This document shows, piece after piece, positions 1 to 64,000 of a DNA stretch of 64,000 nucleotides; positions within the stretch are counted from its first letter, which is position 1, and each line of letters opens with the position of its first letter. This DNA is from Phycisphaerae bacterium (GTDB lineage: Bacteria > Planctomycetota > Phycisphaerae > Sedimentisphaerales > Anaerohalosphaeraceae). Where the stretch lies: the NCBI GenBank assembly GCA_012729675.1, contig JAAYCR010000031.1, positions 1 to 64,000 on the forward strand, given 5' to 3'. Under the pieces are notes generated by a model. It was not told the origin of the DNA and searched no databases. It saw only the letters and a program-made list of their open reading frames with translations. Made by a program: the position numbers and the translations under genes.

Positions 1-1
1 A

Positions 2-118
2 GCAAAACTGGCTACCAGAAAAGCGTATGGCTTTAAGAGCTTCAAAACGCTGGAATTGGCCTTGTATCACAATCTTGGTGCATTACCGGAACCGGTTGAA
101 ACCCACAAATTTTTTTGA
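2..118 (+). CDS. C-terminal end of a probable DDE transposase (5' end outside the window)
   Basis: An open frame enters from the left edge and ends with TGA at 116-118, giving 38 residues. The tail has the pattern GFKSF...LALYHNLGALPEPxxTHKFF, which I recognise from the C-termini of DDE-type transposases (ISL3-like group, from memory; the family is not certain). A hairpin follows the stop at once, and then the 5'-truncated DUF2075 gene. This suggests an IS copy or remnant inserted into, or fused to, that gene. Only the tail is visible, so it cannot be said whether the IS is intact. Confidence 0.4.
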   Translation, partial: AKLATRKAYGFKSFKTLELALYHNLGALPEPVETHKFF

Positions 119-119
119 A

Positions 120-140
120 GAGGCAAAGAAGTTTTGCCTC
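120..140 (+). terminator. Hairpin after the transposase stop (terminator or IS end)
   Basis: GAGGCAAA at 120-127 pairs perfectly with TTTGCCTC at 133-140 around a 5-nt loop, followed by CTTTT. It starts two bases after the transposase stop. It could be the terminator of the transposase gene or part of the IS terminal inverted repeat. Confidence 0.45.
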
Positions 141-1954
141 CTTTTAAAGGTTCGATTTTCTTTGAATATTCAATCCCGCGTATGGGACGGCGTATCGATG
201 TGGTTTTGCTTATTGGTTCGACGATTTTTGTTCTCGAATTTAAAGTTGGCGAAAAAGAGTTCACCTCAAACGCCATCGATCAAACGTGGGACTATGCTTT
301 GGATTTGAAAAACTTTCACGAAACAAGTCACGATCAATATATTGCGCCCATTCTCATCGCAACGAAGTCCACGATTGACACGGCATTTGTCGCAGCAACA
401 CCTCAAAATGATAAGCTATTATTACCCATAAAATGCGATGTAGATTCTTTGCAAAGTGTCATCGAAGGTGTTCTGAATTTTGCAGATGGCGAACCTATCA
501 ACAGTTCTGTATGGCAAACAGGTCGCTACTGTCCGACTCCGACAATAATAGAGGCCGCCATGGCTCTGTATAACGGCCATTCTGTACACGATATTTCGCG
601 CAGTGATGCAAGCGCCATCAATCTTAGCAAGACCTCCGATGCGATCTCATCGATCATCAAAAGATCAAAAGAACGCTCATGCAAATCAATCTGTTTTGTG
701 ACTGGTGTTCCGGGAGCAGGCAAAACACTGGTTGGCCTGAATATTGCAACGACGCATATTGACAAAAACAGCGAATTATACAGTGTCTTTCTTTCAGGCA
801 ATGGCCCACTGGTGGCGATTTTGCGTGAAGCTCTTGCACGCGATAAGGTAGCGCGTGGCAAAGAGCGAGGTGACAAGATTAAGAAGGGAGAGGCCTTGAG
901 TGAAGTGAAAGCATTTATCCAGAATGTTCACCATTTTCGTGATGAGTGTCTTTCAGATTTAGAGCGTCCACCGATTGAGCATGTTGCCTTGTTCGACGAA
1001 GCCCAACGTGCATGGGACTTGAAACAGACCGTCAGTTTTATGCATCGTAAAAAGAATAATTTTACATTCAACCAATCAGAGCCGGTGTTCTTAATTTCTT
1101 GCCTTGATCGACATCCAGACTGGGCTGTTATCGTTTGTCTCGTTGGCGGGGGACAAGAGATTAATATCGGAGAGGCCGGAATAGGAGAATGGGTCGAATC
1201 GCTTATTCACTCTTTTCCTGATTGGCATATATATTTATCCTCTCGGCTGATTGACAGTGAATATGGTGCTGGTGAAGTGCTAAAAAAACTTTCATCGCGC
1301 CCTAATGTTGTCCACAATGATGATTTACATCTTGGAGTCTCAATGCGGTCATTCCGCGCTGAAGATGTATCGCTCTTCGTAAAGCAATTGCTCGATCTTG
1401 ACATTGAACAGGCACGAAATACGTTTGCAAGACTGGGGAAATATCCGATTGTCATCACACGCAGCGTTGAAGATGCAAAACGATGGTTAAAGAGCAAAGC
1501 CAGAGGATCAGAACGTTATGGCATTGTCGTTTCTTCGCAGGCAGAGCGTCTAAAACCCCATGCGATAGATGTAAAGTCGCCGATGGATCCTATTCATTGG
1601 TTTTTGAGTGGAAAAGATGATGTTCGTTCATCCTATTATCTCGAAGATGTTGCGACTGAGTTTCATGTGCAAGGGCTGGAACTTGATTGGGTTTGTGTGA
1701 CGTGGGATGCAGATTTTCGATATTCAAAGAACGGATGGGAACATTGGTCGTTTCGCGGAAATCGCTGGAATCGCATTCGAAAGGATGAACGCCAAGTTTA
1801 TCTAAAAAATGCGTATCGTGTTTTATTAACACGTGCCAGACAAGGGATGGTGATTGTCATCCCCGCAGGGAATTCAGAAGACCCGACCCGCGATCCTAAG
1901 TTTTATGACAGCACCTTTGAATACTTAAAAACAATAGGGTTGCCAGACATATAG
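134..1954 (+). CDS. DUF2075-type DNA/RNA helicase-like ATPase, 5'-truncated
   Basis: 606 codons remain. Residues from about 6 onward match the DUF2075 family. A nuclease-like N-terminal part contains [13 protein letters not shown] (about 33-45) and the family signature [17 protein letters not shown]-loop GVPGAGKT follows at about 191-198, then a Walker B-like [10 protein letters not shown] near 285 and C-terminal helicase motifs ending in [16 protein letters not shown]. Family members as I remember them start some 60 residues earlier. Here that part is missing, and the preceding DNA is the transposase tail and hairpin. The TTG at 134 lies inside the hairpin and the first ATG is at 182, so neither is a convincing natural start. 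The gene is probably a decayed defence- or repair-associated ATPase broken at its 5' end. Its codon use is more AT-rich than that of most later genes, in line with horizontal origin. Confidence 0.8.
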
Positions 1955-2032
1955 GAATTCGCCTATAAGTCAAGGCGTCCGTCTTCAATGTTGGTGGCCA
2001 ATGCGAGTGCGGTGTCGCCCGCTGCGCAGGGA

Positions 2033-2053
2033 CTCCCCCTTTGGCAGGGGGAG
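2033..2053. terminator. GC-rich hairpin between convergent genes
   Basis: CTCCCCC at 2033-2039 pairs with GGGGGAG at 2047-2053 around TTTGGCA. It sits between the convergent DUF2075 gene and the membrane/TPR gene. It has no clear T-run, so it may be a REP-like repeat and not a true terminator. Confidence 0.3.
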
Positions 2054-2068
2054 GGCTGTTCGCGTTGA

Positions 2069-3073
2069 TTATTCGGTTTTTGGTTGGGCGGCGCGTGCCT
2101 GCAGGATGTCCATTTTTGTACGGATTTCGGCGGCCATACGGCTGTTGGGGAAGTTCTGGACGATGTGCTTGCCGAGTTCGAGCGCTTTTTGCCAGTTCTT
2201 TTCGGTCACTGCGACGGAAAAATCGACGCCGAGATTGTGGAGTTTGGTGCGGAATACCGTGGCGGCCGATTCCTGGAGGGCCAGCGCCTCGGCGGGGGTG
2301 AGGTACAAATCCAGTTCCTTGAGAATCTCAAGGCCGCGGTCGGTGTCTTTGTTGCGGACGGCCAGGTCCCAATCGGCCAGAAGTTCGCGTTTGTGGCGGT
2401 CTTTGCGTTCCTGAAGCTGGGCGTGCATGGTTTTGGCCTTCTCGGAATGGGGAAAGGTCTTGACCAGGCTTTCGATCTGGACGGCCGCCTGTGCCCACAG
2501 GTTTTGATCCAGCAGCTCCTCGATGTGCGTAATGACCTGAGTGATGCGGCCTTCTTCGGTGGCGCTGCGGTAGCGGTCGGCCATTCGCTTGATCCGGCTG
2601 GCCAGCTCTTTGTATTGGGGTTGCTCGGCCATGGCGGCGATCATGGCTTCGGCGTCTTCGAAGTCGTGCTGGTGGAGCTTGTTGAGGGCCGCTTCGCCGA
2701 GTTCCATCTGCTCGGCGTCGCGGAAGACGATCTCCTTGGCCGTGTCGCTGAGCCGCACGCCCCGGGCGATTTGAAACAGGAGATTGCTCTGCCGGTTGAG
2801 CATTTCGGTCGAGTTGTCCAGCTTTTCGCCGGTGTCTTTGAGGCTGCGCACGGCCTCGAACGCCAGCAGCAACGCGGCAAAGACGGCATAAAGCAGCGCG
2901 ACAACCCCCAGACATACACCGACGGTGGCAAGCAGCAGACCGGCACGGTTGGTCGAGGCAAAGGGCCAGCCGATCGCGACGATCAGCACGGACAGAGAGA
3001 TCAGAAGCGCAAATACATAATGCCAGCCAAATCGCCAGATAGAACTGTCTTTGCGGCTTTTTAGAAAGTACAT
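2069..3073 (-). CDS. Membrane-anchored TPR/helical-repeat protein of unknown function
   Basis: A 334-aa product starting at MYFLKSRKD. This start is chosen because AAGGAG lies about 8 bases upstream; an upstream in-frame ATG has no such site. Two hydrophobic segments (about 17-37 and 44-68) are followed by a helical region rich in Glu, Lys and Gln. That region has TPR-like repeats, for example AQAAVQIESLVKTFPHSEKA and QKALELGKHIVQNFPNSRMA. The probable topology is two transmembrane helices with a large cytoplasmic helical domain that could serve in protein-protein interaction. I do not recognise a named family. Confidence 0.8.
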   Translation of the reverse strand: MYFLKSRKDSSIWRFGWHYVFALLISLSVLIVAIGWPFASTNRAGLLLATVGVCLGVVALLYAVFAALLLAFEAVRSLKDTGEKLDNSTEMLNRQSNLLFQIARGVRLSDTAKEIVFRDAEQMELGEAALNKLHQHDFEDAEAMIAAMAEQPQYKELASRIKRMADRYRSATEEGRITQVITHIEELLDQNLWAQAAVQIESLVKTFPHSEKAKTMHAQLQERKDRHKRELLADWDLAVRNKDTDRGLEILKELDLYLTPAEALALQESAATVFRTKLHNLGVDFSVAVTEKNWQKALELGKHIVQNFPNSRMAAEIRTKMDILQARAAQPKTE

Positions 3074-3267
3074 AATGCGTCTCCTTAACTCAGGTGCAAG
3101 CGGACTCACAGCGGCTCTGCCGGTTTTTATAGAACTGTCTTACTGATATCCATAATAGCGGGACGGAGGGGGTTTGTCAATGAATTTTGGGGAATTGACA
3201 AAGGACACCGGGGGCCGGATCGGCAGGGGCAAGATTGCCGTACGAGACGAATAATATGGGGCTGGTC

Positions 3268-3296
3268 TGGACAGTGTGTCAGGCAGAGACTATAAT
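3268..3296 (+). promoter_or_regulatory. Promoter of zupT, placing the start codon at the 5' end of the mRNA
   Basis: TGGACA (3268-3273), a 17-bp spacer, then TATAAT (3291-3296). The ATG of zupT begins 9 bases after the last base of the -10 box, so transcription would start at or within two bases of the start codon. No Shine-Dalgarno sequence is visible. Confidence 0.6.
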
Positions 3297-3304
3297 CGCC
3301 GGGT

Positions 3305-4129
3305 ATGATTAGCGACTATTCTGTGCAAACGATCTTGTTCGCGTTCGGGTTGACACTGTTTGCCGGGCTGGCAACGGGTGTCGGCAGTTGCATCGCGTAT
3401 TTCGCCAAACACACCAATGTTCGTTTTCTGTCCATCGCCCTTGGTTTTTCGGCCGGCGTGATGATCTATATTTCGCTGGTGGAGATTTTCCACAAAGCGC
3501 TTGACGGGCTGCAGCGCCAATTGGGGGCCGGCTGGGGGTATTGGGCGGCGTCGGGGGCGTTTTTCGGCGGGATGGCGGTGATTGCGTTGATTGACAAGCT
3601 GGTGCCCAATTTTGAAAACCCTCACGAGGTGCATATTGTCGAGGAGATGGGCGACAAGGCGGCGGCACGGAACCAGCGTACACTGCATCGTGTGGGGATT
3701 ATGACGGCGTTGGCGATTGCGATTCACAACTTTCCGGAAGGGCTGGCGACGTTTATGGCCGCTTTGGCCGATCCGCATCTGGGTGTGGCGATTGCGATTG
3801 CGATAGCGATTCACAATATTCCCGAAGGCATCGCGGTCTCGATCCCGATTTACTACGCCACCGGCAGCCGGAAGAAAGCGTTTGTGTATTCGTTTTTGTC
3901 GGGTTTGTCCGAGCCGCTGGGGGCGCTGGCGGGGTTCGGGTTGCTGTTTTTCTTCTTCAATGAGATGATCCTGAGCCTGGTGTTTGCGTCGGTGGCGGGG
4001 ATTATGGTGTTTATTTCGCTGGACGAGCTTTTGCCGGCGGCCCGCGAGTATGGCGAGCACCATTTGTCGATCTACGGGGTGGTGGCCGGGATGGCGGTGA
4101 TGGCCGCCAGCCTTGCGATGCTGGAGTAA
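3305..4129 (+). CDS. zupT: ZIP family divalent metal transporter (ZupT-like)
   Basis: A 274-aa integral membrane protein of the ZIP family, which imports zinc and other divalent metals into the cytoplasm. The two metal-binding signatures are present: HNFPEG near residue 141 in TM4 and HNIPEG near residue 170 in TM5. About eight hydrophobic segments and a His/Glu-containing loop between TM3 and TM4 ([14 protein letters not shown]) fit the family, as does the length of about 260-270 aa. The gene stands alone, with a strong promoter directly abutting the ATG, so it is probably translated from a leaderless mRNA. The exact substrate range cannot be told from the sequence. Confidence 0.9.
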
Positions 4130-4213
4130 AGGCCGTTTTGTTGAACTGTAAAGGCTTGTATTTAATTAGGTTACAACAATTGTGAGAATTTCGTGATTTT
4201 TTGAAAAAAAGTA

Positions 4214-4241
4214 TTGACGTTTTGTTTCGGCGTGATAATAT
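4214..4241 (+). promoter_or_regulatory. rRNA operon promoter P1
   Basis: TTGACG (4214-4219), 16-bp spacer, TAATAT (4236-4241), preceded by an A-rich stretch. It lies 300 bp upstream of tRNA-Ile. Confidence 0.55.
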
Positions 4242-4327
4242 TATCTGTCTAAGTGGCAGGCAACAATCGTAGCCGAATGTGCCGCTGTGCAGCGTGCGGT
4301 GAACGAAAAGGACTATTATCGCATTGG

Positions 4328-4387
4328 AAAAAATTTTACGAAAATTAAAATTTTTGACTTGACGGTTCATAAGGTCGAGATTAGTAT
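4328..4387 (+). promoter_or_regulatory. rRNA operon promoter P2 with UP-like element
   Basis: TTGACG (4359-4364), 17-bp spacer, TAGTAT (4382-4387). A/T-only runs at 4328-4355 directly upstream look like an UP element. Together with P1 this resembles the tandem promoters of rRNA operons. Confidence 0.6.
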
Positions 4388-4402
4388 GTAGTGTCTCACA
4401 GC

Positions 4403-4438
4403 AATGTCGCTGAAACTTATGGCCAGCGACATTTTTTA
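4403..4438 (+). terminator. Terminator-like hairpin in the rRNA leader
   Basis: AATGTCGCTG (4403-4412) pairs perfectly with CAGCGACATT (4424-4433) and is followed by TTTTTATT. It would form about 10-40 nt after the P2 start site and just before boxA, so it could act as an attenuator or give a short leader RNA. Confidence 0.55.
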
Positions 4439-4439
4439 T

Positions 4440-4451
4440 TGCTCTTTGGTA
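4440..4451 (+). promoter_or_regulatory. Leader boxA antitermination element
   Basis: TGCTCTTTGGTAAC closely matches the bacterial rrn boxA (TGCTCTTTAAC). It is placed as in a normal rRNA leader, upstream of where 16S would be expected. Confidence 0.55.
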
Positions 4452-4535
4452 ACAAAATGAGAGTTTAGCGTTGAGTCTTGAGAGCCGACCGGCCGGACAG
4501 GCAAAGGGTCTCCGTCAGGTACGGCAGATCGAGTC

Positions 4536-4609
<74 letters not shown>

Positions 4610-4614
4610 TTAAA

Positions 4615-4736
4615 ATTGACGATTGACGATTGACGATTGGCTATTTTTAAGATGGGCAATTGCCAGAAGCGTCCGCGACATGCAGTGATTTTGGATTATT
4701 GGAAATAATCAATAGTCAATAATCAATAGTCAATTG
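4615..4736. repeat. Period-7 repeat tracts between the two tRNAs
   Basis: Four GATTGAC units at 4615-4640 and a TAGTCAA/AATCAAT tract at 4705-4736. These belong to the family of heptad-periodic intergenic tracts found across the window. Confidence 0.7.
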
Positions 4737-4739
4737 CAC

Positions 4740-4812
4740 GGGGACGTAGCTCAGTTGGGAGAGCGGCGGCTTTGCAAGCCGTAGGTCGTGAGTTCGAATC
4801 TCATCGTCTCCA
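4740..4812 (+). tRNA. tRNA-Ala (TGC)
   Basis: 73 nt with acceptor GGGGACG/CGTCTCC, anticodon loop CTTTGCAAG giving TGC, and T-loop TTCGAAT. The 3' CCA is not encoded. It is the second spacer tRNA of the rRNA operon. Confidence 0.95.
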
Positions 4813-4852
4813 GTAAACGAATTAATGAGATAGGTCGTAAGACCTTTTCAGA

Positions 4853-4881
4853 TAGCTCTTTGACAAGTACATAGTGGATAT
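4853..4881 (+). promoter_or_regulatory. Spacer boxA and 5' strand of the outer 23S processing stem
   Basis: TAGCTCTTTGACAAG is a second boxA-like element. The following ACAAGTACAT...GTGGATA is complementary to TATCCAC..ATGTACTTGT at about 8057-8073 on the far side of 23S, so the two form a long RNase III-type processing stem. Confidence 0.55.
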
Positions 4882-5072
4882 AATTTGGGTATTGTCGTGC
4901 AGATTCGTCATCTGTACGAAGAAATACTACAATTCAGAGTACGTCTGTGAATCTAATTTGCAGAACGATTCTGGAATGAGCGCTTATTATAGCAACACCA
5001 AACCTACCTACTTTGGCCGCTGCGAAACGGTCGAAGTATGGCGAATGGGCCAGTCAATCTGTGATTGATATG

Positions 5073-7986
<2,914 letters not shown>

Positions 7987-8114
7987 CATATCAATCATGG
8001 GTTGGTATGGGCCTGATGTTCGCACAGGTTTGGTACGTTGCGAATCGCTCATTCATATCCACATGTACTTGTAAAAGTTAAGAGAACAGCGGTTAGCGAT
8101 AATCGCTTCATAAG

Positions 8115-8226
8115 TTTCCTGGTGTCCATACGGTCGGGGAAACGCCTGATCCCATTCCGAACTCAGAAGCTAAGCCTGACCGGCCGATGATAGTCCTTTG
8201 GGCGAAAGTAGGTGAATGCCAGGATT
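8115..8226 (+). rRNA. rrf: 5S ribosomal RNA
   Basis: Contains the conserved CCCATTCCGAACTCAGAAG segment. TCCTGG at 8117-8122 pairs with CCAGGA at 8219-8224 as helix I. The length is about 112 nt and it lies 130 nt after 23S. Confidence 0.92.
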
Positions 8227-8230
8227 TATA

Positions 8231-8268
8231 AGGGCCGAGCCGTGCAAACGACTCGGCCCTTTCCTTTT
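8231..8268 (+). terminator. rRNA operon terminator
   Basis: AGGGCCGAG (8231-8239) pairs with CTCGGCCCT (8252-8260), with a further CGT/ACG extension inside, and is followed by TTCCTTTT. It lies directly behind 5S. Confidence 0.9.
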
Positions 8269-8328
8269 GCGCACATTGGGGGTTTTTTAAAACGGTTGGG
8301 TGGACGATTCTCGAACCGCTGCATCCAC

Positions 8329-8733
8329 TTACTTCTGAGGCAATCCTTCGAGGTGTTGTCGGAGCGAGTCACAAATGTGATGCCAAGGAGCTTTCATACT
8401 CGTCCAGAACTGCCCTTGCGGCCGAATTCCCGGGTCGTCATCCAGTGTGCCTGCCCGGACGAAAATCATGTCGGGCCTGTGTTCGGCACGCAGGAAAATA
8501 TGACAGCCGCAGGTTTTGCAGAATCGACGCTCTTTGCCGGGGGAGGACGGATACAGCGTAAGGTTGTCCTGTCCCGACGTCAGTATGAATCCCAGGGACT
8601 CGGTGGCCAACACCGAAGAGAATGCCGACCCGGTGTATTTTCGACAATCGGGACAGTGGCAATTGGCAAACATGAGCAATCGCCCATGTATTTCATACCG
8701 GACGGCACCGCAGTGACAAATCCCTGTAATCAT
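8329..8733 (-). CDS. GFA/CENP-V family zinc-binding protein
   Basis: A 134-aa protein of the glutathione-dependent formaldehyde-activating enzyme/CENP-V fold. The structural zinc cysteines are visible: CHCG near residue 5-8, CHCPDC near 27-32 and CKTCGCH near 74-80. ATG at 8733 is chosen over ones further upstream because GGGGGA sits at good spacing before it. Many GFA members are not formaldehyde-active, so a substrate cannot be assigned. The left attachment repeat of the integrated element lies only about 45 bp upstream of the start, so the native promoter may have been displaced by the integration. Confidence 0.85.
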   Translation of the reverse strand: MITGICHCGAVRYEIHGRLLMFANCHCPDCRKYTGSAFSSVLATESLGFILTSGQDNLTLYPSSPGKERRFCKTCGCHIFLRAEHRPDMIFVRAGTLDDDPGIRPQGQFWTSMKAPWHHICDSLRQHLEGLPQK

Positions 8734-8778
8734 GTGTTCCCCCATTTCATGATAAACAGTTGGCAACTCCCCCTTGAA

Positions 8779-8835
<57 letters not shown>

Positions 8836-8880
8836 TTTAAAGCCCTGAAATAAATAAACTTACAAAAAGTCATAAATACT

Positions 8881-8899
8881 ATTGTCCCCCGCTTTGTCC
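8881..8899. repeat. Left arm-type repeat of the island
   Basis: ATTGTCCCCCGCTTTGTCC lies 46 bp inside attL. A related ATTGTCCCCCACATTGTCC lies in the same orientation inside the right end (15129-15147). The pair could be integrase arm-binding sites. Confidence 0.4.
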
Positions 8900-8916
8900 T
8901 TTTTGTTTTGTTTTTA

Positions 8917-9339
8917 TCAACAAACAATCGGCTCCATGCCGGACTGTTGGGGTGTTTTGGTGACGACCGCCGCAGATAGCACAACCGAAATTTCGGTCGA
9001 GCGAGACTCTGCCGCCTGTCGATGGTCTTTCTCGAAAAGTCCCAGATGTCGTCCCAAAAGCTCCAAAGCACGGCAAGCGGCAGACGGGTTGATTTTCCAC
9101 TGATCGGCAATGGCGCGGAGTTTTTCGACCACCTCGTCGGCGGTTACGCGGCATCGGGTGATCCGTTCCTGCTGAAGTTCAAATAGGCGATGCTGAATAG
9201 CCGGTTTTGACAGGTTTTCCGTTGCGATCTGCCGGGCGGTCTTTTGAGAATACCCCGACCGTATCGCCGCTTGCGTGGCGTTCAAGTCAACCATAAATTC
9301 ATTGCAAAACGTCTCTTGTTTTTTTGTTAATCTGGTCAT
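8917..9339 (-). CDS. Phage terminase small subunit (TerS)
   Basis: A 140-aa protein. The N-terminal half matches the Terminase_2 small subunit family: LTKKQETFCNEFMVDLNATQ, then AAIRSGYSQKTARQIATENL, then a helical oligomerisation segment. TerS binds the packaging (pac/cos) site and hands DNA to the large terminase. No large subunit is present in the element. This supports a satellite that redirects a helper phage's packaging machinery. The ATG lies 2 bases after the stop of the upstream gene, so the two are probably translationally coupled. It is the last gene before attL. Confidence 0.8.
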   Translation of the reverse strand: MTRLTKKQETFCNEFMVDLNATQAAIRSGYSQKTARQIATENLSKPAIQHRLFELQQERITRCRVTADEVVEKLRAIADQWKINPSAACRALELLGRHLGLFEKDHRQAAESRSTEISVVLSAAVVTKTPQQSGMEPIVC

Positions 9340-9341
9340 GG

Positions 9342-9812
9342 TTACTCCGAAAAAAGTTCTTCTGAAAAGTTGACAATGCCCTGATTGGCGTTCAAAAAGC
9401 CGCCGGTTGACGCCAGTTTGTCCGCCGCTGCCTGCGCCGCCTCACGTCGATCAAGATTGTCCCGGCTGTCGGCTACCGCGTCGATCAAAAGCCGGAAAGC
9501 TGCCCCCGAATCGACGAAACGGCCAGCCTTACGACACATTGCGACCGCCTGGGCGAGAGCAACCGCCCCGGCGCGAAACGCCTCTTGAGCCGACTTCGGC
9601 ATTTTTTTGACCCGGCAGGCAACACACTTTCCATCAACCGGCAGAGATGCGCCGCATTGGGCGCACCGGGCAGACTTGAACCGCTCGATCTCGCCGTGAG
9701 CCGACGCAAGCTGCGTTTGCAGGTCGTCGATGATCTTGTCGGCCTTTGCCGCCAGAGTAACTACCGGGGCGGCCTGTTGGTTGAGAATGTCGTGTAAAAT
9801 TTCCGTAATCAT
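9342..9812 (-). CDS. Island protein with a zinc ribbon, function unknown
   Basis: A 156-aa protein. A helical N-terminus (residues about 15-45, ending in GEIERFKSARC) leads into a zinc ribbon with CxxC at CAQC and a second CxxC at CVAC, near residues 50-70. The rest is helical and Ala-rich. It is followed 2 bp later by terS. The zinc ribbon suggests nucleic-acid or protein binding, but I do not recognise the family. Confidence 0.65.
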   Translation of the reverse strand: MITEILHDILNQQAAPVVTLAAKADKIIDDLQTQLASAHGEIERFKSARCAQCGASLPVDGKCVACRVKKMPKSAQEAFRAGAVALAQAVAMCRKAGRFVDSGAAFRLLIDAVADSRDNLDRREAAQAAADKLASTGGFLNANQGIVNFSEELFSE

Positions 9813-9863
9813 GTTTAAATCCTTTTTTTTGTGAAATATGGGTAGTTATTAAGGAAACATAAA

Positions 9864-9901
9864 GAACGACGCGCCGTCTGAACGCCAGAACGACGCGCCG
9901 T
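9864..9901. repeat. Duplicated 14-mer between island genes
   Basis: GAACGACGCGCCGT occurs at 9864-9877 and again at 9888-9901, 24 bp apart. The second copy extends into an imperfect palindrome. It lies between the 9,913 and 9,342 genes and could be a protein-binding site or part of a terminator. Confidence 0.45.
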
Positions 9902-9912
9902 TCGGACCCGTT

Positions 9913-10719
9913 TTATTCTTCTTCTGGTTCAGGCTCCGGCTCCTCATCCTTAAGAAATGCTACGCTGTTGGCGGTAGCCCGAACACCCGCCGTAAAGGGT
10001 TGGCCGGACTGCTCGGCCTCATACTCATCGGCGCGTTTTTGCCGCTCGGCTTCCGAGAAAAATTCGGAAAGCTCATCTTGATTGGCGGTCTCGGCAATTT
10101 CGTCCGATTCGTTTTGAAGCTCTTGCAGTCGCATTTTGATCTCGATGCTGTCAAAGCCATCGACTGCGCCATGTTCCCGGATTTGCTCTTGCAGGTGAAC
10201 AAGACCCGCAACGTCAAGCTGTTTGAGTTTGACCGCTGTCGCTGCCGGGCTGTCGCCGCGTTTGAGTTCATCATAGAGACGCGCTGCCTCAATAGCCGGG
10301 CGGCTGGTGGTCTCGAAGTGGTGAACATTCTCAACGTCCTTGTTGGTCAAGAAATCACTTCCGTCCAGAGACTTCAGGGGGTGATCTTTCGGCAGGTCGT
10401 CAAGCGCGGCATAGCCCAGCGCAGCGGCCAATTCGTTGGCCGTCAAAAAGTCGTCTTCGTCAGCTCCAACCGGGCGGCTCAAACCGTCCAGCCTGTCCCA
10501 CGTCACATAATCGTCCGGCTCACCGCCGGTATGGTCGATCTTGTGGCGTGCTGCCGCCTCGATTTCTGCGTCAGTCGTTGCGCCGTCCTGAAACGGATTG
10601 TCCATCCGGTCAAGCAGTTCCCGTTCGCCCTGGTCGCCCAAAAGTTCTTCGGCCAGCCGTTCTTCGTGGCGCAGCTTTTTCGTCGGGTTCCCGATAAATT
10701 GTCGTTCATTGTGTTCCAT
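9913..10719 (-). CDS. Acidic island protein, function unknown
   Basis: 268 aa, strongly acidic, ending in a Glu/Pro tail (EEPEPEPEEE). It is predicted to be helical, with a long charged segment around 200-245 (RLQELQNESDEIAETANQ). It lies between the helicase loader and the zinc-ribbon/terS pair, where phage satellites often keep morphogenesis-interference or scaffold-like genes. Acidic helical composition is compatible with a scaffold or capsid-size-redirecting protein, but this is speculation from position and composition only. Confidence 0.65.
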   Translation of the reverse strand: MEHNERQFIGNPTKKLRHEERLAEELLGDQGERELLDRMDNPFQDGATTDAEIEAAARHKIDHTGGEPDDYVTWDRLDGLSRPVGADEDDFLTANELAAALGYAALDDLPKDHPLKSLDGSDFLTNKDVENVHHFETTSRPAIEAARLYDELKRGDSPAATAVKLKQLDVAGLVHLQEQIREHGAVDGFDSIEIKMRLQELQNESDEIAETANQDELSEFFSEAERQKRADEYEAEQSGQPFTAGVRATANSVAFLKDEEPEPEPEEE

Positions 10720-10749
10720 TTTTGATACTCCTGATAAAGTGTTCTTTGT

Positions 10750-11529
10750 TTAGCTTCGACAACGCGCCGAATGCGTTTCTTCTTTGGTTTTTGCAGCTTG
10801 CCTCTCAAGCCGCCTGTCCTCACCGCCCAGGCGGATAACGCTGCACGTCCCTACCAGCCGGGAAAAGACCCGTTCACCATACACGGCCTTGATCTTTTCG
10901 GGGGGGACATTCGCGGAAAAGTATGTCGGTAGGAGGTGATTATGCCGATAGTCCAGCACGGCCAGCATTACCCGCGCCGCAAAGACTGAATCACTGCCAG
11001 CCGCAACGTCGTCGAGCAAGAGGTAACGCGCCCGCTCATACCGGCGCAGGATGGCCGATTCACTTTTCCGCGTATCAAACCCCTCTCGGAGTTCCCGCAA
11101 CAGCCCATCAAACGACATGAACACCGTGCCGCCGTGCCGGATTGCCAGATACCGCGCCAGTCCGTACAGTGCGTGTGTCTTGCCGCAACCGGTCGGCCCC
11201 CACACATAGCAACCACCACCCAGCAGGGACGTTGCCAGCTTGCCGGGGACGTGCGCCAGCCGTGCCGCCTGGTAACGTGGGGGGATGAACGTAATCCGCG
11301 CCTGAATCGCGTGCGTCCGCTCTATCCGATCTCGCCGAATCCGCTCACGCTCAAAGCGGGCATCGCAAGCCGGGCATCGCTGCGGCCAAAAGCCCCAGCC
11401 GTTCGCCCCATGTGCCCGCGCGATCGTCCCGCCACAAACGCAAAGCCTACTGTTCGATGCTGATACCATAGGCGGATTGCATTTCGCTAAAGTCGTCTGT
11501 ATGTCTCGGTCGATTTTTTGATTTTCCAT
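10750..11529 (-). CDS. DnaC/IstB-like helicase loader ATPase of the island
   Basis: About 259 aa. A Cys cluster (CVCGG...CPAC) near residues 28-56 is followed by an AAA+ ATPase core with P-loop GPTGCGKT and Walker B LLLDDVA. This matches phage DnaC-like loaders that place the replicative helicase at an origin. The ATG at 11529 has GAGG at -7 and is preferred. An ATG at 11541 and one at 11469 are alternatives, and the first two overlap the end of the upstream replication gene. Its position after a DNA-binding replication protein mirrors the O-P order of lambdoid phages. Confidence 0.8.
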   Translation of the reverse strand: MENQKIDRDIQTTLAKCNPPMVSASNSRLCVCGGTIARAHGANGWGFWPQRCPACDARFERERIRRDRIERTHAIQARITFIPPRYQAARLAHVPGKLATSLLGGGCYVWGPTGCGKTHALYGLARYLAIRHGGTVFMSFDGLLRELREGFDTRKSESAILRRYERARYLLLDDVAAGSDSVFAARVMLAVLDYRHNHLLPTYFSANVPPEKIKAVYGERVFSRLVGTCSVIRLGGEDRRLERQAAKTKEETHSARCRS

Positions 11530-12112
11530 TTTTTGCCTCATTATTTTTCCAGGTGCGGACTGCCGCTTGCCAGTCCTTCATTTTGTTTTGGCCGAGCAAC
11601 CAGCCCCGCGCGGTGTAGTGGTCAACAAAGTGCTGCCCGTCAAGAACAAACCCGATTGACTGCGCATACTCGGTTACTTCTCCCGGGGATGGCTTGATGA
11701 ATTTTGCAGATGTTTTTTTGGGTATATATTTTAATCTTTTAAATTGATCTTTTCTTTTATGGTCTACTCTGTTGACCGGTTCCGGTCTAAATCCTTGACC
11801 GCCGGTAGCGTCTAAATTAGACCGGTCTAATTCCTTGACCGGTCTAATCTGCTGACTGGTTCTGTAGTGGTTTGGCTTGCCGTTCCCCCGGCGTTCCACC
11901 ACAAGAACACCTGCCTTGTCCAGCCGGTCGATTGCATCGCAAACAGCCTGACCAGAAAGCCCAGTCTTTTCCATTATGTCCCGCTTGCCCGGCCAGCATA
12001 CATCTTTGCCATTGAAAGCATTCAGCACAACGGCATATACCAGCTTGTCGCTCGGCAGTAAGTCCCGGCGCGCGGCTATATCCTGCGGCAGTTTGTAAAA
12101 AAGCCCCGTCAT
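11447..12112 (-). CDS. Island replication initiator-like HTH protein with internal iterons
   Basis: 221 aa. The N-terminal winged-helix domain (about 20-85) contains KRDIMEKTGLSGQAVCDAI, typical of phage replication proteins of the O or DnaD-like type. The middle (about 84-120) is low-complexity and is encoded by the iteron-like DNA repeats. The C-terminal part (VDHYTARGWLLGQNKMKDW..AVRTWKNN) resembles the C-terminus of phage replisome organisers. The ATG overlaps the stop of the upstream xis-like gene (ATGA), which suggests coupling. The likely role is origin recognition and recruitment of the DnaC-like protein encoded next. Confidence 0.75.
   Translation of the reverse strand: MTGLFYKLPQDIAARRDLLPSDKLVYAVVLNAFNGKDVCWPGKRDIMEKTGLSGQAVCDAIDRLDKAGVLVVERRGNGKPNHYRTSQQIRPVKELDRSNLDATGGQGFRPEPVNRVDHKRKDQFKRLKYIPKKTSAKFIKPSPGEVTEYAQSIGFVLDGQHFVDHYTARGWLLGQNKMKDWQAAVRTWKNNEAKNGKSKNRPRHTDDFSEMQSAYGISIEQ
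11761..11857. repeat. Iteron-like repeats, candidate replication origin of the island
   Basis: Four 17-bp units of the form GGTCTAAATCCTTGACC start at 11761, 11784, 11824 and 11841. A degenerate fifth unit lies at 11809-11823. A perfect 14-bp palindrome TTAGACCGGTCTAA lies at their centre. They sit inside the replication-protein gene, as the lambda origin sits inside gene O. Confidence 0.65.
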
Positions 12113-12324
12113 CTCCCCGGCCTCCAGTGCGGGCTACACCCTGATTCAACCCAACTTTCGACCTGCCGCCGGTTGTACCGCACGCTGCCGCCCAGCCTGA
12201 TCGGTTGAATAGGGAACCGTCCGCTTTGCCGCATTGAAAAGAAGGCGTTTTTGCCGACGGAAAGCATCGCGCAGACGGCCTTGTAATCAACAAGCAGGGC
12301 ATCATCGGGGAGTTTATTCGCCAT
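12109..12324 (-). CDS. AlpA/excisionase-like HTH protein
   Basis: 71 aa starting at MANKLPDD. ATG 12324 is preferred over a start at 12357 because a G-rich ribosome-binding stretch precedes it and because it overlaps the upstream gene by only 11 bp. The pattern YKAVCAMLSVGKNAFFSMRQ..FPIQPIRLGGSVRYNRRQVESWV is the small MerR-like/AlpA winged helix of excisionases and phage activators. It probably regulates excision or the replication genes of the island. Confidence 0.7.
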   Translation of the reverse strand: MANKLPDDALLVDYKAVCAMLSVGKNAFFSMRQSGRFPIQPIRLGGSVRYNRRQVESWVESGCSPHWRPGR

Positions 12325-12514
12325 TCTTCGCCCCCCCCTTGGCAACGATACGCTCAACAGCCTTTATAGCGGCTCTGCGCGAGAATCTGTAATCACCGTC
12401 GCAGATATGAACGCCCGGAATAGCCCCCTCGTCGGCCTTCTTCCGCAGCCAGCCAACCGGCATCTTGGTCGCTGTGGCCAACCCCAACAAGCTGATTATG
12501 TTTGCCTTACTCAT
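12314..12514 (-). CDS. Small DNA-binding excisionase-like protein
   Basis: 66 aa. MPVGWLRKKADEGAIPGV followed by GDYRFSRRAAIKAVERI is the helix-wing arrangement of helix-turn-helix excisionase-type proteins (bind helix, turn, wing with Gly-Arg-Phe). It overlaps the next xis-like gene by 11 bp. It is the first gene of the block that runs to terS. Confidence 0.6.
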   Translation of the reverse strand: MSKANIISLLGLATATKMPVGWLRKKADEGAIPGVHICDGDYRFSRRAAIKAVERIVAKGGAKNGE

Positions 12515-12562
12515 ACCGATATTTTGCCCTTATGAGCAAGGCAAAGCAAACAAACCATCGGT

Positions 12563-12583
12563 CATTTAATGGCCATTTAATGG
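12563..12583. promoter_or_regulatory. Direct repeat upstream of the xis-like operon (possible operator)
   Basis: CATTTAATGG occurs at 12563-12572 and 12574-12583, an 11-bp spacing of one helical turn. It lies about 50-70 bp upstream of the first xis-like start, where a repressor would act. Confidence 0.4.
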
Positions 12584-12590
12584 CGCGCCG

Positions 12591-13259
12591 TTATTCTTTG
12601 ATACCCTTATCCTCAAGGTGTTGTATGCCCTTCTTTGTGGCAGCGTACCCGCTCCGTTCGCCATTTGGCCTGCAAATATATCCCCCAGATTCAAGAGCGG
12701 CCAATTCCTTCTTCACGGTTGTTGTGGACTTTATATCTTCGTCTACTTTGTGGCATATGGCTTTTCTCAATAACGGGGCTTCAGCTGATGCAATCACCTG
12801 AAGGATAATCAGTCCGCTCGCGCTTGGAATATACACTGGGTCGGTTAGCGACAAGGCCGTTTTGACCATTTGAATAGCATCTTCAATGCGTGATATTAGG
12901 GTAAAGGGGTACCCCTCTTTCACAAAGCCAGTCCGTCTGAATAGCGCAATATCGGTATCGGGATTCAGACAGTCCCAGAAGCCTCCGGCCTCTTGCGGGT
13001 TCTGGATAGCAAAACCTAACTCATTGAGGATATAAAACGCCGCCAGTTCCTTTTGTTTTTCAGTCAGTGTGTCTGGTGGTTCGAGAGAGTCCAGAAAATC
13101 CAATGAATAATACTCCCGCGACCAGTCAATAACGGCCTGATCTTGATGGGCGGCCTTTACAGTATCGGTGAATTGCTTCTGTTTTGTCGGTGTGTCAATC
13201 AAGGCATTCAGCTTGCCCGGCAGGTATTTTAACCAATCCCGAAATTCTTCTATTTCCAT
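12591..13259 (-). CDS. Island protein with C-terminal winged helix, function unknown
   Basis: 222 aa starting at ATG 13259, which has AAAGGA eight bases upstream. The N-terminal two thirds are helical with no family I recognise. The C-terminus (about 160-222) carries a winged-helix-like pattern: LRKAICHKVDEDIKSTTTVKKELAALESGGYI, then a Gly-rich wing and GYAATKKGIQHLE. It could be the transcriptional regulator of the island, given its position next to the operator-like repeat and the xis-like genes. Confidence 0.65.
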   Translation of the reverse strand: MEIEEFRDWLKYLPGKLNALIDTPTKQKQFTDTVKAAHQDQAVIDWSREYYSLDFLDSLEPPDTLTEKQKELAAFYILNELGFAIQNPQEAGGFWDCLNPDTDIALFRRTGFVKEGYPFTLISRIEDAIQMVKTALSLTDPVYIPSASGLIILQVIASAEAPLLRKAICHKVDEDIKSTTTVKKELAALESGGYICRPNGERSGYAATKKGIQHLEDKGIKE

Positions 13260-13345
13260 CGGCACAGTCCTTTACCAGTCCAAAATTAAGCGCGGCCAGC
13301 CGGTGGACTTTGCCGGTTTTCGCTCCGTCGAGCTATGCCGCGCCC

Positions 13346-13612
13346 TCAAAAATCTGTTACGGCTTCGACTTTTGCAGGTTGGCTTTTTCTCCATCTGCTT
13401 TTTGTTGGTTCCTGTCGCTGCCGTTCGTCGGCTGCTTCTCGTTTGACAGGCGAAAGCGTTTGCCCCACTCCCACTTGAACATCCGCAGCCAGTTTTTGGC
13501 GTACTCGCTCATTGTCCTGGTACTCCTGAATATACTTTTTTGCTCTATCTGAATGTTTTTCTATCTGCAAAAGGACAAACAGAAGGACAAACATTTTGTC
13601 CGAGTTTCGCAA
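13346..13612 (-). CDS. Small charged protein, doubtful
   Basis: At most 88 aa, rich in Lys, Arg and Gln (for example RAKKYIQEYQDNERVRQKLA), with no family resemblance. It lies between the integrase and the winged-helix gene and may be a real small island gene or chance reading. The start is uncertain. Confidence 0.25.
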   Translation of the reverse strand: MRNSDKMFVLLFVLLQIEKHSDRAKKYIQEYQDNERVRQKLAADVQVGVGQTLSPVKREAADERQRQEPTKSRWRKSQPAKVEAVTDF

Positions 13613-13656
13613 GTCCCTTTTTTACCATCGTTTATGCTCCGTGTGCATCGGTTACC

Positions 13657-14976
13657 CTAACCGATGCTCTGTATTTTGGGTTCTTCTTTGACCGTCTCAA
13701 AGTCTGGCAACCCGTCAATAGCCGCCGCCTGTCGGTCGTCGTTGCTGTGTGTATAGAGTGCCAGTGTTAGGTTAATATCGCTATGTCGCATCAAGTCCAT
13801 TGCAACCTTCGGATGAACACCGGATTCAGCTAACAGCGTCCCGAACGTGTGCCTCAAACTGTGAAAATCGGCCTTGCCCCTGTGTGTGACAATCTTCAAA
13901 AAATCGCTGTCATGGCGTGCCTGGTGTTCCTCTGGTTCGTCTTTAACAGCATCAATCCATTGCTGACGGGATTCGGCCAGATCCCTCTGCAAGACCAAAG
14001 CGGCCTTGTCCGGCACATTGAACGCTTTAGCCGTCGGCAGCTTGCTGGACAGGTGCGCCTTGATTCTGTCCATCAGGGCGGCCTTGACGGGCAGCAGGGC
14101 GGGCTTTTTGTTTTTGGTGTGTTCGGCTTTGATCTTGACCGTAAGCCGCTTAAAATCAAAACTGGTGCGTTTCAGAGACGCTATTTCCTCTTTACGCAGC
14201 CCCGTCGATAGTGCCAACTCATAAACCAACGCCCGCTCATGGCCGGAGACATTCCATCGCTCCGGGGCAGTCTCGACATACGCCAGCAGGTAGGTTATTT
14301 CATCGGTGGACAGGGCGCGCCGGGGCGTTTCAACTCGGACGTTTTTCAATTCGAGATGCTGTAAGGGGTCATCGGCCAAACGATCACTCCTGTAAGCCCA
14401 TTTTGTGAATTGTTTACAGGCGCGCAGGTGGTGCAACTTGCCAAACGCCGACGCCTTGCCGATCTGGGTCAACTCGATCTTGTCGGTCTTGGGATTGCGT
14501 TTGTGGACGACCGTTTGCAGCGCGCCGATAATCGTCATTGTCCTGTTGGCAGTGATCTCGGACAACGACCGGAACCCCGCTTCATTGAAAACCCGCTTTG
14601 CCCTCTGGTGGACAAGGGCGGACTGTTTCTGTCCCGTCCCCCCGGCCAGCAGTGCGGCGCGCCAGTCGTCAAGGTGAACCGTCAGAGACGACCTACCCGC
14701 AACCCGTGCCGCTGAAATAAGCCCCCATTGTGCGAAACGTTCTTGCATTTTGGGGGATTGCTGATTTACCCATTCTTGAAGGGCAACCCCCGGCGTTTCG
14801 CCTCCTGATTTGGCGGCGATCAAGTCCCCGATTTTATTGGCAAACGTTTGGGACTGTGGTTTTGATTCAAACAAAGGCAACCTGAACCGCTTGCCCCCTA
14901 CCCTTACATCGCAATACCATTTTAGGGATTCTTGACGTTTTCCGTCGTTTTTGAAATTGTGTTTGTAGATTCTCAT
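13657..14976 (-). CDS. int: Tyrosine recombinase/integrase of the island
   Basis: 439 aa. It has an Arg-binding-type N-terminus, a SAM-like core-binding domain (about 80-200) and a C-terminal catalytic domain. The catalytic residues are visible: Arg in LSTGLRKEEIASLK, His-x-x-Arg in HSLRHTFGTLL, His in MRHSDINLT and the nucleophile Tyr in ALYTHSND. It lies 300 bp from the intact tRNA-Arg and points away from it, as in most tRNA-targeting islands. It should catalyse integration between the phage-type attP and the tRNA 3' end, and excision with a xis partner. Confidence 0.92.
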   Translation of the reverse strand: MRIYKHNFKNDGKRQESLKWYCDVRVGGKRFRLPLFESKPQSQTFANKIGDLIAAKSGGETPGVALQEWVNQQSPKMQERFAQWGLISAARVAGRSSLTVHLDDWRAALLAGGTGQKQSALVHQRAKRVFNEAGFRSLSEITANRTMTIIGALQTVVHKRNPKTDKIELTQIGKASAFGKLHHLRACKQFTKWAYRSDRLADDPLQHLELKNVRVETPRRALSTDEITYLLAYVETAPERWNVSGHERALVYELALSTGLRKEEIASLKRTSFDFKRLTVKIKAEHTKNKKPALLPVKAALMDRIKAHLSSKLPTAKAFNVPDKAALVLQRDLAESRQQWIDAVKDEPEEHQARHDSDFLKIVTHRGKADFHSLRHTFGTLLAESGVHPKVAMDLMRHSDINLTLALYTHSNDDRQAAAIDGLPDFETVKEEPKIQSIG

Positions 14977-14997
14977 GTCCTATCCCTTCCCAAAAAA

Positions 14998-15042
14998 CAA
15001 TCGCCGGGTGTGCCGAACGTGGTGAACGTTCCCCGGCGATTG
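14998..15042. other. Long hairpin between integrase and attR
   Basis: CAATCGCCGGG (14998-15008) pairs perfectly with CCCGGCGATTG (15032-15042). The loop itself contains GAACGT/ACGTTC. It lies in the leader of the integrase gene and may control its expression or be part of the attachment region. Confidence 0.5.
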
Positions 15043-15128
15043 AATACGATAAGTTCAGGTTGTTTTTTCCGTTCGGCACAATCAAATAATACCCCAAAAG
15101 CCGGGGCACGTCAAGGGACAAAATAAAA

Positions 15129-15149
15129 ATTGTCCCCCACATTGTCCCC
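15129..15149. repeat. Right arm-type repeat of the island
   Basis: ATTGTCCCCCACATTGTCCCC matches the repeat at 8881-8899 inside the left end and has the same orientation. Confidence 0.4.
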
Positions 15150-15277
15150 GCAAAAGGGAATTTTCGGGAATCATCGGGAACGACAAGGAAGGGGTATCCG
15201 AGCCGAATTATCGAAAAAAAACCTTGTTATTGGCGCAAAATCGGCGATTTATGGCTGATAAAGGGAATAAATAGAAC

Positions 15278-15351
<74 letters not shown>

Positions 15352-15491
15352 ATAACGGCTTATGTAGCGAACGCGTGTGCGGAAAGGAACTGTCCATTTC
15401 GTATTGCACCCGGTTCTTCGCCTCAGATGCTCCTATTGTAACCACAGCAGGGTTGCTTTCAATCGAAAATCATTGACCGCATCAAAAAACA

Positions 15492-16019
15492 TTAGCGTTC
15501 CTGGCGAAGCTCTTTGAGATGTCGCAGATAGGCGTCCGCGCCACCGTTTTGATAACCCGTTTCTGCGTAGGGCGTTCCGTCCGCCCGCATCAGGATCACC
15601 GTCGGAAAGCCCTCAATGCGATAGATACGTATCAACCGATCATTCTGCGCCTGCAACTGCCTGGATTGGCGGGATTTATCATCCGGTAAATCGATATTCA
15701 CCAAGACAAAATCTTTACCCACTTCGTCCACAAATCCCGGCCTGGAAAAAACCTCGCCATCCAGCCGTTTGCACCAATAGCACCAGTCGGACCCCGAAAA
15801 ATTCACCAGCAGATCCTTGCCCTCCTCGGCCGCTTTGGCCTTAGCGGCCTCAAAGTCCGTCCTCCACATTTCCGAATTCCGCTGAGCACGCCCGTCGGCG
15901 GGCGCGACAGCCTGCGGCTCCGCGTTGGGGTTGGCCGTGGCCGGCTCTGTGTTCTTCGAACAGCCCGCGACAGCCAGTACGAGCGACAAAAATGAAATTA
16001 ACCAATACCGAATATGCAT
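15492..16019 (-). CDS. Thioredoxin-fold lipoprotein
   Basis: 175 aa starting at MHIRYW. This ATG is chosen because AGGAG lies 7 bases upstream, while an ATG two codons earlier is too close to it. The signal peptide ends in the lipobox LAVAGC with Cys20, so the protein is predicted to be lipid-anchored in the periplasm. A thioredoxin-like domain follows with the redox motif C80-Y-W-C83 in SGSDWCYWCKRL and the cis-Pro region GFPTVILM. This resembles the DUF255/thioredoxin_7 group of periplasmic thiol reductases. The partner is unknown. Confidence 0.85.
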   Translation of the reverse strand: MHIRYWLISFLSLVLAVAGCSKNTEPATANPNAEPQAVAPADGRAQRNSEMWRTDFEAAKAKAAEEGKDLLVNFSGSDWCYWCKRLDGEVFSRPGFVDEVGKDFVLVNIDLPDDKSRQSRQLQAQNDRLIRIYRIEGFPTVILMRADGTPYAETGYQNGGADAYLRHLKELRQER

Positions 16020-16104
16020 CGCCATTCTCCTGAAAGAGTTTTTTCTCGTTTAAATACAACCTGTTATTCGCCCTTTGCGTCGGGTTTGTTCGTTTATTTT
16101 CTGT

Positions 16105-16133
16105 TTGACGCGGTAATACAATTCCTGTAAAAT
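16105..16133 (+). promoter_or_regulatory. Promoter of tatA
   Basis: TTGACG (16105-16110), 17-bp spacer, TAAAAT (16128-16133), about 45 bp upstream of the tatA ATG. Confidence 0.6.
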
Positions 16134-16178
16134 GACTGTTTTATTGCCAAAAAAATATTCAGAAAGGATTTTATTAAT

Positions 16179-16430
16179 ATGGTCAACACACTGCTGGCCT
16201 TTTGGACGCCCGGCCCGGGCGAGCTGATTATCATATTAGCCATTGCGGTGATTATTTTCGGACGCAGACTGCCCGAAATCGCCCGCGGTCTCGGCAAAAG
16301 CATCACCGAATTCAAAAAGGGCATCAAGGACACTGAAGACGACTTCCATAAAGCCATTGACGAGTCCGACAAGATTGCCGACGAACATGCCAAGAAGACA
16401 AAAGCGAAAGACACCGATGATAACGTCTAA
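16179..16430 (+). CDS. tatA: Sec-independent translocase protein TatA
   Basis: 83 aa. One N-terminal transmembrane helix (about 14-30, GELIIILAIAVIIFG) runs into the FGRRLPEIARGLGKSI hinge and amphipathic helix, the TatA/E signature. A charged C-terminal tail follows. TatA forms the pore of the twin-arginine pathway with TatC. An AGAAAGG site precedes the ATG. It is convergent with tatC and separated from it by only 9 bp, which is unusual because tat genes are usually co-directional. Confidence 0.92.
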   Translation: MVNTLLAFWTPGPGELIIILAIAVIIFGRRLPEIARGLGKSITEFKKGIKDTEDDFHKAIDESDKIADEHAKKTKAKDTDDNV

Positions 16431-16439
16431 ACAGTTGTT

Positions 16440-17213
16440 TTATGCGGCTTGTTTTCGTTTTTTGTGCCACAGGCGGCAGACCAGAATGCTGCCTTCGTAG
16501 AGGATATAGAGCGGTATCGCCAGTGAAACCTGAGTCACCGGATCGGGCGGGGTCGCCATAGCGGCCACGATAAACGCTGCAAGAATAACATATTTTCGCA
16601 CGCGGCACAGTGTCTCGACCGTGATCAACCCCATCCGCTCGGCAAAAACAATCGCGATCGGCGTCTGAAATGCCGCTCCGAACACCAGCGCCAGCGTCAG
16701 CACGAAATTGACGGCCTTGGTGATCTGCGGCTGATAGATATATTCCACACCCAATTGGAATTTTGCTAAATACTTGAAGGCAAGCGGTGCAATTCCCAGC
16801 AGAAACAACAGGACGCCGCAGATGAACAGAATTGCACTGGCGGGTGCGGCCGTATAGACAAACCGCCGCTCATGCTTGTACAGTCCCGCCGACACAAATG
16901 CCCACATCTGGTAAAACAGCCACGGCGAACTGATCAGTGCCGCCAGCACCATCGAGGCCTTGATATAGACCATAAACGGTTCGGCCACTTCTATCGCCTG
17001 AAGCTTAACGTCCACCCCGGCCTCTTGCATGGCCGTCTGATACGGCGAGAGTATGGCTGCCAGAAACCAATTGCCGAAGAACAGGGAGATCAGTATCGCC
17101 GCCACAAATCCTGTAATGGCCAACATCAGCCGTGAGCGCAGTTCTTCCAAGTGGTCGCCCAGACTCATACTGATTAACCCGTCGTCTTCGTATTTTTTTC
17201 GTTTATTCGCCAT
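16440..17213 (-). CDS. tatC: Sec-independent translocase protein TatC
   Basis: 257 aa with six hydrophobic segments. The N-terminal SLGDHLEELRSRL motif and the conserved PFMVYIKASM..ALISSPWLFYQMWAFVSAGLY region are diagnostic of TatC, the receptor for twin-arginine signal peptides in the inner membrane. It faces tatA tail to tail. No tatB gene is visible nearby. Confidence 0.95.
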   Translation of the reverse strand: MANKRKKYEDDGLISMSLGDHLEELRSRLMLAITGFVAAILISLFFGNWFLAAILSPYQTAMQEAGVDVKLQAIEVAEPFMVYIKASMVLAALISSPWLFYQMWAFVSAGLYKHERRFVYTAAPASAILFICGVLLFLLGIAPLAFKYLAKFQLGVEYIYQPQITKAVNFVLTLALVFGAAFQTPIAIVFAERMGLITVETLCRVRKYVILAAFIVAAMATPPDPVTQVSLAIPLYILYEGSILVCRLWHKKRKQAA

Positions 17214-17325
17214 TTGTTTAATGAAATGCCGGCTGGAAGCCGGCGATACCTGTTTGAATAAGGCCTGTTCAGTCTATCCGAATCGCCGTCTGTTGACAAG
17301 ATTATTCATGTTGCTGGGGTGCCCC

Positions 17326-17430
17326 GTGCGTGAGATTCTTTTCCGGCAGGACATTTTGGCTTTGAATTGGGTTTGTTTTTTTACAGTCATCAGTTGTCAG
17401 TGATCAGTAAACAGTTGTGGAATAGTATCT
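17326..17430. repeat. Dispersed ~100-bp repeat, copy 1
   Basis: TTTTCCGGCAGGACATTTTG...GGGTTTGTTTTTTT...CAGTTGTCAGTGATCAGTAA...CAGTTGTGGAATA. The same string, slightly diverged, recurs at 54776-54889. The TCAGT part has a 7-bp period. Confidence 0.7.
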
Positions 17431-18274
17431 TACGATTTTTGCATAAGAGGAAATTGGGTTTGTTTGTTCATTTTTAAGGAGTCAGGAGACAGGAGTCAGA
17501 AGGTCGGATTTTTCCCTTTCTGGCCACGGATTATCACCAATTCAGTTCTTAGTTCTTAGTTCTTAGTTCTTAGTTCGGAGTTCAGCCCACATACCTACAT
17601 TCTTGAGTTCTTGAGTTCTTTGGTCCTTGTGTTCTTAGTTTTGAGTTGTGTCGAAGTTTCTTGTTTTTATGGTTTTTAGACACAGATTGACACTGATTAA
17701 GGGGATTATTGTATTTATTACGAAAAGCACGATGATTTTTTGTGACGGGTTGTTCATTATTTTCCTCCATTCGGACGGTGTGCCCGATAGGGGAGTATTA
17801 TACCACAAAACAGGCCGAAAGGCAAGAAATGGATTGACGAGTGACGATGGACGATGGACTAAGGGGTGTGGCTTGGTGGTGATTTTTATTGATTTTTTGG
17901 GAAAGTTGTTGACGTAATTTGGACTGTGGAGTTAAATTGAATGGAATCTTTGAGCGGGCGACGGAGAAAATAAAACGTAAGATGGAAAAAGTAAAAAAAG
18001 AGGGGTATTTACCACGAAGAAATGAAGGGCGCGAAGGTGTGGCCGGGCGAAACGAGAGATTGACGATGGGCGCGTGACAACGGACAATTTTACAGAACTT
18101 TTACATTACTTTTTCGTTTTTGGTGTACAATTTAGACAAACGGATCGCAATTGAATGACGATTTCAGACATTCACGACCTTGATTTATCTGTGAGGCGAG
18201 GCATCGAGTCCAACGGTTGGGTTCGAAATTCATTGTGCAACAGGCTCTGTGAGGAAACAAAAATGAAAGCACAG
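17431..18274. repeat. Gene-free region with several heptad-repeat tracts
   Basis: No convincing gene is present. Period-7 tracts are AGGAGTC-type (17478-17503), TTCTTAG-type (17541-17580), TTCTTGAG-type (17602-17645) and GACGATG-type (17834-17864). A period-9 tract CCACGAAGA... lies near 18010. The region is AT-rich. Confidence 0.65.
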
Positions 18275-18356
18275 AAAACCGGGGACAGTCATCTATCAAT
18301 TGACAATCGAATAAACGACGGGGATGGAAATGGGTCACTGACCCTTGTTTTCCGGT
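18275..18356 (+). repeat. GGGGACAGT hairpin repeat, copy R1
   Basis: Begins AAAACCGGGGACAGTC and ends GGGTCACTGACCCTTGTTTTCC. The ends are inverted repeats, so the ~80-bp unit can fold into a hairpin. It is the first of four copies separated by one gene each. Confidence 0.8.
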
Positions 18357-18403
18357 GGTAAAGTTGGAAATTTATGAGATGAAACTTTAAAGGAGTTCTT
18401 GCA

Positions 18404-19255
18404 ATGAAAAACTGTACTTTAATACTATTATTTGCATTGTTGCTAAATGGTATCCATGCACAAAGCACCGAAAATCAAAAAATGAATCGGAGCCAAAATT
18501 CGGGGGAAATTTCTTACTTGACTATTGAGCAGTCTCTTCTGTCTTTAACAGACGTCTCATATTTTGTGTCCGGGGATTTTCCTTTTAACCGCATAAACCC
18601 AAAGGTAAAAGAGTACTTGTTGTTCTATCTTGAAAATGACAATTCTTTTGGAGAAATTACTGACTATTCATTGAGATTGCTGGGCTACGTTGCTGGGGAA
18701 GAGGATCTGCCCTATATTGATAAGTTTATTCAAACTTCAATAATAAAAGCAAATGCAGGTAATCCAAATGATAGACACGCAGGTAATTTATTAAAGAAAA
18801 TTGGTTCAGGAAGCGGCTGCATGATAGGAATGATGGTTAATAAAGAAATTAAAGGAGCAAGAGAACTCCTAAACAAATATGTGGAATCTTCTGTATGGCT
18901 TTCTGGTAGTACAACGGATTCAACTCGTAGAAATTCCCTGTCTGCACATAGAGACTTTATGGTTCAAGCATTTCAATATTCAATGGAGGGTTCTGTATTG
19001 CAAGCCATGGAAAGTGAGTTATCAAAAGGAAGAGCAGAGTTAGGAGATGATCTTGAGCGTTTTGGTAAATGGGATACTGACATGTATACAAAATCAATGA
19101 GACCTGTTAATCTTCAAGAAGAAGATTTGCAGCGAAAACTTAATGATGACTTATTAAAAAAACATCGCGGAATAGAGCCCATATTAATGAAAATAACATT
19201 CCAGCAATGGATAGACAACCAAGAGAAAAACCGGGGACAGTCATCTATCAATTGA
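18404..19255 (+). CDS. Secreted protein of unknown function, paralogue of the gene at 21285
   Basis: 283 aa with a clear signal peptide (KNCTLILLFALLLNGIHAQ). GGAG lies upstream of the ATG. The mature part is helical, with segments such as LLGYVAGEEDLPYIDKFIQT that resemble HEAT/armadillo-like helices, and a Gly-rich GSGSGCMIGMMV. No known domain is recognised. The last residues EKNRGQSSIN are encoded by the GGGGACAGT repeat that follows (R2). It is about 60% identical to the gene at 21285 in the centre, with nearly identical ends. It is AT-rich compared with the core genes, which suggests acquisition. Confidence 0.7.
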   Translation: MKNCTLILLFALLLNGIHAQSTENQKMNRSQNSGEISYLTIEQSLLSLTDVSYFVSGDFPFNRINPKVKEYLLFYLENDNSFGEITDYSLRLLGYVAGEEDLPYIDKFIQTSIIKANAGNPNDRHAGNLLKKIGSGSGCMIGMMVNKEIKGARELLNKYVESSVWLSGSTTDSTRRNSLSAHRDFMVQAFQYSMEGSVLQAMESELSKGRAELGDDLERFGKWDTDMYTKSMRPVNLQEEDLQRKLNDDLLKKHRGIEPILMKITFQQWIDNQEKNRGQSSIN

Positions 19256-19302
19256 CAATCGAATAAACGACGGGGATGGAAATGGGTAAGGGTCCCTTGT
19301 TT
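19226..19302 (+). repeat. GGGGACAGT hairpin repeat, copy R2
   Basis: Same unit as R1. Its first 30 bases encode the C-terminus and stop of the gene at 18404. Its right end is altered (GGGTAAGGGTCCCTTG). Confidence 0.8.
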
Positions 19303-19321
19303 ATATGAAAGGATTTCACTG

Positions 19322-21184
19322 ATGAAGCGTCAAACAATATCTGTTGAAGCGGAACTCGGTTATTCGGGGATTCTTGTGCTTGTGCTGCTGGGGGCGGTTC
19401 TGCTGCCGATGGCCGGGCGGCGGCAGGTTCAGGCCGCAGAGGCTCCTGTTGATGAAGAAATATATTTGACTCCTTACGAACCCGGTTCTTTGATTTATCA
19501 TGTAGATCGCTATATTGAAGAAGAGCTAAACCTTGCCAAACAAATTGCCGAGGAGTCCTTTGAAGAAACATTGCAGAATACAATTGATTGGAATAGCAAT
19601 TACTATAAACTCGTTATCTCTGATGCGGAGCCACGGACCGCTCTGCCGTCGAGCCTGAAGCTGATTGTCCATAGCCGGCGATATGCGAAGTTAATCGAAC
19701 ATGGCAAGAACGGACTTACGGATAAGGAAAAGTCAAGCCTTACAAGCCGGCTCAGCTCAGATCTCGCTCGCTGGAGAAAACTTTGGTCTGATGGACAAAG
19801 ACCTCGTGCAAGCAGCATTGCTCTTCACCGTGTCGATCAAAGCTCTGAGGAACTCATTGTACCGTTGACCTATAGAATTAACGCCGCTGTCCTTTTGGCG
19901 GAAGCTTTGTCTGTCGAAGAAGCGCTTCCCTCTATCATTCAATGCGTTGACACTCTGGGTGAGGATACGAATTGGTCAGCCGTTGGGTATGCTTGCGATA
20001 AGATCCTTGGTTCCCTGGATACGAAGACGTTAAATCCCGAACAGCAAGGAATCGTAGAAGGCTATTATGCCTGGAAAGACGGGCAAGACGCAAAGGCATT
20101 CGACTATGAAACCCAAGAGTTTCCTTCATTCAAATCACCTACAAGACCCTTTGAGCGAGCCACTGCATTAGGTGCAAACTCTGATGTTTTGCAGGACAAG
20201 GTCTGTATCGAGTTACCTACTCAGTATTATTATATGCTACTGCCTGAGGGAAAAGGATATTTTGATATGACAGGATATTATTCTGATATCTCTTATTCTG
20301 ATATCCAGAAGAAGGTCGTAAGTTTTGCCAAATCCTACTGTGAAACACTCGAAAGTACTGATATTATGGAATCCGCTGTTTCGTTTGTTGAGGGTAACTT
20401 AATGGTCGAGAACGAGATCGCAAGGGAGTCAAGACAAGAAGCTGAATTCCAGTCCAAACTCCGTGATCCCCGGGAATTTGTAAAAATGAGATCTGATCAT
20501 GAGATTACACCTGCAATAGTGAAAGGACTTTTTGATGCAGATTCTTCACTTCCCGTGTTGTACTCTCTTTTGGATGATCCGGCTTATGAAGACTATTGGC
20601 CACGGATCGTTAAGACAATCTGTTTTGTCAGCAACACCCCAAAATCAGCACCGGTTATATTGGAATATGTCCGCCGCTCAGACGATTGGGAATCACTATC
20701 TGGCTTTGGTCTTTCCGCTCGTTGTCTGGGAAAGATTGATTCGCTGAGATGGATAGGTTTGCTGGGCAGCGAAGACGCTAACCAAAGTTTGATGCAGATG
20801 CTGACAACTGACGGGGTAAAAGATTTTGCAGGAGAATGGCTGGACGGCCCTTTGCCGCTTTGGGCAAAAACACCCCAAGATGATATAATTGGCGTAATTC
20901 AGGGTTCAGCGGCGATTGGAATTGCACATTCACAGAACCAACAAGGCATAGGGATTGTGAAAGAGATGTTTGAAGCAGAGCGTGCAAAATGTAAAAAACA
21001 AGGATATGGAACCGCACTCTGTGCGATGTTGGCCGAAGCAATGGCTATCAATAGTATTATAGAATCGAAGGGTATTGACGAATACTGGAATCTCTTAAGT
21101 GACGATGTTCGATATATAAGCACCCTTGAGTTACAAATAGAGATTGTGACTGAGAAAAACCGGGGACAGTCCTCTATTCATTGA
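19322..21184 (+). CDS. Large exported or membrane-anchored helical protein of unknown function
   Basis: 620 aa. An N-terminal hydrophobic stretch (about 15-38, GILVLVLLGAVLLPMAG, then RRQVQAAEA) looks like a signal or anchor with an AxA-type site. The rest is helical. One part (about 405-470, LPVLYSLLDDPAYEDYW, then PVILEYVRRSDDWESL) looks like HEAT-type repeats, similar in style to the two flanking paralogues. AAAGGA precedes the ATG. The C-terminal EKNRGQSSIH comes from repeat R3. No enzymatic motif is recognised. Confidence 0.7.
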   Translation: MKRQTISVEAELGYSGILVLVLLGAVLLPMAGRRQVQAAEAPVDEEIYLTPYEPGSLIYHVDRYIEEELNLAKQIAEESFEETLQNTIDWNSNYYKLVISDAEPRTALPSSLKLIVHSRRYAKLIEHGKNGLTDKEKSSLTSRLSSDLARWRKLWSDGQRPRASSIALHRVDQSSEELIVPLTYRINAAVLLAEALSVEEALPSIIQCVDTLGEDTNWSAVGYACDKILGSLDTKTLNPEQQGIVEGYYAWKDGQDAKAFDYETQEFPSFKSPTRPFERATALGANSDVLQDKVCIELPTQYYYMLLPEGKGYFDMTGYYSDISYSDIQKKVVSFAKSYCETLESTDIMESAVSFVEGNLMVENEIARESRQEAEFQSKLRDPREFVKMRSDHEITPAIVKGLFDADSSLPVLYSLLDDPAYEDYWPRIVKTICFVSNTPKSAPVILEYVRRSDDWESLSGFGLSARCLGKIDSLRWIGLLGSEDANQSLMQMLTTDGVKDFAGEWLDGPLPLWAKTPQDDIIGVIQGSAAIGIAHSQNQQGIGIVKEMFEAERAKCKKQGYGTALCAMLAEAMAINSIIESKGIDEYWNLLSDDVRYISTLELQIEIVTEKNRGQSSIH

Positions 21185-21238
21185 CAATCGAATAAACGAC
21201 GGGGATGGAAATGGGTCACTGTCCCTTGTTTTCCGGTG
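21155..21238 (+). repeat. GGGGACAGT hairpin repeat, copy R3
   Basis: The best-preserved copy: GGGGACAGTC at the left and GGGTCACTGTCCC at the right form a clean inverted repeat. It supplies the C-terminus of the gene at 19322. The ~150 bp after it nearly duplicates the DNA after R1, including the promoter-proximal region and the first codons of the next gene. Confidence 0.8.
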
Positions 21239-21284
21239 GTATAGTTGGAAATTTATGAGATGAAACTTTAAAGGAGTTCTTGCA

Positions 21285-22136
21285 ATGAAAAACTGTACTT
21301 TAATACTAATATTTGCATTGTTGCTAAATGGTATCCATGCACAAAGCACCGAAAATCAAAAAATGAATCAGAGCCAAAATTCGGGAGAAATTTCTTACTT
21401 GTCCGTTGAGCAATCTCTTTTACCTGCGGCAGAGATTTCTTATTTTATGCCGGGGGCCGGCTTCCCCTTTAATCGCATAAATCCTGCGATAAAAGAGTAC
21501 TTGTTGTTTTATCTTGAAAAAGACAATTCAACCGAAGACATTACAGATCGCTCACTAAGGTTGTTAGGTTATGTTGCCGGCGAAGAAGACATTCCCTTTA
21601 TTGACCATTTTATTCAAACTTCAATCAAAAACGCCAATCTCAATAGTCTAGAAGACAGGTATGCTGAAATCTTGTTATCGTATGTTGGCTCAGGAAGCGG
21701 CTGTCTGGTCGGGATGATGGTAAAAAAAGAGATTCCGGGGGCGATAGATTTACTAAACAAATATGTGGATTCTTCTGTATGGCTTTCCGGGAGTAATAAC
21801 GACTCGACAAAAAAGAATGCCTTGGATGCACATAGGGTCTTTATGATTCAGGCGTATCAATATTCAATGGATGGCTCTGTGTTAAGGGTTATGAAAAATG
21901 AGTTATCGAAAGGCAGAGCGGACTTAAGGTTCAATTTAGAACTTTTAGAAAAACGGGATACGGACTTATATTCGGAGTCAATGAAGCCGATTGATATCAA
22001 AGAGGAAGTATTGCAAAATAAACTTAATGAAGTTTTGCGAAAAACCAAGTTAATAGAGCCCATATTAATGAAAATTACATTCCAGCAATGGATAGACAAC
22101 CAAGAGAAAAACCGGGGACAGTCCTCCATCAATTGA
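21285..22136 (+). CDS. Secreted protein of unknown function, paralogue of the gene at 18404
   Basis: 283 aa, the same length as its paralogue, with an almost identical signal peptide (KNCTLILIFALLLNGIHAQ) and C-terminus (FQQWIDNQEKNRGQSSIN). The central residues (about 45-250) differ at roughly 40% of positions, while keeping GYVAGEED, GSGSGC and SSVWLSGS. The ribosome-binding site and leader copy those of the paralogue. Diverged centres with conserved ends suggest an old duplication with conversion at the edges, or cassette-like exchange. Confidence 0.7.
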   Translation: MKNCTLILIFALLLNGIHAQSTENQKMNQSQNSGEISYLSVEQSLLPAAEISYFMPGAGFPFNRINPAIKEYLLFYLEKDNSTEDITDRSLRLLGYVAGEEDIPFIDHFIQTSIKNANLNSLEDRYAEILLSYVGSGSGCLVGMMVKKEIPGAIDLLNKYVDSSVWLSGSNNDSTKKNALDAHRVFMIQAYQYSMDGSVLRVMKNELSKGRADLRFNLELLEKRDTDLYSESMKPIDIKEEVLQNKLNEVLRKTKLIEPILMKITFQQWIDNQEKNRGQSSIN

Positions 22137-22186
22137 CAATCGAATAAACGACGGGGATGGAAATGGGTAACTGTCCAACGTTTTCC
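22106..22186 (+). repeat. GGGGACAGT hairpin repeat, copy R4
   Basis: Closes the array. Left end GGGGACAGTC, right end GGGTAACTGTCC. It supplies the C-terminus of the gene at 21285. Confidence 0.8.
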
Positions 22187-22237
22187 TTAGTATCCATCCT
22201 CACTGGATTTCGGAAAGGCAGAAAGAGCATTAACGTT

Positions 22238-22525
22238 ATGGAAACGTATTCTCCCAGATTGCATGTATTGCTTGCAAGAGAGGTGGATTATGCGGTCGTG
22301 ATCCGCCGAGGCCCATCAAAGCATGTTTGTACCGTTGGATGGGATATGAAAACGAACGAGTTTGCCCTGGGACAATGGCTCAAAGGCAGAATTTACGAAA
22401 GAAGAGGCGACCTGTCTCCTGATGGAAAATATATGATCTATTTTGCGATGAACGGAAAATGGAATTCCATTGCGAAAGGTTCCTGGACAGCCATATCCAA
22501 AGCCCCCGCAGCGGGCGGTATATAA
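22238..22525 (+). pseudogene. N-terminal fragment of a conserved hypothetical protein
   Basis: 95 codons from ATG 22238. The segment HVLLAREVDYAVVIRRGPSK, then GQWLKGRIYERRGDLSPDGKYMIYFAMNG..W, then GSWTAISKAP resembles the N-terminus of a conserved uncharacterised family that I remember as clearly longer (over 200 aa). The frame ends soon after SKAP, where a GC-rich inverted repeat (CCCGCAGCGGG...CCCGCTGCGCGGG, 22505-22560) begins. The repeat insertion probably truncated the gene. Confidence 0.6.
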
Positions 22526-22617
22526 GTTGCCACATCATCCTATGCCACCCGCTGCGCGGGTTCACGAAAAAGGATATCTTCTGGTAATCCCCGCCCTGAC
22601 GGACGGGGCTACAGCAT

Positions 22618-22638
22618 AAAGCCTCTTGCAGAGGCTTT
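22618..22638 (+). terminator. Hairpin downstream of the truncated gene
   Basis: AAAGCCTCT (22618-22626) pairs with AGAGGCTTT (22630-22638) around TGC. A second GC-rich inverted repeat (CCCCG...CGGGG) lies just before it at about 22589-22608. Confidence 0.45.
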
Positions 22639-22695
22639 CCGGAAAATAAACAAAAGACAGCATCAAATACACGGCCAGAAATAATTCTCACACAC

Positions 22696-22736
22696 GGGAC
22701 GAGGGACGAAGGACGATTGGACTTGAGGCGATGAGG
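22696..22736. repeat. GACGAGG-type heptad tract
   Basis: GACGAGG-GACGAAG-GACGATT has a 7-bp period. An inverted, similar copy with the neighbouring CCGCGG is at about 40790-40836. Confidence 0.55.
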
Positions 22737-22772
22737 CCGCGGGATGGAAATCAAAGACACTTGAAAACACTA

Positions 22773-22800
22773 TTGAATCCTTTTTGAGTCCGGTTATAAT
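22773..22800 (+). promoter_or_regulatory. Promoter of metXW, abutting the start codon
   Basis: TTGAAT (22773-22778), 16-bp spacer, TATAAT (22795-22800). The GTG start at 22809 is 9 bases after the -10 box, the same geometry as at zupT, so the mRNA is probably leaderless. Confidence 0.6.
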
Positions 22801-22808
22801 GAGGGGGA

Positions 22809-24635
22809 GTGGACAAAGACCTGAGTAATTCGGTGGGACTGGTTCAGACGCAAACGATTCGCGTGGTCGAGGCGGACGCTCCTTTGATGCTGCGCTGCGG
22901 CAAGACGCTGGGGCCGATTGATGTGGCCTACGAGACCTACGGCGAATTGTCGCCCGAAAAGGACAACGCCGTCCTGATCTGCCACGCCCTCAGCGGCAAC
23001 GCCCACGTCGCCGGTTTCAACAGCCCCGACGACCGCAAGCCCGGCTGGTGGGATATCATGGTCGGGCCGGGCAAACCCATCGATACCACCCGCTATTTCG
23101 TGGTCTGCTCGAATTTTCTGGGCGGGTGCAGCGGGACGACCGGTCCGTCGGACATCAACCCCGCTACGGGCAAGCCGTACGGCCTGTTGTTTCCGATGTT
23201 TACCATCGAAGATACCGTTAACGTGCAAAAGCTGCTGCTCGACAAGCTCGGCATCGATCATCTGCTGGGCGTGGTCGGCGGCTCGATGGGCGGGATGCAG
23301 GTGCTCCAGTGGGCTATTTCCTATCCGGATCGCATCGACGCGGCCCTGTGCATCGCGGCGACGACACGGCTTAACGCCCAGTCCATCGCGTTTGACGCCG
23401 TCGGCCGCAATGCTATCCTGAACGATCCTAATTTTCACGGCGGGCACTACCACGGCTGCGACACGCCCAACCGGGGGTTGAGCATCGCCCGGATGATCGG
23501 CCATATTACGTATCTGTCCGAAGAAACGATGCGCAATAAATTTGGCCGTCAGCTTCGCGCGGCCAACGAATACAAATACGATTTTAACTCCGAGTTTTCG
23601 ATTGAGACCTACCTGGATTATCAGGGGCAGGCATTTGTCGAGCGGTTTGACGCCAACAGCTATCTGTACATCACCAAGGCGATGGATTATTTCGACTTGA
23701 CGCGGGAGTATGGCTCGCTGCGGCAGGCGTTTGCCAATACCACCTGCCGGTTTCTGGTGACCAGCTTCTCCAGCGACTGGCTGTTTACGCCGGCCCAGTC
23801 CGAAGAGATCGTCGAGGCGCTCGGCGCCGAGGGCAAGGATGTGACCTACTGCAACATCGAATCGTCCTACGGCCACGACGCCTTTTTGCTGGAGGACGAA
23901 AAGCTCGGCGCGATCATCAGTGGGTTTCTCAACAGTACGCTGCACCGGATTCGCAGCGGCAGCCGCGTGGTTGCCGAACACAGAAACGGCCCGCACAAAC
24001 TCAAGATGTTCGAACGCGCCAAACGCGCCCGCGTGGATTATGAGCTGATCGACGCGCTCATCGAACCCGGCAGCCGGGTGCTGGACTTAGGCTGCGGCGA
24101 CGGCGAACTGCTGGCCCGGCTGATCCAGGACAAAGGCGTGGTCGGCGAAGGTATCGAGATCGATGAAGATATGATGATCCATTGCGTCCAGCGCGGCCTG
24201 TCGGTGATCCACCGCGATATCGAACGCGGGCTGGAGATGTACCCCAACGGCACGTTTGACTACGCCGTGCTGTCGCAGACCATCCAGACCCTGCGCGACC
24301 CGCAGAAGGTGCTCATTGAGCTGCACCGTGTCGCCCGCAAGGTCATCGTCAGCTTTCCGAACTTCGCCCATTGGAACTGCCGCTTGCAACTGTTCTTTAG
24401 CGGACGCGCCCCGCAGACGAAACAACTGCCGTTCCGGTGGTACAATACGCCGAATGTCCACGTGCTGACGCTGAAGGATTATGACCGCTTTTGCGCCGAA
24501 CTGGACATCAAGATCGAAAAACGTCTGCCGCTGGGCAAAAAGTCCATCTGGCCGGTACGGCTTCTGCCCAATCTGCTGGCCTCACAGGCCGTTTATGTCA
24601 CCAGCAAATACCAGCCGCTTTCAATTGACTATTGA
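22809..24635 (+). CDS. metXW: Homoserine O-acetyltransferase fused to MetW methyltransferase-like domain
   Basis: 608 aa with two parts. Residues 1 to about 385 are MetX, an alpha/beta hydrolase. They carry the oxyanion/acyl loop CHALSGNAHVAG, nucleophile elbow GGSMGGMQ (Ser near 159), catalytic Asp in SSDWLF near 321 and His in SYGHDAF near 357. MetX acylates homoserine for methionine synthesis. Residues about 400-600 are MetW, with the SAM-binding LDLGCGDGELL near 425 and the MetW-typical VIVSFPNFAHWNCRLQL and LPFRWYNTPN. The two are usually separate adjacent genes. Here one reading frame joins them. The last five residues LSIDY and the stop are encoded by a TTGACTA heptad tract. The start is GTG with a promoter right before it. 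Confidence 0.93.
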   Translation: MDKDLSNSVGLVQTQTIRVVEADAPLMLRCGKTLGPIDVAYETYGELSPEKDNAVLICHALSGNAHVAGFNSPDDRKPGWWDIMVGPGKPIDTTRYFVVCSNFLGGCSGTTGPSDINPATGKPYGLLFPMFTIEDTVNVQKLLLDKLGIDHLLGVVGGSMGGMQVLQWAISYPDRIDAALCIAATTRLNAQSIAFDAVGRNAILNDPNFHGGHYHGCDTPNRGLSIARMIGHITYLSEETMRNKFGRQLRAANEYKYDFNSEFSIETYLDYQGQAFVERFDANSYLYITKAMDYFDLTREYGSLRQAFANTTCRFLVTSFSSDWLFTPAQSEEIVEALGAEGKDVTYCNIESSYGHDAFLLEDEKLGAIISGFLNSTLHRIRSGSRVVAEHRNGPHKLKMFERAKRARVDYELIDALIEPGSRVLDLGCGDGELLARLIQDKGVVGEGIEIDEDMMIHCVQRGLSVIHRDIERGLEMYPNGTFDYAVLSQTIQTLRDPQKVLIELHRVARKVIVSFPNFAHWNCRLQLFFSGRAPQTKQLPFRWYNTPNVHVLTLKDYDRFCAELDIKIEKRLPLGKKSIWPVRLLPNLLASQAVYVTSKYQPLSIDY

Positions 24636-24715
24636 CTATTGACTATTGTTTATTGTTTTCTGCGTAATCTGCGAAATCTGTGGTTTTATCTTCTGTCTTC
24701 TGTCCTCTGTCTCTC
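24622..24715. repeat. TTGACTA heptads, then period-9 and TCTGTCT tracts
   Basis: CAATTGACTATTGACTATTG at 24622 onward overlaps the end of metXW. It is followed by TCTGCGTAA-TCTGCGAAA-TCTGTGGTT (period 9) and TCTTCTG-TCTTCTG-TCCTCTG (period 7), which reach the stop of the XRE gene. Confidence 0.7.
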
Positions 24716-24926
24716 ATTGCTCAAGCTGGAACACTTCTTCGACGGTTTTGCTGAAGGTGCGGGCGATCTTCATTGCCAACGTCAGCGACGGCGTGTAGTT
24801 GCCCTGTTCGATGGCGATAATCGTCTGCCGCGTCACCCCCACCCGCTCGGCCAGTGCCTGCTGGGTCATCTCGCCTGTCTCAAACCGACATCGTCGCACT
24901 TGATTGGTCAGTTGGTCTTTACTCAT
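24714..24926 (-). CDS. XRE-family HTH transcriptional regulator (YozG-like)
   Basis: 70 aa, almost entirely a Cro/C1-type helix-turn-helix: MTQQALAERVGVTRQTIIAI, then EQGNYTPSLTLAMKIARTF, then VEEVFQLE. Small regulators of this type commonly sit behind genes for small membrane proteins and control their operon. Here two such genes are upstream on the same strand. Confidence 0.85.
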   Translation of the reverse strand: MSKDQLTNQVRRCRFETGEMTQQALAERVGVTRQTIIAIEQGNYTPSLTLAMKIARTFSKTVEEVFQLEQ

Positions 24927-25118
24927 CGGTTTCCTTCAATGCCGCAGGGGCCAAATGAGTGACGCCTGCCTTGCCGCTGGACAATTGTTCAACCCCGATG
25001 GGGTTGGGGTTGTGGGGGTGACCGGTTTCCACGGGTTCCGGCCTTCGGCCTCCACCCGCGGCTATTACTATTAAAGCCCGATGGGCTTGAAAAGATTCAT
25101 CTCGATGAGCCCGATTCT
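24927..25118. repeat. Inserted repeat element within the membrane/XRE operon
   Basis: Contains CCCCGATGGGGTTGGGGTTG, CGGCCTTCGGCC and GCCCGATGGGCTTG hairpins, known to me as a dispersed intergenic repeat type. A 67-codon frame (24919-25122) runs through it and overlaps both neighbours, but its content is repeat DNA. It is treated here as an insertion that preserved reading, not as a gene. Confidence 0.55.
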
Positions 25119-25817
25119 TCATGCGTCTCCTTCAATGTTTTTGTCCTCTTCTTTGGCGTGATGCATCAGGAAAAAAAACTGGACGATTCCTGAAAGAAAT
25201 AAACCGGAAAGCAACGCTAACGGCAACGTCCATACAGGTACCCACCCGCGGCTGCCGGCAGTTAAGAAAACAACCATCACCGCGACAGAAATAAAAACTA
25301 CAAAGCAAAAGTTTCCCCACTCCTGCGATTTGCGAAACAGACAAAACTCTCGTTCGTCAAATTGCAGGTAGTTTTGTACATCCAGATCCTTTACGCGTAG
25401 TTTGGCATATAGCGTAATTGCTACAATAAAAGCAATGCCGGGTAGGGCAGGAAACAAGTCCTTAATGTTTCCCTCAAAGTTTAAAAATACAACGAGACCC
25501 AAACCCGGCAGGAGCAGAATCATTGTAATACATATCTTGATGAAATCTCCCCATGCCTTTTTCTTCAGACGATTCGTTTTGCTGTCCAAGCTTATACTGC
25601 ATTTCTGTTTGCTTCGCCGGCCGAATAGATTTAGAACAATCGCCATTGCGATTCCACTCCCGGCGGCATTTGTCATTATTCGTATCAGATTAGTCCAACC
25701 ATCGTGAGGAAAGTTATCGGCTTTTCGAGAAAGAGGGATCATCAGGAAACTGCACAGGATGAGTGCGATGCTGATCACAATAACAATACGTTCTTTTTTA
25801 CCTTTTAACCAATTCAT
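25119..25817 (-). CDS. Six-helix membrane protein of an XRE-linked operon
   Basis: 232 aa with about six hydrophobic segments. Near the middle (about 155-165) it carries LQFDEREFCLFRKSQEWG, the DERE-type motif also present in the upstream gene (VQFDERDRDIQLKSARAG). This links both to the small DUF2178-like membrane proteins that are typically paired with YozG-type regulators. Start and stop overlap neighbouring reading frames in ATGA fashion. Function unknown. Confidence 0.75.
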   Translation of the reverse strand: MNWLKGKKERIVIVISIALILCSFLMIPLSRKADNFPHDGWTNLIRIMTNAAGSGIAMAIVLNLFGRRSKQKCSISLDSKTNRLKKKAWGDFIKICITMILLLPGLGLVVFLNFEGNIKDLFPALPGIAFIVAITLYAKLRVKDLDVQNYLQFDEREFCLFRKSQEWGNFCFVVFISVAVMVVFLTAGSRGWVPVWTLPLALLSGLFLSGIVQFFFLMHHAKEEDKNIEGDA

Positions 25818-26263
25818 GCGTCACCTCCTTCTTTTGATGTATTGTCTTTGCCGTAGAGCAGCAGGGTCATTAATGCCTGACAAAAAAAACATGTAATCGC
25901 GGCCAATCCCCAGATCATCGGCAGCACCTCGATGGAAACCGCCGACATGCCTTGTCGGCGGCAATAGGTCCAGATGCCCATTGCCAGCAGGCCGAAGACC
26001 AGGTAGGATATTGCAAACCCTGCGCGGGCGGATTTAAGCTGAATATCGCGGTCGCGTTCGTCAAACTGCACCGGGCCGGGATCTTTTTTGAAAACCAGCG
26101 GCGCCAGCCCGCCGAAGCCGCACAATCCCAAAAAACCAAGACCCGACCACGCCTTGGGAAATCCAACTTTGAAGTACAGAATAAGCACCGCAATCCCGGC
26201 CGTGATCATCCCCGCCCCCATCCAAACCATCATCCACCACGCCATTTTTTGTGTTCGATTCAT
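25814..26263 (-). CDS. Small membrane protein with DERD motif, first gene of the XRE-linked operon
   Basis: 149 aa starting at MNRTQKMAWW. AAGGAGAG precedes this ATG at good spacing, and a strong promoter lies just upstream. Four hydrophobic segments flank the cytosolic FDERDRDIQLKSARAG motif. The 3' end overlaps the next gene by ATGA. The family function is unknown; membrane proteins paired with XRE regulators are often stress- or toxin-linked, but nothing here proves that. Confidence 0.75.
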   Translation of the reverse strand: MNRTQKMAWWMMVWMGAGMITAGIAVLILYFKVGFPKAWSGLGFLGLCGFGGLAPLVFKKDPGPVQFDERDRDIQLKSARAGFAISYLVFGLLAMGIWTYCRRQGMSAVSIEVLPMIWGLAAITCFFCQALMTLLLYGKDNTSKEGGDA

Positions 26264-26311
26264 TGTGTTCTCTCCTTGACTTTTATTATAAAAGAATACT
26301 ATACCGAACAA

Positions 26312-26340
26312 ATAGTACACTCTATATTACATTATGTCAA
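26312..26340 (-). promoter_or_regulatory. Consensus promoter of the membrane/XRE operon
   Basis: On the minus strand: TTGACA (26340-26335), 17-bp spacer, TACTAT (26317-26312). The start codon is at 26263. Confidence 0.7.
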
Positions 26341-26370
26341 GTCTATTTTACATTATTTTGCAAAAAAATA

Positions 26371-26655
26371 TTATTTTTCTTTCCCCAAGTCTTTGGTGAG
26401 TCCTATTCTGGACAGTTTGATATATTGTCCTACTATTTTATAAGTCATTGCGATATCGTCCATTACATAACAGACATACCAGCCCGGCCCCCGATTGACC
26501 ATTCGGTTGACGGTGTATTTAACGGACAAATCATCGCCTTTTTGAAGGATTGACACTGCCCCAACAAATGCTTTTCGAAATGCTTTCCGGTTATTGAGCC
26601 GAAATTGAAGCCTTTCGTAGTCATCCTCGAAACGATCGGTCCAGCGTATTCTCAA
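26371..26655 (-). CDS. Type II toxin, RelE/YafQ-like
   Basis: 94 aa of the RelE/ParE toxin fold: IRWTDRFEDDYERLQ at the N-terminus, a basic middle and GWYVCYVMDDIAMTYKIVGQ as the C-terminal sheet. Such toxins are ribosome-dependent mRNA endonucleases or gyrase poisons; which applies here cannot be told. ATGA overlap with the antitoxin gene gives coupled translation. Confidence 0.8.
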   Translation of the reverse strand: MRIRWTDRFEDDYERLQFRLNNRKAFRKAFVGAVSILQKGDDLSVKYTVNRMVNRGPGWYVCYVMDDIAMTYKIVGQYIKLSRIGLTKDLGKEK

Positions 26656-26915
26656 CGTTCCAATGCCTTCATGAATTCTTCGACGCTGGATGCTTCATAC
26701 ATATCTTCATCTCGATCCACCTCATCCATTGCCCGCAGAGTCTCTTCGTTAGGTACGAACACGTCCAACGGAAGTCGCTTTCTGTGGGCAATCTGGCCTA
26801 AAAACATCTTGATTGCCTCGGACATCGTGATATGCATCTGCCCCAGAACCTTTGTGGCCTGACGCTTGAGGTCTTCATCGACACGGATCTGGATTGTTGT
26901 GGTCTTGTTAGCCAT
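26652..26915 (-). CDS. Antitoxin, RelB/DinJ family
   Basis: 87 aa. The N-terminal ribbon-helix-helix TTTIQIRVDEDLKRQATKVL, then MHITMSEAIKMFL, matches RelB/DinJ antitoxins that bind DNA as dimers and neutralise the toxin with the C-terminal part (VPNEETLRAMDEVDRDEDM). The inverted repeat upstream of the start is the likely operator. It is partner to the toxin immediately downstream. Confidence 0.88.
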   Translation of the reverse strand: MANKTTTIQIRVDEDLKRQATKVLGQMHITMSEAIKMFLGQIAHRKRLPLDVFVPNEETLRAMDEVDRDEDMYEASSVEEFMKALER

Positions 26916-26930
26916 CTTTCATCTCACCTT

Positions 26931-26960
26931 GTAGTGATATTGTCATTACATTGTCACTAC
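26931..26960. promoter_or_regulatory. Inverted repeat upstream of the antitoxin (autoregulatory operator)
   Basis: GTAGTGA (26931-26937) and TCACTAC (26954-26960), with TGTCATTACATTGTCA between. It lies 16 bp upstream of the antitoxin ATG, where ribbon-helix-helix antitoxins bind. Confidence 0.55.
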
Positions 26961-27093
26961 ACATACTATCGCATATTCAGCCCCTCAGTTCAAGAGAAAT
27001 ACTTAAATTTTTCATTCAAAAGCACAGAGAGTTGTTTTTGGCAGCACGGCCATCTTGGTTGTGATCACGGGCTGGAAGCCCGTGTTACGTCAC

Positions 27094-30000
27094 CTATTCC
27101 GGCCGATGGACGGCGTCTTCGATCTTGTGCTCGAGCTCGACAGCGGTTTCTTTAGTGCGCTGGACGGCGACGTAGAAGATCGGAATCAAAAACACGCCCA
27201 GAATGGTTGCCGCGAGCATACCGCCAAAGACCGTTGTTCCCAGCGACCGCCGCGCCGCGGCGCCGGCACCGGTGGCGATCACCAGCGGCAGCATTCCCAA
27301 TGCGGTCGTCAGCGCCGTCATCAGGATCGGACGAAACCGCAGCCGCGCCGCGGCCACCGCCGACTCGTGAATCGAATGGCCCTCTTCGTGGTGCTGTTTG
27401 GCGAATTCCACCAGCAAAATCGCCGTTTTACACACCACGCCGATCAGCAAAACGATCCCCATCTGCATATAGATGTCGTTGTTCATCCCGATGCGCAGCC
27501 AGGTAAAGCCCACCGCTCCCAGCAACCCCAGCGGTACCGACAGCACAATCGCAATCGGAATGGACCAGCTTTCGTACTGCGCTGCCAAGAACAGATAAGC
27601 AAACACTGCCGACAGCACAAACAGTAAGATTGTCTTTTCGCCGGCTTCAATTTCCTGCAGACTCATCCCCGACCATTCATAGCCCATCGACGGAGGGAGA
27701 GATTCATCGAGCAGCTCGGCAACCCGATCTATGGCCTGGCCGGAACTGAAGCCCGGTCGGGGTGAGCCGGAGATGGTTGTTGCCGGATACATATTGTATC
27801 GAGTTACCGACTGAGGGCCGGCCCCTTCACGGACTGTTGCCAGTGTTCGAATCGGCAGCATCTGTCCCTGGCTGTTGCGAACCTCCAATTGACCGATATC
27901 GTCGGCTGAGGCTCGGAAATGCGGTTCAGCTTGAGCGAGAACCCGGAATGTACGACCGTACAAATTAAAGTCGTTGACATAGGCGCTTCCCAGATAGGTC
28001 TGAAGGGTATTAAATACCGTTCTCAGAGGGACGCCCATTTTCTGAGCCTTTTCTCGATCGACATCAATATACAGTTGCGGTACTGAAACTCGAAATGTAT
28101 TGTTCAGCCGCGTGATAACCGGATCCTGACTGGCGCTAAAAATAAAGTTTTCGCCGACCTGCGCCAGCGCTTCCAGACCCGCGCCGCCGCGATCCTGGAC
28201 GCGCACTTCAAATCCTCCTGCTATACCCAATCCCATAATCGCCGGCGGCTGGAGGGCCAGCACCAGTGCATCGGGAATTGCGAACAATTGCCCCTGCAGG
28301 CGCTGGATGATCTGTTCAATATGCAGCTTGGGGTCCGTTCGTTTTGACCATGGCTCCAGATTTACAAAACACGCGCCGCCGTTGGAGGCAATCCCCATAT
28401 CCAGTATCGAAAACCCGCTGATGGTGACGTATTCGGAAACGCCCTCAGTGTTGCTTAAGATCGCATCAACCTGTGTCATGACTTGTTGGGTACGGAGCAG
28501 CGATGCGCCTTCCGGCAGACGTACGCCAATCATAATCGTCCCCTCGTCCTCGTCCGGCAAAAAACCGGTCGGCAGTTGGGTAAACCCGATGACCCCCAAG
28601 GCGCATACAATTGCGAATAACAACAGTCCAATGACGGTTTTGCGGATGATGACATTGACAATATCTGCATAGATATTGGTCGTTCGCCGAATAAAACGAT
28701 CAAACAAATTAAAAATGCTGCCGTGTTTTTTTTCTTTGCTGCGCAGAATCAGTCCGCATAAGGCCGGGCTGAGCGTCAGCGCGGTCAAGGACGAGAACCA
28801 GACAGCCACCACGATCGTAAAGGCAAACTGCTGATACAACAGCCCGGTGATACCGCCGGACAGCACCGTCGGCACAAACACAGAGGTCAGCACCATTGTT
28901 GTGGCAACAATCGGTCCGGTGACCTGCCGCATCGCTTTAATGGCCGCTTCTTTGGGCGAAAGTCCCTCGTCTGCAATAATGCGCACGACGTTTTCCACTA
29001 CCACGATCGCATCATCGACCACGATGCCGATTGCCAGTACCAAGCCGAACAGCGTCATCGTGTTGATCGACATCCCCATCGCCCACAGCAGGGAAAACGT
29101 ACCGATAAGCGATACCGGGATTGAAATGGACGGGATCAGTGTCGCCCGCCAGTCGGCCAAAAACACAAACACCGTCAGTACGACCAGTGCGACAACCAGC
29201 ATCAGCGTGCTGACTACTTCGCGAATTGATTCCTGTATAAACAATGTCGGACTGTACGGTTCGGCATAGCCCAAACCATCAGGAAAGAAAGGCTCCAATT
29301 CGGCCAATGCGGTACGCACACCGTCAACCACTTCCAGGGTGTTGGCGCCGGGGACGGCATAGATCGCCACCGCTACGGTTGACTGCCCCTTATAACGCGC
29401 ATCCCAAAAATACTCCTGAGCCCCCAATTCCACTCGTGCGACATCACCAAGTCGCAGCATTCGGCCCTGCATATCCGATCGGATGATGATATCTTCGAAC
29501 TCGTCGGTTGTGCTTAGGCGTCCCTGTGTCTTGATTGTAAACTGAAATTGCTGATCTTCGGGGCTGGGCATTCCGCCGATCTGGCCGGCGGCAACTTCGA
29601 TATTCTGTTCCCGCACCGCGGCGATGACATCATCGGTCGTCACGTCGTGTGCGCGAAGACGCGTCGGGTCCAGCCAGATGCGCATCCCGAAGCTCTTGGC
29701 GCCCATCATGCTGACTTCACCGACACCGGGTACACGCGACAGGACATCTTGCACGTACAGCGTGATGTAGTTGCTCAGAAAAATGTCGTCAAGCTGCTTA
29801 TCTTCGGAGAAGAACGCGACCATCATCGCAATATTAGTGGAGCGTTTAAGTGTGGTAACCCCCTGACGAATGACTTCTTCGGGCAGCAGCGGTTCGGCCA
29901 GTGCGACCCGGTTTTGCACCAGTACGGTCGCCATGTCCACATCGGTACCCACCTCAAAGGTTACCGTTAGCATCATGGTGCCGTTATCGCTGCTGCTGGA

Positions 30001-30240
30001 GTTCATGTAAATCATCCCATCGACGCCGTTGATGGCCTCTTCCAGCGGTGTGGCGACGGTTTCGGCGAGGGTCTCGGCATTGGCACCCGGGTAGGTCGCC
30101 TGTACCATCACGGTTGGCGGGGTGATATCCGGCGTTTTTTCCACCGGCAGCATTGTCAAGGCAATCATTCCCACCAATACAATCACAATCGCGATAACGC
30201 TGGCGAATATCGGGCGGTTGATAAAAAACTTACTGAACAT
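27094..30240 (-). CDS. RND efflux transporter, AcrB/MexB (HAE1) family
   Basis: 1048 aa, the full length of the family. Starts FFINRPIFASVIAIVIVLVG and has twelve predicted transmembrane helices and two large periplasmic loops. The proton-relay Asp pair lies in TM4 (GIVVDDAIVVVENV), and PTGFLPDEDEG and the second-half GIVLLIGVVCKTAILLVEFA are present. It should be the proton-driven inner-membrane pump that exports hydrophobic drugs or lipids. It is the last gene of a four-gene operon with adaptor, outer-membrane channel and TetR. Confidence 0.95.
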   Translation of the reverse strand: MFSKFFINRPIFASVIAIVIVLVGMIALTMLPVEKTPDITPPTVMVQATYPGANAETLAETVATPLEEAINGVDGMIYMNSSSSDNGTMMLTVTFEVGTDVDMATVLVQNRVALAEPLLPEEVIRQGVTTLKRSTNIAMMVAFFSEDKQLDDIFLSNYITLYVQDVLSRVPGVGEVSMMGAKSFGMRIWLDPTRLRAHDVTTDDVIAAVREQNIEVAAGQIGGMPSPEDQQFQFTIKTQGRLSTTDEFEDIIIRSDMQGRMLRLGDVARVELGAQEYFWDARYKGQSTVAVAIYAVPGANTLEVVDGVRTALAELEPFFPDGLGYAEPYSPTLFIQESIREVVSTLMLVVALVVLTVFVFLADWRATLIPSISIPVSLIGTFSLLWAMGMSINTMTLFGLVLAIGIVVDDAIVVVENVVRIIADEGLSPKEAAIKAMRQVTGPIVATTMVLTSVFVPTVLSGGITGLLYQQFAFTIVVAVWFSSLTALTLSPALCGLILRSKEKKHGSIFNLFDRFIRRTTNIYADIVNVIIRKTVIGLLLFAIVCALGVIGFTQLPTGFLPDEDEGTIMIGVRLPEGASLLRTQQVMTQVDAILSNTEGVSEYVTISGFSILDMGIASNGGACFVNLEPWSKRTDPKLHIEQIIQRLQGQLFAIPDALVLALQPPAIMGLGIAGGFEVRVQDRGGAGLEALAQVGENFIFSASQDPVITRLNNTFRVSVPQLYIDVDREKAQKMGVPLRTVFNTLQTYLGSAYVNDFNLYGRTFRVLAQAEPHFRASADDIGQLEVRNSQGQMLPIRTLATVREGAGPQSVTRYNMYPATTISGSPRPGFSSGQAIDRVAELLDESLPPSMGYEWSGMSLQEIEAGEKTILLFVLSAVFAYLFLAAQYESWSIPIAIVLSVPLGLLGAVGFTWLRIGMNNDIYMQMGIVLLIGVVCKTAILLVEFAKQHHEEGHSIHESAVAAARLRFRPILMTALTTALGMLPLVIATGAGAAARRSLGTTVFGGMLAATILGVFLIPIFYVAVQRTKETAVELEHKIEDAVHRPE

Positions 30241-30341
30241 AGGGGTATCCTATTATTTTGATTTCTTTTTCAAATTTTCGATTTTCAACTGGGTTTTGCG
30301 ATGACGAGTTTGCCGCGCTCAATGTTATCGCTGATTCCTAT

Positions 30342-31586
30342 TTAATTCGCCTGTTCCATTGCTTCGGGGGTCGGCGGTGCGCCCGGCATTTGTCCGGCCA
30401 TGTCCGGCGGGATTTCGCCTTCGCGTATCGGTTGAATCGGCATTCCTGGTTGGGCCATGTGGAACCCACCGACGATAAATGTTTCACTGCCGTCCAGGCC
30501 TTCGGTGACCAGTCGCAACGGGCCGTAGCTGGTACCGAGTTTGATGTTCCGCCGTTGCAGGATATTATCCTCGCCGACAATGAGCAGGTATCTGCCGCTC
30601 AGATCGGTGTGGACGGCCTTTTCAGGAATCAATACCGCGTCTGGGCGTTCTCTGATCGGCAGGCTTACTCGCACAAACATGCCCGGCAACAGCGTTTGCG
30701 CTTCGTTTGGCAAAACACCGCGAATATAGACCGTTCCGGTGCGAGAATCGACGGTATTATCCAGAAAATCGATCACGCCTTCATAGGGATGCCCTTCTTG
30801 GTTGGGTAAGCCGACATTGAATGGCATCGGGGTATTGTCGTTGAGGCCCTGAAGACGCTCAAGCAGATCGCCTTCAAGTAAATATTCGCTGATGTAAAAG
30901 AAGACATATATCGGTTCAACCTGTCGAACCGTGGTCAAGACAGTGCGATCCATGATGCCGACCAGGTTGCCGACGTCCACCAGCCGTCGTCCGATTCGGC
31001 CGGTGATGGGACTTCGTATCTCAGTGTAGCTTAGGTTCAGCTCGGCCATATCCAGTGCAGCCTGTGAACCCAGTACCTGCGCCTGGGCGGTATCATAGGC
31101 GGCTTGTGCCCGGGTTAACTCCTGTCGGCTGACCGATCCGGTTTGCACGGCTTTCTCAATTCGATCCAGGTCTTCGCGCGCCCGCTCCAATTCGGTCTGA
31201 GCGGCCCTGAGCATGGCCGCCGCCTCGTCTCGGCGATCCTTATAGGTCTCCGGTTCAATCGTGAACAACAGTTGGCCCGCCTCGACAAGAGCGCCGTCGG
31301 TAAAGTGGATGCCCTTGAGAAAGCCTTCCACGCGGGCGCGAATCTCAATATCGCTGACCGCCTCGGTCGTGCCGGTAAACTCCATTGCGTCGGTGACATT
31401 CATGATTGTACACGCGCCCACCGGCAGCGGCAGCGGGCCGCTGCCCATCCCGCCCATCGGGTCGCCGCCCATCATCATTGCCATGTTTTCCTGACGCTTC
31501 ATCCAGTACCGATACCCCCCATATCCCAATCCAAAAAGAATACCAATCACCACCAGCCAAATTATAATTTTCTTGAACACTGCCAT
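30342..31586 (-). CDS. RND efflux periplasmic adaptor (membrane fusion protein)
   Basis: 414 aa. An N-terminal transmembrane anchor (about 6-25) is followed by a Met/Gly-rich stretch. The lipoyl-like half GFLKGIHFTDGALVEAGQLLF, a coiled-coil hairpin (about 115-190) and the LNLSYTEIRSPITGRIGR half-motif identify an AcrA/MexA-type adaptor. It links the RND pump with the outer-membrane channel. It lies 100 bp upstream of the pump gene in the same operon. Confidence 0.93.
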   Translation of the reverse strand: MAVFKKIIIWLVVIGILFGLGYGGYRYWMKRQENMAMMMGGDPMGGMGSGPLPLPVGACTIMNVTDAMEFTGTTEAVSDIEIRARVEGFLKGIHFTDGALVEAGQLLFTIEPETYKDRRDEAAAMLRAAQTELERAREDLDRIEKAVQTGSVSRQELTRAQAAYDTAQAQVLGSQAALDMAELNLSYTEIRSPITGRIGRRLVDVGNLVGIMDRTVLTTVRQVEPIYVFFYISEYLLEGDLLERLQGLNDNTPMPFNVGLPNQEGHPYEGVIDFLDNTVDSRTGTVYIRGVLPNEAQTLLPGMFVRVSLPIRERPDAVLIPEKAVHTDLSGRYLLIVGEDNILQRRNIKLGTSYGPLRLVTEGLDGSETFIVGGFHMAQPGMPIQPIREGEIPPDMAGQMPGAPPTPEAMEQAN

Positions 31587-31646
31587 AAAAAAACCTCGTT
31601 TTGAATGTCTATCATTTGGATTTTGAATTTGTATTGAATTTCGTGC

Positions 31647-33062
31647 TTAGTGCTTCGGATTTTCTTCTTCCCATCCTCCGCCGAGCGCCTTATATATGGC
31701 GACTGTCTGCTGCAAAATCAGCCCTTCGCTGATCGCCAGCCGGTCCTGCTGCTGCGACAGCGACCGCTGCACATCCAGCACGTTCTGAAAATTCGTCAGT
31801 CCGTTGCGGTACAGCGACTCGACCATCCCGACGGACTGCCGCGCCGCGACGACCGACCGCCGCAGGGCCGCGGCTCGTTCGACTTCCTGAACATACCCGA
31901 CCAGTGCATTCTCGACCTCTTCGACCGCCCGCAGCACCGTCGCCTCATAACGCGCCGCAAGCTGCTGCGTCCGCGCCTCTTCGATGTGCACCAGGCTCTT
32001 GAGCCGATTGCCGTCGAACAGGGACCACCGCACCGCCGGTCCGAATGCAAACGCCCGGCTGTCCCAATTGGCCAGATCGGAAATATGCGTTGCCTGAAGG
32101 GCCAGGGTTCCACTCAGCGAAAACGAGGGGTACCGCTGCGCCTCGGCTGCACCGATTCGCGCCGTCTGCGCTGCCAGCGCCCGCTCTGCGCTGCGAATGT
32201 CCGGCCGTCGCCGAAGCAATTCCGCCGGCAGACCCGCCGCCGGAAGCGCCTGCGAGGCCGGCAGTTCTGCCAGTGCGACCAGTTCAGCCCGCAGCGATTG
32301 TGGCGTCGTCCCGATCAGCGCCGCGAGCCGATGGATCGCCGCACTCTCGGCGATGTGCAAAGACGGTATCTCCGATTCCGTATTGGCAAGAATCAGCCGT
32401 GCCTGCGTCACATCCAGTTCCGGCGCAATCTCCGCCTCAAATCGATTCTGCGTCAGTTCGAGCGTCTGCTGCTGAATCGCGATATTCGCCCGCGCAAACG
32501 CAAGCCGCGACTGTGCGGTACGAAGCTCGATATAATTTCGTGCGGTCTCTGCATATAGAATGGTCCGCAGGTCGTGAAAATCCTCGACCGACTGCTCAAA
32601 CGCCGCCTGCGCCGCCTCGACCGATCGCCGCACACGCCCGAACAGGTCAATTTCCCAGATAGCGTCAAACCCCGCCGAGTAAAAACTGTATTCTCCGGGA
32701 ACCCCCCCAAAACCGTTGGCACTGCCCCGCTCCCGACGATAGCTGCCCGCCGCGTCGATAGCCGGCAGTGCTTCGCCACTGGCAAAGGCCCGCAGTGCCC
32801 GCGATTCATCAATCCGCGCCAGGGCCGACTGCAGATCCGGATTGCCCGCATCGACACGCGCAATCAGCGAGGTCAAAATCGGATCCTCAAAGGTCTCCCA
32901 CCACGCCCGCAGTACCGCCGGATCCGCAGCTCCGGCCCCTTCGGCAACACCCCATTCGCTCGGCATCGTCATCTCCGGCCGCACATAATCCGGCCCGACC
33001 GTACACCCCCCAACCGTTAGCCCCGCCGCTACAACAACCGCAATCCATATTTTAGCATTCAT
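31647..33062 (-). CDS. Outer-membrane efflux channel lipoprotein, NodT/OprM family
   Basis: About 471 aa starting at MNAKIW (a GTG three codons upstream is possible). The signal peptide ends in the lipobox TVGGC, followed by TVGPDYVRPEM, the NodT-family N-terminal signature. Two OEP repeats follow, with long helices such as RNYIELRTAQSRLAFARANI and YRNGLTNFQNVLDVQRSL. It forms the trimeric outer-membrane tunnel of the RND system. The order TetR-channel-adaptor-pump is consistent with one transcript. Confidence 0.93.
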   Translation of the reverse strand: MNAKIWIAVVVAAGLTVGGCTVGPDYVRPEMTMPSEWGVAEGAGAADPAVLRAWWETFEDPILTSLIARVDAGNPDLQSALARIDESRALRAFASGEALPAIDAAGSYRRERGSANGFGGVPGEYSFYSAGFDAIWEIDLFGRVRRSVEAAQAAFEQSVEDFHDLRTILYAETARNYIELRTAQSRLAFARANIAIQQQTLELTQNRFEAEIAPELDVTQARLILANTESEIPSLHIAESAAIHRLAALIGTTPQSLRAELVALAELPASQALPAAGLPAELLRRRPDIRSAERALAAQTARIGAAEAQRYPSFSLSGTLALQATHISDLANWDSRAFAFGPAVRWSLFDGNRLKSLVHIEEARTQQLAARYEATVLRAVEEVENALVGYVQEVERAAALRRSVVAARQSVGMVESLYRNGLTNFQNVLDVQRSLSQQQDRLAISEGLILQQTVAIYKALGGGWEEENPKH

Positions 33063-33139
33063 CAATGGCACCCGTTTGAGTCATTTTGATTTTGTATTTT
33101 GATATTGTTTATAAATTTAGTACTTATAATGCAGTACTT

Positions 33140-33736
33140 TCATGAAAGGTGTACCAGCAACATCTTTGTCAGCATCGTGGCCTCTTTTTTCGGATCAAAC
33201 GCCTCCAGTTCCGTATTGATGCACAGCGTCCCGGCCACCGCCCGCTGAAAAAACGCCGCCGTCTCCTTGACATTGACCGGATTGAACGTCCCGGCGTCAA
33301 TACCCTGCTGAATAATTGCCGACAATGCCCGACTTTCCTGGTCCAGATGTTTATGTTTGATGGGCAGATCAATCTTTGAATACACCTGCGCCTGATCCAG
33401 AAATCGAAAGAACTCGATATTGCTGGCAAAGAACACAAATGTCGCGTTCACAAACGCCAGCAATTTTTTATCCGGCCGTTTGACCTGTCCGATGGCGTCC
33501 AGTTGACGCTGGCGAATCTCGTCAAACAGCCGTATGGCCGCATACACCAGCAAGGCGTCTTTGTCCTTGAAATAATTGTACAGCGTCCCCGTCGCCAGCT
33601 TGGCCGCCTGCGCGACCCGCTTGACCGTAAGCCCTTCAAGTCCATACTGCATAAGGACTTGAAGCACCGCCGCATAAACGGACTCCCGAATATACTGCTC
33701 CGTAAACACCTGTCGTTGTTTGGATAGTTGTCCCAT
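33140..33736 (-). CDS. TetR-family repressor of the efflux operon
   Basis: 198 aa. The N-terminal HTH (about 30-62) is LTVKRVAQAAKLATGTLYNY, then FKDKDALL, the TetR signature. The C-terminal ligand domain is helical. It is the first gene of the efflux operon, and its promoter is covered by a long perfect palindrome. This points to autorepression together with the pump genes. The inducer is unknown. Confidence 0.9.
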   Translation of the reverse strand: MGQLSKQRQVFTEQYIRESVYAAVLQVLMQYGLEGLTVKRVAQAAKLATGTLYNYFKDKDALLVYAAIRLFDEIRQRQLDAIGQVKRPDKKLLAFVNATFVFFASNIEFFRFLDQAQVYSKIDLPIKHKHLDQESRALSAIIQQGIDAGTFNPVNVKETAAFFQRAVAGTLCINTELEAFDPKKEATMLTKMLLVHLS

Positions 33737-33762
33737 TCATAACACCTAACGCGATACAGAAA

Positions 33763-33805
33763 ATGAATAGCGGTTCACAATAATGAACCCTCATTCATCC
33801 GTCAA
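33763..33805 (-). promoter_or_regulatory. TetR operator overlapping the efflux-operon promoter
   Basis: ATGAAT-N3-GGTTCA-N6-TGAACC-N3-ATTCAT (33763-33798) is an exact palindrome centred on 33780/33781. On the minus strand TTGACG (33805-33800), a 17-bp spacer and TATTGT (33782-33777) form the promoter, so a bound repressor would cover both boxes. Confidence 0.8.
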
Positions 33806-33917
33806 GAAAAAAAAAGAAATTCCGCATAAATGCAATGCCAATACAACTCAATCTCCTTAATCTTTTGCACCAAACTGCCGATAAAAACAGTATAGAAAGT
33901 GTTATTAGAGAGCGTTT

Positions 33918-34856
33918 ATGCTGACCCATCAGGTACAATTGTTAAAACATAAGCTTGAGGAGGTTCCGCTCGGCAGGCCGGTGGCGCATTTTCTGGACTA
34001 CCTGACGGTCGAGGCGGGGCTGTCGGCCAATACCCTGCTGGCTTATGGGCGGGACTTGGTCGGGTTTTGTGAGTATTGCGGCAGCAAGCACATCACGGAC
34101 ATCGGCGGCATTACCGCCATCACCGTCTATGGCTATATGCAGGAGCTTGCCCAGCGGGGGCTGAGCGAAAATTCCCAGAGCCGCTGCCTGGTGGCGATCA
34201 AGATGCTGCTGCGGTTCGGCCTGATGACCGGCGCAACGAGCGATGATTTTACCGATTCGCTAGAAGGCCCCAAGCTCTGGAAGCGGCTGCCGAGTGTGGC
34301 CGGACGGGATCAGGTGCTCAGCTTGCTCGACGCGCCGCAGCCGGACGACCCGTATTATCTGCGCGACAGGGCGATGCTGTTTGTGCTGTACGCCACCGGC
34401 GCGCGGGCCGGGGAGGTGGCCGGGATGAAGGTGCGGGATCTGAACCTCGACATCGGCTATGTGCGGTGCTTCGGCAAAGGCCGCAAAGAGCGAATCGTCC
34501 CGCTCGGCAGTGTCGCCGTCGGCTGTGTCCGGGCGTATCTGGCCGAGCTGCGTCCGCTGCTGGCCAAGCCGCACAGTCCCGAAACGCTTTTTTTGTCACG
34601 GACGGGCGAGGGGCTGGATCGTACCAATCTATGGCGGGTTGTCAAGAAATACGCTCAGCGTGCAGGAATGCCCAAAAAACTCACCGTCCATACCCTGCGG
34701 CACTGCTTTGCGACGCATCTGCTGGCAGGGGGGGCGGACCTGAGAAGCTTGCAGGAAATGCTCGGCCACGCCGACGTCCGCACCACGCAAATCTACACCC
34801 ACGTCGATCAAGACCGGCTCAAATCCATCCACAAAAAATTCCACCCCCGCGCGTAA
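33918..34856 (+). CDS. xerD: XerC/XerD-type site-specific tyrosine recombinase
   Basis: 312 aa, the standard Xer length. An N-terminal SAM-like domain (about 20-105, FLDYLTVEAGLSANTLLAYG) is followed by the catalytic domain: Arg in ATGARAGEVAG near 162, Lys in GKGRKERIVP, His-x-x-Arg in HTLRHCFATHLL near 258, His in GHADVRTTQ and Tyr in QIYTHVD near 294. It probably resolves chromosome dimers at dif. Whether it is the XerC or XerD partner cannot be decided from one copy; the ending resembles XerD. Confidence 0.88.
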   Translation: MLTHQVQLLKHKLEEVPLGRPVAHFLDYLTVEAGLSANTLLAYGRDLVGFCEYCGSKHITDIGGITAITVYGYMQELAQRGLSENSQSRCLVAIKMLLRFGLMTGATSDDFTDSLEGPKLWKRLPSVAGRDQVLSLLDAPQPDDPYYLRDRAMLFVLYATGARAGEVAGMKVRDLNLDIGYVRCFGKGRKERIVPLGSVAVGCVRAYLAELRPLLAKPHSPETLFLSRTGEGLDRTNLWRVVKKYAQRAGMPKKLTVHTLRHCFATHLLAGGADLRSLQEMLGHADVRTTQIYTHVDQDRLKSIHKKFHPRA

Positions 34857-34896
34857 CGATTGATTTTTGAATTGTAAAACGAAAGCCCGACGGGAT

Positions 34897-34928
34897 TAAA
34901 TCCGAAATCCGAAACAAATACGAATATT
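34897..34928. repeat. AATCCGA-type heptad tract
   Basis: AAATCCG-AAATCCG-AAACAAA-TACGAAT has a 7-bp period. It is related to tracts near 37036-37100 and 49305-49380. Confidence 0.6.
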
Positions 34929-35080
34929 CCGCTATATCAACCCGGATTTCCCAAGTAAAACCGTGCAAAGTAATGAGATTATGATAGTATAGAGCCTATA
35001 GATGCAGTTAACACCATTTTTGACTGTTCTGATTTGGAGACCCCAATGGGTGAAACAAGCAAGATGCTCTGAGAGTCAGA

Positions 35081-35235
35081 TTGGCAGGGTATGATGACAC
35101 CCATGGTGCAGAGCGGCTGTCTGTTGACCCTGCCATGCGACAGATTGTAGGCGGGAGAGCAACTGGTTAAGTTCTACAACAAGCGTGGCACAGCAGAGCA
35201 GTGGATTAAGGAAGGCAAATACGCGTTTGGTTTTT
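35081..35235 (+). pseudogene. Remnant of an IS1380-family transposase
   Basis: The first piece (35081-35160) reads LAGYDDTHGAERLSVDPAMR, then QIVGGRA. The second (35163-35230), in another frame, reads LVKFYNKRGTAEQWIKEGKY. Both are strong IS1380-type transposase motifs, but they are normally hundreds of residues apart. A large internal deletion and a frameshift have therefore occurred. The remaining DNA from 34930 to 35560 holds no intact gene. Confidence 0.65.
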
Positions 35236-35560
35236 TGATGAGGGAGACGGTTGGAGTCTGCCCAAAATCACCGGTCTACGGCATTTTTAAGGCCACGGGT
35301 TTAGATTTTGGCGGAAATATTCGTAAAATCGCAAGAAAAAGGTTTGATTTTTTGCACTCAGATAAAGATTTTGGTAGAATTGTCGAATTGGTATGCTTGG
35401 CGGCGTAGCCATGCTTTTATTATGGGAAATGTCAGATAATTGTATCTGCTTTGTTGCGACGATATGAAAAGCATTTTGGCATAAATACGAGAAAATATAT
35501 TCGGTTTTAACTCGACATAAGGAATACAGATTTTCTAACTTTTTTAACAAGGGCAGAACT

Positions 35561-36868
35561 ATGAAAAAGATGGCTATTCTACTGGTTTTAGGGATTACGG
35601 CTCTGGCAATGGCTCAGAACGAAGGCGCAGCCGCACCGGGCGGCGAGGCAGGACGCAGAGGAACACCCGGCGCAGGGGGGCTAGGAACTCCCGGTGGTCC
35701 CGGCGTAGGCCGGAGAGGCCGCCCCCAGCAAGTGCATAAGTATGAAGGTCTTGCTTTGACGCCTCCGATGGGATGGAATACATGGAATACCTTCGGGTGC
35801 AACATAAATGAGGATTTGATCAAAGAAACCGCGCAAATCATTGCCGCCAGCGGCTTAAAAGATGCCGGTTATGTTTACATTGTTCTCGATGACTGCTGGA
35901 TGACACGGCAGCGAGATGAGAACGGTCAACTTGTCGCTGATCCGGCGAAATTCCCAAGCGGCATGAAGGCTTTGGGCGATTATATTCACGACCTGGGCCT
36001 GAAGTTTGGGATCTACAATTGTGCGGGAACACGGACGTGCGCGGGCTATCCCGGCGGCCGCGGTCACGAATTTGAGGACGCCCGTCTGTACGCATCCTGG
36101 GGTGTGGATTATGTCAAGTATGACTGGTGCAATACCGGCACCGCAAACGCTCAGGAGACGTATAAGACGTTCGGCGATGCTTTACTAGCCACGGGCAGGC
36201 CGATGATCCTGAGCATGTGCGAATGGGGCAGAAACGAACCATGGACGTTTGCACGTCCCATCGCCCAGCTATGGCGGACAACAGGCGACATAACCGATAA
36301 ATATTCGACCGGTACGCGGGGCACCGGCGGCTACAATAACGGCTGGAAGGATATTCTCGACCGGCAGGCGGAACTGAAACTGGAGCAATATGCAGGACCT
36401 GACCACTGGAATGACCCGGATATGCTGGAAGTCGGCAATCGGGGGCTGACGGTCGCCGAATCGAGAGCGCATTTCAGTTTCTGGTGCATTCTTGCTTCCC
36501 CACTAATGATGGGGCACGATGTTCGCCAGATGAAGGACGATATTCTCAATATTTTAACCAATAAGGAAGTGATCGCGGTCAATCAGGATGTTCTTGGCAA
36601 GCAGGGGTACCGGGTGATCGATGAGACCGGCCGTGAAGTCTGGATCAAGGAGCTTTCCAACGGCGACTGGGCAGTGTGCATGCTCAACGATAGTGCTGCT
36701 GATGCCGAAATGTCGCTTAAATGGAGTGAAATTGAGGCCCTGGGCGGCAAAACATACAAGGTCCGCGACCTCTGGGCGAAAAAGGATTTTGGCACAACCG
36801 CTAAAGATTACTCGGGTAAAATTGGGACACATGATGTTGCTCTTTTTAGACTAAGTCCCGTCAATTAA
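35561..36868 (+). CDS. Secreted glycoside hydrolase family 27 (alpha-galactosidase-like)
   Basis: 435 aa. The signal peptide (KMAILLVLGITALAMA) is followed by a Gly/Arg/Pro-rich linker (about 20-60), then a GH27 TIM barrel starting LALTPPMGWNTWNTFGC. DDCWM, GIYNCAG and the nucleophile region YVKYDWCN (Asp near 188) are present, as is the acid/base region LWRTTGDI (Asp near 243). A C-terminal beta-sandwich domain completes the family architecture. It should release terminal alpha-galactose (or alpha-N-acetylgalactosamine) from polysaccharides outside the cytoplasm. Single gene with its own terminator. Confidence 0.92.
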   Translation: MKKMAILLVLGITALAMAQNEGAAAPGGEAGRRGTPGAGGLGTPGGPGVGRRGRPQQVHKYEGLALTPPMGWNTWNTFGCNINEDLIKETAQIIAASGLKDAGYVYIVLDDCWMTRQRDENGQLVADPAKFPSGMKALGDYIHDLGLKFGIYNCAGTRTCAGYPGGRGHEFEDARLYASWGVDYVKYDWCNTGTANAQETYKTFGDALLATGRPMILSMCEWGRNEPWTFARPIAQLWRTTGDITDKYSTGTRGTGGYNNGWKDILDRQAELKLEQYAGPDHWNDPDMLEVGNRGLTVAESRAHFSFWCILASPLMMGHDVRQMKDDILNILTNKEVIAVNQDVLGKQGYRVIDETGREVWIKELSNGDWAVCMLNDSAADAEMSLKWSEIEALGGKTYKVRDLWAKKDFGTTAKDYSGKIGTHDVALFRLSPVN

Positions 36869-36891
36869 AATCCTGTCTATTTAACCGTTTA

Positions 36892-36926
36892 AAAAGCCGA
36901 TTCATAAACATGAATCGGCTTTTTTT
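36892..36926 (+). terminator. Terminator after the GH27 gene
   Basis: AAAAAGCCGATTCAT pairs with ATGAATCGGCTTTTT across the 4-nt loop AAAC, followed by T's. Confidence 0.92.
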
Positions 36927-36959
36927 ACCGTCTTGAACCACCGACTTTCAGGATCAAAT

Positions 36960-37117
36960 GTTCAAAACAGGGACATAATCCCATGCGCCGGGCGCGTAGG
37001 ATGAAAACGATGTTTGATTATTTTGTCATTGTGATTTTGAATTTGTTTCGGGTTTCGACATTTGATATTCGGATTTGAATTCTCGTGTTCGGTTTTTTGT
37101 TAAAAGACCACTAAAGA
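36960..37117. repeat. Intergenic heptad tract upstream of the nadB stop
   Basis: TTTCGGGT-TTCGACA-TTTGATA-TTCGGAT-TTGAATT at 37036-37100 has an approximate 7-bp period. No gene is seen. Confidence 0.5.
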
Positions 37118-38737
37118 TCAGACACCCTCGCGGGATACTTCGATGTGTTTGCCGAAAGTGCTGTCGTCGCGTTCGGCAAAGTCCTGCCGATAGTGGACGC
37201 CCCGTGATTCCTGCCGCTGGAGGGCGGATTGCGCCATCTGCAGGGCAACGGTTAGCATATTCTGGCACTCCCAGCCGAACGGCGCGGCAAAGACCTTGTC
37301 CATCACATACCGCTGCCAAAAGCGGATGATCTCCTGTGCCTCGACCAGCGGCTGGGCCTGCCTCGTGATGCCGACGTTGCGCCACATCAGGGCGCGAAGG
37401 GCGTTGCGAACATCCTCGGCGTCCAGACGGCTGCGGTCGGAGACCGGGATTTCCACGACCATCCGGCGGTGTTCGGCGCGATGCCCCGCTTTGACCCACG
37501 CGGCCGCCGAGCGCCCCGCCAGCTTGCCATAGACCAGCCCTTCCAGCAGCGAGTTGCTGCCGAGGCGGTTGGCCCCGTGCAGGCCGGTCGAGGCGACCTC
37601 GCCGCAGGCAAACAGTCCGGGCACGGTCGTCGCGGCGGCCACATCCGTCTTGACCCCGCCAATCATATAGTGAGCGCTGGGGCGGACGGGAATCAGGTCG
37701 GCGGACACATCGATGTCGAAACTTTCGCACAATTCGCTGATCAGCGGAAACCGCCGCTGAAAGTGTGCCTTGTCAAAATGCCGGATGTCCAGATAGACGT
37801 GCGTCGTTTTGGTCTTGAGCATCCGGTCGAGGATCGCCCGGCTGACCACGTCGCGCGGGGCCAGCTCGGCCGACGGGTGATACGCCTTCATAAACGCCTC
37901 GCCGCCGGCGTCGCGCAGGATGGCGCCTTCGCCGCGCAGCGTCTCGGTCACGAGGGCACGCGACGCCCCGGCGATATACAGCGTCGTCGGGTGAAACTGC
38001 ATAAATTCCATATCTCGCAGCACCGCCCCGGCGCGGTAGGCCATCGCGTGGCCGTCGGCGGTGGCGCAGTCGGGATTGGTCGTCTCACGATACAGCCGCC
38101 CCGCTCCGCCGGTGGCCAGAACGGTCGCCCCGGCCCAGATGATCTGCAGCGAGCCGGAGGGCTTGAGGCCAATCGCCCCGATGCAGCGGCCGGAGTCGTC
38201 CGTCAGCAGGTCGATGGTGAAAAAGTTTTCCATGATGTGGATGGTCGGCGTCTGGCGGGCTTTGCGGACGAGGGCCTCGGCGATGGCCCGGCCAGTGGAG
38301 TCGCCGCGCGAGTGGATGATGCGGGCGTGGCTGTGGCCGCCTTCACGGCCGATGTCGATGTGGCCTTCGACGCGGTCGAACATCGTGCCCCAGGCGTCCA
38401 GCTGATGGATCAGTGCCGGGCCTTCCTTGACGACCCGCTCGACGACGCCGCGGTCGCACAGGCCGCAGCCGGTGGCCAGCGTGTCCTCGACGTGGCTGTC
38501 AAAGCTGTCCTCGGCCGCCAGCACCGAGGCGATGCCGCCCTGGGCGTTCCAGGTGTTGCTGTCGCTGAAGGTGCCTTTGCAGACCAGCATCACGCTGCCC
38601 GACTCGCCCGCCTCCAGCGCCGCACGCAGCCCCGCAATCCCCGCCCCGATCACCAGACAGTCCGTAAACACCTGCTGCGTCGTGGTCGTATCAATCCCCG
38701 TCAAATACCGTCGTAAATCCGCATGTCGTGTCGGCAT
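37118..38737 (-). CDS. nadB: L-aspartate oxidase
   Basis: 539 aa from ATG 38737 (a GTG one codon earlier is possible). The FAD-binding Rossmann motif DCLVIGAGIAGLRAALEAGE lies near residue 26. The succinate dehydrogenase/fumarate reductase flavoprotein family features GGHSHARIIHSRGDSTGRAI, HPTTLY and RPSAHYMIGGVKTD are visible, and the helical C-terminal domain is present. NadB oxidises L-aspartate to iminoaspartate in the first step of NAD synthesis. nadA and nadC are not in the window. It runs toward the GH27 gene, with bioD upstream on the same strand. Confidence 0.95.
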   Translation of the reverse strand: MPTRHADLRRYLTGIDTTTTQQVFTDCLVIGAGIAGLRAALEAGESGSVMLVCKGTFSDSNTWNAQGGIASVLAAEDSFDSHVEDTLATGCGLCDRGVVERVVKEGPALIHQLDAWGTMFDRVEGHIDIGREGGHSHARIIHSRGDSTGRAIAEALVRKARQTPTIHIMENFFTIDLLTDDSGRCIGAIGLKPSGSLQIIWAGATVLATGGAGRLYRETTNPDCATADGHAMAYRAGAVLRDMEFMQFHPTTLYIAGASRALVTETLRGEGAILRDAGGEAFMKAYHPSAELAPRDVVSRAILDRMLKTKTTHVYLDIRHFDKAHFQRRFPLISELCESFDIDVSADLIPVRPSAHYMIGGVKTDVAAATTVPGLFACGEVASTGLHGANRLGSNSLLEGLVYGKLAGRSAAAWVKAGHRAEHRRMVVEIPVSDRSRLDAEDVRNALRALMWRNVGITRQAQPLVEAQEIIRFWQRYVMDKVFAAPFGWECQNMLTVALQMAQSALQRQESRGVHYRQDFAERDDSTFGKHIEVSREGV

Positions 38738-38818
38738 CACAGTTACCTTTAAAGTTAAAATCCAAAATGTAAAACCAAAACTTCAAATTCAAAAACAGCG
38801 GTTAAAGAATTATTGTTG

Positions 38819-39571
38819 TCAGCTTTTGCTCAAAGCGTCCCAGTCGCACAGGCTTATCGCTTCGAGGACGGCGTCGCCGAGGCGAAGGTGTTCGACGCTG
38901 CTGAGGTCGTCGTAGGGGACGACGGTCAGGACGTTTGTCCGGCCGCATCGGGCGATGACGTTCGAGGCGGTTTCTTCGGGAATCTCCGCCGTAGCGGCAT
39001 TGTACCCGTTGATGACCACGCCCGCAACAGGCAATCCGGCCGCCCGCACTGCCGCCAGGGTCAGGAGGGTGTGGTTGATCGTCCCCAGGCCGGGGCGGGC
39101 GACGATGACCGTCGGCAAATCCAGCCGCGCGGCCACGTCGAGAATCGTCACGTCCTCGGCCAGCGGCACCAGCGCCCCGCCGATGCCCTCGACCAGCACC
39201 ACGTCGCAGGTCTGGGCCAGAAAGCCAAACGCGGCGGCGATGGCCTCAAAATCGACAGGCTTTCGCTCGATCTCGGCACAGACCATCGGCGCCGCCGGCG
39301 TCTTGTAGCAGACCGGCGTGATGACCGACAGCGGGTAGTCCGTCTCGGCGCAGGCCGCCAGAAACTCGGCGTCGGCGCTGACCAGTCCCTCCCGATCGCG
39401 CCGACACCCGCTGGCCACGGGCTTGAGAACGCCGACTTTCTTGCCCGCCTCCCGCAGCAGCCGCGCAATCGCCCCGGTCACCAGCGTCTTGCCGACCGCC
39501 GTATCCGTGGCCGTAATAAACAACCCCGCCCCCTTGGGCAAGTCCCGAAACACATCAGACCATGTTGTCAT
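38819..39571 (-). CDS. bioD: ATP-dependent dethiobiotin synthetase BioD
   Basis: 250 aa. P-loop FITATDTAVGKTLVTGAIAR near residues 18-37, substrate-binding VGVLKPVASGC and the VLVEGIGGALVPLAED motif are typical of BioD. BioD closes the ureido ring of dethiobiotin with CO2 and ATP in the cytoplasm. No other bio gene is adjacent. It is 80 bp upstream of nadB and may share a transcript with it. Confidence 0.93.
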   Translation of the reverse strand: MTTWSDVFRDLPKGAGLFITATDTAVGKTLVTGAIARLLREAGKKVGVLKPVASGCRRDREGLVSADAEFLAACAETDYPLSVITPVCYKTPAAPMVCAEIERKPVDFEAIAAAFGFLAQTCDVVLVEGIGGALVPLAEDVTILDVAARLDLPTVIVARPGLGTINHTLLTLAAVRAAGLPVAGVVINGYNAATAEIPEETASNVIARCGRTNVLTVVPYDDLSSVEHLRLGDAVLEAISLCDWDALSKS

Positions 39572-39700
39572 CCATCATACTCCATAAAAATGAATCAAAG
39601 CCCCAGCCGCATCCGCGGCCGGATAGCGATTTCGCACCGAAGGTACAATATCCCTTGGCCCAAGGCAACGCCCTGGGAACCCGTCCTCTCTTCAACCCAC

Positions 39701-40059
39701 CGCTCTGAAAGAGCAGCATACTATCCTGCCCGTAAACCGTACCGCCGGCATCCTGTCGGCACATGCCCGTCAATCCACCACCCCGGCACCCACAAGCTGC
39801 GCTTGAAGGTGCCACACTTTCAATTGACTATTATTTATTGACTATTGACTATTAGGCAAGGTTGCAGAGGCCACCCGTCGCTCTGAAAGAGCAGCATACT
39901 ATCCTGCCCGTAAACCGTACTGCCGGCATCCTGTCGGCACACGCCCGTCAATCCACCACCTTGGCACCCACAAGCTGCGCTTGAAGGTGCCACACTTTCA
40001 ATTGACTATTGTTTATTGACTATTGACTATTGGGCAAGGTTGCAGAGGCCACCCGTCGA
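39701..40059. repeat. Tandem duplication of a ~180-bp repeat unit
   Basis: Two near-identical units (about 39701-39879 and 39880-40059). Each contains GAAAGAGCAGCATACTATCC, CATCCTGTCGGCACA, CCACAAGCTGCGCTTGAAGG, a TTGACTA heptad tract and GTTGCAGAGGCCACCCGTCG. The second unit's right half forms the left arm of the inverted repeat around the 117-aa gene. Confidence 0.85.
39963..40059 (+). repeat. Left arm of a ~96-bp inverted repeat
   Basis: From GGCACCCACAAGCTGC to AGAGGCCACCCGTCG. It is complementary, with few mismatches, to 40480-40575. Confidence 0.85.
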
Positions 40060-40073
40060 GGCCATCCGTCGTT

Positions 40074-40427
40074 TTACTTTTCGGGATAGCTGCAAAGGGG
40101 GATCGTACTGCTGAACGTGAGTAACATTGAATTTTTCAGTAATGGCCGCAGGTACTTAATATCTTCTCGATCTAAACCATCATAGATATGCTCGACGAAA
40201 CAGGCTGCAAGAATGCTTATCATATCTTCTCTACCTTCCTTAATGATCCAACTGGAAAACTGTATAATCCTTTTTGTTAATGTCGTGTTACGTTGTTTAA
40301 TGCTCTCTTGATATACCTCTCTCAAGCATAATAAAGCATGGGCCTGTGAGAATTCCCAACCATCCTTTTGTACCTGTTTAAAGACTTCGGGTAATTCTTC
40401 CTGAAGTTTTAATCGCCATTTTGCCAT
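40074..40427 (-). CDS. 117-aa helical protein between inverted repeats
   Basis: 117 aa with no signal peptide or transmembrane segment. Predicted all-helical: LKLQEELPEVFKQVQKDGWE, FSQAHALLCLREVYQESI, LTKRIIQFSSWIIKEGREDM and ILAACFVEHIYDGL. It resembles small stand-alone proteins of the immunity or HEAT-like type found next to repeats, but I do not assign a family. The gene fills the space between two 96-bp inverted arms almost exactly, so it looks like the cargo of a small mobile cassette without a transposase. Confidence 0.65.
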   Translation of the reverse strand: MAKWRLKLQEELPEVFKQVQKDGWEFSQAHALLCLREVYQESIKQRNTTLTKRIIQFSSWIIKEGREDMISILAACFVEHIYDGLDREDIKYLRPLLKNSMLLTFSSTIPLCSYPEK

Positions 40428-40479
40428 TTTGCATTCGTTTCATTTACGTAAACTTTCGCATGTTTCTTAAAATATTAAG

Positions 40480-40575
40480 CGACGGGTAGCCTCTGCAAAC
40501 TTGATAAATAGTCAATCGTCATTAAACAATAGTCAATTGAAAGTGTGGCACCTTCAAGCGCAGCTTGTGGGTGCG
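40480..40575 (-). repeat. Right arm of the ~96-bp inverted repeat
   Basis: CGACGGGTAGCCTCTGCAAA...CAATAGTCAATTGAAAGTGT...CGCAGCTTGTGGGTGCG. It is the inverted counterpart of 39963-40059. Confidence 0.85.
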
Positions 40576-40952
40576 GGGTGTCTCTGTGCTGTTCAATTGT
40601 GCTCATCCTTTTCACCTCTGTAAAGATGTCTTGGGCTCTCTGCCGCCTCGTCGCGCGCCGCGGGCGGCCGGATTATACATCCCCCCTCAACTAAAACCAG
40701 TGAATTTCGACCCAATAAGCAATAAGGAATAATCATTAAACAATTACAATACAATCTTCCCCAAAATCCTCAACACCTTTTTTCGCACGATATCCCCCGC
40801 GGCCGCGGCGTCTCAAATCCAATCGTCCCTCGTCAATCCATTTCCCCGTGATACCCCTATTTGCTGTTCTCGCTGGGTATGCGGTTGGAGAGACGGGCGT
40901 GTTTATTTTAGTGTACATTTATCGGTTTTTGTAGCTGTTTTGCGAAAGAGGC
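40576..40952. other. Gene-free stretch with a dispersed repeat
   Basis: No convincing gene. CCGCGGCC...CTCAAATCCAATCGTCCCTC at about 40795-40836 is an inverted copy of the heptad block near 22696. A 60-codon minus-strand frame here (40736-40918) runs through this repeat and is not called. Confidence 0.4.
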
Positions 40953-40981
40953 TTGACAGGAATGGGGCTTATTCTTATCAT
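40953..40981 (+). promoter_or_regulatory. Promoter of the GreA-domain genes
   Basis: TTGACA (40953-40958), 17-bp spacer, TATCAT (40976-40981), about 70 bp upstream of the first ATG. Confidence 0.65.
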
Positions 40982-41051
40982 AAGCAGAAGTGATTAATAT
41001 TCAAGAGGTTCTGTCAACAAGCCGATATAAATAGATGGAAACGATAGTGTT

Positions 41052-41468
41052 ATGGCAGCGAAAAAGATTCAGGTAACCCAGGTTGATCATGAGCGGTTGA
41101 CGCGGCTGATCGATTCGACGCGGAATGTCTCCACGCAGGATCAGGCCTTTTTGGACAAACTTCGCACAGAACTGGTTCGCGCCCGGATTATTTCATCCAA
41201 GCGCGTCAAGCCCGACGTGGTGACGATGAACTCAACGATCAAGCTCCGCGATCTTGACAATGGCGAACTGCACGAATACCAACTGGTGTATCCGCAGGAC
41301 GCCGACCCGGAGAACAATAAGCTGTCAATTTTGGCTCCGGTGGGTACGGCGCTGCTGGGGTTCAGTGTCGGGGATACGGTGGAATGGCCGGTGCCCGCGG
41401 GCCTGCGCCATTTGAAGATCGAGGAGATCATTTATCAGCCTGAGTCGGCCGGGGATTATACCCTTTGA
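41052..41468 (+). CDS. Rnk/GreA-C-domain transcription regulator
   Basis: 138 aa. A short N-terminal helical hairpin (about 8-45) leads into a GreA/GreB C-terminal FKBP-like domain (about 50-138): VTMNSTIKLRDLDNGELHEY, then QLVYPQDADPENNKLSILAP, then VGTALLGFSVGDTVEWPVP. This is the Rnk (nucleoside diphosphate kinase regulator) arrangement. Such proteins bind RNA polymerase without the long Gre coiled coil, so no transcript-cleavage activity is expected. A second, diverged copy follows 17 bp later. Confidence 0.88.
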   Translation: MAAKKIQVTQVDHERLTRLIDSTRNVSTQDQAFLDKLRTELVRARIISSKRVKPDVVTMNSTIKLRDLDNGELHEYQLVYPQDADPENNKLSILAPVGTALLGFSVGDTVEWPVPAGLRHLKIEEIIYQPESAGDYTL

Positions 41469-41485
41469 AATAAGGACAGCGGCTT

Positions 41486-41953
41486 ATGCTGTATACGGCC
41501 AGACAAATGAAACCGCCGACGATTTGGGAATCGCTCAAGCAGCGGTTCTTTACGGCGGATGCGGGTGAGATTCGGATTTTTTCCGAGATTGACTACTATC
41601 GCCTGCAGGGATTGTTGACCAAACAGCACCTGACGGCCATTGCAGGGTTTGCCGTTCAATTGCGGCAACTACGGCGGCTGCTGGATCAGGGGGTTCTGTA
41701 TCCGTGCAAGGCCGTGCCGTCCGATCTGATGACGATGAACACTACCGCGCTGTTGCGTTCGCGTCGCGGCACGGGCTTTGAGGTACAATTAGTCTATCCG
41801 CGCGAAGCCGATCGCAAGGCGCGAAAGGTTTCGGTTTTGTCGGTACTGGGACTTGCCCTCATCGGCAAGGCGGAGGGCGATCTTGTTTCAGACAATATGG
41901 TCATCGAAAAAATACTCTTCCAGCCGGAGAGCCGCGGCAACTATTACCTGTGA
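41486..41953 (+). CDS. Second Rnk/GreA-C-domain protein
   Basis: 155 aa. Same fold as its upstream neighbour: a longer N-terminal part, then MTMNTTALLRSRRGTGFEV, QLVYPREADRKARKVSVLSV and LGLALIGKAEGD. An AAGGA site lies about 10 bases before the ATG. The two are probably co-transcribed and arose by tandem duplication followed by divergence. Confidence 0.82.
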   Translation: MLYTARQMKPPTIWESLKQRFFTADAGEIRIFSEIDYYRLQGLLTKQHLTAIAGFAVQLRQLRRLLDQGVLYPCKAVPSDLMTMNTTALLRSRRGTGFEVQLVYPREADRKARKVSVLSVLGLALIGKAEGDLVSDNMVIEKILFQPESRGNYYL

Positions 41954-42207
41954 GCGGGCGATCGTTTTTTATGATTTTTGTTGCATTTGGGGGCGGGCGT
42001 TGGGTACAATAAATTAGATGATGTGTAACGGAACAATTCGGGTGTGCGTAAAAGCCGACATGGTGGGTCGGATTATTCTGCGCCTGTGCGGCGCATAAGA
42101 CACTCAAAATCCTCTCTAAACCCATCTATTTTTCAGTTTCCAGTGGAAATCTGCGCTCGAAATGCGCATAATATGCGGTTTGTTTATTGATAATGCGGAG
42201 AACGATT

Positions 42208-43758
42208 ATGTCAGCAGAAAAGGTCATCATTTTTGATACGACGCTTCGGGACGGCGAGCAGTCGCCGGGGGCGGCGTTGTCGATCAGTGAAAAGCTCGAA
42301 ATCGCGCACCAATTGGCAAAATTGGGGATTGACGTGATTGAGGCGGGGTTTCCGGTGTCGTCGCCGGCCCAGTATGAGGCGACTAAGCTGTGCGCCGAGC
42401 AGGTGTCCGGGCCGGTGATCTGCGCGCTGGCGCGGGCCAACCAGAAGGATATCGACGCAGCGGGCAAGGCGATTGCGCCGGCGGCCAAGAAGCGTATCCA
42501 TACGTTTATTGCGACCAGCCCGATTCACATGGAGTACAAGCTCCGCAAAAAGCCCGATCAGGTGCTGAAAATGGCGATTGAGGCGATCCAGATGGCCCGC
42601 CAGTACACCGACGACGTGGAGTTTTCGCCGGAGGACGCCTGCCGCAGCGAGATGAGCTTTCTGTACGAGATTCTGGAGGCGGTCATCGAGGCGGGGGCGA
42701 CGACGCTGAATATCCCGGATACGGTGGGGTATGTCCTGCCGTATGAGTACGGGCAGATCATCGCCAACCTCAAGCAGAACGTCCGCGGCGTTGAGAAGGC
42801 GGTGCTGAGTACGCACTGTCATAACGACCTCGGCGTGGCGACAGCCAACTCGCTGGCGGGGGTGCGGAACGGGGCGCGTCAGATTGAGTGTACGATCAAC
42901 GGCATCGGCGAACGGGCGGGGAATGCGGCGATGGAAGAGGTCGTGATGGCGCTTCATACGCGGCAGGACTTTTTTGAGCATGTGACGACGAACATTCAGA
43001 CGCGGGAGATCTTTCGGACCAGCCAGTTGGTGTCGCAATTGACGGGGTTTGTGATTCAGCCGAACAAGGCGATTGTCGGCAAGAATGCCTTTGCGCACGA
43101 GTCGGGGATTCATGTGGATGGGATTCTCAAGCATCGCGAGACCTACGAGATTATGACGCCTGAGGTGATCGGGTTGAGCGGCTCGACGATGGTGCTGGGA
43201 CGGCATTCGGGGCGGGCCGGGTTTATCGACCGCTGCCGGCAGTTGGGGTATAATCTGTCCGATGACGAGATACAGGCGGCGTACGAGAAGTTTCTGGAGA
43301 TTGCTGACAAGAAGAAAGAAATCTTCGACGAGGACATCGCCGCGATCATCAATGATGAGGTGCGGACGGTCAGCCAGACGTATGTGCTGGAGTATCTGAA
43401 TGTGACCAGCGGGACGGGGACGATCCCGACCGGGACGGTGCGGATTCGCACGCAGGACGGGGCGGTGCATCAAGCGGCGGCCTGCGGCGACGGGCCGGTG
43501 GATGCGGCGTATGAGGCGATCCGGCTCGCGACGGGGCAGACGCCGCAGTTGGAGCATTATACGATGCGGGCGATCACCGGCGGCAAAGAGGCGATGGGCG
43601 AGGCGAATGTGCGTGTCAAAGGCGCCGACGGCCGGACGTATATCGGCCGGGGCGTTTCTACGGACATCGTCGAGGCCAGCGCCAAGGCTTATCTGGACGC
43701 GATCAACCGGATCGCGTCATGCATCGGAACGAATACTGGTGATAAAGCAAACCTGTAG
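42208..43758 (+). CDS. leuA: 2-isopropylmalate synthase
   Basis: 516 aa from ATG 42208 (CGGAGA upstream; earlier in-frame ATGs lack a site). The DRE-TIM barrel signature IFDTTLRDGEQSPGAALS is near residues 7-24, the metal-binding STHCHNDLGVA near 207, and GNAAMEEVVMAL follows. The C-terminal LeuA regulatory domain (about 385-510) is present, so leucine feedback is likely. It condenses acetyl-CoA with 2-oxoisovalerate in the first step of leucine synthesis and heads a leu cluster. Confidence 0.95.
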   Translation: MSAEKVIIFDTTLRDGEQSPGAALSISEKLEIAHQLAKLGIDVIEAGFPVSSPAQYEATKLCAEQVSGPVICALARANQKDIDAAGKAIAPAAKKRIHTFIATSPIHMEYKLRKKPDQVLKMAIEAIQMARQYTDDVEFSPEDACRSEMSFLYEILEAVIEAGATTLNIPDTVGYVLPYEYGQIIANLKQNVRGVEKAVLSTHCHNDLGVATANSLAGVRNGARQIECTINGIGERAGNAAMEEVVMALHTRQDFFEHVTTNIQTREIFRTSQLVSQLTGFVIQPNKAIVGKNAFAHESGIHVDGILKHRETYEIMTPEVIGLSGSTMVLGRHSGRAGFIDRCRQLGYNLSDDEIQAAYEKFLEIADKKKEIFDEDIAAIINDEVRTVSQTYVLEYLNVTSGTGTIPTGTVRIRTQDGAVHQAAACGDGPVDAAYEAIRLATGQTPQLEHYTMRAITGGKEAMGEANVRVKGADGRTYIGRGVSTDIVEASAKAYLDAINRIASCIGTNTGDKANL

Positions 43759-43764
43759 CCGAGA

Positions 43765-43802
43765 AAGCACTAAATCATAAGCACTAAATTCTAAACAAAT
43801 TT
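43765..43802 (+). repeat. Left inverted repeat of four-helix-bundle cassette 1
   Basis: AAGCACTAAATCATAAGCAC followed by TAAATTCTAAACAAATTT, with 7-bp periodicity. Its inverted copy is at 44213-44250 with two substitutions and a one-base indel. Confidence 0.85.
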
Positions 43803-43816
43803 GGAAACATAAAAAA

Positions 43817-44182
43817 TTGGGAAATAGAAAACAAAATTCCAAAACGTATGATCTTGAAGAACGGACTTTGAAATCTGCAAAGACAGTTCGGGAGTTTGTG
43901 CGGGAGTTTCCGAAGGATTTTGCGGCTTATGATGACATCAAACAGCTTCTTCGTTCCAGCGGATCGGTGGGTGCGAATTATATTGAGGCCAATAATGCAT
44001 TGAGCAAAAAAGACTTTCAGATGCGGATCAAGATATGCAAAAAGGAGGCCAAAGAAAGCGCTTATTGGCTGGAGTTGCTTGAAGCGTCGAATAACGCAAT
44101 GGAACAGCGGTGTCATGATCTAAAAAAGGAATCCGAAGAATTGGTCTATATTTTTGCCGCCATTCTTCGTAACAGTCAATAG
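43817..44182 (+). CDS. Four-helix-bundle protein (S23/IVP-like), cassette 1
   Basis: 121 aa with a TTG start (no ATG is available upstream in frame). LKSAKTVREFVREFPKDFA, then LLRSSGSVGANYIEANNALS, then FQMRIKICKKEAKESAYWLE is the signature of the four-helix-bundle proteins first known from intervening sequences in 23S rRNA (TIGR02436). The Avd protein of diversity-generating retroelements has the same fold. This one is free-standing, lies between leuA and leuC, and is framed by a 38-bp inverted repeat. Biochemical role unknown; the fold is basic-faced and may bind nucleic acid. Confidence 0.88.
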   Translation: MGNRKQNSKTYDLEERTLKSAKTVREFVREFPKDFAAYDDIKQLLRSSGSVGANYIEANNALSKKDFQMRIKICKKEAKESAYWLELLEASNNAMEQRCHDLKKESEELVYIFAAILRNSQ

Positions 44183-44212
44183 TGGTTTTTATATTTTTGA
44201 GTTTTGTATTTT

Positions 44213-44250
44213 GAAATTGTTTAGAATTTAGTGCTTAACATTTAGTGCTT
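44213..44250 (-). repeat. Right inverted repeat of four-helix-bundle cassette 1
   Basis: GAAATTGTTTAGAATTTAGT then GCTTAACATTTAGTGCTT, the inverted counterpart of 43765-43802. A further AGTGCTT-type tract continues to about 44280, just before leuC. Confidence 0.85.
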
Positions 44251-44282
44251 GTTTAAAATTTGGTGCTTAGAATATAGGATTT

Positions 44283-45551
44283 ATGATCATGGGAATGACG
44301 ATTACTGAAAAGATATTTGCCCGTGCGGCAGGGAAAACCGCGGTCAAGGCGGGCGATCTGGTGAATGCGAACATTGATGTGGTGATGTGTCACGATGTGA
44401 CGACGCCGCCGGCGATCTCGATGCTTAAAGAACACGGGATCGACAAGGTGTTTGATGTCAACAAGATCGTGGTAACGCCCGATCACTTTCAGCCGGCCAA
44501 GGATATCGCCAGCGCCGAGCTGCACAAGCGGCTGGACACGTGGGCCAAAGAAAAGAAGTTGCCCTATTACTACAAGCTGGGCAGAGCGGGCGTCTGCCAT
44601 GCGCTGCTGCCGGAGCAGGGGCATATCCGACCCGGTGAGGTGATCGTCGGCGGCGACTCGCATACCTGCACCTACGGCGCGTTCGGAGCGTTTTCGACCG
44701 GCGTCGGCTCGACCGATCTGGCGGCGGCGATTGCGACGGGCATCCTGTGGTTTAAGGTGCCGGCGTCGATGCGGTTTACGCTGAACGGGTCGTTCCGGAA
44801 GGGCGTCTATAGCAAGGACGTGATTCTTGAGGTGATTCGCCGCATAGGGACGGACGGGGCGTTGTACAAGGCGATTGAGTTTGTCGGGCCGGCACTCAAA
44901 GAGATGACGATGGAAGGCCGGATGACGATTACGAACATGGCCATCGAGGCCGGCGGCAAGAGCGGCATCATCGGCGTTGACGCAACGACCAGGGCATATC
45001 TGGACGGACGGCTCAAGGGCATGACCGAGTACACGGTGTTTGAGTCGGACGCGGACGCGGCGTATGTGCATGAGGATACCGTCGATTGTTCGAGGCTGGA
45101 GCCGATGGTGGCGTTTCCGCATCTGCCCAGCAACGGCAAGCCGATCGGCGAGTGCAAAGGGCTGGCGATGGACCAGTGCTATATCGGAAGCTGCACCAAC
45201 GGGCGGATCGAGGATCTGCGGATCGCCGCGACCATTATGAAAGGCAAAGAGGTCAGGATTCGCACGATTGTCGTGCCGGCGACGCCGGAAATCTGGAAGC
45301 AGGCGATTGATGAAGGGTTGGCGGAAATCTTTTATAACGCCGGCTGCGTGGTCAGTGCGCCGACGTGCGGGGCGTGTCTGGGCGGGTTTATGGGCATTCT
45401 TGCGGCGGGCGACAAGTGCATCAGCACGACCAACCGCAACTTCGTCGGTCGGATGGGCAGCCCCAAGTCGGAAGTCTATCTGGCCAGCCCCGCCACCGCC
45501 GCGGCGAGCGCCGTTGAGGGAAAGTTGGCCGATTGCAGAAACTATTTGTAA
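44283..45551 (+). CDS. leuC: 3-isopropylmalate dehydratase large subunit
   Basis: 422 aa, the shorter type of LeuC (about 420 aa) that pairs with a small LeuD. Aconitase-family features are [15 protein letters not shown] and the [4Fe-4S] cysteines in GSCTNGR and [10 protein letters not shown]. It isomerises 2- to 3-isopropylmalate together with LeuD. ATG 44283 is used; ATG 44289 is possible and has better spacing to AGGA. The stop lies in the first bases of a hairpin repeat. Confidence 0.94.
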
Positions 45552-45623
45552 CCATGAAGCACATGAAGAGCATGAAGTTTTTTTAATATTTTTATCTTCA
45601 TGTCCTTCCTGCTCTTCATGGTT
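45550..45623. repeat. Period-9 inverted repeat between leuC and leuD with no gene inside
   Basis: The left arm (45550-45577) has ATGAAGCAC-ATGAAGAGC-ATGAAG. The right arm (45596-45623) is its inverted, slightly diverged copy. The loop is 18 bp and T-rich, so it could also end transcription. Confidence 0.8.
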
Positions 45624-45668
45624 AAATTGAAATTTGCGTAATTCGCGGTTTGTTCAGGAGATTTTTTG

Positions 45669-46151
45669 ATGGCTAAGGCACATGTGTATAAACGGGATCA
45701 TGTTAATACGGACGAGATTATTCCGGCGCGGTATTTGAATACGGATGATGCGGCGGTATTGGCAGCGCACTGTATGGAAGACCTGGATACGGGGTTTGTC
45801 AAAAAATGTCAGCCGGGCGATGTGATCGTCTGCGGGGACGACTTTGGCTGCGGGTCGAGCCGCGAGCATGCGGTCTGGGCGATCCAGGGGGCGAAGGTCG
45901 GGGCGGTGATTGCGCATTCGTTTGCGCGGATTTATTACCGCAACTGCATCAACTGCGGATTTTACCCCATCGAGCTGCACGGGGCACTGGAAAAGATCAA
46001 TGACGGCGACGAGCTGGAAATCGACTACAGAGGCGGCACGATTGCCAATAAGACACAGGGAACGACGATTGCGTTTACGCCGCTGCCGGAGTTCGCTCTG
46101 GAAATCGTCAACGATGGAGGCTTACTGGAACACATTAAAAGGAAAAAGTGA
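45669..46151 (+). CDS. leuD: 3-isopropylmalate dehydratase small subunit
   Basis: 160 aa, the short LeuD type. [20 protein letters not shown] at the N-terminus and [19 protein letters not shown] are diagnostic swivel-domain motifs. CAGGAG precedes ATG 45669 well. It pairs with LeuC. The C-terminal residues IKRKK and the stop are encoded by an AAAAGG-type repeat tract. Confidence 0.94.
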
Positions 46152-46190
46152 AAAGGCAAAAGGTAAAATGACAAGTGAAAAGGAAAAATC
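46136..46190 (+). repeat. AAAAGGC-type heptad block, copy A
   Basis: AAAAGGAAAAAGTG-AAAAGGC-AAAAGGT-AAAATGACAAGTG, nearly identical to the block at 46421-46475. It supplies the end of leuD and the ribosome-binding site and start codon of the next gene. Confidence 0.8.
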
Positions 46191-46407
46191 AACAACGAAG
46201 TCGATGATGTTTTCCGTGAAAGGCAAGGTGGTTCTTTTTGGCCTGACCTTTCTGGCCATGGCCCTTTCCGCTTACGAACTGTGGGAGCTTTTTCGCGGAC
46301 CGCTGGAATGGTGGAACGTAATTGAAGTTGTCTTTGGTGTCGCGTTGTGCGTTGTACTGGTTTGGATAACTATTCGGGTTTTGACATCTCCAATAAACAA
46401 CAAATAA
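46168..46407 (+). CDS. Small membrane protein, function unknown
   Basis: 79 aa starting MTSEKEK at ATG 46168 inside the repeat block, with AAAGG upstream. An internal start at MFSVKGK (46207) is possible. Two hydrophobic segments (VVLFGLTFLAMALSAYELW, then VVFGVALCVVLVWITIRVL) are separated by GPLEWWN. Lies between leuD and the second four-helix-bundle gene. No family recognised. Confidence 0.65.
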   Translation: MTSEKEKSTTKSMMFSVKGKVVLFGLTFLAMALSAYELWELFRGPLEWWNVIEVVFGVALCVVLVWITIRVLTSPINNK

Positions 46408-46420
46408 GATTATGCAGAAG

Positions 46421-46475
46421 AGTAGAAAAAAAAAAGGAAAAAGTGAAAAGGCAAAAGGTAAAATGACAAGTGAAA
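46421..46475 (+). repeat. AAAAGGC-type heptad block, copy B (left arm of cassette 2)
   Basis: Nearly identical to copy A over about 50 bp, including GTAAAATGACAAGTGAAA. A degenerate inverted counterpart lies at 46838-46886. Confidence 0.8.
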
Positions 46476-46834
46476 GGGAAAAATTTGTCGCCGCCTTAAA
46501 GAAACGGCTCTATCAGTTTGTTTTGAAATTGATTGAGTTTCTTGATGAGTTACCCGGCGACAGTGTTTCCAGGCGAATCGGCGACCAGTTGTTCAGAAGC
46601 GGCAGCAGCGTATTAGCCAATTATGTTGAGGGACAGTCTGCGAGCAGCAAAAAGGAGTTTACAAATTTTCTGTCCATTTCGCTGAAGTCCGCCAATGAAA
46701 GTAAAATGTGGGTCGCACTGCTGCGCGACAGCAAACGCACGACGCCCCAGAAGACAGCATGGTTTTTAAGCGAATTGGACGAAATCTCAAAGATACTTGC
46801 TTCCAGTATCCTGCGGTGCAAAGGCAAGCGGTAA
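46463..46834 (+). CDS. Four-helix-bundle protein (S23/IVP-like), cassette 2
   Basis: 123 aa from ATG 46463 (MTSEREK); an ATG at 46412 is an alternative. LYQFVLKLIEFLDELPGDSV, then IGDQLFRSGSSVLANYVEGQ, then SASSKKEFTNFLSISLKSAN matches the four-helix-bundle/23S-IVP family and is only distantly similar to cassette 1. Framed by AAAAGGC-type heptad blocks in inverted orientation. It separates the leuD region from leuB. Confidence 0.87.
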   Translation: MTSEREKFVAALKKRLYQFVLKLIEFLDELPGDSVSRRIGDQLFRSGSSVLANYVEGQSASSKKEFTNFLSISLKSANESKMWVALLRDSKRTTPQKTAWFLSELDEISKILASSILRCKGKR

Positions 46835-46837
46835 TTT

Positions 46838-46886
46838 AACCTTTTTCCCTGTACTTTTGCCTTTTGCCCTTTACCTTTTGACTTAT
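46838..46886 (-). repeat. Right, inverted heptad block of cassette 2
   Basis: CCTTTTTCCCTGTACTTTTG, then CCTTTTGCCCTTTACCTTTT, an inverted AAAAGGC-type block matching copy B in pattern. Confidence 0.75.
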
Positions 46887-46927
46887 GAAAATAATGAAAC
46901 AACTACTTTTGAAAGGATAACCAAGGA

Positions 46928-48013
46928 ATGAAGACGTACAAGATTGCGATTATCGGCGGGGACGGCACGGGACCGGAAGTGACGGCGGAGGCGGTGAAGG
47001 TAATGGATGTGGTCAGCGCCAAATTCGGGTTCAAGGTTGAAAAGAACTATTTTGATTTCGGCGGCGAGCGGTACAAACGCACCGGTGAGATTCTGCCGGA
47101 CGACGGCGTGGCCGATCTGAAAAAGCACGATGCGATTCTTTTGGGTGCGATCGGGCATCCGGATGTCAAGCCGGGCATTCTTGAAAAAGGTCTGCTGCTT
47201 CGGATGCGGTTTGAATTGGATCAATACATCAACCTGCGTCCAGTGCGTCTGTTGCCGGGCGTCGAGACGCCGTTGAAGGACAAAGGCCCTAAAGAGATCG
47301 ATTATGTCGTGGTGCGTGAAAATTCCGGAGATATCTACACCGGCTCAGGCGGTCTGATGATGAAGGATACGCCGCACGAAGTGGCGACCCAGACCGCCGT
47401 CTATTCACGCTTCCAGGTGGATCGCGCTCTGCGGTACGCTTTTGAGTTCGCCCGAAAGCACGGCAAGAAAGCCCGCGGCGTCGGCAAAGACAACACCCTC
47501 GGCCTGGTCGGCAAGACCAACGTGCTGACGTTTGTCTATGACCTGTGGGAACGGGCGTTCCACGAGATGGGCGAGAAGGAGTATCCGGACATCCGCCGCG
47601 ACTATTATCATGTCGATGCGACCTGTATGTGGATGGTCAAAAGCCCGGAATGGTTTGACGTACTGGTGACGGGCAACCTGTTCGGCGATATCATTACCGA
47701 CCTGGGCGCGATCACGCAGGGCGGTATGGGCATCGCCGCCGGCGGCAACATCAACCCCGAAGGCGTCTCGATGTTCGAACCCATCGGCGGCAGCGCACCC
47801 AAATACACCGGTATGGGCGTGATCAATCCGCTGGCCGCGATCTGTGCGATGCAGATGATGCTCGAAACGCTTGGCGAAGAAAAGGCCGCCGCCAAGATTG
47901 ATGCGGCCGTGCGACATGTCACCGCCAACAAGCTTAAATCCATGGCCGCCGGAAAGATGGGTTATACGACCAGTCAGGTCGGGGATATGGTGGCTCAGCA
48001 CGTGGCCGACTGA
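46928..48013 (+). CDS. leuB: 3-isopropylmalate dehydrogenase
   Basis: 361 aa. N-terminal KIAIIGGDGTGPEV, substrate region LLRMRFELDQYINLRPVRL, and the isocitrate/isopropylmalate dehydrogenase signature NLFGDIITDLGAITQGGMG with NAD-binding GSAPKYTGMG. It catalyses the oxidative decarboxylation that gives 2-oxoisocaproate. The position after leuA, leuC and leuD supports leuB over tartrate or isocitrate dehydrogenase. AAAGGA lies upstream of the ATG. Confidence 0.93.
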   Translation: MKTYKIAIIGGDGTGPEVTAEAVKVMDVVSAKFGFKVEKNYFDFGGERYKRTGEILPDDGVADLKKHDAILLGAIGHPDVKPGILEKGLLLRMRFELDQYINLRPVRLLPGVETPLKDKGPKEIDYVVVRENSGDIYTGSGGLMMKDTPHEVATQTAVYSRFQVDRALRYAFEFARKHGKKARGVGKDNTLGLVGKTNVLTFVYDLWERAFHEMGEKEYPDIRRDYYHVDATCMWMVKSPEWFDVLVTGNLFGDIITDLGAITQGGMGIAAGGNINPEGVSMFEPIGGSAPKYTGMGVINPLAAICAMQMMLETLGEEKAAAKIDAAVRHVTANKLKSMAAGKMGYTTSQVGDMVAQHVAD

Positions 48014-48083
48014 TACAGATGATTCATATAGGGATGGCGTCAATCTCGGCCCATCCCTGTTTATTTCTGCGTTGGGATCGATG

Positions 48084-48112
48084 TTGAATCCTTTTGTGGT
48101 TTCGGCTATAAC
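48084..48112 (+). promoter_or_regulatory. Promoter of prfB
   Basis: TTGAAT (48084-48089), 17-bp spacer, TATAAC (48107-48112). The sequence around it resembles the metXW promoter. Confidence 0.6.
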
Positions 48113-48147
48113 GAGTGAATAAATGCAAAAGGCACGAGGTTAATTAA

Positions 48148-49270
48148 ATGCTGGAAATATCGGAATTACGCGGTTGTTTGGAGGAGTTGGAGGCCCGGGT
48201 CGCTGAGATTCGGGACTGGCTTTGACTTACCGACCAAGCAGTCTGTCCGGGCGGAATTAGAGCAGGTGATGTCCCAGCCGGGGTTTTGGGATAACCCCGA
48301 CAAGGCCAAGGGCGTGGTCACACAGATCAGTGCCCTGAAGGCGATTGTTGAGCCGGTGGTCAAGCTGGAAAAGGCGGTTGCCGACGCGATGGATTTGTTT
48401 GCGCTGGCCGAGATGGAAAAGGATGTCGAGACGCTGGCGGCGGTTGAGGTCGAGCTGCCGGGGTTGCAGGCCGAGTGCGACCGGATCGAAATTACCGGGA
48501 TGCTCAGCGGGGCGGACGATATGCGGGGGTGTTTTTTCAGCATTCACGCCGGGGCCGGCGGTACGGAAAGCTGCGATTGGGCGGCGATGCTGCTGCGGAT
48601 GTACACGCGGTATTTTGACGAGAACGGCTATTCCTTCGAGCAGATGGATATCACCGAGGGCGAAGAGGCGGGGATTCGGTCGATTACGCTGCGGGTCAGC
48701 GGGCCGTTTGCGTTCGGCAAGCTCTCGTGCGAGACGGGTGTGCATCGGCTGGTGCGGATTAGTCCCTTTGATTCGCAGGGGCGGCGGCATACGAGCTTTG
48801 CGGCGGTGGATGTGATCCCGGAATACGATGAGGATGTCGAGATCGAGATCAAGGATGACGAGATTCGGCTGGATACGTATCGCGCCGGCGGGGCGGGGGG
48901 GCAGCATGTCAACAAGACCAGTTCGGCGGTGCGCATTACGCATTTGCCGACGGGCATCGTCGTGCAGTGTCAGAACGACCGCAGCCAGCACAAAAACCGG
49001 GCTGAGGCGTTCCGGATGCTCAAGAGCCGGTTGTATATGCTCCAGCAGCAGAAACGCGACGCCGAGACCGCCAAGCTTTACAGCGCCAAAGGCGAGATCG
49101 CCTGGGGCAACCAGATTCGCAGCTATGTGCTTCAGCCGTATCAGATGATCAAGGACCACCGGACGGATTTTCAGAGCGGCAATGTCAATGCGGTGCTGGA
49201 TGGGGATATTGAGGCGTTTATTGAAAATTACCTTCGGCATCGGGCGCAGAAGAAAAATTCTAAATCCTAA
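48148..49270 (+). CDS. prfB: Peptide chain release factor 2, with programmed +1 frameshift
   Basis: Frame 1 (48148-48222) encodes 25 residues ending DWL, then CTT-TGA-C. Shifting +1 at CTT-T continues with [20 protein letters not shown] (from 48224) to the stop at 49270, giving about 374 aa in all. This is the classic RF2 autoregulatory site, in which TGA is read slowly when RF2 is scarce. The CGGGAC before TGG-CTT-TGA takes the place of the usual AGGGGG enhancer but is weaker. The RF2 discriminator SPF ([12 protein letters not shown]) and the peptidyl-tRNA hydrolysis motif GGQ in [12 protein letters not shown] are present. It ends translation at TGA and TAA. Confidence 0.95.
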
Positions 49271-49304
49271 GCACAGTGGATCTTTTAAAATGTAACCGAA
49301 CATA

Positions 49305-49380
49305 GACATTCAAATTCGAATATCGAATATCGAAATCCGAAACAAATCCGAATGTCCAAAATACAAAATGTTCAAAACAA
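49305..49380. repeat. CGAATAT/CCGAAAC heptad tract upstream of pepA
   Basis: CGAATAT-CGAATAT-CGAAATC-CGAAACA-AATCCGA has a 7-bp period. Confidence 0.65.
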
Positions 49381-49391
49381 GGATGGCGGCT

Positions 49392-50957
49392 ATGAAGAAT
49401 CGGATAATCGACGTGCAGGTGAAGGTTCGGCGGGCGGATGCGGCGCAGGTCAAGGCAGATGTACTGGCGCTGGGGGTGTTTGAGGAGGGGTGCTGTTGTG
49501 CGGCGTGTTCGGCGATCAATTCGGCGCTGGGCGATCCGGTCGGGCGGCTCAAAACTCTGGGCGATTTTGACGGCAAGGCACAGACGACGGCGATGGTGTA
49601 TGCCGACGGCAAGGCCGCGGCGCGTCGGGTGTTGCTGGTGGGGTTGGGGGCGCGTGCCCAATGCGACGGGCCGGCGTTGTTCAAAGCCGCGGCGCTGGCG
49701 GCGTCGAAGGCGGTGGAGTTGAAGGCCGCTTCGCTTGGGCTGCTGTTGTACTGCGGCGAGGGCAAGGATGCGGCGGTTTCGCTGGCGGCGGCCGGACAGG
49801 CGATGGCCGAGGGGGTCTATTTCGGGGCGTATCGGTATGATGAGTATATGGACGCGGCGGCCAAAAAGCGGGCGGCGAAGTTGGCGGCGACGATTCTAAC
49901 GGGGGATGCGACGGTTGCGGCTACTTTGACCAAGGGCGCGGCGGTCGGGGTTGTGACGGGGGCGGCGCAGATGTATGCGCGGACGATTGCCAATCGCCCG
50001 GCCAATGTGGTGACGCCTGCGTCGCTGGCGGCCGAGGCCAAGAAACTGGCCGCGTCGGTGCCGTCACTGCGGTGTACGGTGCTGGACGATAAGCAGCTTA
50101 CAGCCAAAAAGATGGGCGGGATTTTGGCGGTTGGACAGGGTTCGGTCAATCCGCCCCGGCTGATTGTCTTGCAGTATAAGGCGTTGGGGGCGACGACCAA
50201 AACGCCGACGGTCGGGTTGGTGGGCAAGGCGATCACGTTTGATTCCGGCGGCATCTCGCTCAAACCCGGCGAGGGGATGCAGGATATGAAGTTCGACAAG
50301 TCCGGCGGGATTGCCGTGTTGGGGGCGATGCGGGCGATCGCGCAGCTTAGGCCGAAGGTCAACGTCATAGGTCTGATTCCGTCGGCGGAAAATATGCCCG
50401 GCGGCAAGAGCTATCGGCCGGGGGATATTGTGACGACCTACAGCGGCAAGACGGTGGAGATTCAAAACACCGACGCCGAAGGGCGGATGATTTTGTGCGA
50501 TGCGATTGCGTATGCCAAAGAGTTAGGGTGCAAAACGATTGTGGATATCGCGACGCTGACGGGGGCGTGCGTGGTGGCTATCGGGACCAAACGCGCCGGT
50601 GTGATGAGCAATGATGAAACACTGGTCGAGCGGCTCAAGGCGGCCTCGGCGCTGACGGGCGAGCGGGTGTGGCATCTGCCGTGCGATGACGAGTTTGTCG
50701 AGGCGATGAAGAGCAAGGTCGCCGATCTGAAAAACACCGGGGGCAAGTGGGGCGGGGCGTGCACGGCGGCGGGATTCTTGAGTCAGTTTGCCGACGGCAC
50801 GAAATGGGCGCATATCGATATCGCCGGCGTGGGTGTGTGGGGCGCAGATGAAAAGGATGCGCCCGGATCCATCGGCTTCGGCGTGCGGCTGTTGGCGGCG
50901 TTTGTGATAGAAGGAGTCAGAAGTCGGGAGCCAGGAGTCAGAACCCGAAAGACTTAG
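49392..50957 (+). CDS. pepA: Leucyl aminopeptidase (M17 family)
   Basis: About 521 aa from ATG 49392; ATG 49383 is an alternative. The catalytic half carries VGLVGKAITFDSGGISLKPG with the metal-binding Lys and Asp, and the M17 signature NTDAEGRMILCDA. SAENMPGGKSYRPGD and the C-terminal WAHIDIAGVG are also present. It removes N-terminal amino acids in the cytoplasm with two metal ions. The last 14 residues read as two similar heptapeptides (GVRSREP and GVRTRKT) encoded by a GGAGTCA-type heptad tract, so a repeat insertion has replaced the original end. Confidence 0.93.
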   Translation: MKNRIIDVQVKVRRADAAQVKADVLALGVFEEGCCCAACSAINSALGDPVGRLKTLGDFDGKAQTTAMVYADGKAAARRVLLVGLGARAQCDGPALFKAAALAASKAVELKAASLGLLLYCGEGKDAAVSLAAAGQAMAEGVYFGAYRYDEYMDAAAKKRAAKLAATILTGDATVAATLTKGAAVGVVTGAAQMYARTIANRPANVVTPASLAAEAKKLAASVPSLRCTVLDDKQLTAKKMGGILAVGQGSVNPPRLIVLQYKALGATTKTPTVGLVGKAITFDSGGISLKPGEGMQDMKFDKSGGIAVLGAMRAIAQLRPKVNVIGLIPSAENMPGGKSYRPGDIVTTYSGKTVEIQNTDAEGRMILCDAIAYAKELGCKTIVDIATLTGACVVAIGTKRAGVMSNDETLVERLKAASALTGERVWHLPCDDEFVEAMKSKVADLKNTGGKWGGACTAAGFLSQFADGTKWAHIDIAGVGVWGADEKDAPGSIGFGVRLLAAFVIEGVRSREPGVRTRKT

Positions 50958-50967
50958 GAGTTTAGCG

Positions 50968-51120
50968 ATGGCCAACCGTGTTGCCGCAATCAACGACCTG
51001 CTGAAAGACAAGGGGGGGATGGGTTTTTTTGTCGAGGGGTTTGCGTGGCGCGAGGAGTTGCTGCTGTATGGACTTGCGGTGCCGATTGGAGCTCCAAAAC
51101 GGCGGATAGGATTTAGTTGA
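50968..51120 (+). CDS. Short gene with good start signal, possibly a remnant
   Basis: 50 codons. AGGAG lies 7 bases before ATG 50968. The product MANRVAAINDLLKDKGGMGF continues to ...GAPKRRIGFS. No family recognised. It may be the 5' end of a gene whose remainder was lost, or a small gene coupled to pepA. Confidence 0.35.
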   Translation: MANRVAAINDLLKDKGGMGFFVEGFAWREELLLYGLAVPIGAPKRRIGFS

Positions 51121-51176
51121 ATTCGACGGTTTTGAGGTTAGAATGAGAGTTTAGAACATCAACTTTTTTTGCTTCC

Positions 51177-52553
51177 ATGAAAGGCGGTCTGTTGTTATTT
51201 TTAAAAAGGAAATTAGCCGAGCAAACGATCATCCTGATCAGCATCTCCAAGTGGATTTTGCTGGCCGCGGTTGTCGGTGCGATGATCGGGATTTCGACGA
51301 CGCTTTTTCTCAAGCTGCTCAACTGGTCCATCGCCTTTGCCGGGCAGTACCGATATTTTTTCCTGCTCATGCCGGTTGCCTTTCATGTCAGTGTTCTGAT
51401 GATCAAATACCTGGCCCCGCAGGCCGAAGGGCACGGCACTGAAAAGATTATTGACGCCGTGCACCGGCATTCGGGCAAGATTCGCCTGGCCGTGGTGCCC
51501 GTCAAGCTGGTGACCACCGTCATCACGATTGCCCTGGGCGGGTCGGCCGGCAAAGAGGGGCCTGCCGCCCAGATCGGTGCGGCGCTGGCCTCCGGCTTTT
51601 CCGATTTGTTAAAGTTTGACGACAGCGACCGCAAAAAGCTGGTGATCTGCGGCATCAGCGCCGGTTTCGGGGCAGTGTTCGGCACACCCATCAGCGGCGC
51701 GGTGTTTGGCATCGAAGTGCTGTTTGCCGGGTTTATGATGTACGACGTTCTTCTGCCGTCCTTTATCGCGGCCATTACCGCCTCTGTGGCCGCATCGGCG
51801 TTGGGGATGGTGTATTTTTATAACCCTTTCGGGGACGTGCCGGCGTTTAGTCTGTTCTTTTTTCTCAAACTCATTGCCGCAGGCGTCCTCTTTGGGGTGG
51901 TGTCCATGCTGCTGATCGAGATGATGGATATATGCCACAAGCTGGCCGGGAAGCTGCGCCCGCTGTTGCGGCCGTTGGTAGGGGGCGTTTTGCTGATCGG
52001 GCTGACCTTTCTGTTCTCACGCGATTATCTGGGGCTTGGCGTTTCTACCATTGAGTCCACCCTGACCGGCGTCCAGATTGTCTGGTACGCCTTTCTGTTG
52101 AAGATTGTGTTTACCGCCGTGACCCTTGGTTTCGGCGGCAGCGGCGGCATTATTACCCCGATCTTTTTTATCGGCGCGGTGTCCGGCAGTGCAATCGGGC
52201 GGCTTTTTGGTGTAGATACCTCTGTTTTTGCCGCGATCGGCCTGGTCAGCCTGCTTGCCGGCTGTGCCAACACCCCCATCAGTGCGATTATTATGTCCAT
52301 CGAACTGTTCGGCCCCCAACTGGCCCCTTATGCGGCGGTGGCTTGCATTATCAGCTTCTTGATGACCGGCCACCGCAGTGTCTATCCCAGCCAGATATTG
52401 TCCATCCGAAAATCGGCGTCCATCCACGTTGATCTCGGCAAGAACATCGCCGATTCGATTGCATTTGCCCAGCCGCGACAAAAAAGCCTCAGCAGTTATT
52501 TGATAAAAGCCGTCCGAGCGTGCGGCGAATCATTGCGCAGACGGAAACGTTGA
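51177..52553 (+). CDS. CLC family chloride channel/transporter
   Basis: 458 aa with about ten or more hydrophobic segments. Conserved CLC signatures are ALGGSAGKEGPAAQIGAALA with the gating Glu position, and the GFGGSGGIITPIFFIGAVSG region for the anion-binding loop. KEGP replaces the common REGP; the Glu is retained, which allows a proton-coupled exchanger. No C-terminal CBS domains. The role could be anion exchange or fluoride export; the sequence does not decide. Confidence 0.9.
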   Translation: MKGGLLLFLKRKLAEQTIILISISKWILLAAVVGAMIGISTTLFLKLLNWSIAFAGQYRYFFLLMPVAFHVSVLMIKYLAPQAEGHGTEKIIDAVHRHSGKIRLAVVPVKLVTTVITIALGGSAGKEGPAAQIGAALASGFSDLLKFDDSDRKKLVICGISAGFGAVFGTPISGAVFGIEVLFAGFMMYDVLLPSFIAAITASVAASALGMVYFYNPFGDVPAFSLFFFLKLIAAGVLFGVVSMLLIEMMDICHKLAGKLRPLLRPLVGGVLLIGLTFLFSRDYLGLGVSTIESTLTGVQIVWYAFLLKIVFTAVTLGFGGSGGIITPIFFIGAVSGSAIGRLFGVDTSVFAAIGLVSLLAGCANTPISAIIMSIELFGPQLAPYAAVACIISFLMTGHRSVYPSQILSIRKSASIHVDLGKNIADSIAFAQPRQKSLSSYLIKAVRACGESLRRRKR

Positions 52554-52847
52554 CATGCGATACTGACTGTTTTGGGGGCAGCTTCCTGTGTCCAGATGCC
52601 AGCAACCGGTGCTGGAATAGAGAGCTACGATTCATTTCTTTCGGGGGAATTGGGTTTGTTTGTTCAGAAGCTTTGTAACCATCGAGGATACTGAGGATGC
52701 CGAGGTCATAGTGCTGTTTTGAATTCTAAATTCTAAACTTTGAATTGTGAGAAGCACTATAATATGGCGCGCAACACTTCCTCTTGCAACCAGCCCGTCT
52801 TTAATGGCCGACGAATCGATGGGCTATTGCTTTGTTTAATTCAGTTC
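52554..52847. other. Gene-free stretch with short repeats
   Basis: Contains AATTGGGTTTGTTTGTTCA (also at about 17450), a period-9 tract ATCGAGGAT-ACTGAGGAT-GCCGAGG near 52683 and an AATTCTA-AATTCTA-AACTTTG tract at 52719-52747. No gene seen. Confidence 0.5.
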
Positions 52848-53402
52848 TTACAGCGAACGACGGCGACGCAGGAAACCAACCAAAGTCGTGCCGATCCCGG
52901 CCAGCAGGATCGCACCCGGTGCGGGAACAACCACCGGTGCTGCTGCTTGTTCGACAAGCGTAGTACTATTGTATGTGGCGGACAGGGTACTTGTCAGCAC
53001 TGTCGTGTAATCCAGCCAGTCAAAGCAGTAGTCGTGCCGGAACGTGATGGACGCCGTCGTCGGCGTTGAGGCCAGAAACGCGGTCAACATCGCCTCGTTG
53101 TCCGCGCTGGAAAACACCGTTTCGTTGGAGGTCAGTATTCCCAGCTCTTCCCCATTCAGTATGATCGAAATATTGTCATCCCATGCGTTGAAGTCTTTGA
53201 CCTTAATGGTCAGGGTGGCATCGGTGATCTCACCGAGCGCCTCTTCAGGCACTTGGTGATGCCACGTCGTGCTGTCGCTCCAAGACCCCAGAACAGTGTC
53301 CCAGATTGTGACGTTGATGTTCTGCGTGTCGGTAAAGGTCTCGGCAGCGAGAGCCGGCAACGCCAACGCAACCATCATTGCAAGAATCACTCCCTTTTTC
53401 AT
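52848..53402 (-). CDS. Exported protein with PEP-CTERM-type sorting tail
   Basis: 184 aa. Signal peptide KKGVILAMMVALALPALA. The middle is a beta-rich domain with an aromatic TWDTVLGSWSDSTTWHHQVP-like stretch (written loosely) and acidic turns. The C-terminus VPAPGAILLAGIGTTLVGFL followed by RRRR is a PEP-CTERM-type signal: a Pro-containing motif, a hydrophobic helix and an Arg cluster. Such proteins are processed by exosortase and often exported to the surface or matrix. Ligand unknown. Confidence 0.8.
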   Translation of the reverse strand: MKKGVILAMMVALALPALAAETFTDTQNINVTIWDTVLGSWSDSTTWHHQVPEEALGEITDATLTIKVKDFNAWDDNISIILNGEELGILTSNETVFSSADNEAMLTAFLASTPTTASITFRHDYCFDWLDYTTVLTSTLSATYNSTTLVEQAAAPVVVPAPGAILLAGIGTTLVGFLRRRRSL

Positions 53403-53755
53403 TGTTCTCTCTTTCTTTCTGTCTTACAAACTCCAATTTCCCCTCCGTGCCACACGGCGACGGAGATATCAGGTACACTGCGCCTTCGGACGATGCAGGA
53501 AATTTCGCCGAAACACAACAAAGCCTATCTTTAATTGTTCACCAAGAGAGCAAATTGCTTTGAAAAAAGGCTCTGTGAGGCACTGTTTTCTCCCCACACG
53601 TTACATCGCAAAAGCTCTCCAAACTTAATCTCAGTATAGAGAAAGGTATGTCGCTTGTCAAGCAAAAAAAAATATTTTCATAAAAAATTCTTTTTCAGCC
53701 GCTTTTCTATCAGGACATATCGATATTTTGTCAAATTTTCAAGTACCGTTTTCTG

Positions 53756-54676
53756 TCAACGACAGACACGAAAGCCGAGATATCTGTACATACCGGCTGA
53801 TCTGGCGGGTGTTTTCGAATCAATCACACAAAAGGTTTCATTAGCAAACCACCATCCACCTTTTGTGGCGAAGGAAGTTTCATCGTTATCCCCTACTGTG
53901 GTCGTCCATTCCTGGACGTTTCCGGCCAAATCGGCCATTCCGTAGCCATAGTAGCCAAAACCTCCAACGGACGTTGTGCCGTCCGGATGATCGCTGCCAA
54001 GATAATTGGCCTTCGTATTGTCAATCGTCTCCCCGCATCCATAAATGAAGTTTCCATAATAATTTGCAACTCCCTGCCATTCTTCCTCGGTCGGCAACCG
54101 CCAGCCGTAGTAATCGGCAAACATGGACGCACCATATAAACTGACATAGGTGACGGGGTGATCTTCGAAGCCGCTGGCAACTGTGAATATACCGTCATTA
54201 TGGATAATTCGGGAAGCTCCGCCATCGGTAACTACATCTTCCGGCTTTCCCGGCCCGTTGAGCTGATACAGGCGTTTCCCTTGGTATTCGCCGGCGGCTG
54301 CGATGATGTAATTCGGATCGGCGGGATCGACAATGATGTCGCCGGAATGCAGTGCGGTATTGAGGAATTGGGCGTATTGGGCGTTGGTGGTCTCGTAACG
54401 GCTCATTTCGCCGACGAAATTGGGGTCTTCGATGGCGACCCACGTGATGTCGGGCAAGCCCTCGGTCAGCCATTGCTCGGCCAAGGCGGCAAGGTCGTCC
54501 ATGTCGTACACTGAAATCCAGTCCTTCGCCAGAAGGGCGAAGTCGTGCAGATCCACCCGGCAGTTGCCGGTTAAATCCATTGACGGACACGCCGCCCCCA
54601 GAAGGCCGCTGAGGCAGAACACGGCCGCAACAATCAAGGCCGATGATCGCAGTTTAATACCGTTGAACCTGTTCAT
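53756..54676 (-). CDS. Exported formylglycine-generating-enzyme-like protein with dockerin-like repeat
   Basis: 306 aa. Signal peptide, then a dockerin-like Ca-binding segment (about 32-66) of the pattern DLTGNCRVDLHDFALLAKDW. The FGE-sulfatase fold follows (about 80-306): MSRYETTNAQYAQFLN, HPVTYVSLYGASMFADYYGW, RLPTEEEWQGVA, MADLAGNVQEWT and the terminal LGFRVCR. Catalytic FGE activity needs a specific Cys pair that I do not see clearly, so a structural or binding role is also possible. This domain pairing is characteristic of Phycisphaerae-type planctomycetes. Confidence 0.88.
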   Translation of the reverse strand: MNRFNGIKLRSSALIVAAVFCLSGLLGAACPSMDLTGNCRVDLHDFALLAKDWISVYDMDDLAALAEQWLTEGLPDITWVAIEDPNFVGEMSRYETTNAQYAQFLNTALHSGDIIVDPADPNYIIAAAGEYQGKRLYQLNGPGKPEDVVTDGGASRIIHNDGIFTVASGFEDHPVTYVSLYGASMFADYYGWRLPTEEEWQGVANYYGNFIYGCGETIDNTKANYLGSDHPDGTTSVGGFGYYGYGMADLAGNVQEWTTTVGDNDETSFATKGGWWFANETFCVIDSKTPARSAGMYRYLGFRVCR

Positions 54677-54775
54677 TCTATTTATTTCTCCCGTTATGGT
54701 TCACGCTGATAATGAAGGATTATACACTAATTTACTCAAAAATGCAAGCGAAAAGCAGCCAAACGACGACCAACG

Positions 54776-54889
54776 TGTGTGAGAATATTTTCCGGCAGGA
54801 TATTTTGGCTTTGAATCGGCTTTGTTTGGGTTTGTTTTTTGGCAGTTGTCAGTGAGCAGTTATCAGTAAACAGTTGTGGAATATATCGC
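54776..54889. repeat. Dispersed ~100-bp repeat, copy 2
   Basis: TTTTCCGGCAGGATATTTTG...GGGTTTGTTTTTTGGCAGTTG...TATCAGTAAACAGTTGTGG. Diverged copy of 17326-17430. Confidence 0.7.
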
Positions 54890-54976
54890 TTTTGTTCGTA
54901 TCACGTTGATACAGATAATGCTTGTCTGTCCGGTAAAAGCGGATATACTTATCCAAAAAAAGGGATTGGACAATAA

Positions 54977-56509
54977 ATGACCGGCGTTGAACCACTTTCT
55001 GAATGCACTCCGCCCTCGGCCTTTTGGGGTCGGGGGGAGATCGTGTTTGCGGCCGCGGCGTGTGCGCTGGCGGCGGGGGTGCTGATTCCGATGCCGGAAC
55101 TGCTGCTGGATATTTTGTGGGGGGTGGTCCTGAGTTTGACGTTGGGGGCGGGGCTGTTTTTTCCGGCCGCGGCCAGTACGGCGGACTTGAAGGGGTTTGC
55201 CGCGATGCTGTCGGGGCCGGCGCTATTGCGCATCGGGCTTGCGGGGGCGGTGTGTGTGCGGTTGACGAGCAATGCGCCGGCGGGCTTGCTGATCCCGGCG
55301 ACAGGCAGTGTGCTGACGGACGGCTGGCCGCTGGGGGCGGCGATCGTGTGTCTTGTCGCGGCGATGTTATTGGTGGTCGCGCTGTTCGGGGCGTGTCAAC
55401 GGATTGCCATTTCGGCCTTTCGCTACAAGCAGCGGATTTATCCGCTCAAATATGTGGGGATCGAGACGGATGTCAAGCTGGGTGTGATCACCGCCGCGCA
55501 GGCGCGGACGCTGGTCGAGCGGGTGGATGCGGAGGCGCGATTGTTTGCGAATTTGACGGGGGCGTCTTTATTGATGCGGGCCGAGGGGGTCATCGAGGTT
55601 GGCGCGGTGCTGGTCTGCCTGATGTGGTCGTTCGGGGGCACCGAACGCATCGCTCCAGCGGCGGCCTCGGCAGTCGGGCTGACGGTTTTCAGTCTTGTGC
55701 CGGCGTTTGTCTCGGCGCTGGCGGGGGCGTATCTGGCGGGGAAGGATTCATTAACGCTGCGCACTGCGCCGACGGAAAAGGAAACCGCGGGGCGCACCTT
55801 TACGCTGGTCGATCAGGAGACCGGGCAGGCCGAAGAGGTCGAATTGCTGAATCCGGATTTTGTGCGTCATCCGCGGCAGGCTCGCGGTGCTGTTGCCGAT
55901 GAGCGGCTTGCGGAATTTGAGCCGGAGCGGGCGGCTGTACTGATGGAAACCCTTTCGCTTTCGGCCGATTCGCCGCATTTGTATTATCGGCAGCTTGCGG
56001 GGGCGGTTTTGAATGCTTCGGCGGCGGCGCGAGTGGTGGTGTTTGCGGCCCGGCAGGTGCGGCAGTTGCCGGTGACGGTTTTTGTCAATACGGCGATTCA
56101 GTTGGCGCGCGAGGGGCAAAAAATACTGCTGGTGGACGCCGACACGCGGCGTAATGCCCTGGCGCAGGTGTTTGAGGCGGACGCCGTGCACTACAACACG
56201 GCCGCTCAGCCGACGGGGTTTGAGGGGCTGGATTTATACGGGGTCGGCGGGGACGCGGAGCGTGTGAAGGCGACGCTGGCCGAGGCGGCGGGGGGGTATG
56301 CGTGTGTGCTGATTTATGCACCGGATGCGGAGGTGCAGCAGATACTGAAAGACGCTCTGTTTGATTTGCAGACTGCCGCGTTTATGTTCGGCGTTAAAGA
56401 AGGCGAGTCGACCGGGCAGATCGCTGCGCCTTTGGGTTACTGCCAACGGCTGTTTTTGGTGTCAGAACCGCCGATGCAGACATCGCCGCATCAGGACGCC
56501 GCCGGTTAG
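54977..56509 (+). CDS. FlhA-like membrane domain fused to a degenerate P-loop (BY-kinase/ParA-like) domain
   Basis: 510 aa. The N-terminal half has about six hydrophobic segments. The first, IPMPELLLDILWGVVLSLTL, resembles the FlhA start. The loop QRIAISAFRYKQRIYPLKY, then VGIETDVKLGVITAAQARTL, then FANLTGASLLMRAEG follows the FHIPEP cytoplasmic loop of FlhA, the flagellar export gate. Residues about 340-500 resemble BY-kinase or MinD/FlhG-type ATPases: FVNTAIQLAREGQKILLVDADTRRNALAQVF (shown in part) has the Walker A' LLVDAD near 385. The Gly-Lys Walker A is missing (AARQVRQLPVT in its place). It ends convergently on fliD, overlapping by three bases. It is not a normal FlhA, and the function is unknown. 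Confidence 0.7.
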   Translation: MTGVEPLSECTPPSAFWGRGEIVFAAAACALAAGVLIPMPELLLDILWGVVLSLTLGAGLFFPAAASTADLKGFAAMLSGPALLRIGLAGAVCVRLTSNAPAGLLIPATGSVLTDGWPLGAAIVCLVAAMLLVVALFGACQRIAISAFRYKQRIYPLKYVGIETDVKLGVITAAQARTLVERVDAEARLFANLTGASLLMRAEGVIEVGAVLVCLMWSFGGTERIAPAAASAVGLTVFSLVPAFVSALAGAYLAGKDSLTLRTAPTEKETAGRTFTLVDQETGQAEEVELLNPDFVRHPRQARGAVADERLAEFEPERAAVLMETLSLSADSPHLYYRQLAGAVLNASAAARVVVFAARQVRQLPVTVFVNTAIQLAREGQKILLVDADTRRNALAQVFEADAVHYNTAAQPTGFEGLDLYGVGGDAERVKATLAEAAGGYACVLIYAPDAEVQQILKDALFDLQTAAFMFGVKEGESTGQIAAPLGYCQRLFLVSEPPMQTSPHQDAAG

Positions 56510-58599
56510 AGCATTCCCAGGCCGGAGAATTGCTGCTGGATGGTTGTCATCAGTCTTTCCATGCGGGCGTACTGGTTCGTGAGTCTGCTCTGGACGCGTT
56601 CCAGGCGTGCCTCTTCCTGTTCGATCCGCTTGTTGAGGTTGGAGATTTGGCTGTCGATGCTGCGAATTGAGACGCTGGTGCGGCCGGATTGGATGTCGGT
56701 GGCGCTGTTGGCCAAGTCTTGCAGATTGCCGGCAAAGCCCTGACGGATGTTAATAGAGGCCTCAAGCGTGCGGCCGGTTTGGGTGGTGTCGATGACAATC
56801 TGCAAGTCCATTTCCGGGTTTCGGGCGTTCAGGTCGCCGCTTACGCCGAAGACATAACTGCCGCTGAATTCGGCGTCTCTGGCTTGTGCCCAGTCTTCGT
56901 CGGCCAGTTTGATCTGTGCGGAGGTGATGTTGCCTTCGGCGTCGATTTCGACGTGGACGTCGAATGTGCCGGCCTGCGTGTATTGGCTAGAGTTGTGAAA
57001 TTTGACGAAGGCGGCGTCGGCGCCGGTGGAGGAGCCGGTTTTTTGTGCGCCGATGAGGTTGAGAACACCTCGGTAATCTTGCGTGATGGCCTCATCGAAT
57101 TTTTCCTGATCGAGCTTGAGCATTTGGTCTGCGCCGAAGGAAAAGCCCAGGTCGCGCGGATTGATAAAGGCGTCGGAGCCGCCGAAGCCGATGGCGTTGG
57201 AAATAAACGGCGAGCGGATAATCGATCGCAGGCTGACCAGGCCGAACTCGTGAGACAGAATGCCGGAGGTGTTGGTTTCGGGGTCGTATTTTGTTTGTTC
57301 GTCAAAATACATCACGACCGCGTTGTAGGCATCCATCATCGCCTGGATGTTGCTTTTGAGGGCCTCGGTGTTACGCGTCATATTGATTTGGATGGCGTCG
57401 TGGCCGCCCTCGGCGTTGGCGGTGGTGCCGTGCAGGTTGAGCGTGACGCCGTTGATGACGTCGTCCACCGTGTTTGCACTGCGGCTGATCCAGCGTTCTT
57501 CAATGACCTGGCCGGTTTCGGAATCCACGATGTCCGGCGGATAGTCATCGACCTTGACCAGCGAATCCTGTGCGCGTTGGGTTTCCAGAAAAGTGGACGG
57601 GGCAAAGGCGGCGATGTCGGCGTTAATGCTGCCGCCCTGTGCGGTTTGATTGAAGGCCAGCACGGCCGTTTCGGTATCGGTGTTGAAACTGACCGACAGC
57701 GCCATCTGGCTTACGCCGGTGGTTTTGTCGATAATTTTGAGCTGGCCTTCGTCCAGCGTGACTTTTACGGTATCGCCGAAGGCGGCTTCGATCTCGCCGA
57801 TCAGGTCTTCCACGGTTGTGTAAGGGTTGACCGAGACGGTTGTGTTGACGGCCGTGCCGTCGTTGAGCGCACCGGCGATGGCGACCTCGTTGACATTTCG
57901 GAAATTGATGTCCTGCCCCGAAAAATCCGTCAGCTCCGACAGTTTGCCGGTCAGCGTCGCGTTGACGCCGCGTATTGTCAGCAGGGAGGCGGCGGTGTGT
58001 ACTTCGGCGTTGCTGGTGTGGATCGCGATCTGGAAGTCCGTGCCGCTTTCTCGACCGTTGAGGACGAGGTGAAACGGATTGCCGCTGCCGTCGTCGTACT
58101 TGAGGATGCCGGCGTTGACGCCGGGGTTCTTCGGGTCGTTGTTGATCATATTGACCATATCCTGAAGCGTCGTCGTGTCATTGGTCTGGATGATTACTTC
58201 CTGATTGTTGTAGGAGAAGATGAAGGTTCCGGTCCCGACGTAGGACGTGGCGTATTTGAAGCCGTCGTGGACCCAGCGGTTGGCGGTGGCCAATTGCTTG
58301 ATCTTAACCGAATGGCTGCTTTCGTTGGCGCCGGCTGCAGCTGAGATGCTGAGTTTGTCGCTGTTGCTGCTGGTGGCGTTGTAGGCGCGCAGTTGGCTGG
58401 CGTTGCTCAAGGCGCCCAAGGCGCTCTTGAAAGCATTGAGCTTGGACTGCAATTCATTGACGGCGGTGCGGGTTTCTTTCCGCTTGGCGATGCTCGATTC
58501 GAACATCGTCAGCCGTCGCCGTTCCACCTGCATCAGTTGGGCGACGATGGTTGCTGTGTCCAGTCCCGTCGATAGGCCGGGTAATTGTATGCTTGCCAT
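56506..58599 (-). CDS. fliD: Flagellar hook-associated protein 2 (filament cap)
   Basis: 697 aa. N-terminal D0/D1 region IQLPGLSTGLDTATIVAQLM, then VERRRLTMFESSIAKRKETR, a FliD_N domain with coiled coil. A central variable part and the FliD_C domain follow. The C-terminus has the coiled coil IDSQISNLNKRIEQEEARLE, then RVQSRLTNQYARMERLM and the ending QQFSGLGML. The cap protein sits at the filament tip and folds flagellin. Neighbouring genes include the FlhA-like fusion and a surface-glycan operon. Confidence 0.94.
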   Translation of the reverse strand: MASIQLPGLSTGLDTATIVAQLMQVERRRLTMFESSIAKRKETRTAVNELQSKLNAFKSALGALSNASQLRAYNATSSNSDKLSISAAAGANESSHSVKIKQLATANRWVHDGFKYATSYVGTGTFIFSYNNQEVIIQTNDTTTLQDMVNMINNDPKNPGVNAGILKYDDGSGNPFHLVLNGRESGTDFQIAIHTSNAEVHTAASLLTIRGVNATLTGKLSELTDFSGQDINFRNVNEVAIAGALNDGTAVNTTVSVNPYTTVEDLIGEIEAAFGDTVKVTLDEGQLKIIDKTTGVSQMALSVSFNTDTETAVLAFNQTAQGGSINADIAAFAPSTFLETQRAQDSLVKVDDYPPDIVDSETGQVIEERWISRSANTVDDVINGVTLNLHGTTANAEGGHDAIQINMTRNTEALKSNIQAMMDAYNAVVMYFDEQTKYDPETNTSGILSHEFGLVSLRSIIRSPFISNAIGFGGSDAFINPRDLGFSFGADQMLKLDQEKFDEAITQDYRGVLNLIGAQKTGSSTGADAAFVKFHNSSQYTQAGTFDVHVEIDAEGNITSAQIKLADEDWAQARDAEFSGSYVFGVSGDLNARNPEMDLQIVIDTTQTGRTLEASINIRQGFAGNLQDLANSATDIQSGRTSVSIRSIDSQISNLNKRIEQEEARLERVQSRLTNQYARMERLMTTIQQQFSGLGML

Positions 58600-58841
58600 T
58601 TTTGACTCCTGTATTGTCCTGCAAGACAGTTCTTTCTTCTATTATCGTCCATTTTGTCCTGCGGACGCAGCACTTTTTTGCTATCTTTGACAGCGGTTGA
58701 AATTTTCATGTATTCGGACGGCTTCGTCGGACACGTCACATTGCAGGCGTTTGCTCATCGGTCTGCTGCGCAGAGCCGATGCCACCCAGCGCAATGGCAC
58801 CCAACGCAAAAGGCCCGATAAGATGCTGATTTGGACTGTTA
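58600..58841. other. Intergenic stretch between fliD and the glycosyltransferase operon
   Basis: No gene seen. It contains a short direct repeat around GCCACCCAGCGCAATGGCACCCAACGCAAA (shown as GCCACCC/GGCACCC variants near 58785-58810). Confidence 0.3.
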
Positions 58842-61800
58842 TCACGAAGACACCACAATCGGCCGGACGATCTGACACGGCCATTGAGACTGTTCGGCAA
58901 CCCACCGCTGCTGAATGCGTCGAGCGGCCTGGGCAAAAAATTCACCCCCGCGCCCGGCGTGCCGTTTGGCATGGGCCAAAAAAACAGTTGTCACATATCT
59001 CAAAAATACCGCTTGGCGCTGTTCCGGCTCAACTGTTGTCAACTCTGGATAGAGGACCTCGGGCCGATAGCAGGTCAGCATCGCTTCCAGCACCTCGGCG
59101 GTGATTTTGTTGCGGGGTGCCATCCGGCGGCTGATGCTGTCAGGACGGACGCGATACAGGTAGCCGCTGACGCCGTCGGCCCGTTTAAAACGAATCTTGA
59201 GGGCATTACGCGCCAGAAAATCATAGTCTTCGACGGTTTCAATTTCCCGATATTCCCCCACTATGCCGAACATCGTGCGCTGTCGAAGTGAGCCGGGGGC
59301 GGGGATCGGGGAAAAGGCATTCAGAAACAGAAATGCGGGCAAGCTATTCGAATCTTCAAAATTCCTGTAAGACCATGTTTCCGGTTGAACGTTCCCATGT
59401 GAGTCCATCAATTTCATTTCGGCCTGATAATAATAATCATAACCCGGATTTCGCCATACAAAATCAACCATTTTTTCGAGATAATCCGGTTCTATGCAAT
59501 CATCCGAATCGATAATCATCTCAAAGTTTCCGCACATTTCGAGAATTGCCCGGTTGCGGGCGGCTGCGGCGTTTTTGTGCGGCAGCGTAATCAGTCGAAT
59601 CCTGTCATCGTCAAAGGATTGGACGATTTCCGTCGTTCTGTCGGTGCTACCGTCGTCCACAACAATCAGTTCAAAAAATTTGTAGGTTTGATCCAATACC
59701 GAACGCACGGCTTGAGCAATATATTGCTCTGCATTGTACGCAGTCATCGTGATGCTGATCTTCGGAATTTTTAAAGTTTGTATAGAGTTTTTTATGTCAT
59801 CCAAAAATTTAAGCCACTTTGACTCGCTGAGCAGTTCGTGCTTTTTGAATATTTGAATCAGCCGGTTGATATCATATTCCACCAGCATCGTCATAACAAA
59901 ATCGTTATCGCTTACCTGCAGCGTATTATCCGCTGCTTTGATTTCAGCGAGGAGCAATTCTTTGTTTCGCTCTATCAGATTGTACAGCAGCAGCACATGC
60001 GTATCTTTTTGAATTGCTTCATCAACAAAGGATCTGAAAATCTGATCTGGGCTTTTGCGACATTTTCTGGCAAGTTTTCGACTGCGTCGTTTGTAGGCGT
60101 GGATCTTTACGCGTGCCCAGAACAGCCACCCTTCCTGCTGTTTGCTTTCACCCCGACATTGCGATTGAGGTACCATCCGAACGTTGTACAGGACATCCGG
60201 GACGAAGAAAAGGGAGGTTACTTCCTCCATTTTATGAATGATGTCTTTATCTTCGGCCAGAGGCAGACTGGGGTTATGCATTTCCGTTCGCATATAATCA
60301 GCAATCTTGTAAGTTCGAAATGCGCCGATTACGTCATATCTCAGTGTGGAACCTCCTTGCGGAAAAGCCCTGCAAAATCCCGCCTTGACCGGGTTCATCT
60401 GTTCGTCGCAGAATTGGTGTTGGCTGTAAATAAACCCGCACTCGGGGTGCTCTCGGTGTGCTTGAACCATCTTTGCAACAGCATCCGGAGCCAGTGTGTC
60501 ATCGCTGTCCAGTTCGCCGAATATCTCAGCGCTGCAATTGGCGACGCCGGTCAGTACCGCCGTCGAAACCCCCTGATTTGTATCATGTCGAACCAATTTG
60601 ATGCGTGGATTCTGCAAATATTTCTTAATAATCGCCATAGAATCATCAGTGGACACATCGTCGACAATGACCATTTCCCAATTTTGAAATGTCTGGGCCA
60701 GCACGGATTCAATCGCCTGTCCAATGTACGGGGCTTTATTGTAATTTCGCATAATGATTGAAAACGCCGGCGACTGAGTTTGAGTTTCGGTTTTTCGTTC
60801 ACCTGTTTTGTGTGCGGGATTTCCAGCCCATATCTCATAGTCGGGGATATTAGTGGTAACCGCTGCGCCGGCGCCGATAACGGCTCCGTTGCCGACGGTC
60901 ACGCCGTCAAGGATTATTGCGTTGGCGCCTATCCAGACATCGTCTCCGATTTTTATACCTTTGTATGTGTTTGGCTGTTCCCTGATTTTTTTATCCTTGA
61001 TGATGCCGTGATTCTGCGCAAAGATCGATACGCCCGGACTGATCAATACATCCCTGCCGATGGTGATGCCGCCCTGACCGTGAAAAATACAGTTATACCC
61101 AATCGAAACCCGGTCGCCTATTTGGATTGTTCCCGTACAGGTTCTTAAGATGACATTATGCCGGATTCGAACCTGGTTGCCGATATGGATGCTTCCGCCG
61201 TGCTCCTCGTACCCGATGTTGGCTTGCGGGGAGATGTCGCATCCCCGTCCGATAGTGATATGGCTGATACCGGGTGCGATGTTGAGTTTGGTTTTCAGCT
61301 CGGAAACCGATGCCGCGTTAACACTCTGCGTTGGCTGCGGCGTAGTGATGGCGGAATCGGGCCGAACCGATTCTTTTGGAAAGACCGACTGCACAAATTT
61401 CAGAATGCCGTCAACACGATTAGTGATATCGTGGCTTTCTGTACACCGCTTAAATAATTTCTCGGCCGCCGCCGCTCGCAGCAGCGTATTTGCCAAATAT
61501 CGTTTGACCAGTTCCAAAAGCTCCTTCTCGCTGGTATAGGTCAATATCTCATCTTCGTTGAACAGCCTGAATACTTCCGGGCGGCGTCGTGTAATAACGG
61601 GTATACCGCAGGCCCCGTATTCCAGCATACGATGCGCCAAAGGCGAGAAGGTGTCCTGAATATCCAGTCCAATTTTACTTCGGCAGATGATTTCTTTGAA
61701 TTGATCTCCGGTAATCGAGCTGTAATTGTTGGGATGTTGAGGCCATCCGTCTCCAAAGGCCATAACGCGAATTCCATTATCCCGGAGCATGTTTGCGATT

Positions 61801-62303
61801 TTGATCCTCATGTCGGGATCGCTGAATCGCTGATGCGTGCCGACGCCAATAATGGATACATCGATATCCTGTTGGATATCCATTTTATGGTGGTAATTGC
61901 GATCGCACGCAGTGGGATTGTAGTGCATCGGAATCAGATGCCGGTACTTGATCAGTGTATCATAGTGATTGACGATATAGGCGTCGTAGGATGCAAATCG
62001 ATCTTCGCTGAAGTAATACGGGTCGGAAAACCCGAAGCCGATCACAGGAACCGTAAGTTTCTTTTTGACGTCTATCGGCAGCCGCAGGTTGGAATGGGCC
62101 AGCCAGATTTGATCCGGGTTATGTTCGGCGCATAATTGTAACAACGGATGGTCCGAACCGTTTGCGGCGTTTTCGCCAGCGTCCAGCAGCATTTTATCGA
62201 GCCAGATGACTGAGTGTCCCCGCAGTTTAACCTCTTCGTAAATGGACCGCTTGGTTCCCCAGTTGGACCATGTGTAATTGTCTGAAAAATACAATATCCT
62301 CAT
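58842..62303 (-). CDS. Four-domain glycosyltransferase/acyltransferase protein
   Basis: 1153 aa. Domain 1 (1 to about 310): CgeB-like family glycosyltransferase, with GVGTHQRFSDPDMR and the donor-site region SPLAHRMLEYGACGIPVITR. Domain 2 (about 340-500): left-handed beta-helix hexapeptide acyltransferase, with ISPQANIGYEEHGGSIHIGN, then VWIGANAIILDGVTVGNGAV. Domain 3 (about 510-730): GT2, with FSIIMRNYNKAPYIGQAIES and the DxD-like ELDSDDTLAP. Domain 4 (about 845-1120): GT2, with ISITMTAYNAEQYIAQAVRS and IDSDDCIEPDY. One chain could build and acylate a short glycan. The position next to fliD suggests flagellin or surface-layer glycosylation. It overlaps the upstream methyltransferase gene by ATGA. 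Confidence 0.85.
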   Translation of the reverse strand: MRILYFSDNYTWSNWGTKRSIYEEVKLRGHSVIWLDKMLLDAGENAANGSDHPLLQLCAEHNPDQIWLAHSNLRLPIDVKKKLTVPVIGFGFSDPYYFSEDRFASYDAYIVNHYDTLIKYRHLIPMHYNPTACDRNYHHKMDIQQDIDVSIIGVGTHQRFSDPDMRIKIANMLRDNGIRVMAFGDGWPQHPNNYSSITGDQFKEIICRSKIGLDIQDTFSPLAHRMLEYGACGIPVITRRRPEVFRLFNEDEILTYTSEKELLELVKRYLANTLLRAAAAEKLFKRCTESHDITNRVDGILKFVQSVFPKESVRPDSAITTPQPTQSVNAASVSELKTKLNIAPGISHITIGRGCDISPQANIGYEEHGGSIHIGNQVRIRHNVILRTCTGTIQIGDRVSIGYNCIFHGQGGITIGRDVLISPGVSIFAQNHGIIKDKKIREQPNTYKGIKIGDDVWIGANAIILDGVTVGNGAVIGAGAAVTTNIPDYEIWAGNPAHKTGERKTETQTQSPAFSIIMRNYNKAPYIGQAIESVLAQTFQNWEMVIVDDVSTDDSMAIIKKYLQNPRIKLVRHDTNQGVSTAVLTGVANCSAEIFGELDSDDTLAPDAVAKMVQAHREHPECGFIYSQHQFCDEQMNPVKAGFCRAFPQGGSTLRYDVIGAFRTYKIADYMRTEMHNPSLPLAEDKDIIHKMEEVTSLFFVPDVLYNVRMVPQSQCRGESKQQEGWLFWARVKIHAYKRRSRKLARKCRKSPDQIFRSFVDEAIQKDTHVLLLYNLIERNKELLLAEIKAADNTLQVSDNDFVMTMLVEYDINRLIQIFKKHELLSESKWLKFLDDIKNSIQTLKIPKISITMTAYNAEQYIAQAVRSVLDQTYKFFELIVVDDGSTDRTTEIVQSFDDDRIRLITLPHKNAAAARNRAILEMCGNFEMIIDSDDCIEPDYLEKMVDFVWRNPGYDYYYQAEMKLMDSHGNVQPETWSYRNFEDSNSLPAFLFLNAFSPIPAPGSLRQRTMFGIVGEYREIETVEDYDFLARNALKIRFKRADGVSGYLYRVRPDSISRRMAPRNKITAEVLEAMLTCYRPEVLYPELTTVEPEQRQAVFLRYVTTVFLAHAKRHAGRGGEFFAQAARRIQQRWVAEQSQWPCQIVRPIVVSS

Positions 62304-62965
62304 GGTTCTGTCTTTCTCTTTTTGTTTACTTTAAGCACGGCACCGCAATAGGTGTCCATGTTTTCAAAAATAAAGCGATACAAGTCGGGAGTATTTAATT
62401 GAGGATATAGGCAAGCCAAACACAGCAGATGTTCGGAGCACGTAACAAAAGGGATGATTTCATAGTGGTAGCCCAACATGGCTTTCCCAATAATTTCTTG
62501 TTTGGGTATTTCACAGGGATGCCTGTGCCCCATCATTTCTTTAAACTGCTCGATTTTTCGTCCTTGCTCGCCAAATGGAAACCAATGCAGCGAAATTTCT
62601 CTGGCGACCCTGACGGCTTCCTTAAGAAAGCCAACCTGGTCATGTACGTGTTCTAATGTCGCGATTGATATCGACGCTTGAAAACTGCCATCGGCGAAGG
62701 GTAACCTGCATCCATCTACGCCTTGACTTATATTCGCATTGAAAACTTTACTGAACCTATCGTTTAATTTGCCAACTCCGCCAATGTCGATTATTTCATC
62801 TATACCAATTTCTTTTAATCGTTGTGTAATATACGAGTGCACGATTTCTGTCACAGGATGAAAACAGCGAGCTTTTGGAAGCGGGTTGATTTCAGCGGAT
62901 GTTGATGCAGCGTCAATGCTTCGGCTGTGTTCTTGATAACTGATATGATTAAGCACATTATTCAT
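62300..62965 (-). CDS. SAM-dependent methyltransferase, type 11-like
   Basis: 221 aa. IDEIIDIGGVGKLNDRF is a diverged SAM-binding motif I, followed by LPFADGSFQASISIATLEHV, then HDQVGFLKEAVRVARE, the class I Methyltransf_11 pattern. It lacks a hydrophobic anchor and is predicted to be cytoplasmic. It lies between a radical SAM gene and the four-domain glycosyltransferase, so it may methylate the glycan precursor. ATGA overlap with the glycosyltransferase gene. Confidence 0.82.
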   Translation of the reverse strand: MNNVLNHISYQEHSRSIDAASTSAEINPLPKARCFHPVTEIVHSYITQRLKEIGIDEIIDIGGVGKLNDRFSKVFNANISQGVDGCRLPFADGSFQASISIATLEHVHDQVGFLKEAVRVAREISLHWFPFGEQGRKIEQFKEMMGHRHPCEIPKQEIIGKAMLGYHYEIIPFVTCSEHLLCLACLYPQLNTPDLYRFIFENMDTYCGAVLKVNKKRKTEP

Positions 62966-62968
62966 TTG

Positions 62969-64000
62969 TTATCCCTGGTTCAGTTTTCCGGTGTCCTTCA
63001 AATAGTCCCGAAACGCTTTGGATTCCGCATTAAATTCATCCAGTGATCGGCTTTTAATTTTGATGATATTTTTGAGTTCATTTTCCCCGTCTTTGCCGAA
63101 GAAATAGAAGTTATAATCATCCAGATTCCGGTTGAGAATCTCGATGTCATACTTGTCCGGATTGATCCAGATGTCGCTTCCGGGAATCGGGACAAATGAG
63201 GTGCAGGCGATGATGTCGTAAGGAACGCGGCTGAGCCATTGAATATTGGTCGGCACCGTTTTATTTGTCTGTCCAGGGGTTCTGATCATAAACAGTACCC
63301 TTGTGGTCATACCGACTTCTTTAGCGATTTCCAGCGCTCTGGCGTTGTCTTTGGCGGTTGCTTTTTTATTCAACACTTTCAGCACCGTGTCGTCGAAGCT
63401 TTCGACGCCGAAGGACACTTCTTTGCAGCCGGCCTCAAACATGGTCTGAGCCATCTCTTTGTCAAAGGGATTGACCCGGGTTGAAATTCTCCACACAATA
63501 TCCAGGCTCCCGAGCAATTCACAGATTTCATAGACGCGTCGCGGTCTTGAGGTAAACATATCGTCTGAAAAACGGAACTGCCTAATCCCGTAGGCATCGA
63601 CAACCTGTTTGATTTCATCATAGACGTTTTGGGCGCTGCGGTAGCGGACCCCGTTGTTTAATCCGGTAAAAAACGGAGAACTGCAAAATGAACAGCGATA
63701 CGGGCACCCTCGGCTTGTCGAGATAATCGTGCTGCCGCCGTCTTTATAATTTTTGTTGTATGCGAAAATATTGCCGCCTTGTTTGCTTTTCAGCAAGTGC
63801 CGCGAGGGAAAGGGAATTGCATCCAGATTCTCTACCGGCGGAGCAATATAGATCTTGTTGAGACAACCACTCTGATAGTCTCTGATAATGTCGCCAATTG
63901 CTTTTTCGCCTTCTCCTTTGCAGACAAAATCAATTACTTCATAATCCACAAACTCATCCGTGAAGGCGCCGGGGCCGCCGAGGCCGACTTTCGCGTTCGG
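62969..64000 (-). CDS. B12-binding radical SAM enzyme (5' end outside the window)
   Basis: About 344 residues visible, open at the right edge. The edge shows the end of a B12-binding domain (VGLGGPGAF..., then VDYEVIDFVCKGEGEKAI). The radical SAM core carries the 4Fe-4S CxxxCxxC in STSRGCPYRCSFCSSPFF, with the SAM/substrate region FRFSDDMFTSRP and GCKEVSFGVESFDDTVLKVL. Such proteins often methylate or rearrange lipids, glycans or peptides. It ends 3 bp before the methyltransferase start, so it is the first visible gene of that operon. Confidence 0.9.
   Translation of the reverse strand, partial: PNAKVGLGGPGAFTDEFVDYEVIDFVCKGEGEKAIGDIIRDYQSGCLNKIYIAPPVENLDAIPFPSRHLLKSKQGGNIFAYNKNYKDGGSTIISTSRGCPYRCSFCSSPFFTGLNNGVRYRSAQNVYDEIKQVVDAYGIRQFRFSDDMFTSRPRRVYEICELLGSLDIVWRISTRVNPFDKEMAQTMFEAGCKEVSFGVESFDDTVLKVLNKKATAKDNARALEIAKEVGMTTRVLFMIRTPGQTNKTVPTNIQWLSRVPYDIIACTSFVPIPGSDIWINPDKYDIEILNRNLDDYNFYFFGKDGENELKNIIKIKSRSLDEFNAESKAFRDYLKDTGKLNQG

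Follow-up and report, generated by a model that had tools for sequence, protein, structure and literature searches.

Long REP-type repeats of a RAYT-associated family on either side of an acquired DUF7674 gene in a Phycisphaerae genome

A small gene enclosed by long inverted repeats, one arm of which lies within a tandem duplication, occurs on contig JAAYCR010000031.1 of a Phycisphaerae bacterium (family Anaerohalosphaeraceae; assembly GCA_012729675.1), and the question raised by this locus is whether the repeats are the ends of a mobile insert carrying a single gene or came to lie beside the gene in another way. The first-pass annotation of the 64,000-nucleotide stretch analysed here (positions 1 to 64,000 of the contig, termed the window) had proposed the former, and grouped the locus with two leu-operon cassettes as three transposase-less inserts of one class, all carrying small helical proteins. 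This class falls apart on comparison of the repeats, which are unrelated: the leu-operon four-helix-bundle genes (PF05635) are framed by different ones, which share with the arms of the present locus only a 10-nt chance match.

The architecture of the locus itself was described accurately. The arms, annotated as about 96 bp and about 90% complementary, occupy 39964-40058 (minus strand) and 40480-40574 (plus strand), extend over 95 nt with 93% complementarity, and are separated by 421 bp, in which the sole open reading frame is the expected 117-codon gene (40074-40427, minus strand), which leaves 15 nt between its stop codon and the left arm and 52 nt between the right arm and its start codon. 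A second inverted pairing links 39782-39882 with 40478-40578 (101 nt, 91%). The tandem unit, estimated at about 180 bp, consists of two direct copies of 178 bp (39695-39872 and 39873-40050, no strand assigned) that are 96% identical and take in the left arm; the first is made up of a local spacer and an outer left arm (39786-39880, minus strand). The 91-bp part of the unit outside the arm (39695-39785) recurs in the genome only as its tandem copy and a 26-nt sub-motif. The left neighbour of the locus is bioD (38819-39571, minus strand), and the right neighbour is a rnk/GreA-like gene (41052-41468, plus strand). An Rfam search of 39500-41100 gave no match. Elsewhere in the window, a gene region appears to have been duplicated at 18219-22183, where long direct repeats of 132-300 nt (64-94%) recur at a distance of about 2.9 kb.

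Read from the inner end outward, each arm is composed of CGACGGGTGGCCTCTGC, a run of heptamers and GTGGCACCTTCAAGC GCA GCTTGTGGGTGC, the heptamers being TTGACTA or TTGACGA when read in the opposite direction, and both the TTGACTA tract and the GCTTGAAGGTGCCA hairpin noted previously were found in the arms, the latter with a DNA fold z of about -2.8 to -3.5. Outermost lies an imperfect hairpin, at whose foot the GTGG head is found. The inner left arm thus carries its hairpin at 39964-39990, the heptamers at about 40000-40032 and the end motif at 40042-40058, while the outer left arm holds a hairpin at 39786-39812, heptamers and a GGCCACCCGTCG end at 39864-39880; in the right arm, the end motif (40480-40496) is followed by the heptamers (40507-40540), the GTGG head (40545-40548) and the hairpin (40548-40574). 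REP repeats are defined as GC-rich palindromes preceded by a GT[AG]G head (PMC2817692, PMC6006769), and in the right arm the head adjoins the hairpin with a one-base overlap (fold z -2.8). Moreover, the hairpin is dispersed in multiple copies: 22 were detected in the 2.8-Mb genome when at most 3 mismatches were allowed, and 0 with a reversed-pattern control, and the pattern is therefore not a product of chance. These copies are strongly clustered, and 12 of the 22 have no neighbouring copy within 1 kb, which speaks against the earlier view of the arms as ends of a mobile insert with one gene. Examined as a possible sign of insertion bias, GC content averages 0.45 on the head side of the 22 hairpins and 0.52 on the other side, values to which clustered copies do not contribute independently. 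The arms are no novel kind of terminal repeat but REP-type repeats, in which a GTGG-headed hairpin GCACCTTCAAGCGCAGCTTGTGGGTGC and a run of heptamers are accompanied by a second GGGTGGC motif.

Runs of TTGACTA-type heptamers also exist without the hairpin, at 4609-4736 and 24618-24655 of the window and at two further loci (L193 and L027), some of them beside tRNA-like sequences, and in four relatives (G012, G021, G017 and G034) such runs form inverted pairs about 50-90 bp apart.

The transposase sought by the first-pass annotation, one that would recognise the arms, has a counterpart in sister genomes in the form of a RAYT (REP-associated tyrosine transposase) gene with arm-matching ends. The same hairpins, in inverted orientation, flank a protein of 190-206 aa that is intact in G003 (contig C13) and G002 (C215, where the left hairpin contains one inserted base) and deleted in G001 (C116). 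In addition, the arrangement recurs in two other genera, since G010 (C109) encodes an intact RAYT that is 57% identical to that of G003, and G031 (C74) retains a split RAYT with the same hairpins around it. The genome under study possesses no intact cognate RAYT, only a deleted and frame-broken remnant between hairpins on C40 (25989-26406), and no remnant was recognised at the protein level next to the arms in the window. The two proteins scanned with the NCBIfam model NF047646, those of G003 and G010, scored 97.6 and 88.8 bits (cut-off 80); both also exceed the PF01797 (Y1_Tnp) cut-off and contain the HLH/HVH motif, and they accordingly belong to the REP-associated subgroup of the IS200/IS605-like HUH/Y1 proteins. 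Inverted REP copies thus surround the RAYT gene in G003, G002, G010 and G031 as well as the remnants in G001 and on C40. The G003 element has one end whose alignment takes in the full 95-nt arm of the window at 77-80%, and this terminal arm is also matched by the outer left arm; at the opposite end, 31-35 nt of the hairpin are identical. The genome also harbours a second REP family (GGGTGGCATCGGTTCTGCGCAGCAGACCGATGG), which shares the GGGTGGCA start but has another hairpin, at L142 (C89) and L205 (C3:6500-7000); the RAYT at C89, whose frame is open, is assigned to it.

The orientation of the heads separates these elements from the locus in the window. In all thirteen cases examined, comprising seven REPINs and six RAYT elements, whether intact or broken, the GTGG heads face outward; the REPINs are canonical doublets of the same hairpin in G010, GGGTGGCACCTTC...GAAGGTGCCACCC, with spacers of roughly ten bases. 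The window pair, ordered hairpin, end motif, gene, end motif and hairpin, has its heads inward and does not form a REPIN of inverted REPs with outward heads and a short spacer, as the seven G010 loci do. The DUF7674 gene is consequently not in the position of RAYT cargo. Three such inward pairs exist in the genome, each enclosing an AT-rich small ORF: that in the window (117 aa, GC 0.39), C37:21841/22685 (178 aa, GC 0.36), which is situated inside a Rhs array, and C40:25524/25989 (113 aa, GC 0.32). The enclosed ORFs are mutually unrelated, and none was encountered as a repeated unit. The C40 pair is explained by the adjoining of two RAYT elements, the first of which retains a RAYT 3' tail ACACCACACAACCCCCCGGCACCC. 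The AT-rich small ORF in each of the three is the strongest point for the first-pass proposal, and inward pairs may be associated with small foreign genes, although REPs are strongly clustered in this genome anyway. Rhs (TIGR03696) arrays at four loci, L058 (C37:21841-23535), L071 (C33:53232), L072 (C41:62631) and L060 (C46), contain REP arms positioned between immunity-like small ORFs and a repeated Rhs core stub, and an arm runs directly into the common sequence AGAAGATACGGCAATG on C37 (two copies), C33 and C41.

The gene between the arms encodes a member of the DUF7674 family (PF24722; 34.2 bits, gathering cut-off 27), and its foreign appearance was substantiated by a GC content of 39% against 52% in the window, by a patchy distribution of DUF7674 (6 genomes among 298 of the class, 5 of them above the cut-off), and by the failure to find the gene in three sister species (assemblies 77-88% complete). 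Its nearest relatives reside in two other genera of the family (G025 and G059) and are 79% and 73% identical, while bioD there is 60-63% identical; the 79% identity of the gene in another genus, compared with 63% for bioD, together with the failure to find it in the three sister species, indicates horizontal transfer. The DNA similarity between the window gene and these relatives ends at the gene plus about 17 nt, and no inverted repeats were found around six other DUF7674 genes, those of G025 and G059 and four more distant ones. The dN/dS values of 0.10-0.18 among the three relatives indicate that the gene has been functional under purifying selection. Searches of phage, plasmid and viral contigs with the protein found no match, nor did PADLOC; its AlphaFold2 model, built from three sequences, is all-helical (pLDDT 75), and a fold comparison of this model with the PDB produced no significant match. 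An integron gene cassette was considered and rejected, as only 15 nt separate the stop codon from the REP arm and no attC follows the gene.

A clue to the function of the family comes from G121 (L212, C53), in which a distantly related DUF7674 gene starts 3 nt behind a gene for a PT-HINT and PT-TG pre-toxin protein. This single locus places the gene where an immunity gene would stand and provides a lead toward an immunity role, and the window gene might plausibly encode an orphan immunity protein like those of polymorphic toxins; no cognate toxin is located directly upstream of the DUF7674 gene in the window, G025 or G059. DUF7674 is thereby a candidate immunity family on the strength of one toxin-adjacent locus. 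Downstream of the DUF7674 gene on the same G121 contig is an ORF that resembles a Y1 transposase by eye, and another locus (L210, G159:C7) contains three DUF7674 domains in tandem across two adjoining ORFs.

The surroundings of the locus bear on how gene and arms came together. In sister genomes where both sides are readable, bioD and rnk are not adjacent: in G001 the gene on the far side of bioD is hypF-like and not rnk, and in G003 rnk comes after a hisS-like gene (gene names assigned by eye). The interval is therefore a rearrangement junction, that is, a synteny breakpoint, at which no clean empty site can be read. Neither a target-site duplication nor a second arm-gene-arm copy was found. 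That the locus is a rearrangement junction would agree with an insertion of the gene into a pre-existing head-to-head REP dimer, whose palindrome would have served as a hot spot of insertion or breakage; joined to each other without the gene, the arms would make up a nearly perfect palindrome, ...CCACCCGTCG/CGACGGGTGG..., and some insertion sequences do target REPs, such as ISPpu9, which is described as inserted in REPs (PMC8450116). Nevertheless, no close head-to-head arm dimer lacking an insert was seen among the loci of the genome, and with neither a duplicated target site nor a further copy of the insert, such an origin appears improbable.

A genuine cassette, in which gene and inward-facing arms move as one unit and are mobilised in trans by a RAYT recognising the hairpins, would draw on the matching terminal hairpins of the RAYT elements in sister genomes, on the AT-rich ORFs in all three inward pairs and on the horizontal acquisition of the gene. 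Several observations speak against it: the heads face outward in every RAYT element and REPIN observed, the ORFs inside the three pairs are not related to one another and were not seen to recur as units, the relatives of the window gene are devoid of arms, the C40 pair is accounted for by its two adjoining RAYT elements, and the genome is without an intact cognate RAYT. This reading is accordingly very unlikely, and so is its wider form, by which heads-inward, RAYT-recognised arm pairs would constitute a further mobilisable format, one in which individual small foreign genes of the orphan immunity type are moved in trans; the earlier idea of a mobile insert is opposed by the orientation and the arm-less relatives (73-79% identical) alike. 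The arms might instead be a functional regulatory pair kept by selection, with a terminator downstream and a promoter or RNA stem upstream of the 117-aa gene. REPs are preferentially found downstream of genes (PMC3733652), the left arm is only 15 nt past the stop codon, and the TTGACT motifs may resemble -35 boxes; yet the relatives of the gene persist without arms, and arms lie beside unrelated genes throughout the genome; this alternative, too, is very unlikely.

The account we consider probable is that solo REP arms of the RAYT family, with their heads inward, came to enclose a DUF7674 gene that had been acquired at a junction, and that a local tandem duplication followed. The arms would be two solo long REP repeats, or three with the tandem copy, shed as terminal arms from a RAYT element whose transposase is intact in sister species and survives here as a broken remnant. 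They would have come to oppose each other on either side of the gene at the rearrangement-prone bioD/rnk junction, and a later tandem duplication would have copied one arm together with its local spacer. We infer separate arrivals of arms and gene; an uninterrupted site is preserved in no sister genome. The window pair probably does not represent the ends of a gene-carrying transposon and looks like a chance neighbourhood. The transposon-like part of the system is the RAYT element, which is of a known kind, and the locus presents a new member of the REP/RAYT families beside an acquired gene.

Measured against known systems, the window gene conforms to the DUF7674 family in its score above the gathering cut-off and its helical nature, and it differs as an orphan without an adjoining toxin from the G121 homologue, which stands behind the PT-HINT/PT-TG toxin. 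The long REP arms, of which the publications consulted give no description, recall the TIRtrons, that is, long TIRs around RAYT-like genes (PMC3733652), in which long terminal arms are likewise joined to REP-like palindromes and also dispersed alone; TIRtron arms are unrelated to REPs, whereas the arm described here holds the GTGG-headed hairpin and is hence of the REP type. With the REP/REPIN and RAYT systems (REPtrons), the family shares the imperfect GC-rich palindrome with a GT[AG]G head on its 5' side, the dispersed copies, the RAYT gene between inverted copies and, in one relative, the REPIN doublets, and it departs from them in its long form with a heptamer run and second GGGTGGC motif, its low copy number, and the inward heads and 421-bp separation of the window pair. 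In place of a candidate transposase-less gene cassette there is thus something concrete that can be checked: this planctomycete family has a REP/RAYT family of the GTGG type, whose transposases are intact in sister species and whose REPINs form a population in another genus.

Follow-up and report, generated by a model that had tools for sequence, protein, structure and literature searches.

An FlhA-derived membrane domain joined to a predicted BY-pseudokinase, a candidate accessory subunit of the flagellar export gate

What kind of protein begins like the flagellar export gate subunit FlhA and ends in a P-loop fold that has lost its P-loop? The question is raised by a gene at 54977..56509 (+) of the window, the whole 64,000-nucleotide stretch of Phycisphaerae DNA analysed here. 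Its 510-aa product, supported by the open reading frame and its translation, by 35 full-length homologues and by purifying selection, contains the stretches ETDVKLGVITAAQAR, NLTGAS and LLVDAD. A preliminary description of the sequence had read these as the FlhA membrane region and its cytoplasmic loop, followed by a BY-kinase/MinD-like domain in place of the FlhA cytoplasmic domain, and had proposed a gate paralogue or a pseudo-ATPase regulator of flagellar export. Public annotation pipelines, we presume, may label such fusion proteins as FHIPEP family. Searches of an open-access literature collection on FlhA paralogues, a second flhA and related topics yielded no description of an FlhA-pseudo-BY-kinase architecture, in keeping with the earlier remark that none was known; the component parts are of known kinds, and it is their combination, the operon slot and the conservation that appear to us to be new. 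An ordinary flhA or an assembly fusion was considered and rejected, because the same joint occurs in 35 genomes and a full flhA is present in the window's genome.

The origin of the first half was investigated by profile comparison. Residues 35-207 matched Pfam FHIPEP (PF00771) with an E-value of 2.8e-9 and 36.5 bits (cut-off 29.1), and a profile of 25 fusion-family members matched solved FlhA/SctV chains with E-values of 5e-42 to 5.5e-33; these matches exclude an unrelated membrane family as the source. The family-profile alignment spans FlhA residues about 21-270, which is TM1-TM6 only, and ends at about FlhA 263-274. The FlhA-like membrane region (residues 20-254; 55034..55738, +) comprises TM1-TM6 and lacks TM7-TM8; its TM4 and TM5 are separated by the FHIPEP-cup loop. 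The AlphaFold2 model gives it six long helices (20-36, 41-64, 74-97, 118-167, 173-220 and 222-254) rather than the eight TM helices of FlhA, and pLDDT at 21-250 is mostly 82-94 in 10-residue blocks, with one block at 71. TIGR01398 (FlhA) scored the window protein at 33.4 bits, its cut-off being 772, and the FlhA_C cytoplasmic ring domain is absent, a BY-kinase fold lying in its place. The FlhA membrane region claimed for the first half is therefore upheld by PF00771 and the solved-chain profile as far as TM6. TM7 and TM8 are missing; in FlhA, according to the accessible text of PMC13308203, these two helices decorate an adjacent copy. Two solved full-length FlhA structures (36hw and 12dv) were compared with the membrane half by sequence only, and no FlhA was among the matches listed in structure searches of a library to April 2026. 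Within the cup, several residues are often kept among the 35 fusions (L062 numbering): P166 in 29, E196 in 29, F199 in 31, K168 in 26 and D175 in 26.

The residues by which FlhA handles protons have fared differently. The available sections of PMC13308203 place R85, R94, N137, R147, R154, D158, D199, D208, D249 and Q254 in the proton path or inner charge ring of FlhA, and those of PMC3139655 name D45, K203 and R270, with Asp-208 as the only essential acidic residue. These residues are conserved in 30/30 FlhAs of the order, the departures being Gln at position 137, Lys or Arg at position 270 and, in one protein, Lys for R94. Counts for the fusions were taken from the 35 longer than 430 aa (G003, G006, G013, G143, G110 and G155 left out). 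Positions 137 and D249 are kept in none of them (0/35 each), acidic D199 in one, R154 in four, D158 and Q254 in nine each, R147 in 13 and K203 in 18; D208 is kept in nine, with Glu in 10 more. R85 is retained in 24/35, R94 in 20/35 (Lys in 13), D45 in 33/35, and the R270 position is Lys or Arg in 33/35. Compared with FlhA/SctV (PF00771, TIGR01398), the fusion is thus homologous over TM1-TM6 and the cup loop and unlike it in lacking TM7-TM8 and the ring domain, in the replacement of 137, D249 and mostly D199 and D208, and in coexisting with a full FlhA. Judged from these residues, the membrane half, which keeps structural residues of FlhA, would be an FlhA with a dead proton path.

An AlphaFold2 model of the C domain alone (pLDDT 80.5, pTM 0.81) was compared with known folds. 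The best 50 rows of a Foldseek search were BY-kinases throughout, and a second structural comparison gave BY-kinases Z scores of 13.8-16.4 over 167-186 residues (rmsd 3.3-4.8), as against 12.2 for ArsA, 11.9 for Get3, 11.1 for MinD and 10.6 for FlhG (4rz3). Pfam AAA_31 and NCBIfam eps_fam/BY-kinase gave sub-threshold matches only. The domain was placed at residues about 320-495 (55934..56461, +) from the fold matches and from an hhalign alignment to the genome's own intact BY-kinase (L006), which has GDGKTT, IDTPP and a Tyr-rich tail. With MinD and FlhG below the BY-kinases in Z score, and the hhalign match to FlhG weak, MinD/FlhG seems a less likely source of the C half; of the earlier double label, the BY-kinase part stands and the MinD-like part is the weaker.

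In the same alignment Pro365 takes the place of the Walker A Lys and Tyr447 that of the Walker B Asp. The degenerate Walker A, RQVRQLPVT (residues 359-367; 56051..56077, +), keeps the family-specific LPVT motif, and position 365 is Pro in 30 homologues and Gly in five; a full Walker A (GxxGK[ST]) was found in 0/35, and the deviant KGGxGK[ST] form of FlhG/MinD is likewise lacking in the fusion homologues. Walker A' LLVDAD (56126..56143, +) is retained, with D387 in 35/35 and D389 in 31/35, so that its survival beside a lost Walker A, as first described, is borne out. At the Walker B position, CVLIYAP (56303..56323, +), Tyr447 replaces Asp in 35/35. A Tyr-rich C-terminal tail (at least three Tyr in the last 40 aa) occurs in only 1/35. 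The invariant residues of the C half are D387, R392, F399 and Y447 (35/35 each). The conservation of D387, R392 and, in 28/35, N371 around the former site might be expected of a non-canonical nucleotide-binding enzyme in which LPVT replaces Walker A and ATP or GTP is still bound via Walker A'; with Pro or Gly at the Lys position and Tyr for the Walker B Asp throughout, such an enzyme is very improbable.

Taken together, the models predict for the C half a BY-kinase fold without catalytic motifs. With BY-kinases (Wzc, Etk, CapB, BceF, VpsO; TIGR01007) the fusion shares this fold, the Walker A' DxD and the helix before the P-loop strand; unlike them, it has no Walker A Lys, Walker B Asp, Tyr-rich tail or PCP membrane domain. 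The BY pseudokinases EcpK of Myxococcus xanthus and HfsB appear alike in having a non-catalytic BY-kinase fold, and the accessible part of PMC12004946 proposes EcpK as a scaffold for a membrane partner. EcpK differs in being a separate protein with a polysaccharide co-polymerase and in having lost Walker A' too, which the fusion keeps; the pseudokinase of the fusion is joined instead to a flagellar export-gate membrane domain.

The model of the whole protein, built with nine sequences, shows a confident helical part, a low-confidence linker and then an alpha/beta domain. Although pLDDT is below 50 over most of 259-323, the homologue alignment reveals conserved ELLNPDF and FEP motifs in the linker at residues about 287-316 (55835..55924, +). 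The pseudokinase domain also occurs in a stand-alone form, anchored by a single TM helix where the fusion has the FlhA bundle. The copy in the window's own genome (G000:C13:103440-104141; L063:7402-8169, +) is 255 aa long, and an alignment of four shows that the LPVT-type degenerate P-loop and the Walker A' of the fusion recur in it. In relatives, the neighbouring genes at two loci (L090, L091) encode a coiled-coil protein, two M16 peptidases and an SMC protein. Since the stand-alone form is found in genomes without an flhB match, such as G018 (99% complete), the pseudokinase domain is not tied to flagella as such.

The fusion itself has a characteristic genomic position. Directly upstream, on the same strand and within 400 bp, lies flhB in 30/35 cases (gaps of -53 to 360 bp), and flhB is also upstream of the homologues of G155 (48 bp) and G110 and of the cut copy of G013. 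The gene order is fliI-fliJ-(228 aa)-motA-motB-motB-fliO-fliP-fliQ-fliR-flhB-fusion, in which fliO/P/Q/R were named by Pfam at one locus and by home-made profiles at the others, fliI was named from place and length, and fliJ was sub-threshold in the Pfam-tested locus. The gene between fliJ and motA (L045:1332-2018, +) is conserved, encodes about 228 aa and has no Pfam match, and two successive motB genes follow motA at this locus. In the window's genome, contig C68 carries the operon (L088) but no fusion, the fusion having stayed with fliD on C20; because it has left the operon there, the flhB-operon position was hidden from the preliminary description. That position, after fliOPQR-flhB, is the strongest support for the reading as a gate component put forward at that time, and a gate paralogue or pseudo-ATPase is indeed the most likely kind of protein. 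A complete regular flhA, whose presence elsewhere in the genome had been suggested as a check, was found; regular flhA lies after fliL-fliM-fliN (tested in L105) and before a sigma factor gene (L105 and, in the own genome, L062). In family f5, flhB-flhA-flhF-flhG are contiguous (L132:3557-8935, +), as coordinates indicate for seven genomes (G038, G043, G047, G051, G058, G148 and G152), and in related genomes the same slot holds flhA or nothing. With flhA beside flhB in f5 and the fusion there in relatives, the fusion occupies a slot held elsewhere in the order by flhA.

The f5 gene order also bears on a control of flagellar placement or number, in which the domain would substitute for a lost FlhF/FlhG (SIMIBI) pair. 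FlhF exceeded the cut-off in only 11/161 genomes, all of family f5, so that the fusion-bearing families are without it; the fusion sits in the slot of f5 flhB-flhA-flhF-flhG, and by hhalign the C half resembles FlhG weakly (E 4.8e-6, 38 columns). The fold is nevertheless nearer to BY-kinases than to MinD or FlhG by the Z scores given above, no nucleotide switch remains, FlhF and the fusion are both lacking in many relatives, and a MinD/FlhG-type protein is present in 95/161 genomes, the window's included. Loss of both partners in fusion genomes was rejected: FlhF is absent, but loss of FlhG is not supported, because genomes with no flhB match also contain a MinD/FlhG-like protein. A role in placement is accordingly quite unlikely.

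On the other side of the fusion lies fliD (56506..58599, -; Pfam FliD_N/FliD_C), the ancestral neighbour of the slot, whose end overlaps that of the fusion by 4 bp in the tail-to-tail arrangement originally noted. A convergent fliD is found within 200 bp downstream in 27/35 cases, and five of the eight misses have less than 700 bp of downstream sequence. Direct convergent flhB and fliD were also found in 11 of 20 comparison loci (10 by panel, L114 by coordinates), which were author-chosen, 19 from the 78 flhB-bearing genomes without a recognised fusion and one from G110, described below. Since flhB and fliD adjoin convergently in relatives without the fusion too, the fliD neighbour is weak evidence, and its adjacency was rejected as a functional clue.

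The fusion is not a one-off, the question of its spread having been left to later searches: it is carried by 41/161 genomes of the order, in families f1, f2, f3, f4 and f7, and the named relatives are Planctomycetota/Phycisphaerae MAGs. The 35 full-length homologues comprise 34 with matches in both halves and G036 (489 aa); copies in G003, G006, G013 and G143 are partial, at contig ends, that of G155 was not recognised in a first order-wide search and was found in a later one, and G110 has a TM-only form. Even draws at E 1e-60, a threshold at which weak distant fusions may escape, gave 29/397 genomes in a class sample, all in the same order, and 6/392 in a phylum sample, all in the window's own family; none in either sample lay outside the order. 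A single-protein scan of genome contigs gave no match. Within the order flhB is present in 117/161 genomes, and in 39/41 carriers versus 78/120 non-carriers (Fisher p 8e-5, relatedness ignored); the two flhB-less carriers are MAGs 70% and 80% complete. The fusion is absent from 78/117 flhB-bearing genomes; with so many flagellated relatives doing without it, a flagellum does not require it.

Homologues share 18-37% identity with the window protein in a 25-member alignment, and the family evolves fast, with long branches in the tree. In a tree of the membrane part, by a quick method and with many long branches, one branch (SH-aLRT 100) split 36 fusion-type rows from 30 FlhAs, which fits a single paralogue family and is no proof of one origin. 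Two derivatives depart from the common form. The G155 homologue (family f2; L153:3321-4571, -) has 416 aa and lacks most of the FHIPEP cup, profile positions 143-212 being unmatched; its P-loop region reads SGDGIS-VT, P-loop-like with Ile for Lys, a stretch consistent with an origin in a functional Walker A. The G110 homologue (L125:1340-2347, +), a TM-only protein of 335 aa between flhB and fliD, has no kinase-like domain. It groups with a fusion (support 96) and has an EP-containing linker resembling the FEP motif; rather than an evolutionary intermediate, it was read from these two features as a secondary loss, with some uncertainty given the long branches. With the cup missing in one and the pseudokinase in the other, neither contact is indispensable everywhere.

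Fast evolution, absence from many relatives and these two derivatives could also be taken as signs of a decaying flhA duplicate with an acquired kinase fragment and little function left. Selection was examined with an NG86 script on close homologous pairs, and dN/dS was below 1 in both halves in 7/7 pairs (about 0.09-0.54). The frame is open in 35 genomes of four families and in one (G155) of a fifth, the C half has its invariant D387, R392, F399 and Y447, and the operon position is kept; decay is thus hardly credible.

FlhA homology, the site losses, the operon, confinement to flagellated genomes and selection together suggest that the fusion is probably an accessory component of the flagellar export gate, derived from FlhA but not conducting protons, with a pseudo-BY-kinase on the cytoplasmic side that docks a partner independently of ATP. 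In the inner membrane, the FlhA-derived part would bind to the FliPQR-FlhB / FlhA assembly, carry no protons and hold the pseudokinase under the gate, where the remodelled nucleotide pocket may form a protein-binding surface, as proposed for EcpK. The fusion would then act in gate assembly or export control, and the true FlhA, encoded elsewhere, would stay the proton-driven subunit. Counting against such a subunit are the location of the gene outside the flhB operon in the window's genome, its fast evolution and its absence in many flagellated relatives. A known accessory protein of the gate is FliO, to which the available text of PMC12248157 attributes chaperone-like effects on FlhB or FlhA. 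FliO resembles the proposed subunit in being an accessory membrane protein that is encoded in the same operon and is not part of the channel, and differs in architecture, no sequence relation to the fusion being seen.

The fusion might instead enter the FlhA ring itself, as one or more dedicated non-conducting protomers, perhaps at the FlhB contact, making the export motor deliberately asymmetric. The literature consulted regards FlhA/SctV as a single gene whose product forms a single homo-nonameric ring, and in Salmonella, according to the accessible portion of PMC13308203, one of nine identical FlhA protomers is pushed from C9 symmetry by FlhB. A protomer that gave up proton transport and the docking domain and gained a pseudokinase would encode such asymmetry in a separate gene beside flhB. 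We consider this heteromeric ring a tentative and rather unlikely possibility. If the accessory-subunit reading is true, certain flagellar export gates contain an additional subunit, the structural role of FlhA has been naturally separated from its proton-conducting and docking roles, and BY pseudokinases extend from polysaccharide export to flagellar export. The reading of the fusion is now open to comparison with the 2026 export-apparatus structures.

The kinship with polysaccharide regulators raises the alternative of a coupler to surface glycan, a link that the preliminary description had suggested along with flagellar placement. The domain derived from a BY-kinase would bind polysaccharide or glycosylation machinery and link export of the filament with glycosylation. 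BY-kinases and BY pseudokinases regulate polysaccharide co-polymerases (available sections of PMC12004946), behind fliD the window encodes a multi-domain glycosyltransferase, and ORFs of one large-protein cluster, to which that glycosyltransferase belongs by profile, lie there in 14/23 neighbourhoods. The glycosyltransferase adjoins fliD, however, and since it is found behind fliD also in the fusion-free loci L114, L117 and L129, its presence does not go with the fusion. Within the operon no gene for a PCP partner was recognised, and a glycan coupler is unlikely.

The protein behind fliD (58842-62303, -) has 1153 aa, with family-2 glycosyltransferase domains, a Glyco_trans_1_2 domain and hexapeptide repeats. 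Upstream of the fusion in the window, 53756-54676 (-) encodes an FGE-sulfatase-like domain protein, with a start that we take to be possibly dockerin-like. A secreted protein is encoded at 52848-53402 (-); it has no Pfam match at E 1e-4 and ends in VPAPGAILLAGIGTTLVGFLRRRR, presumably a PEP-CTERM-like end.
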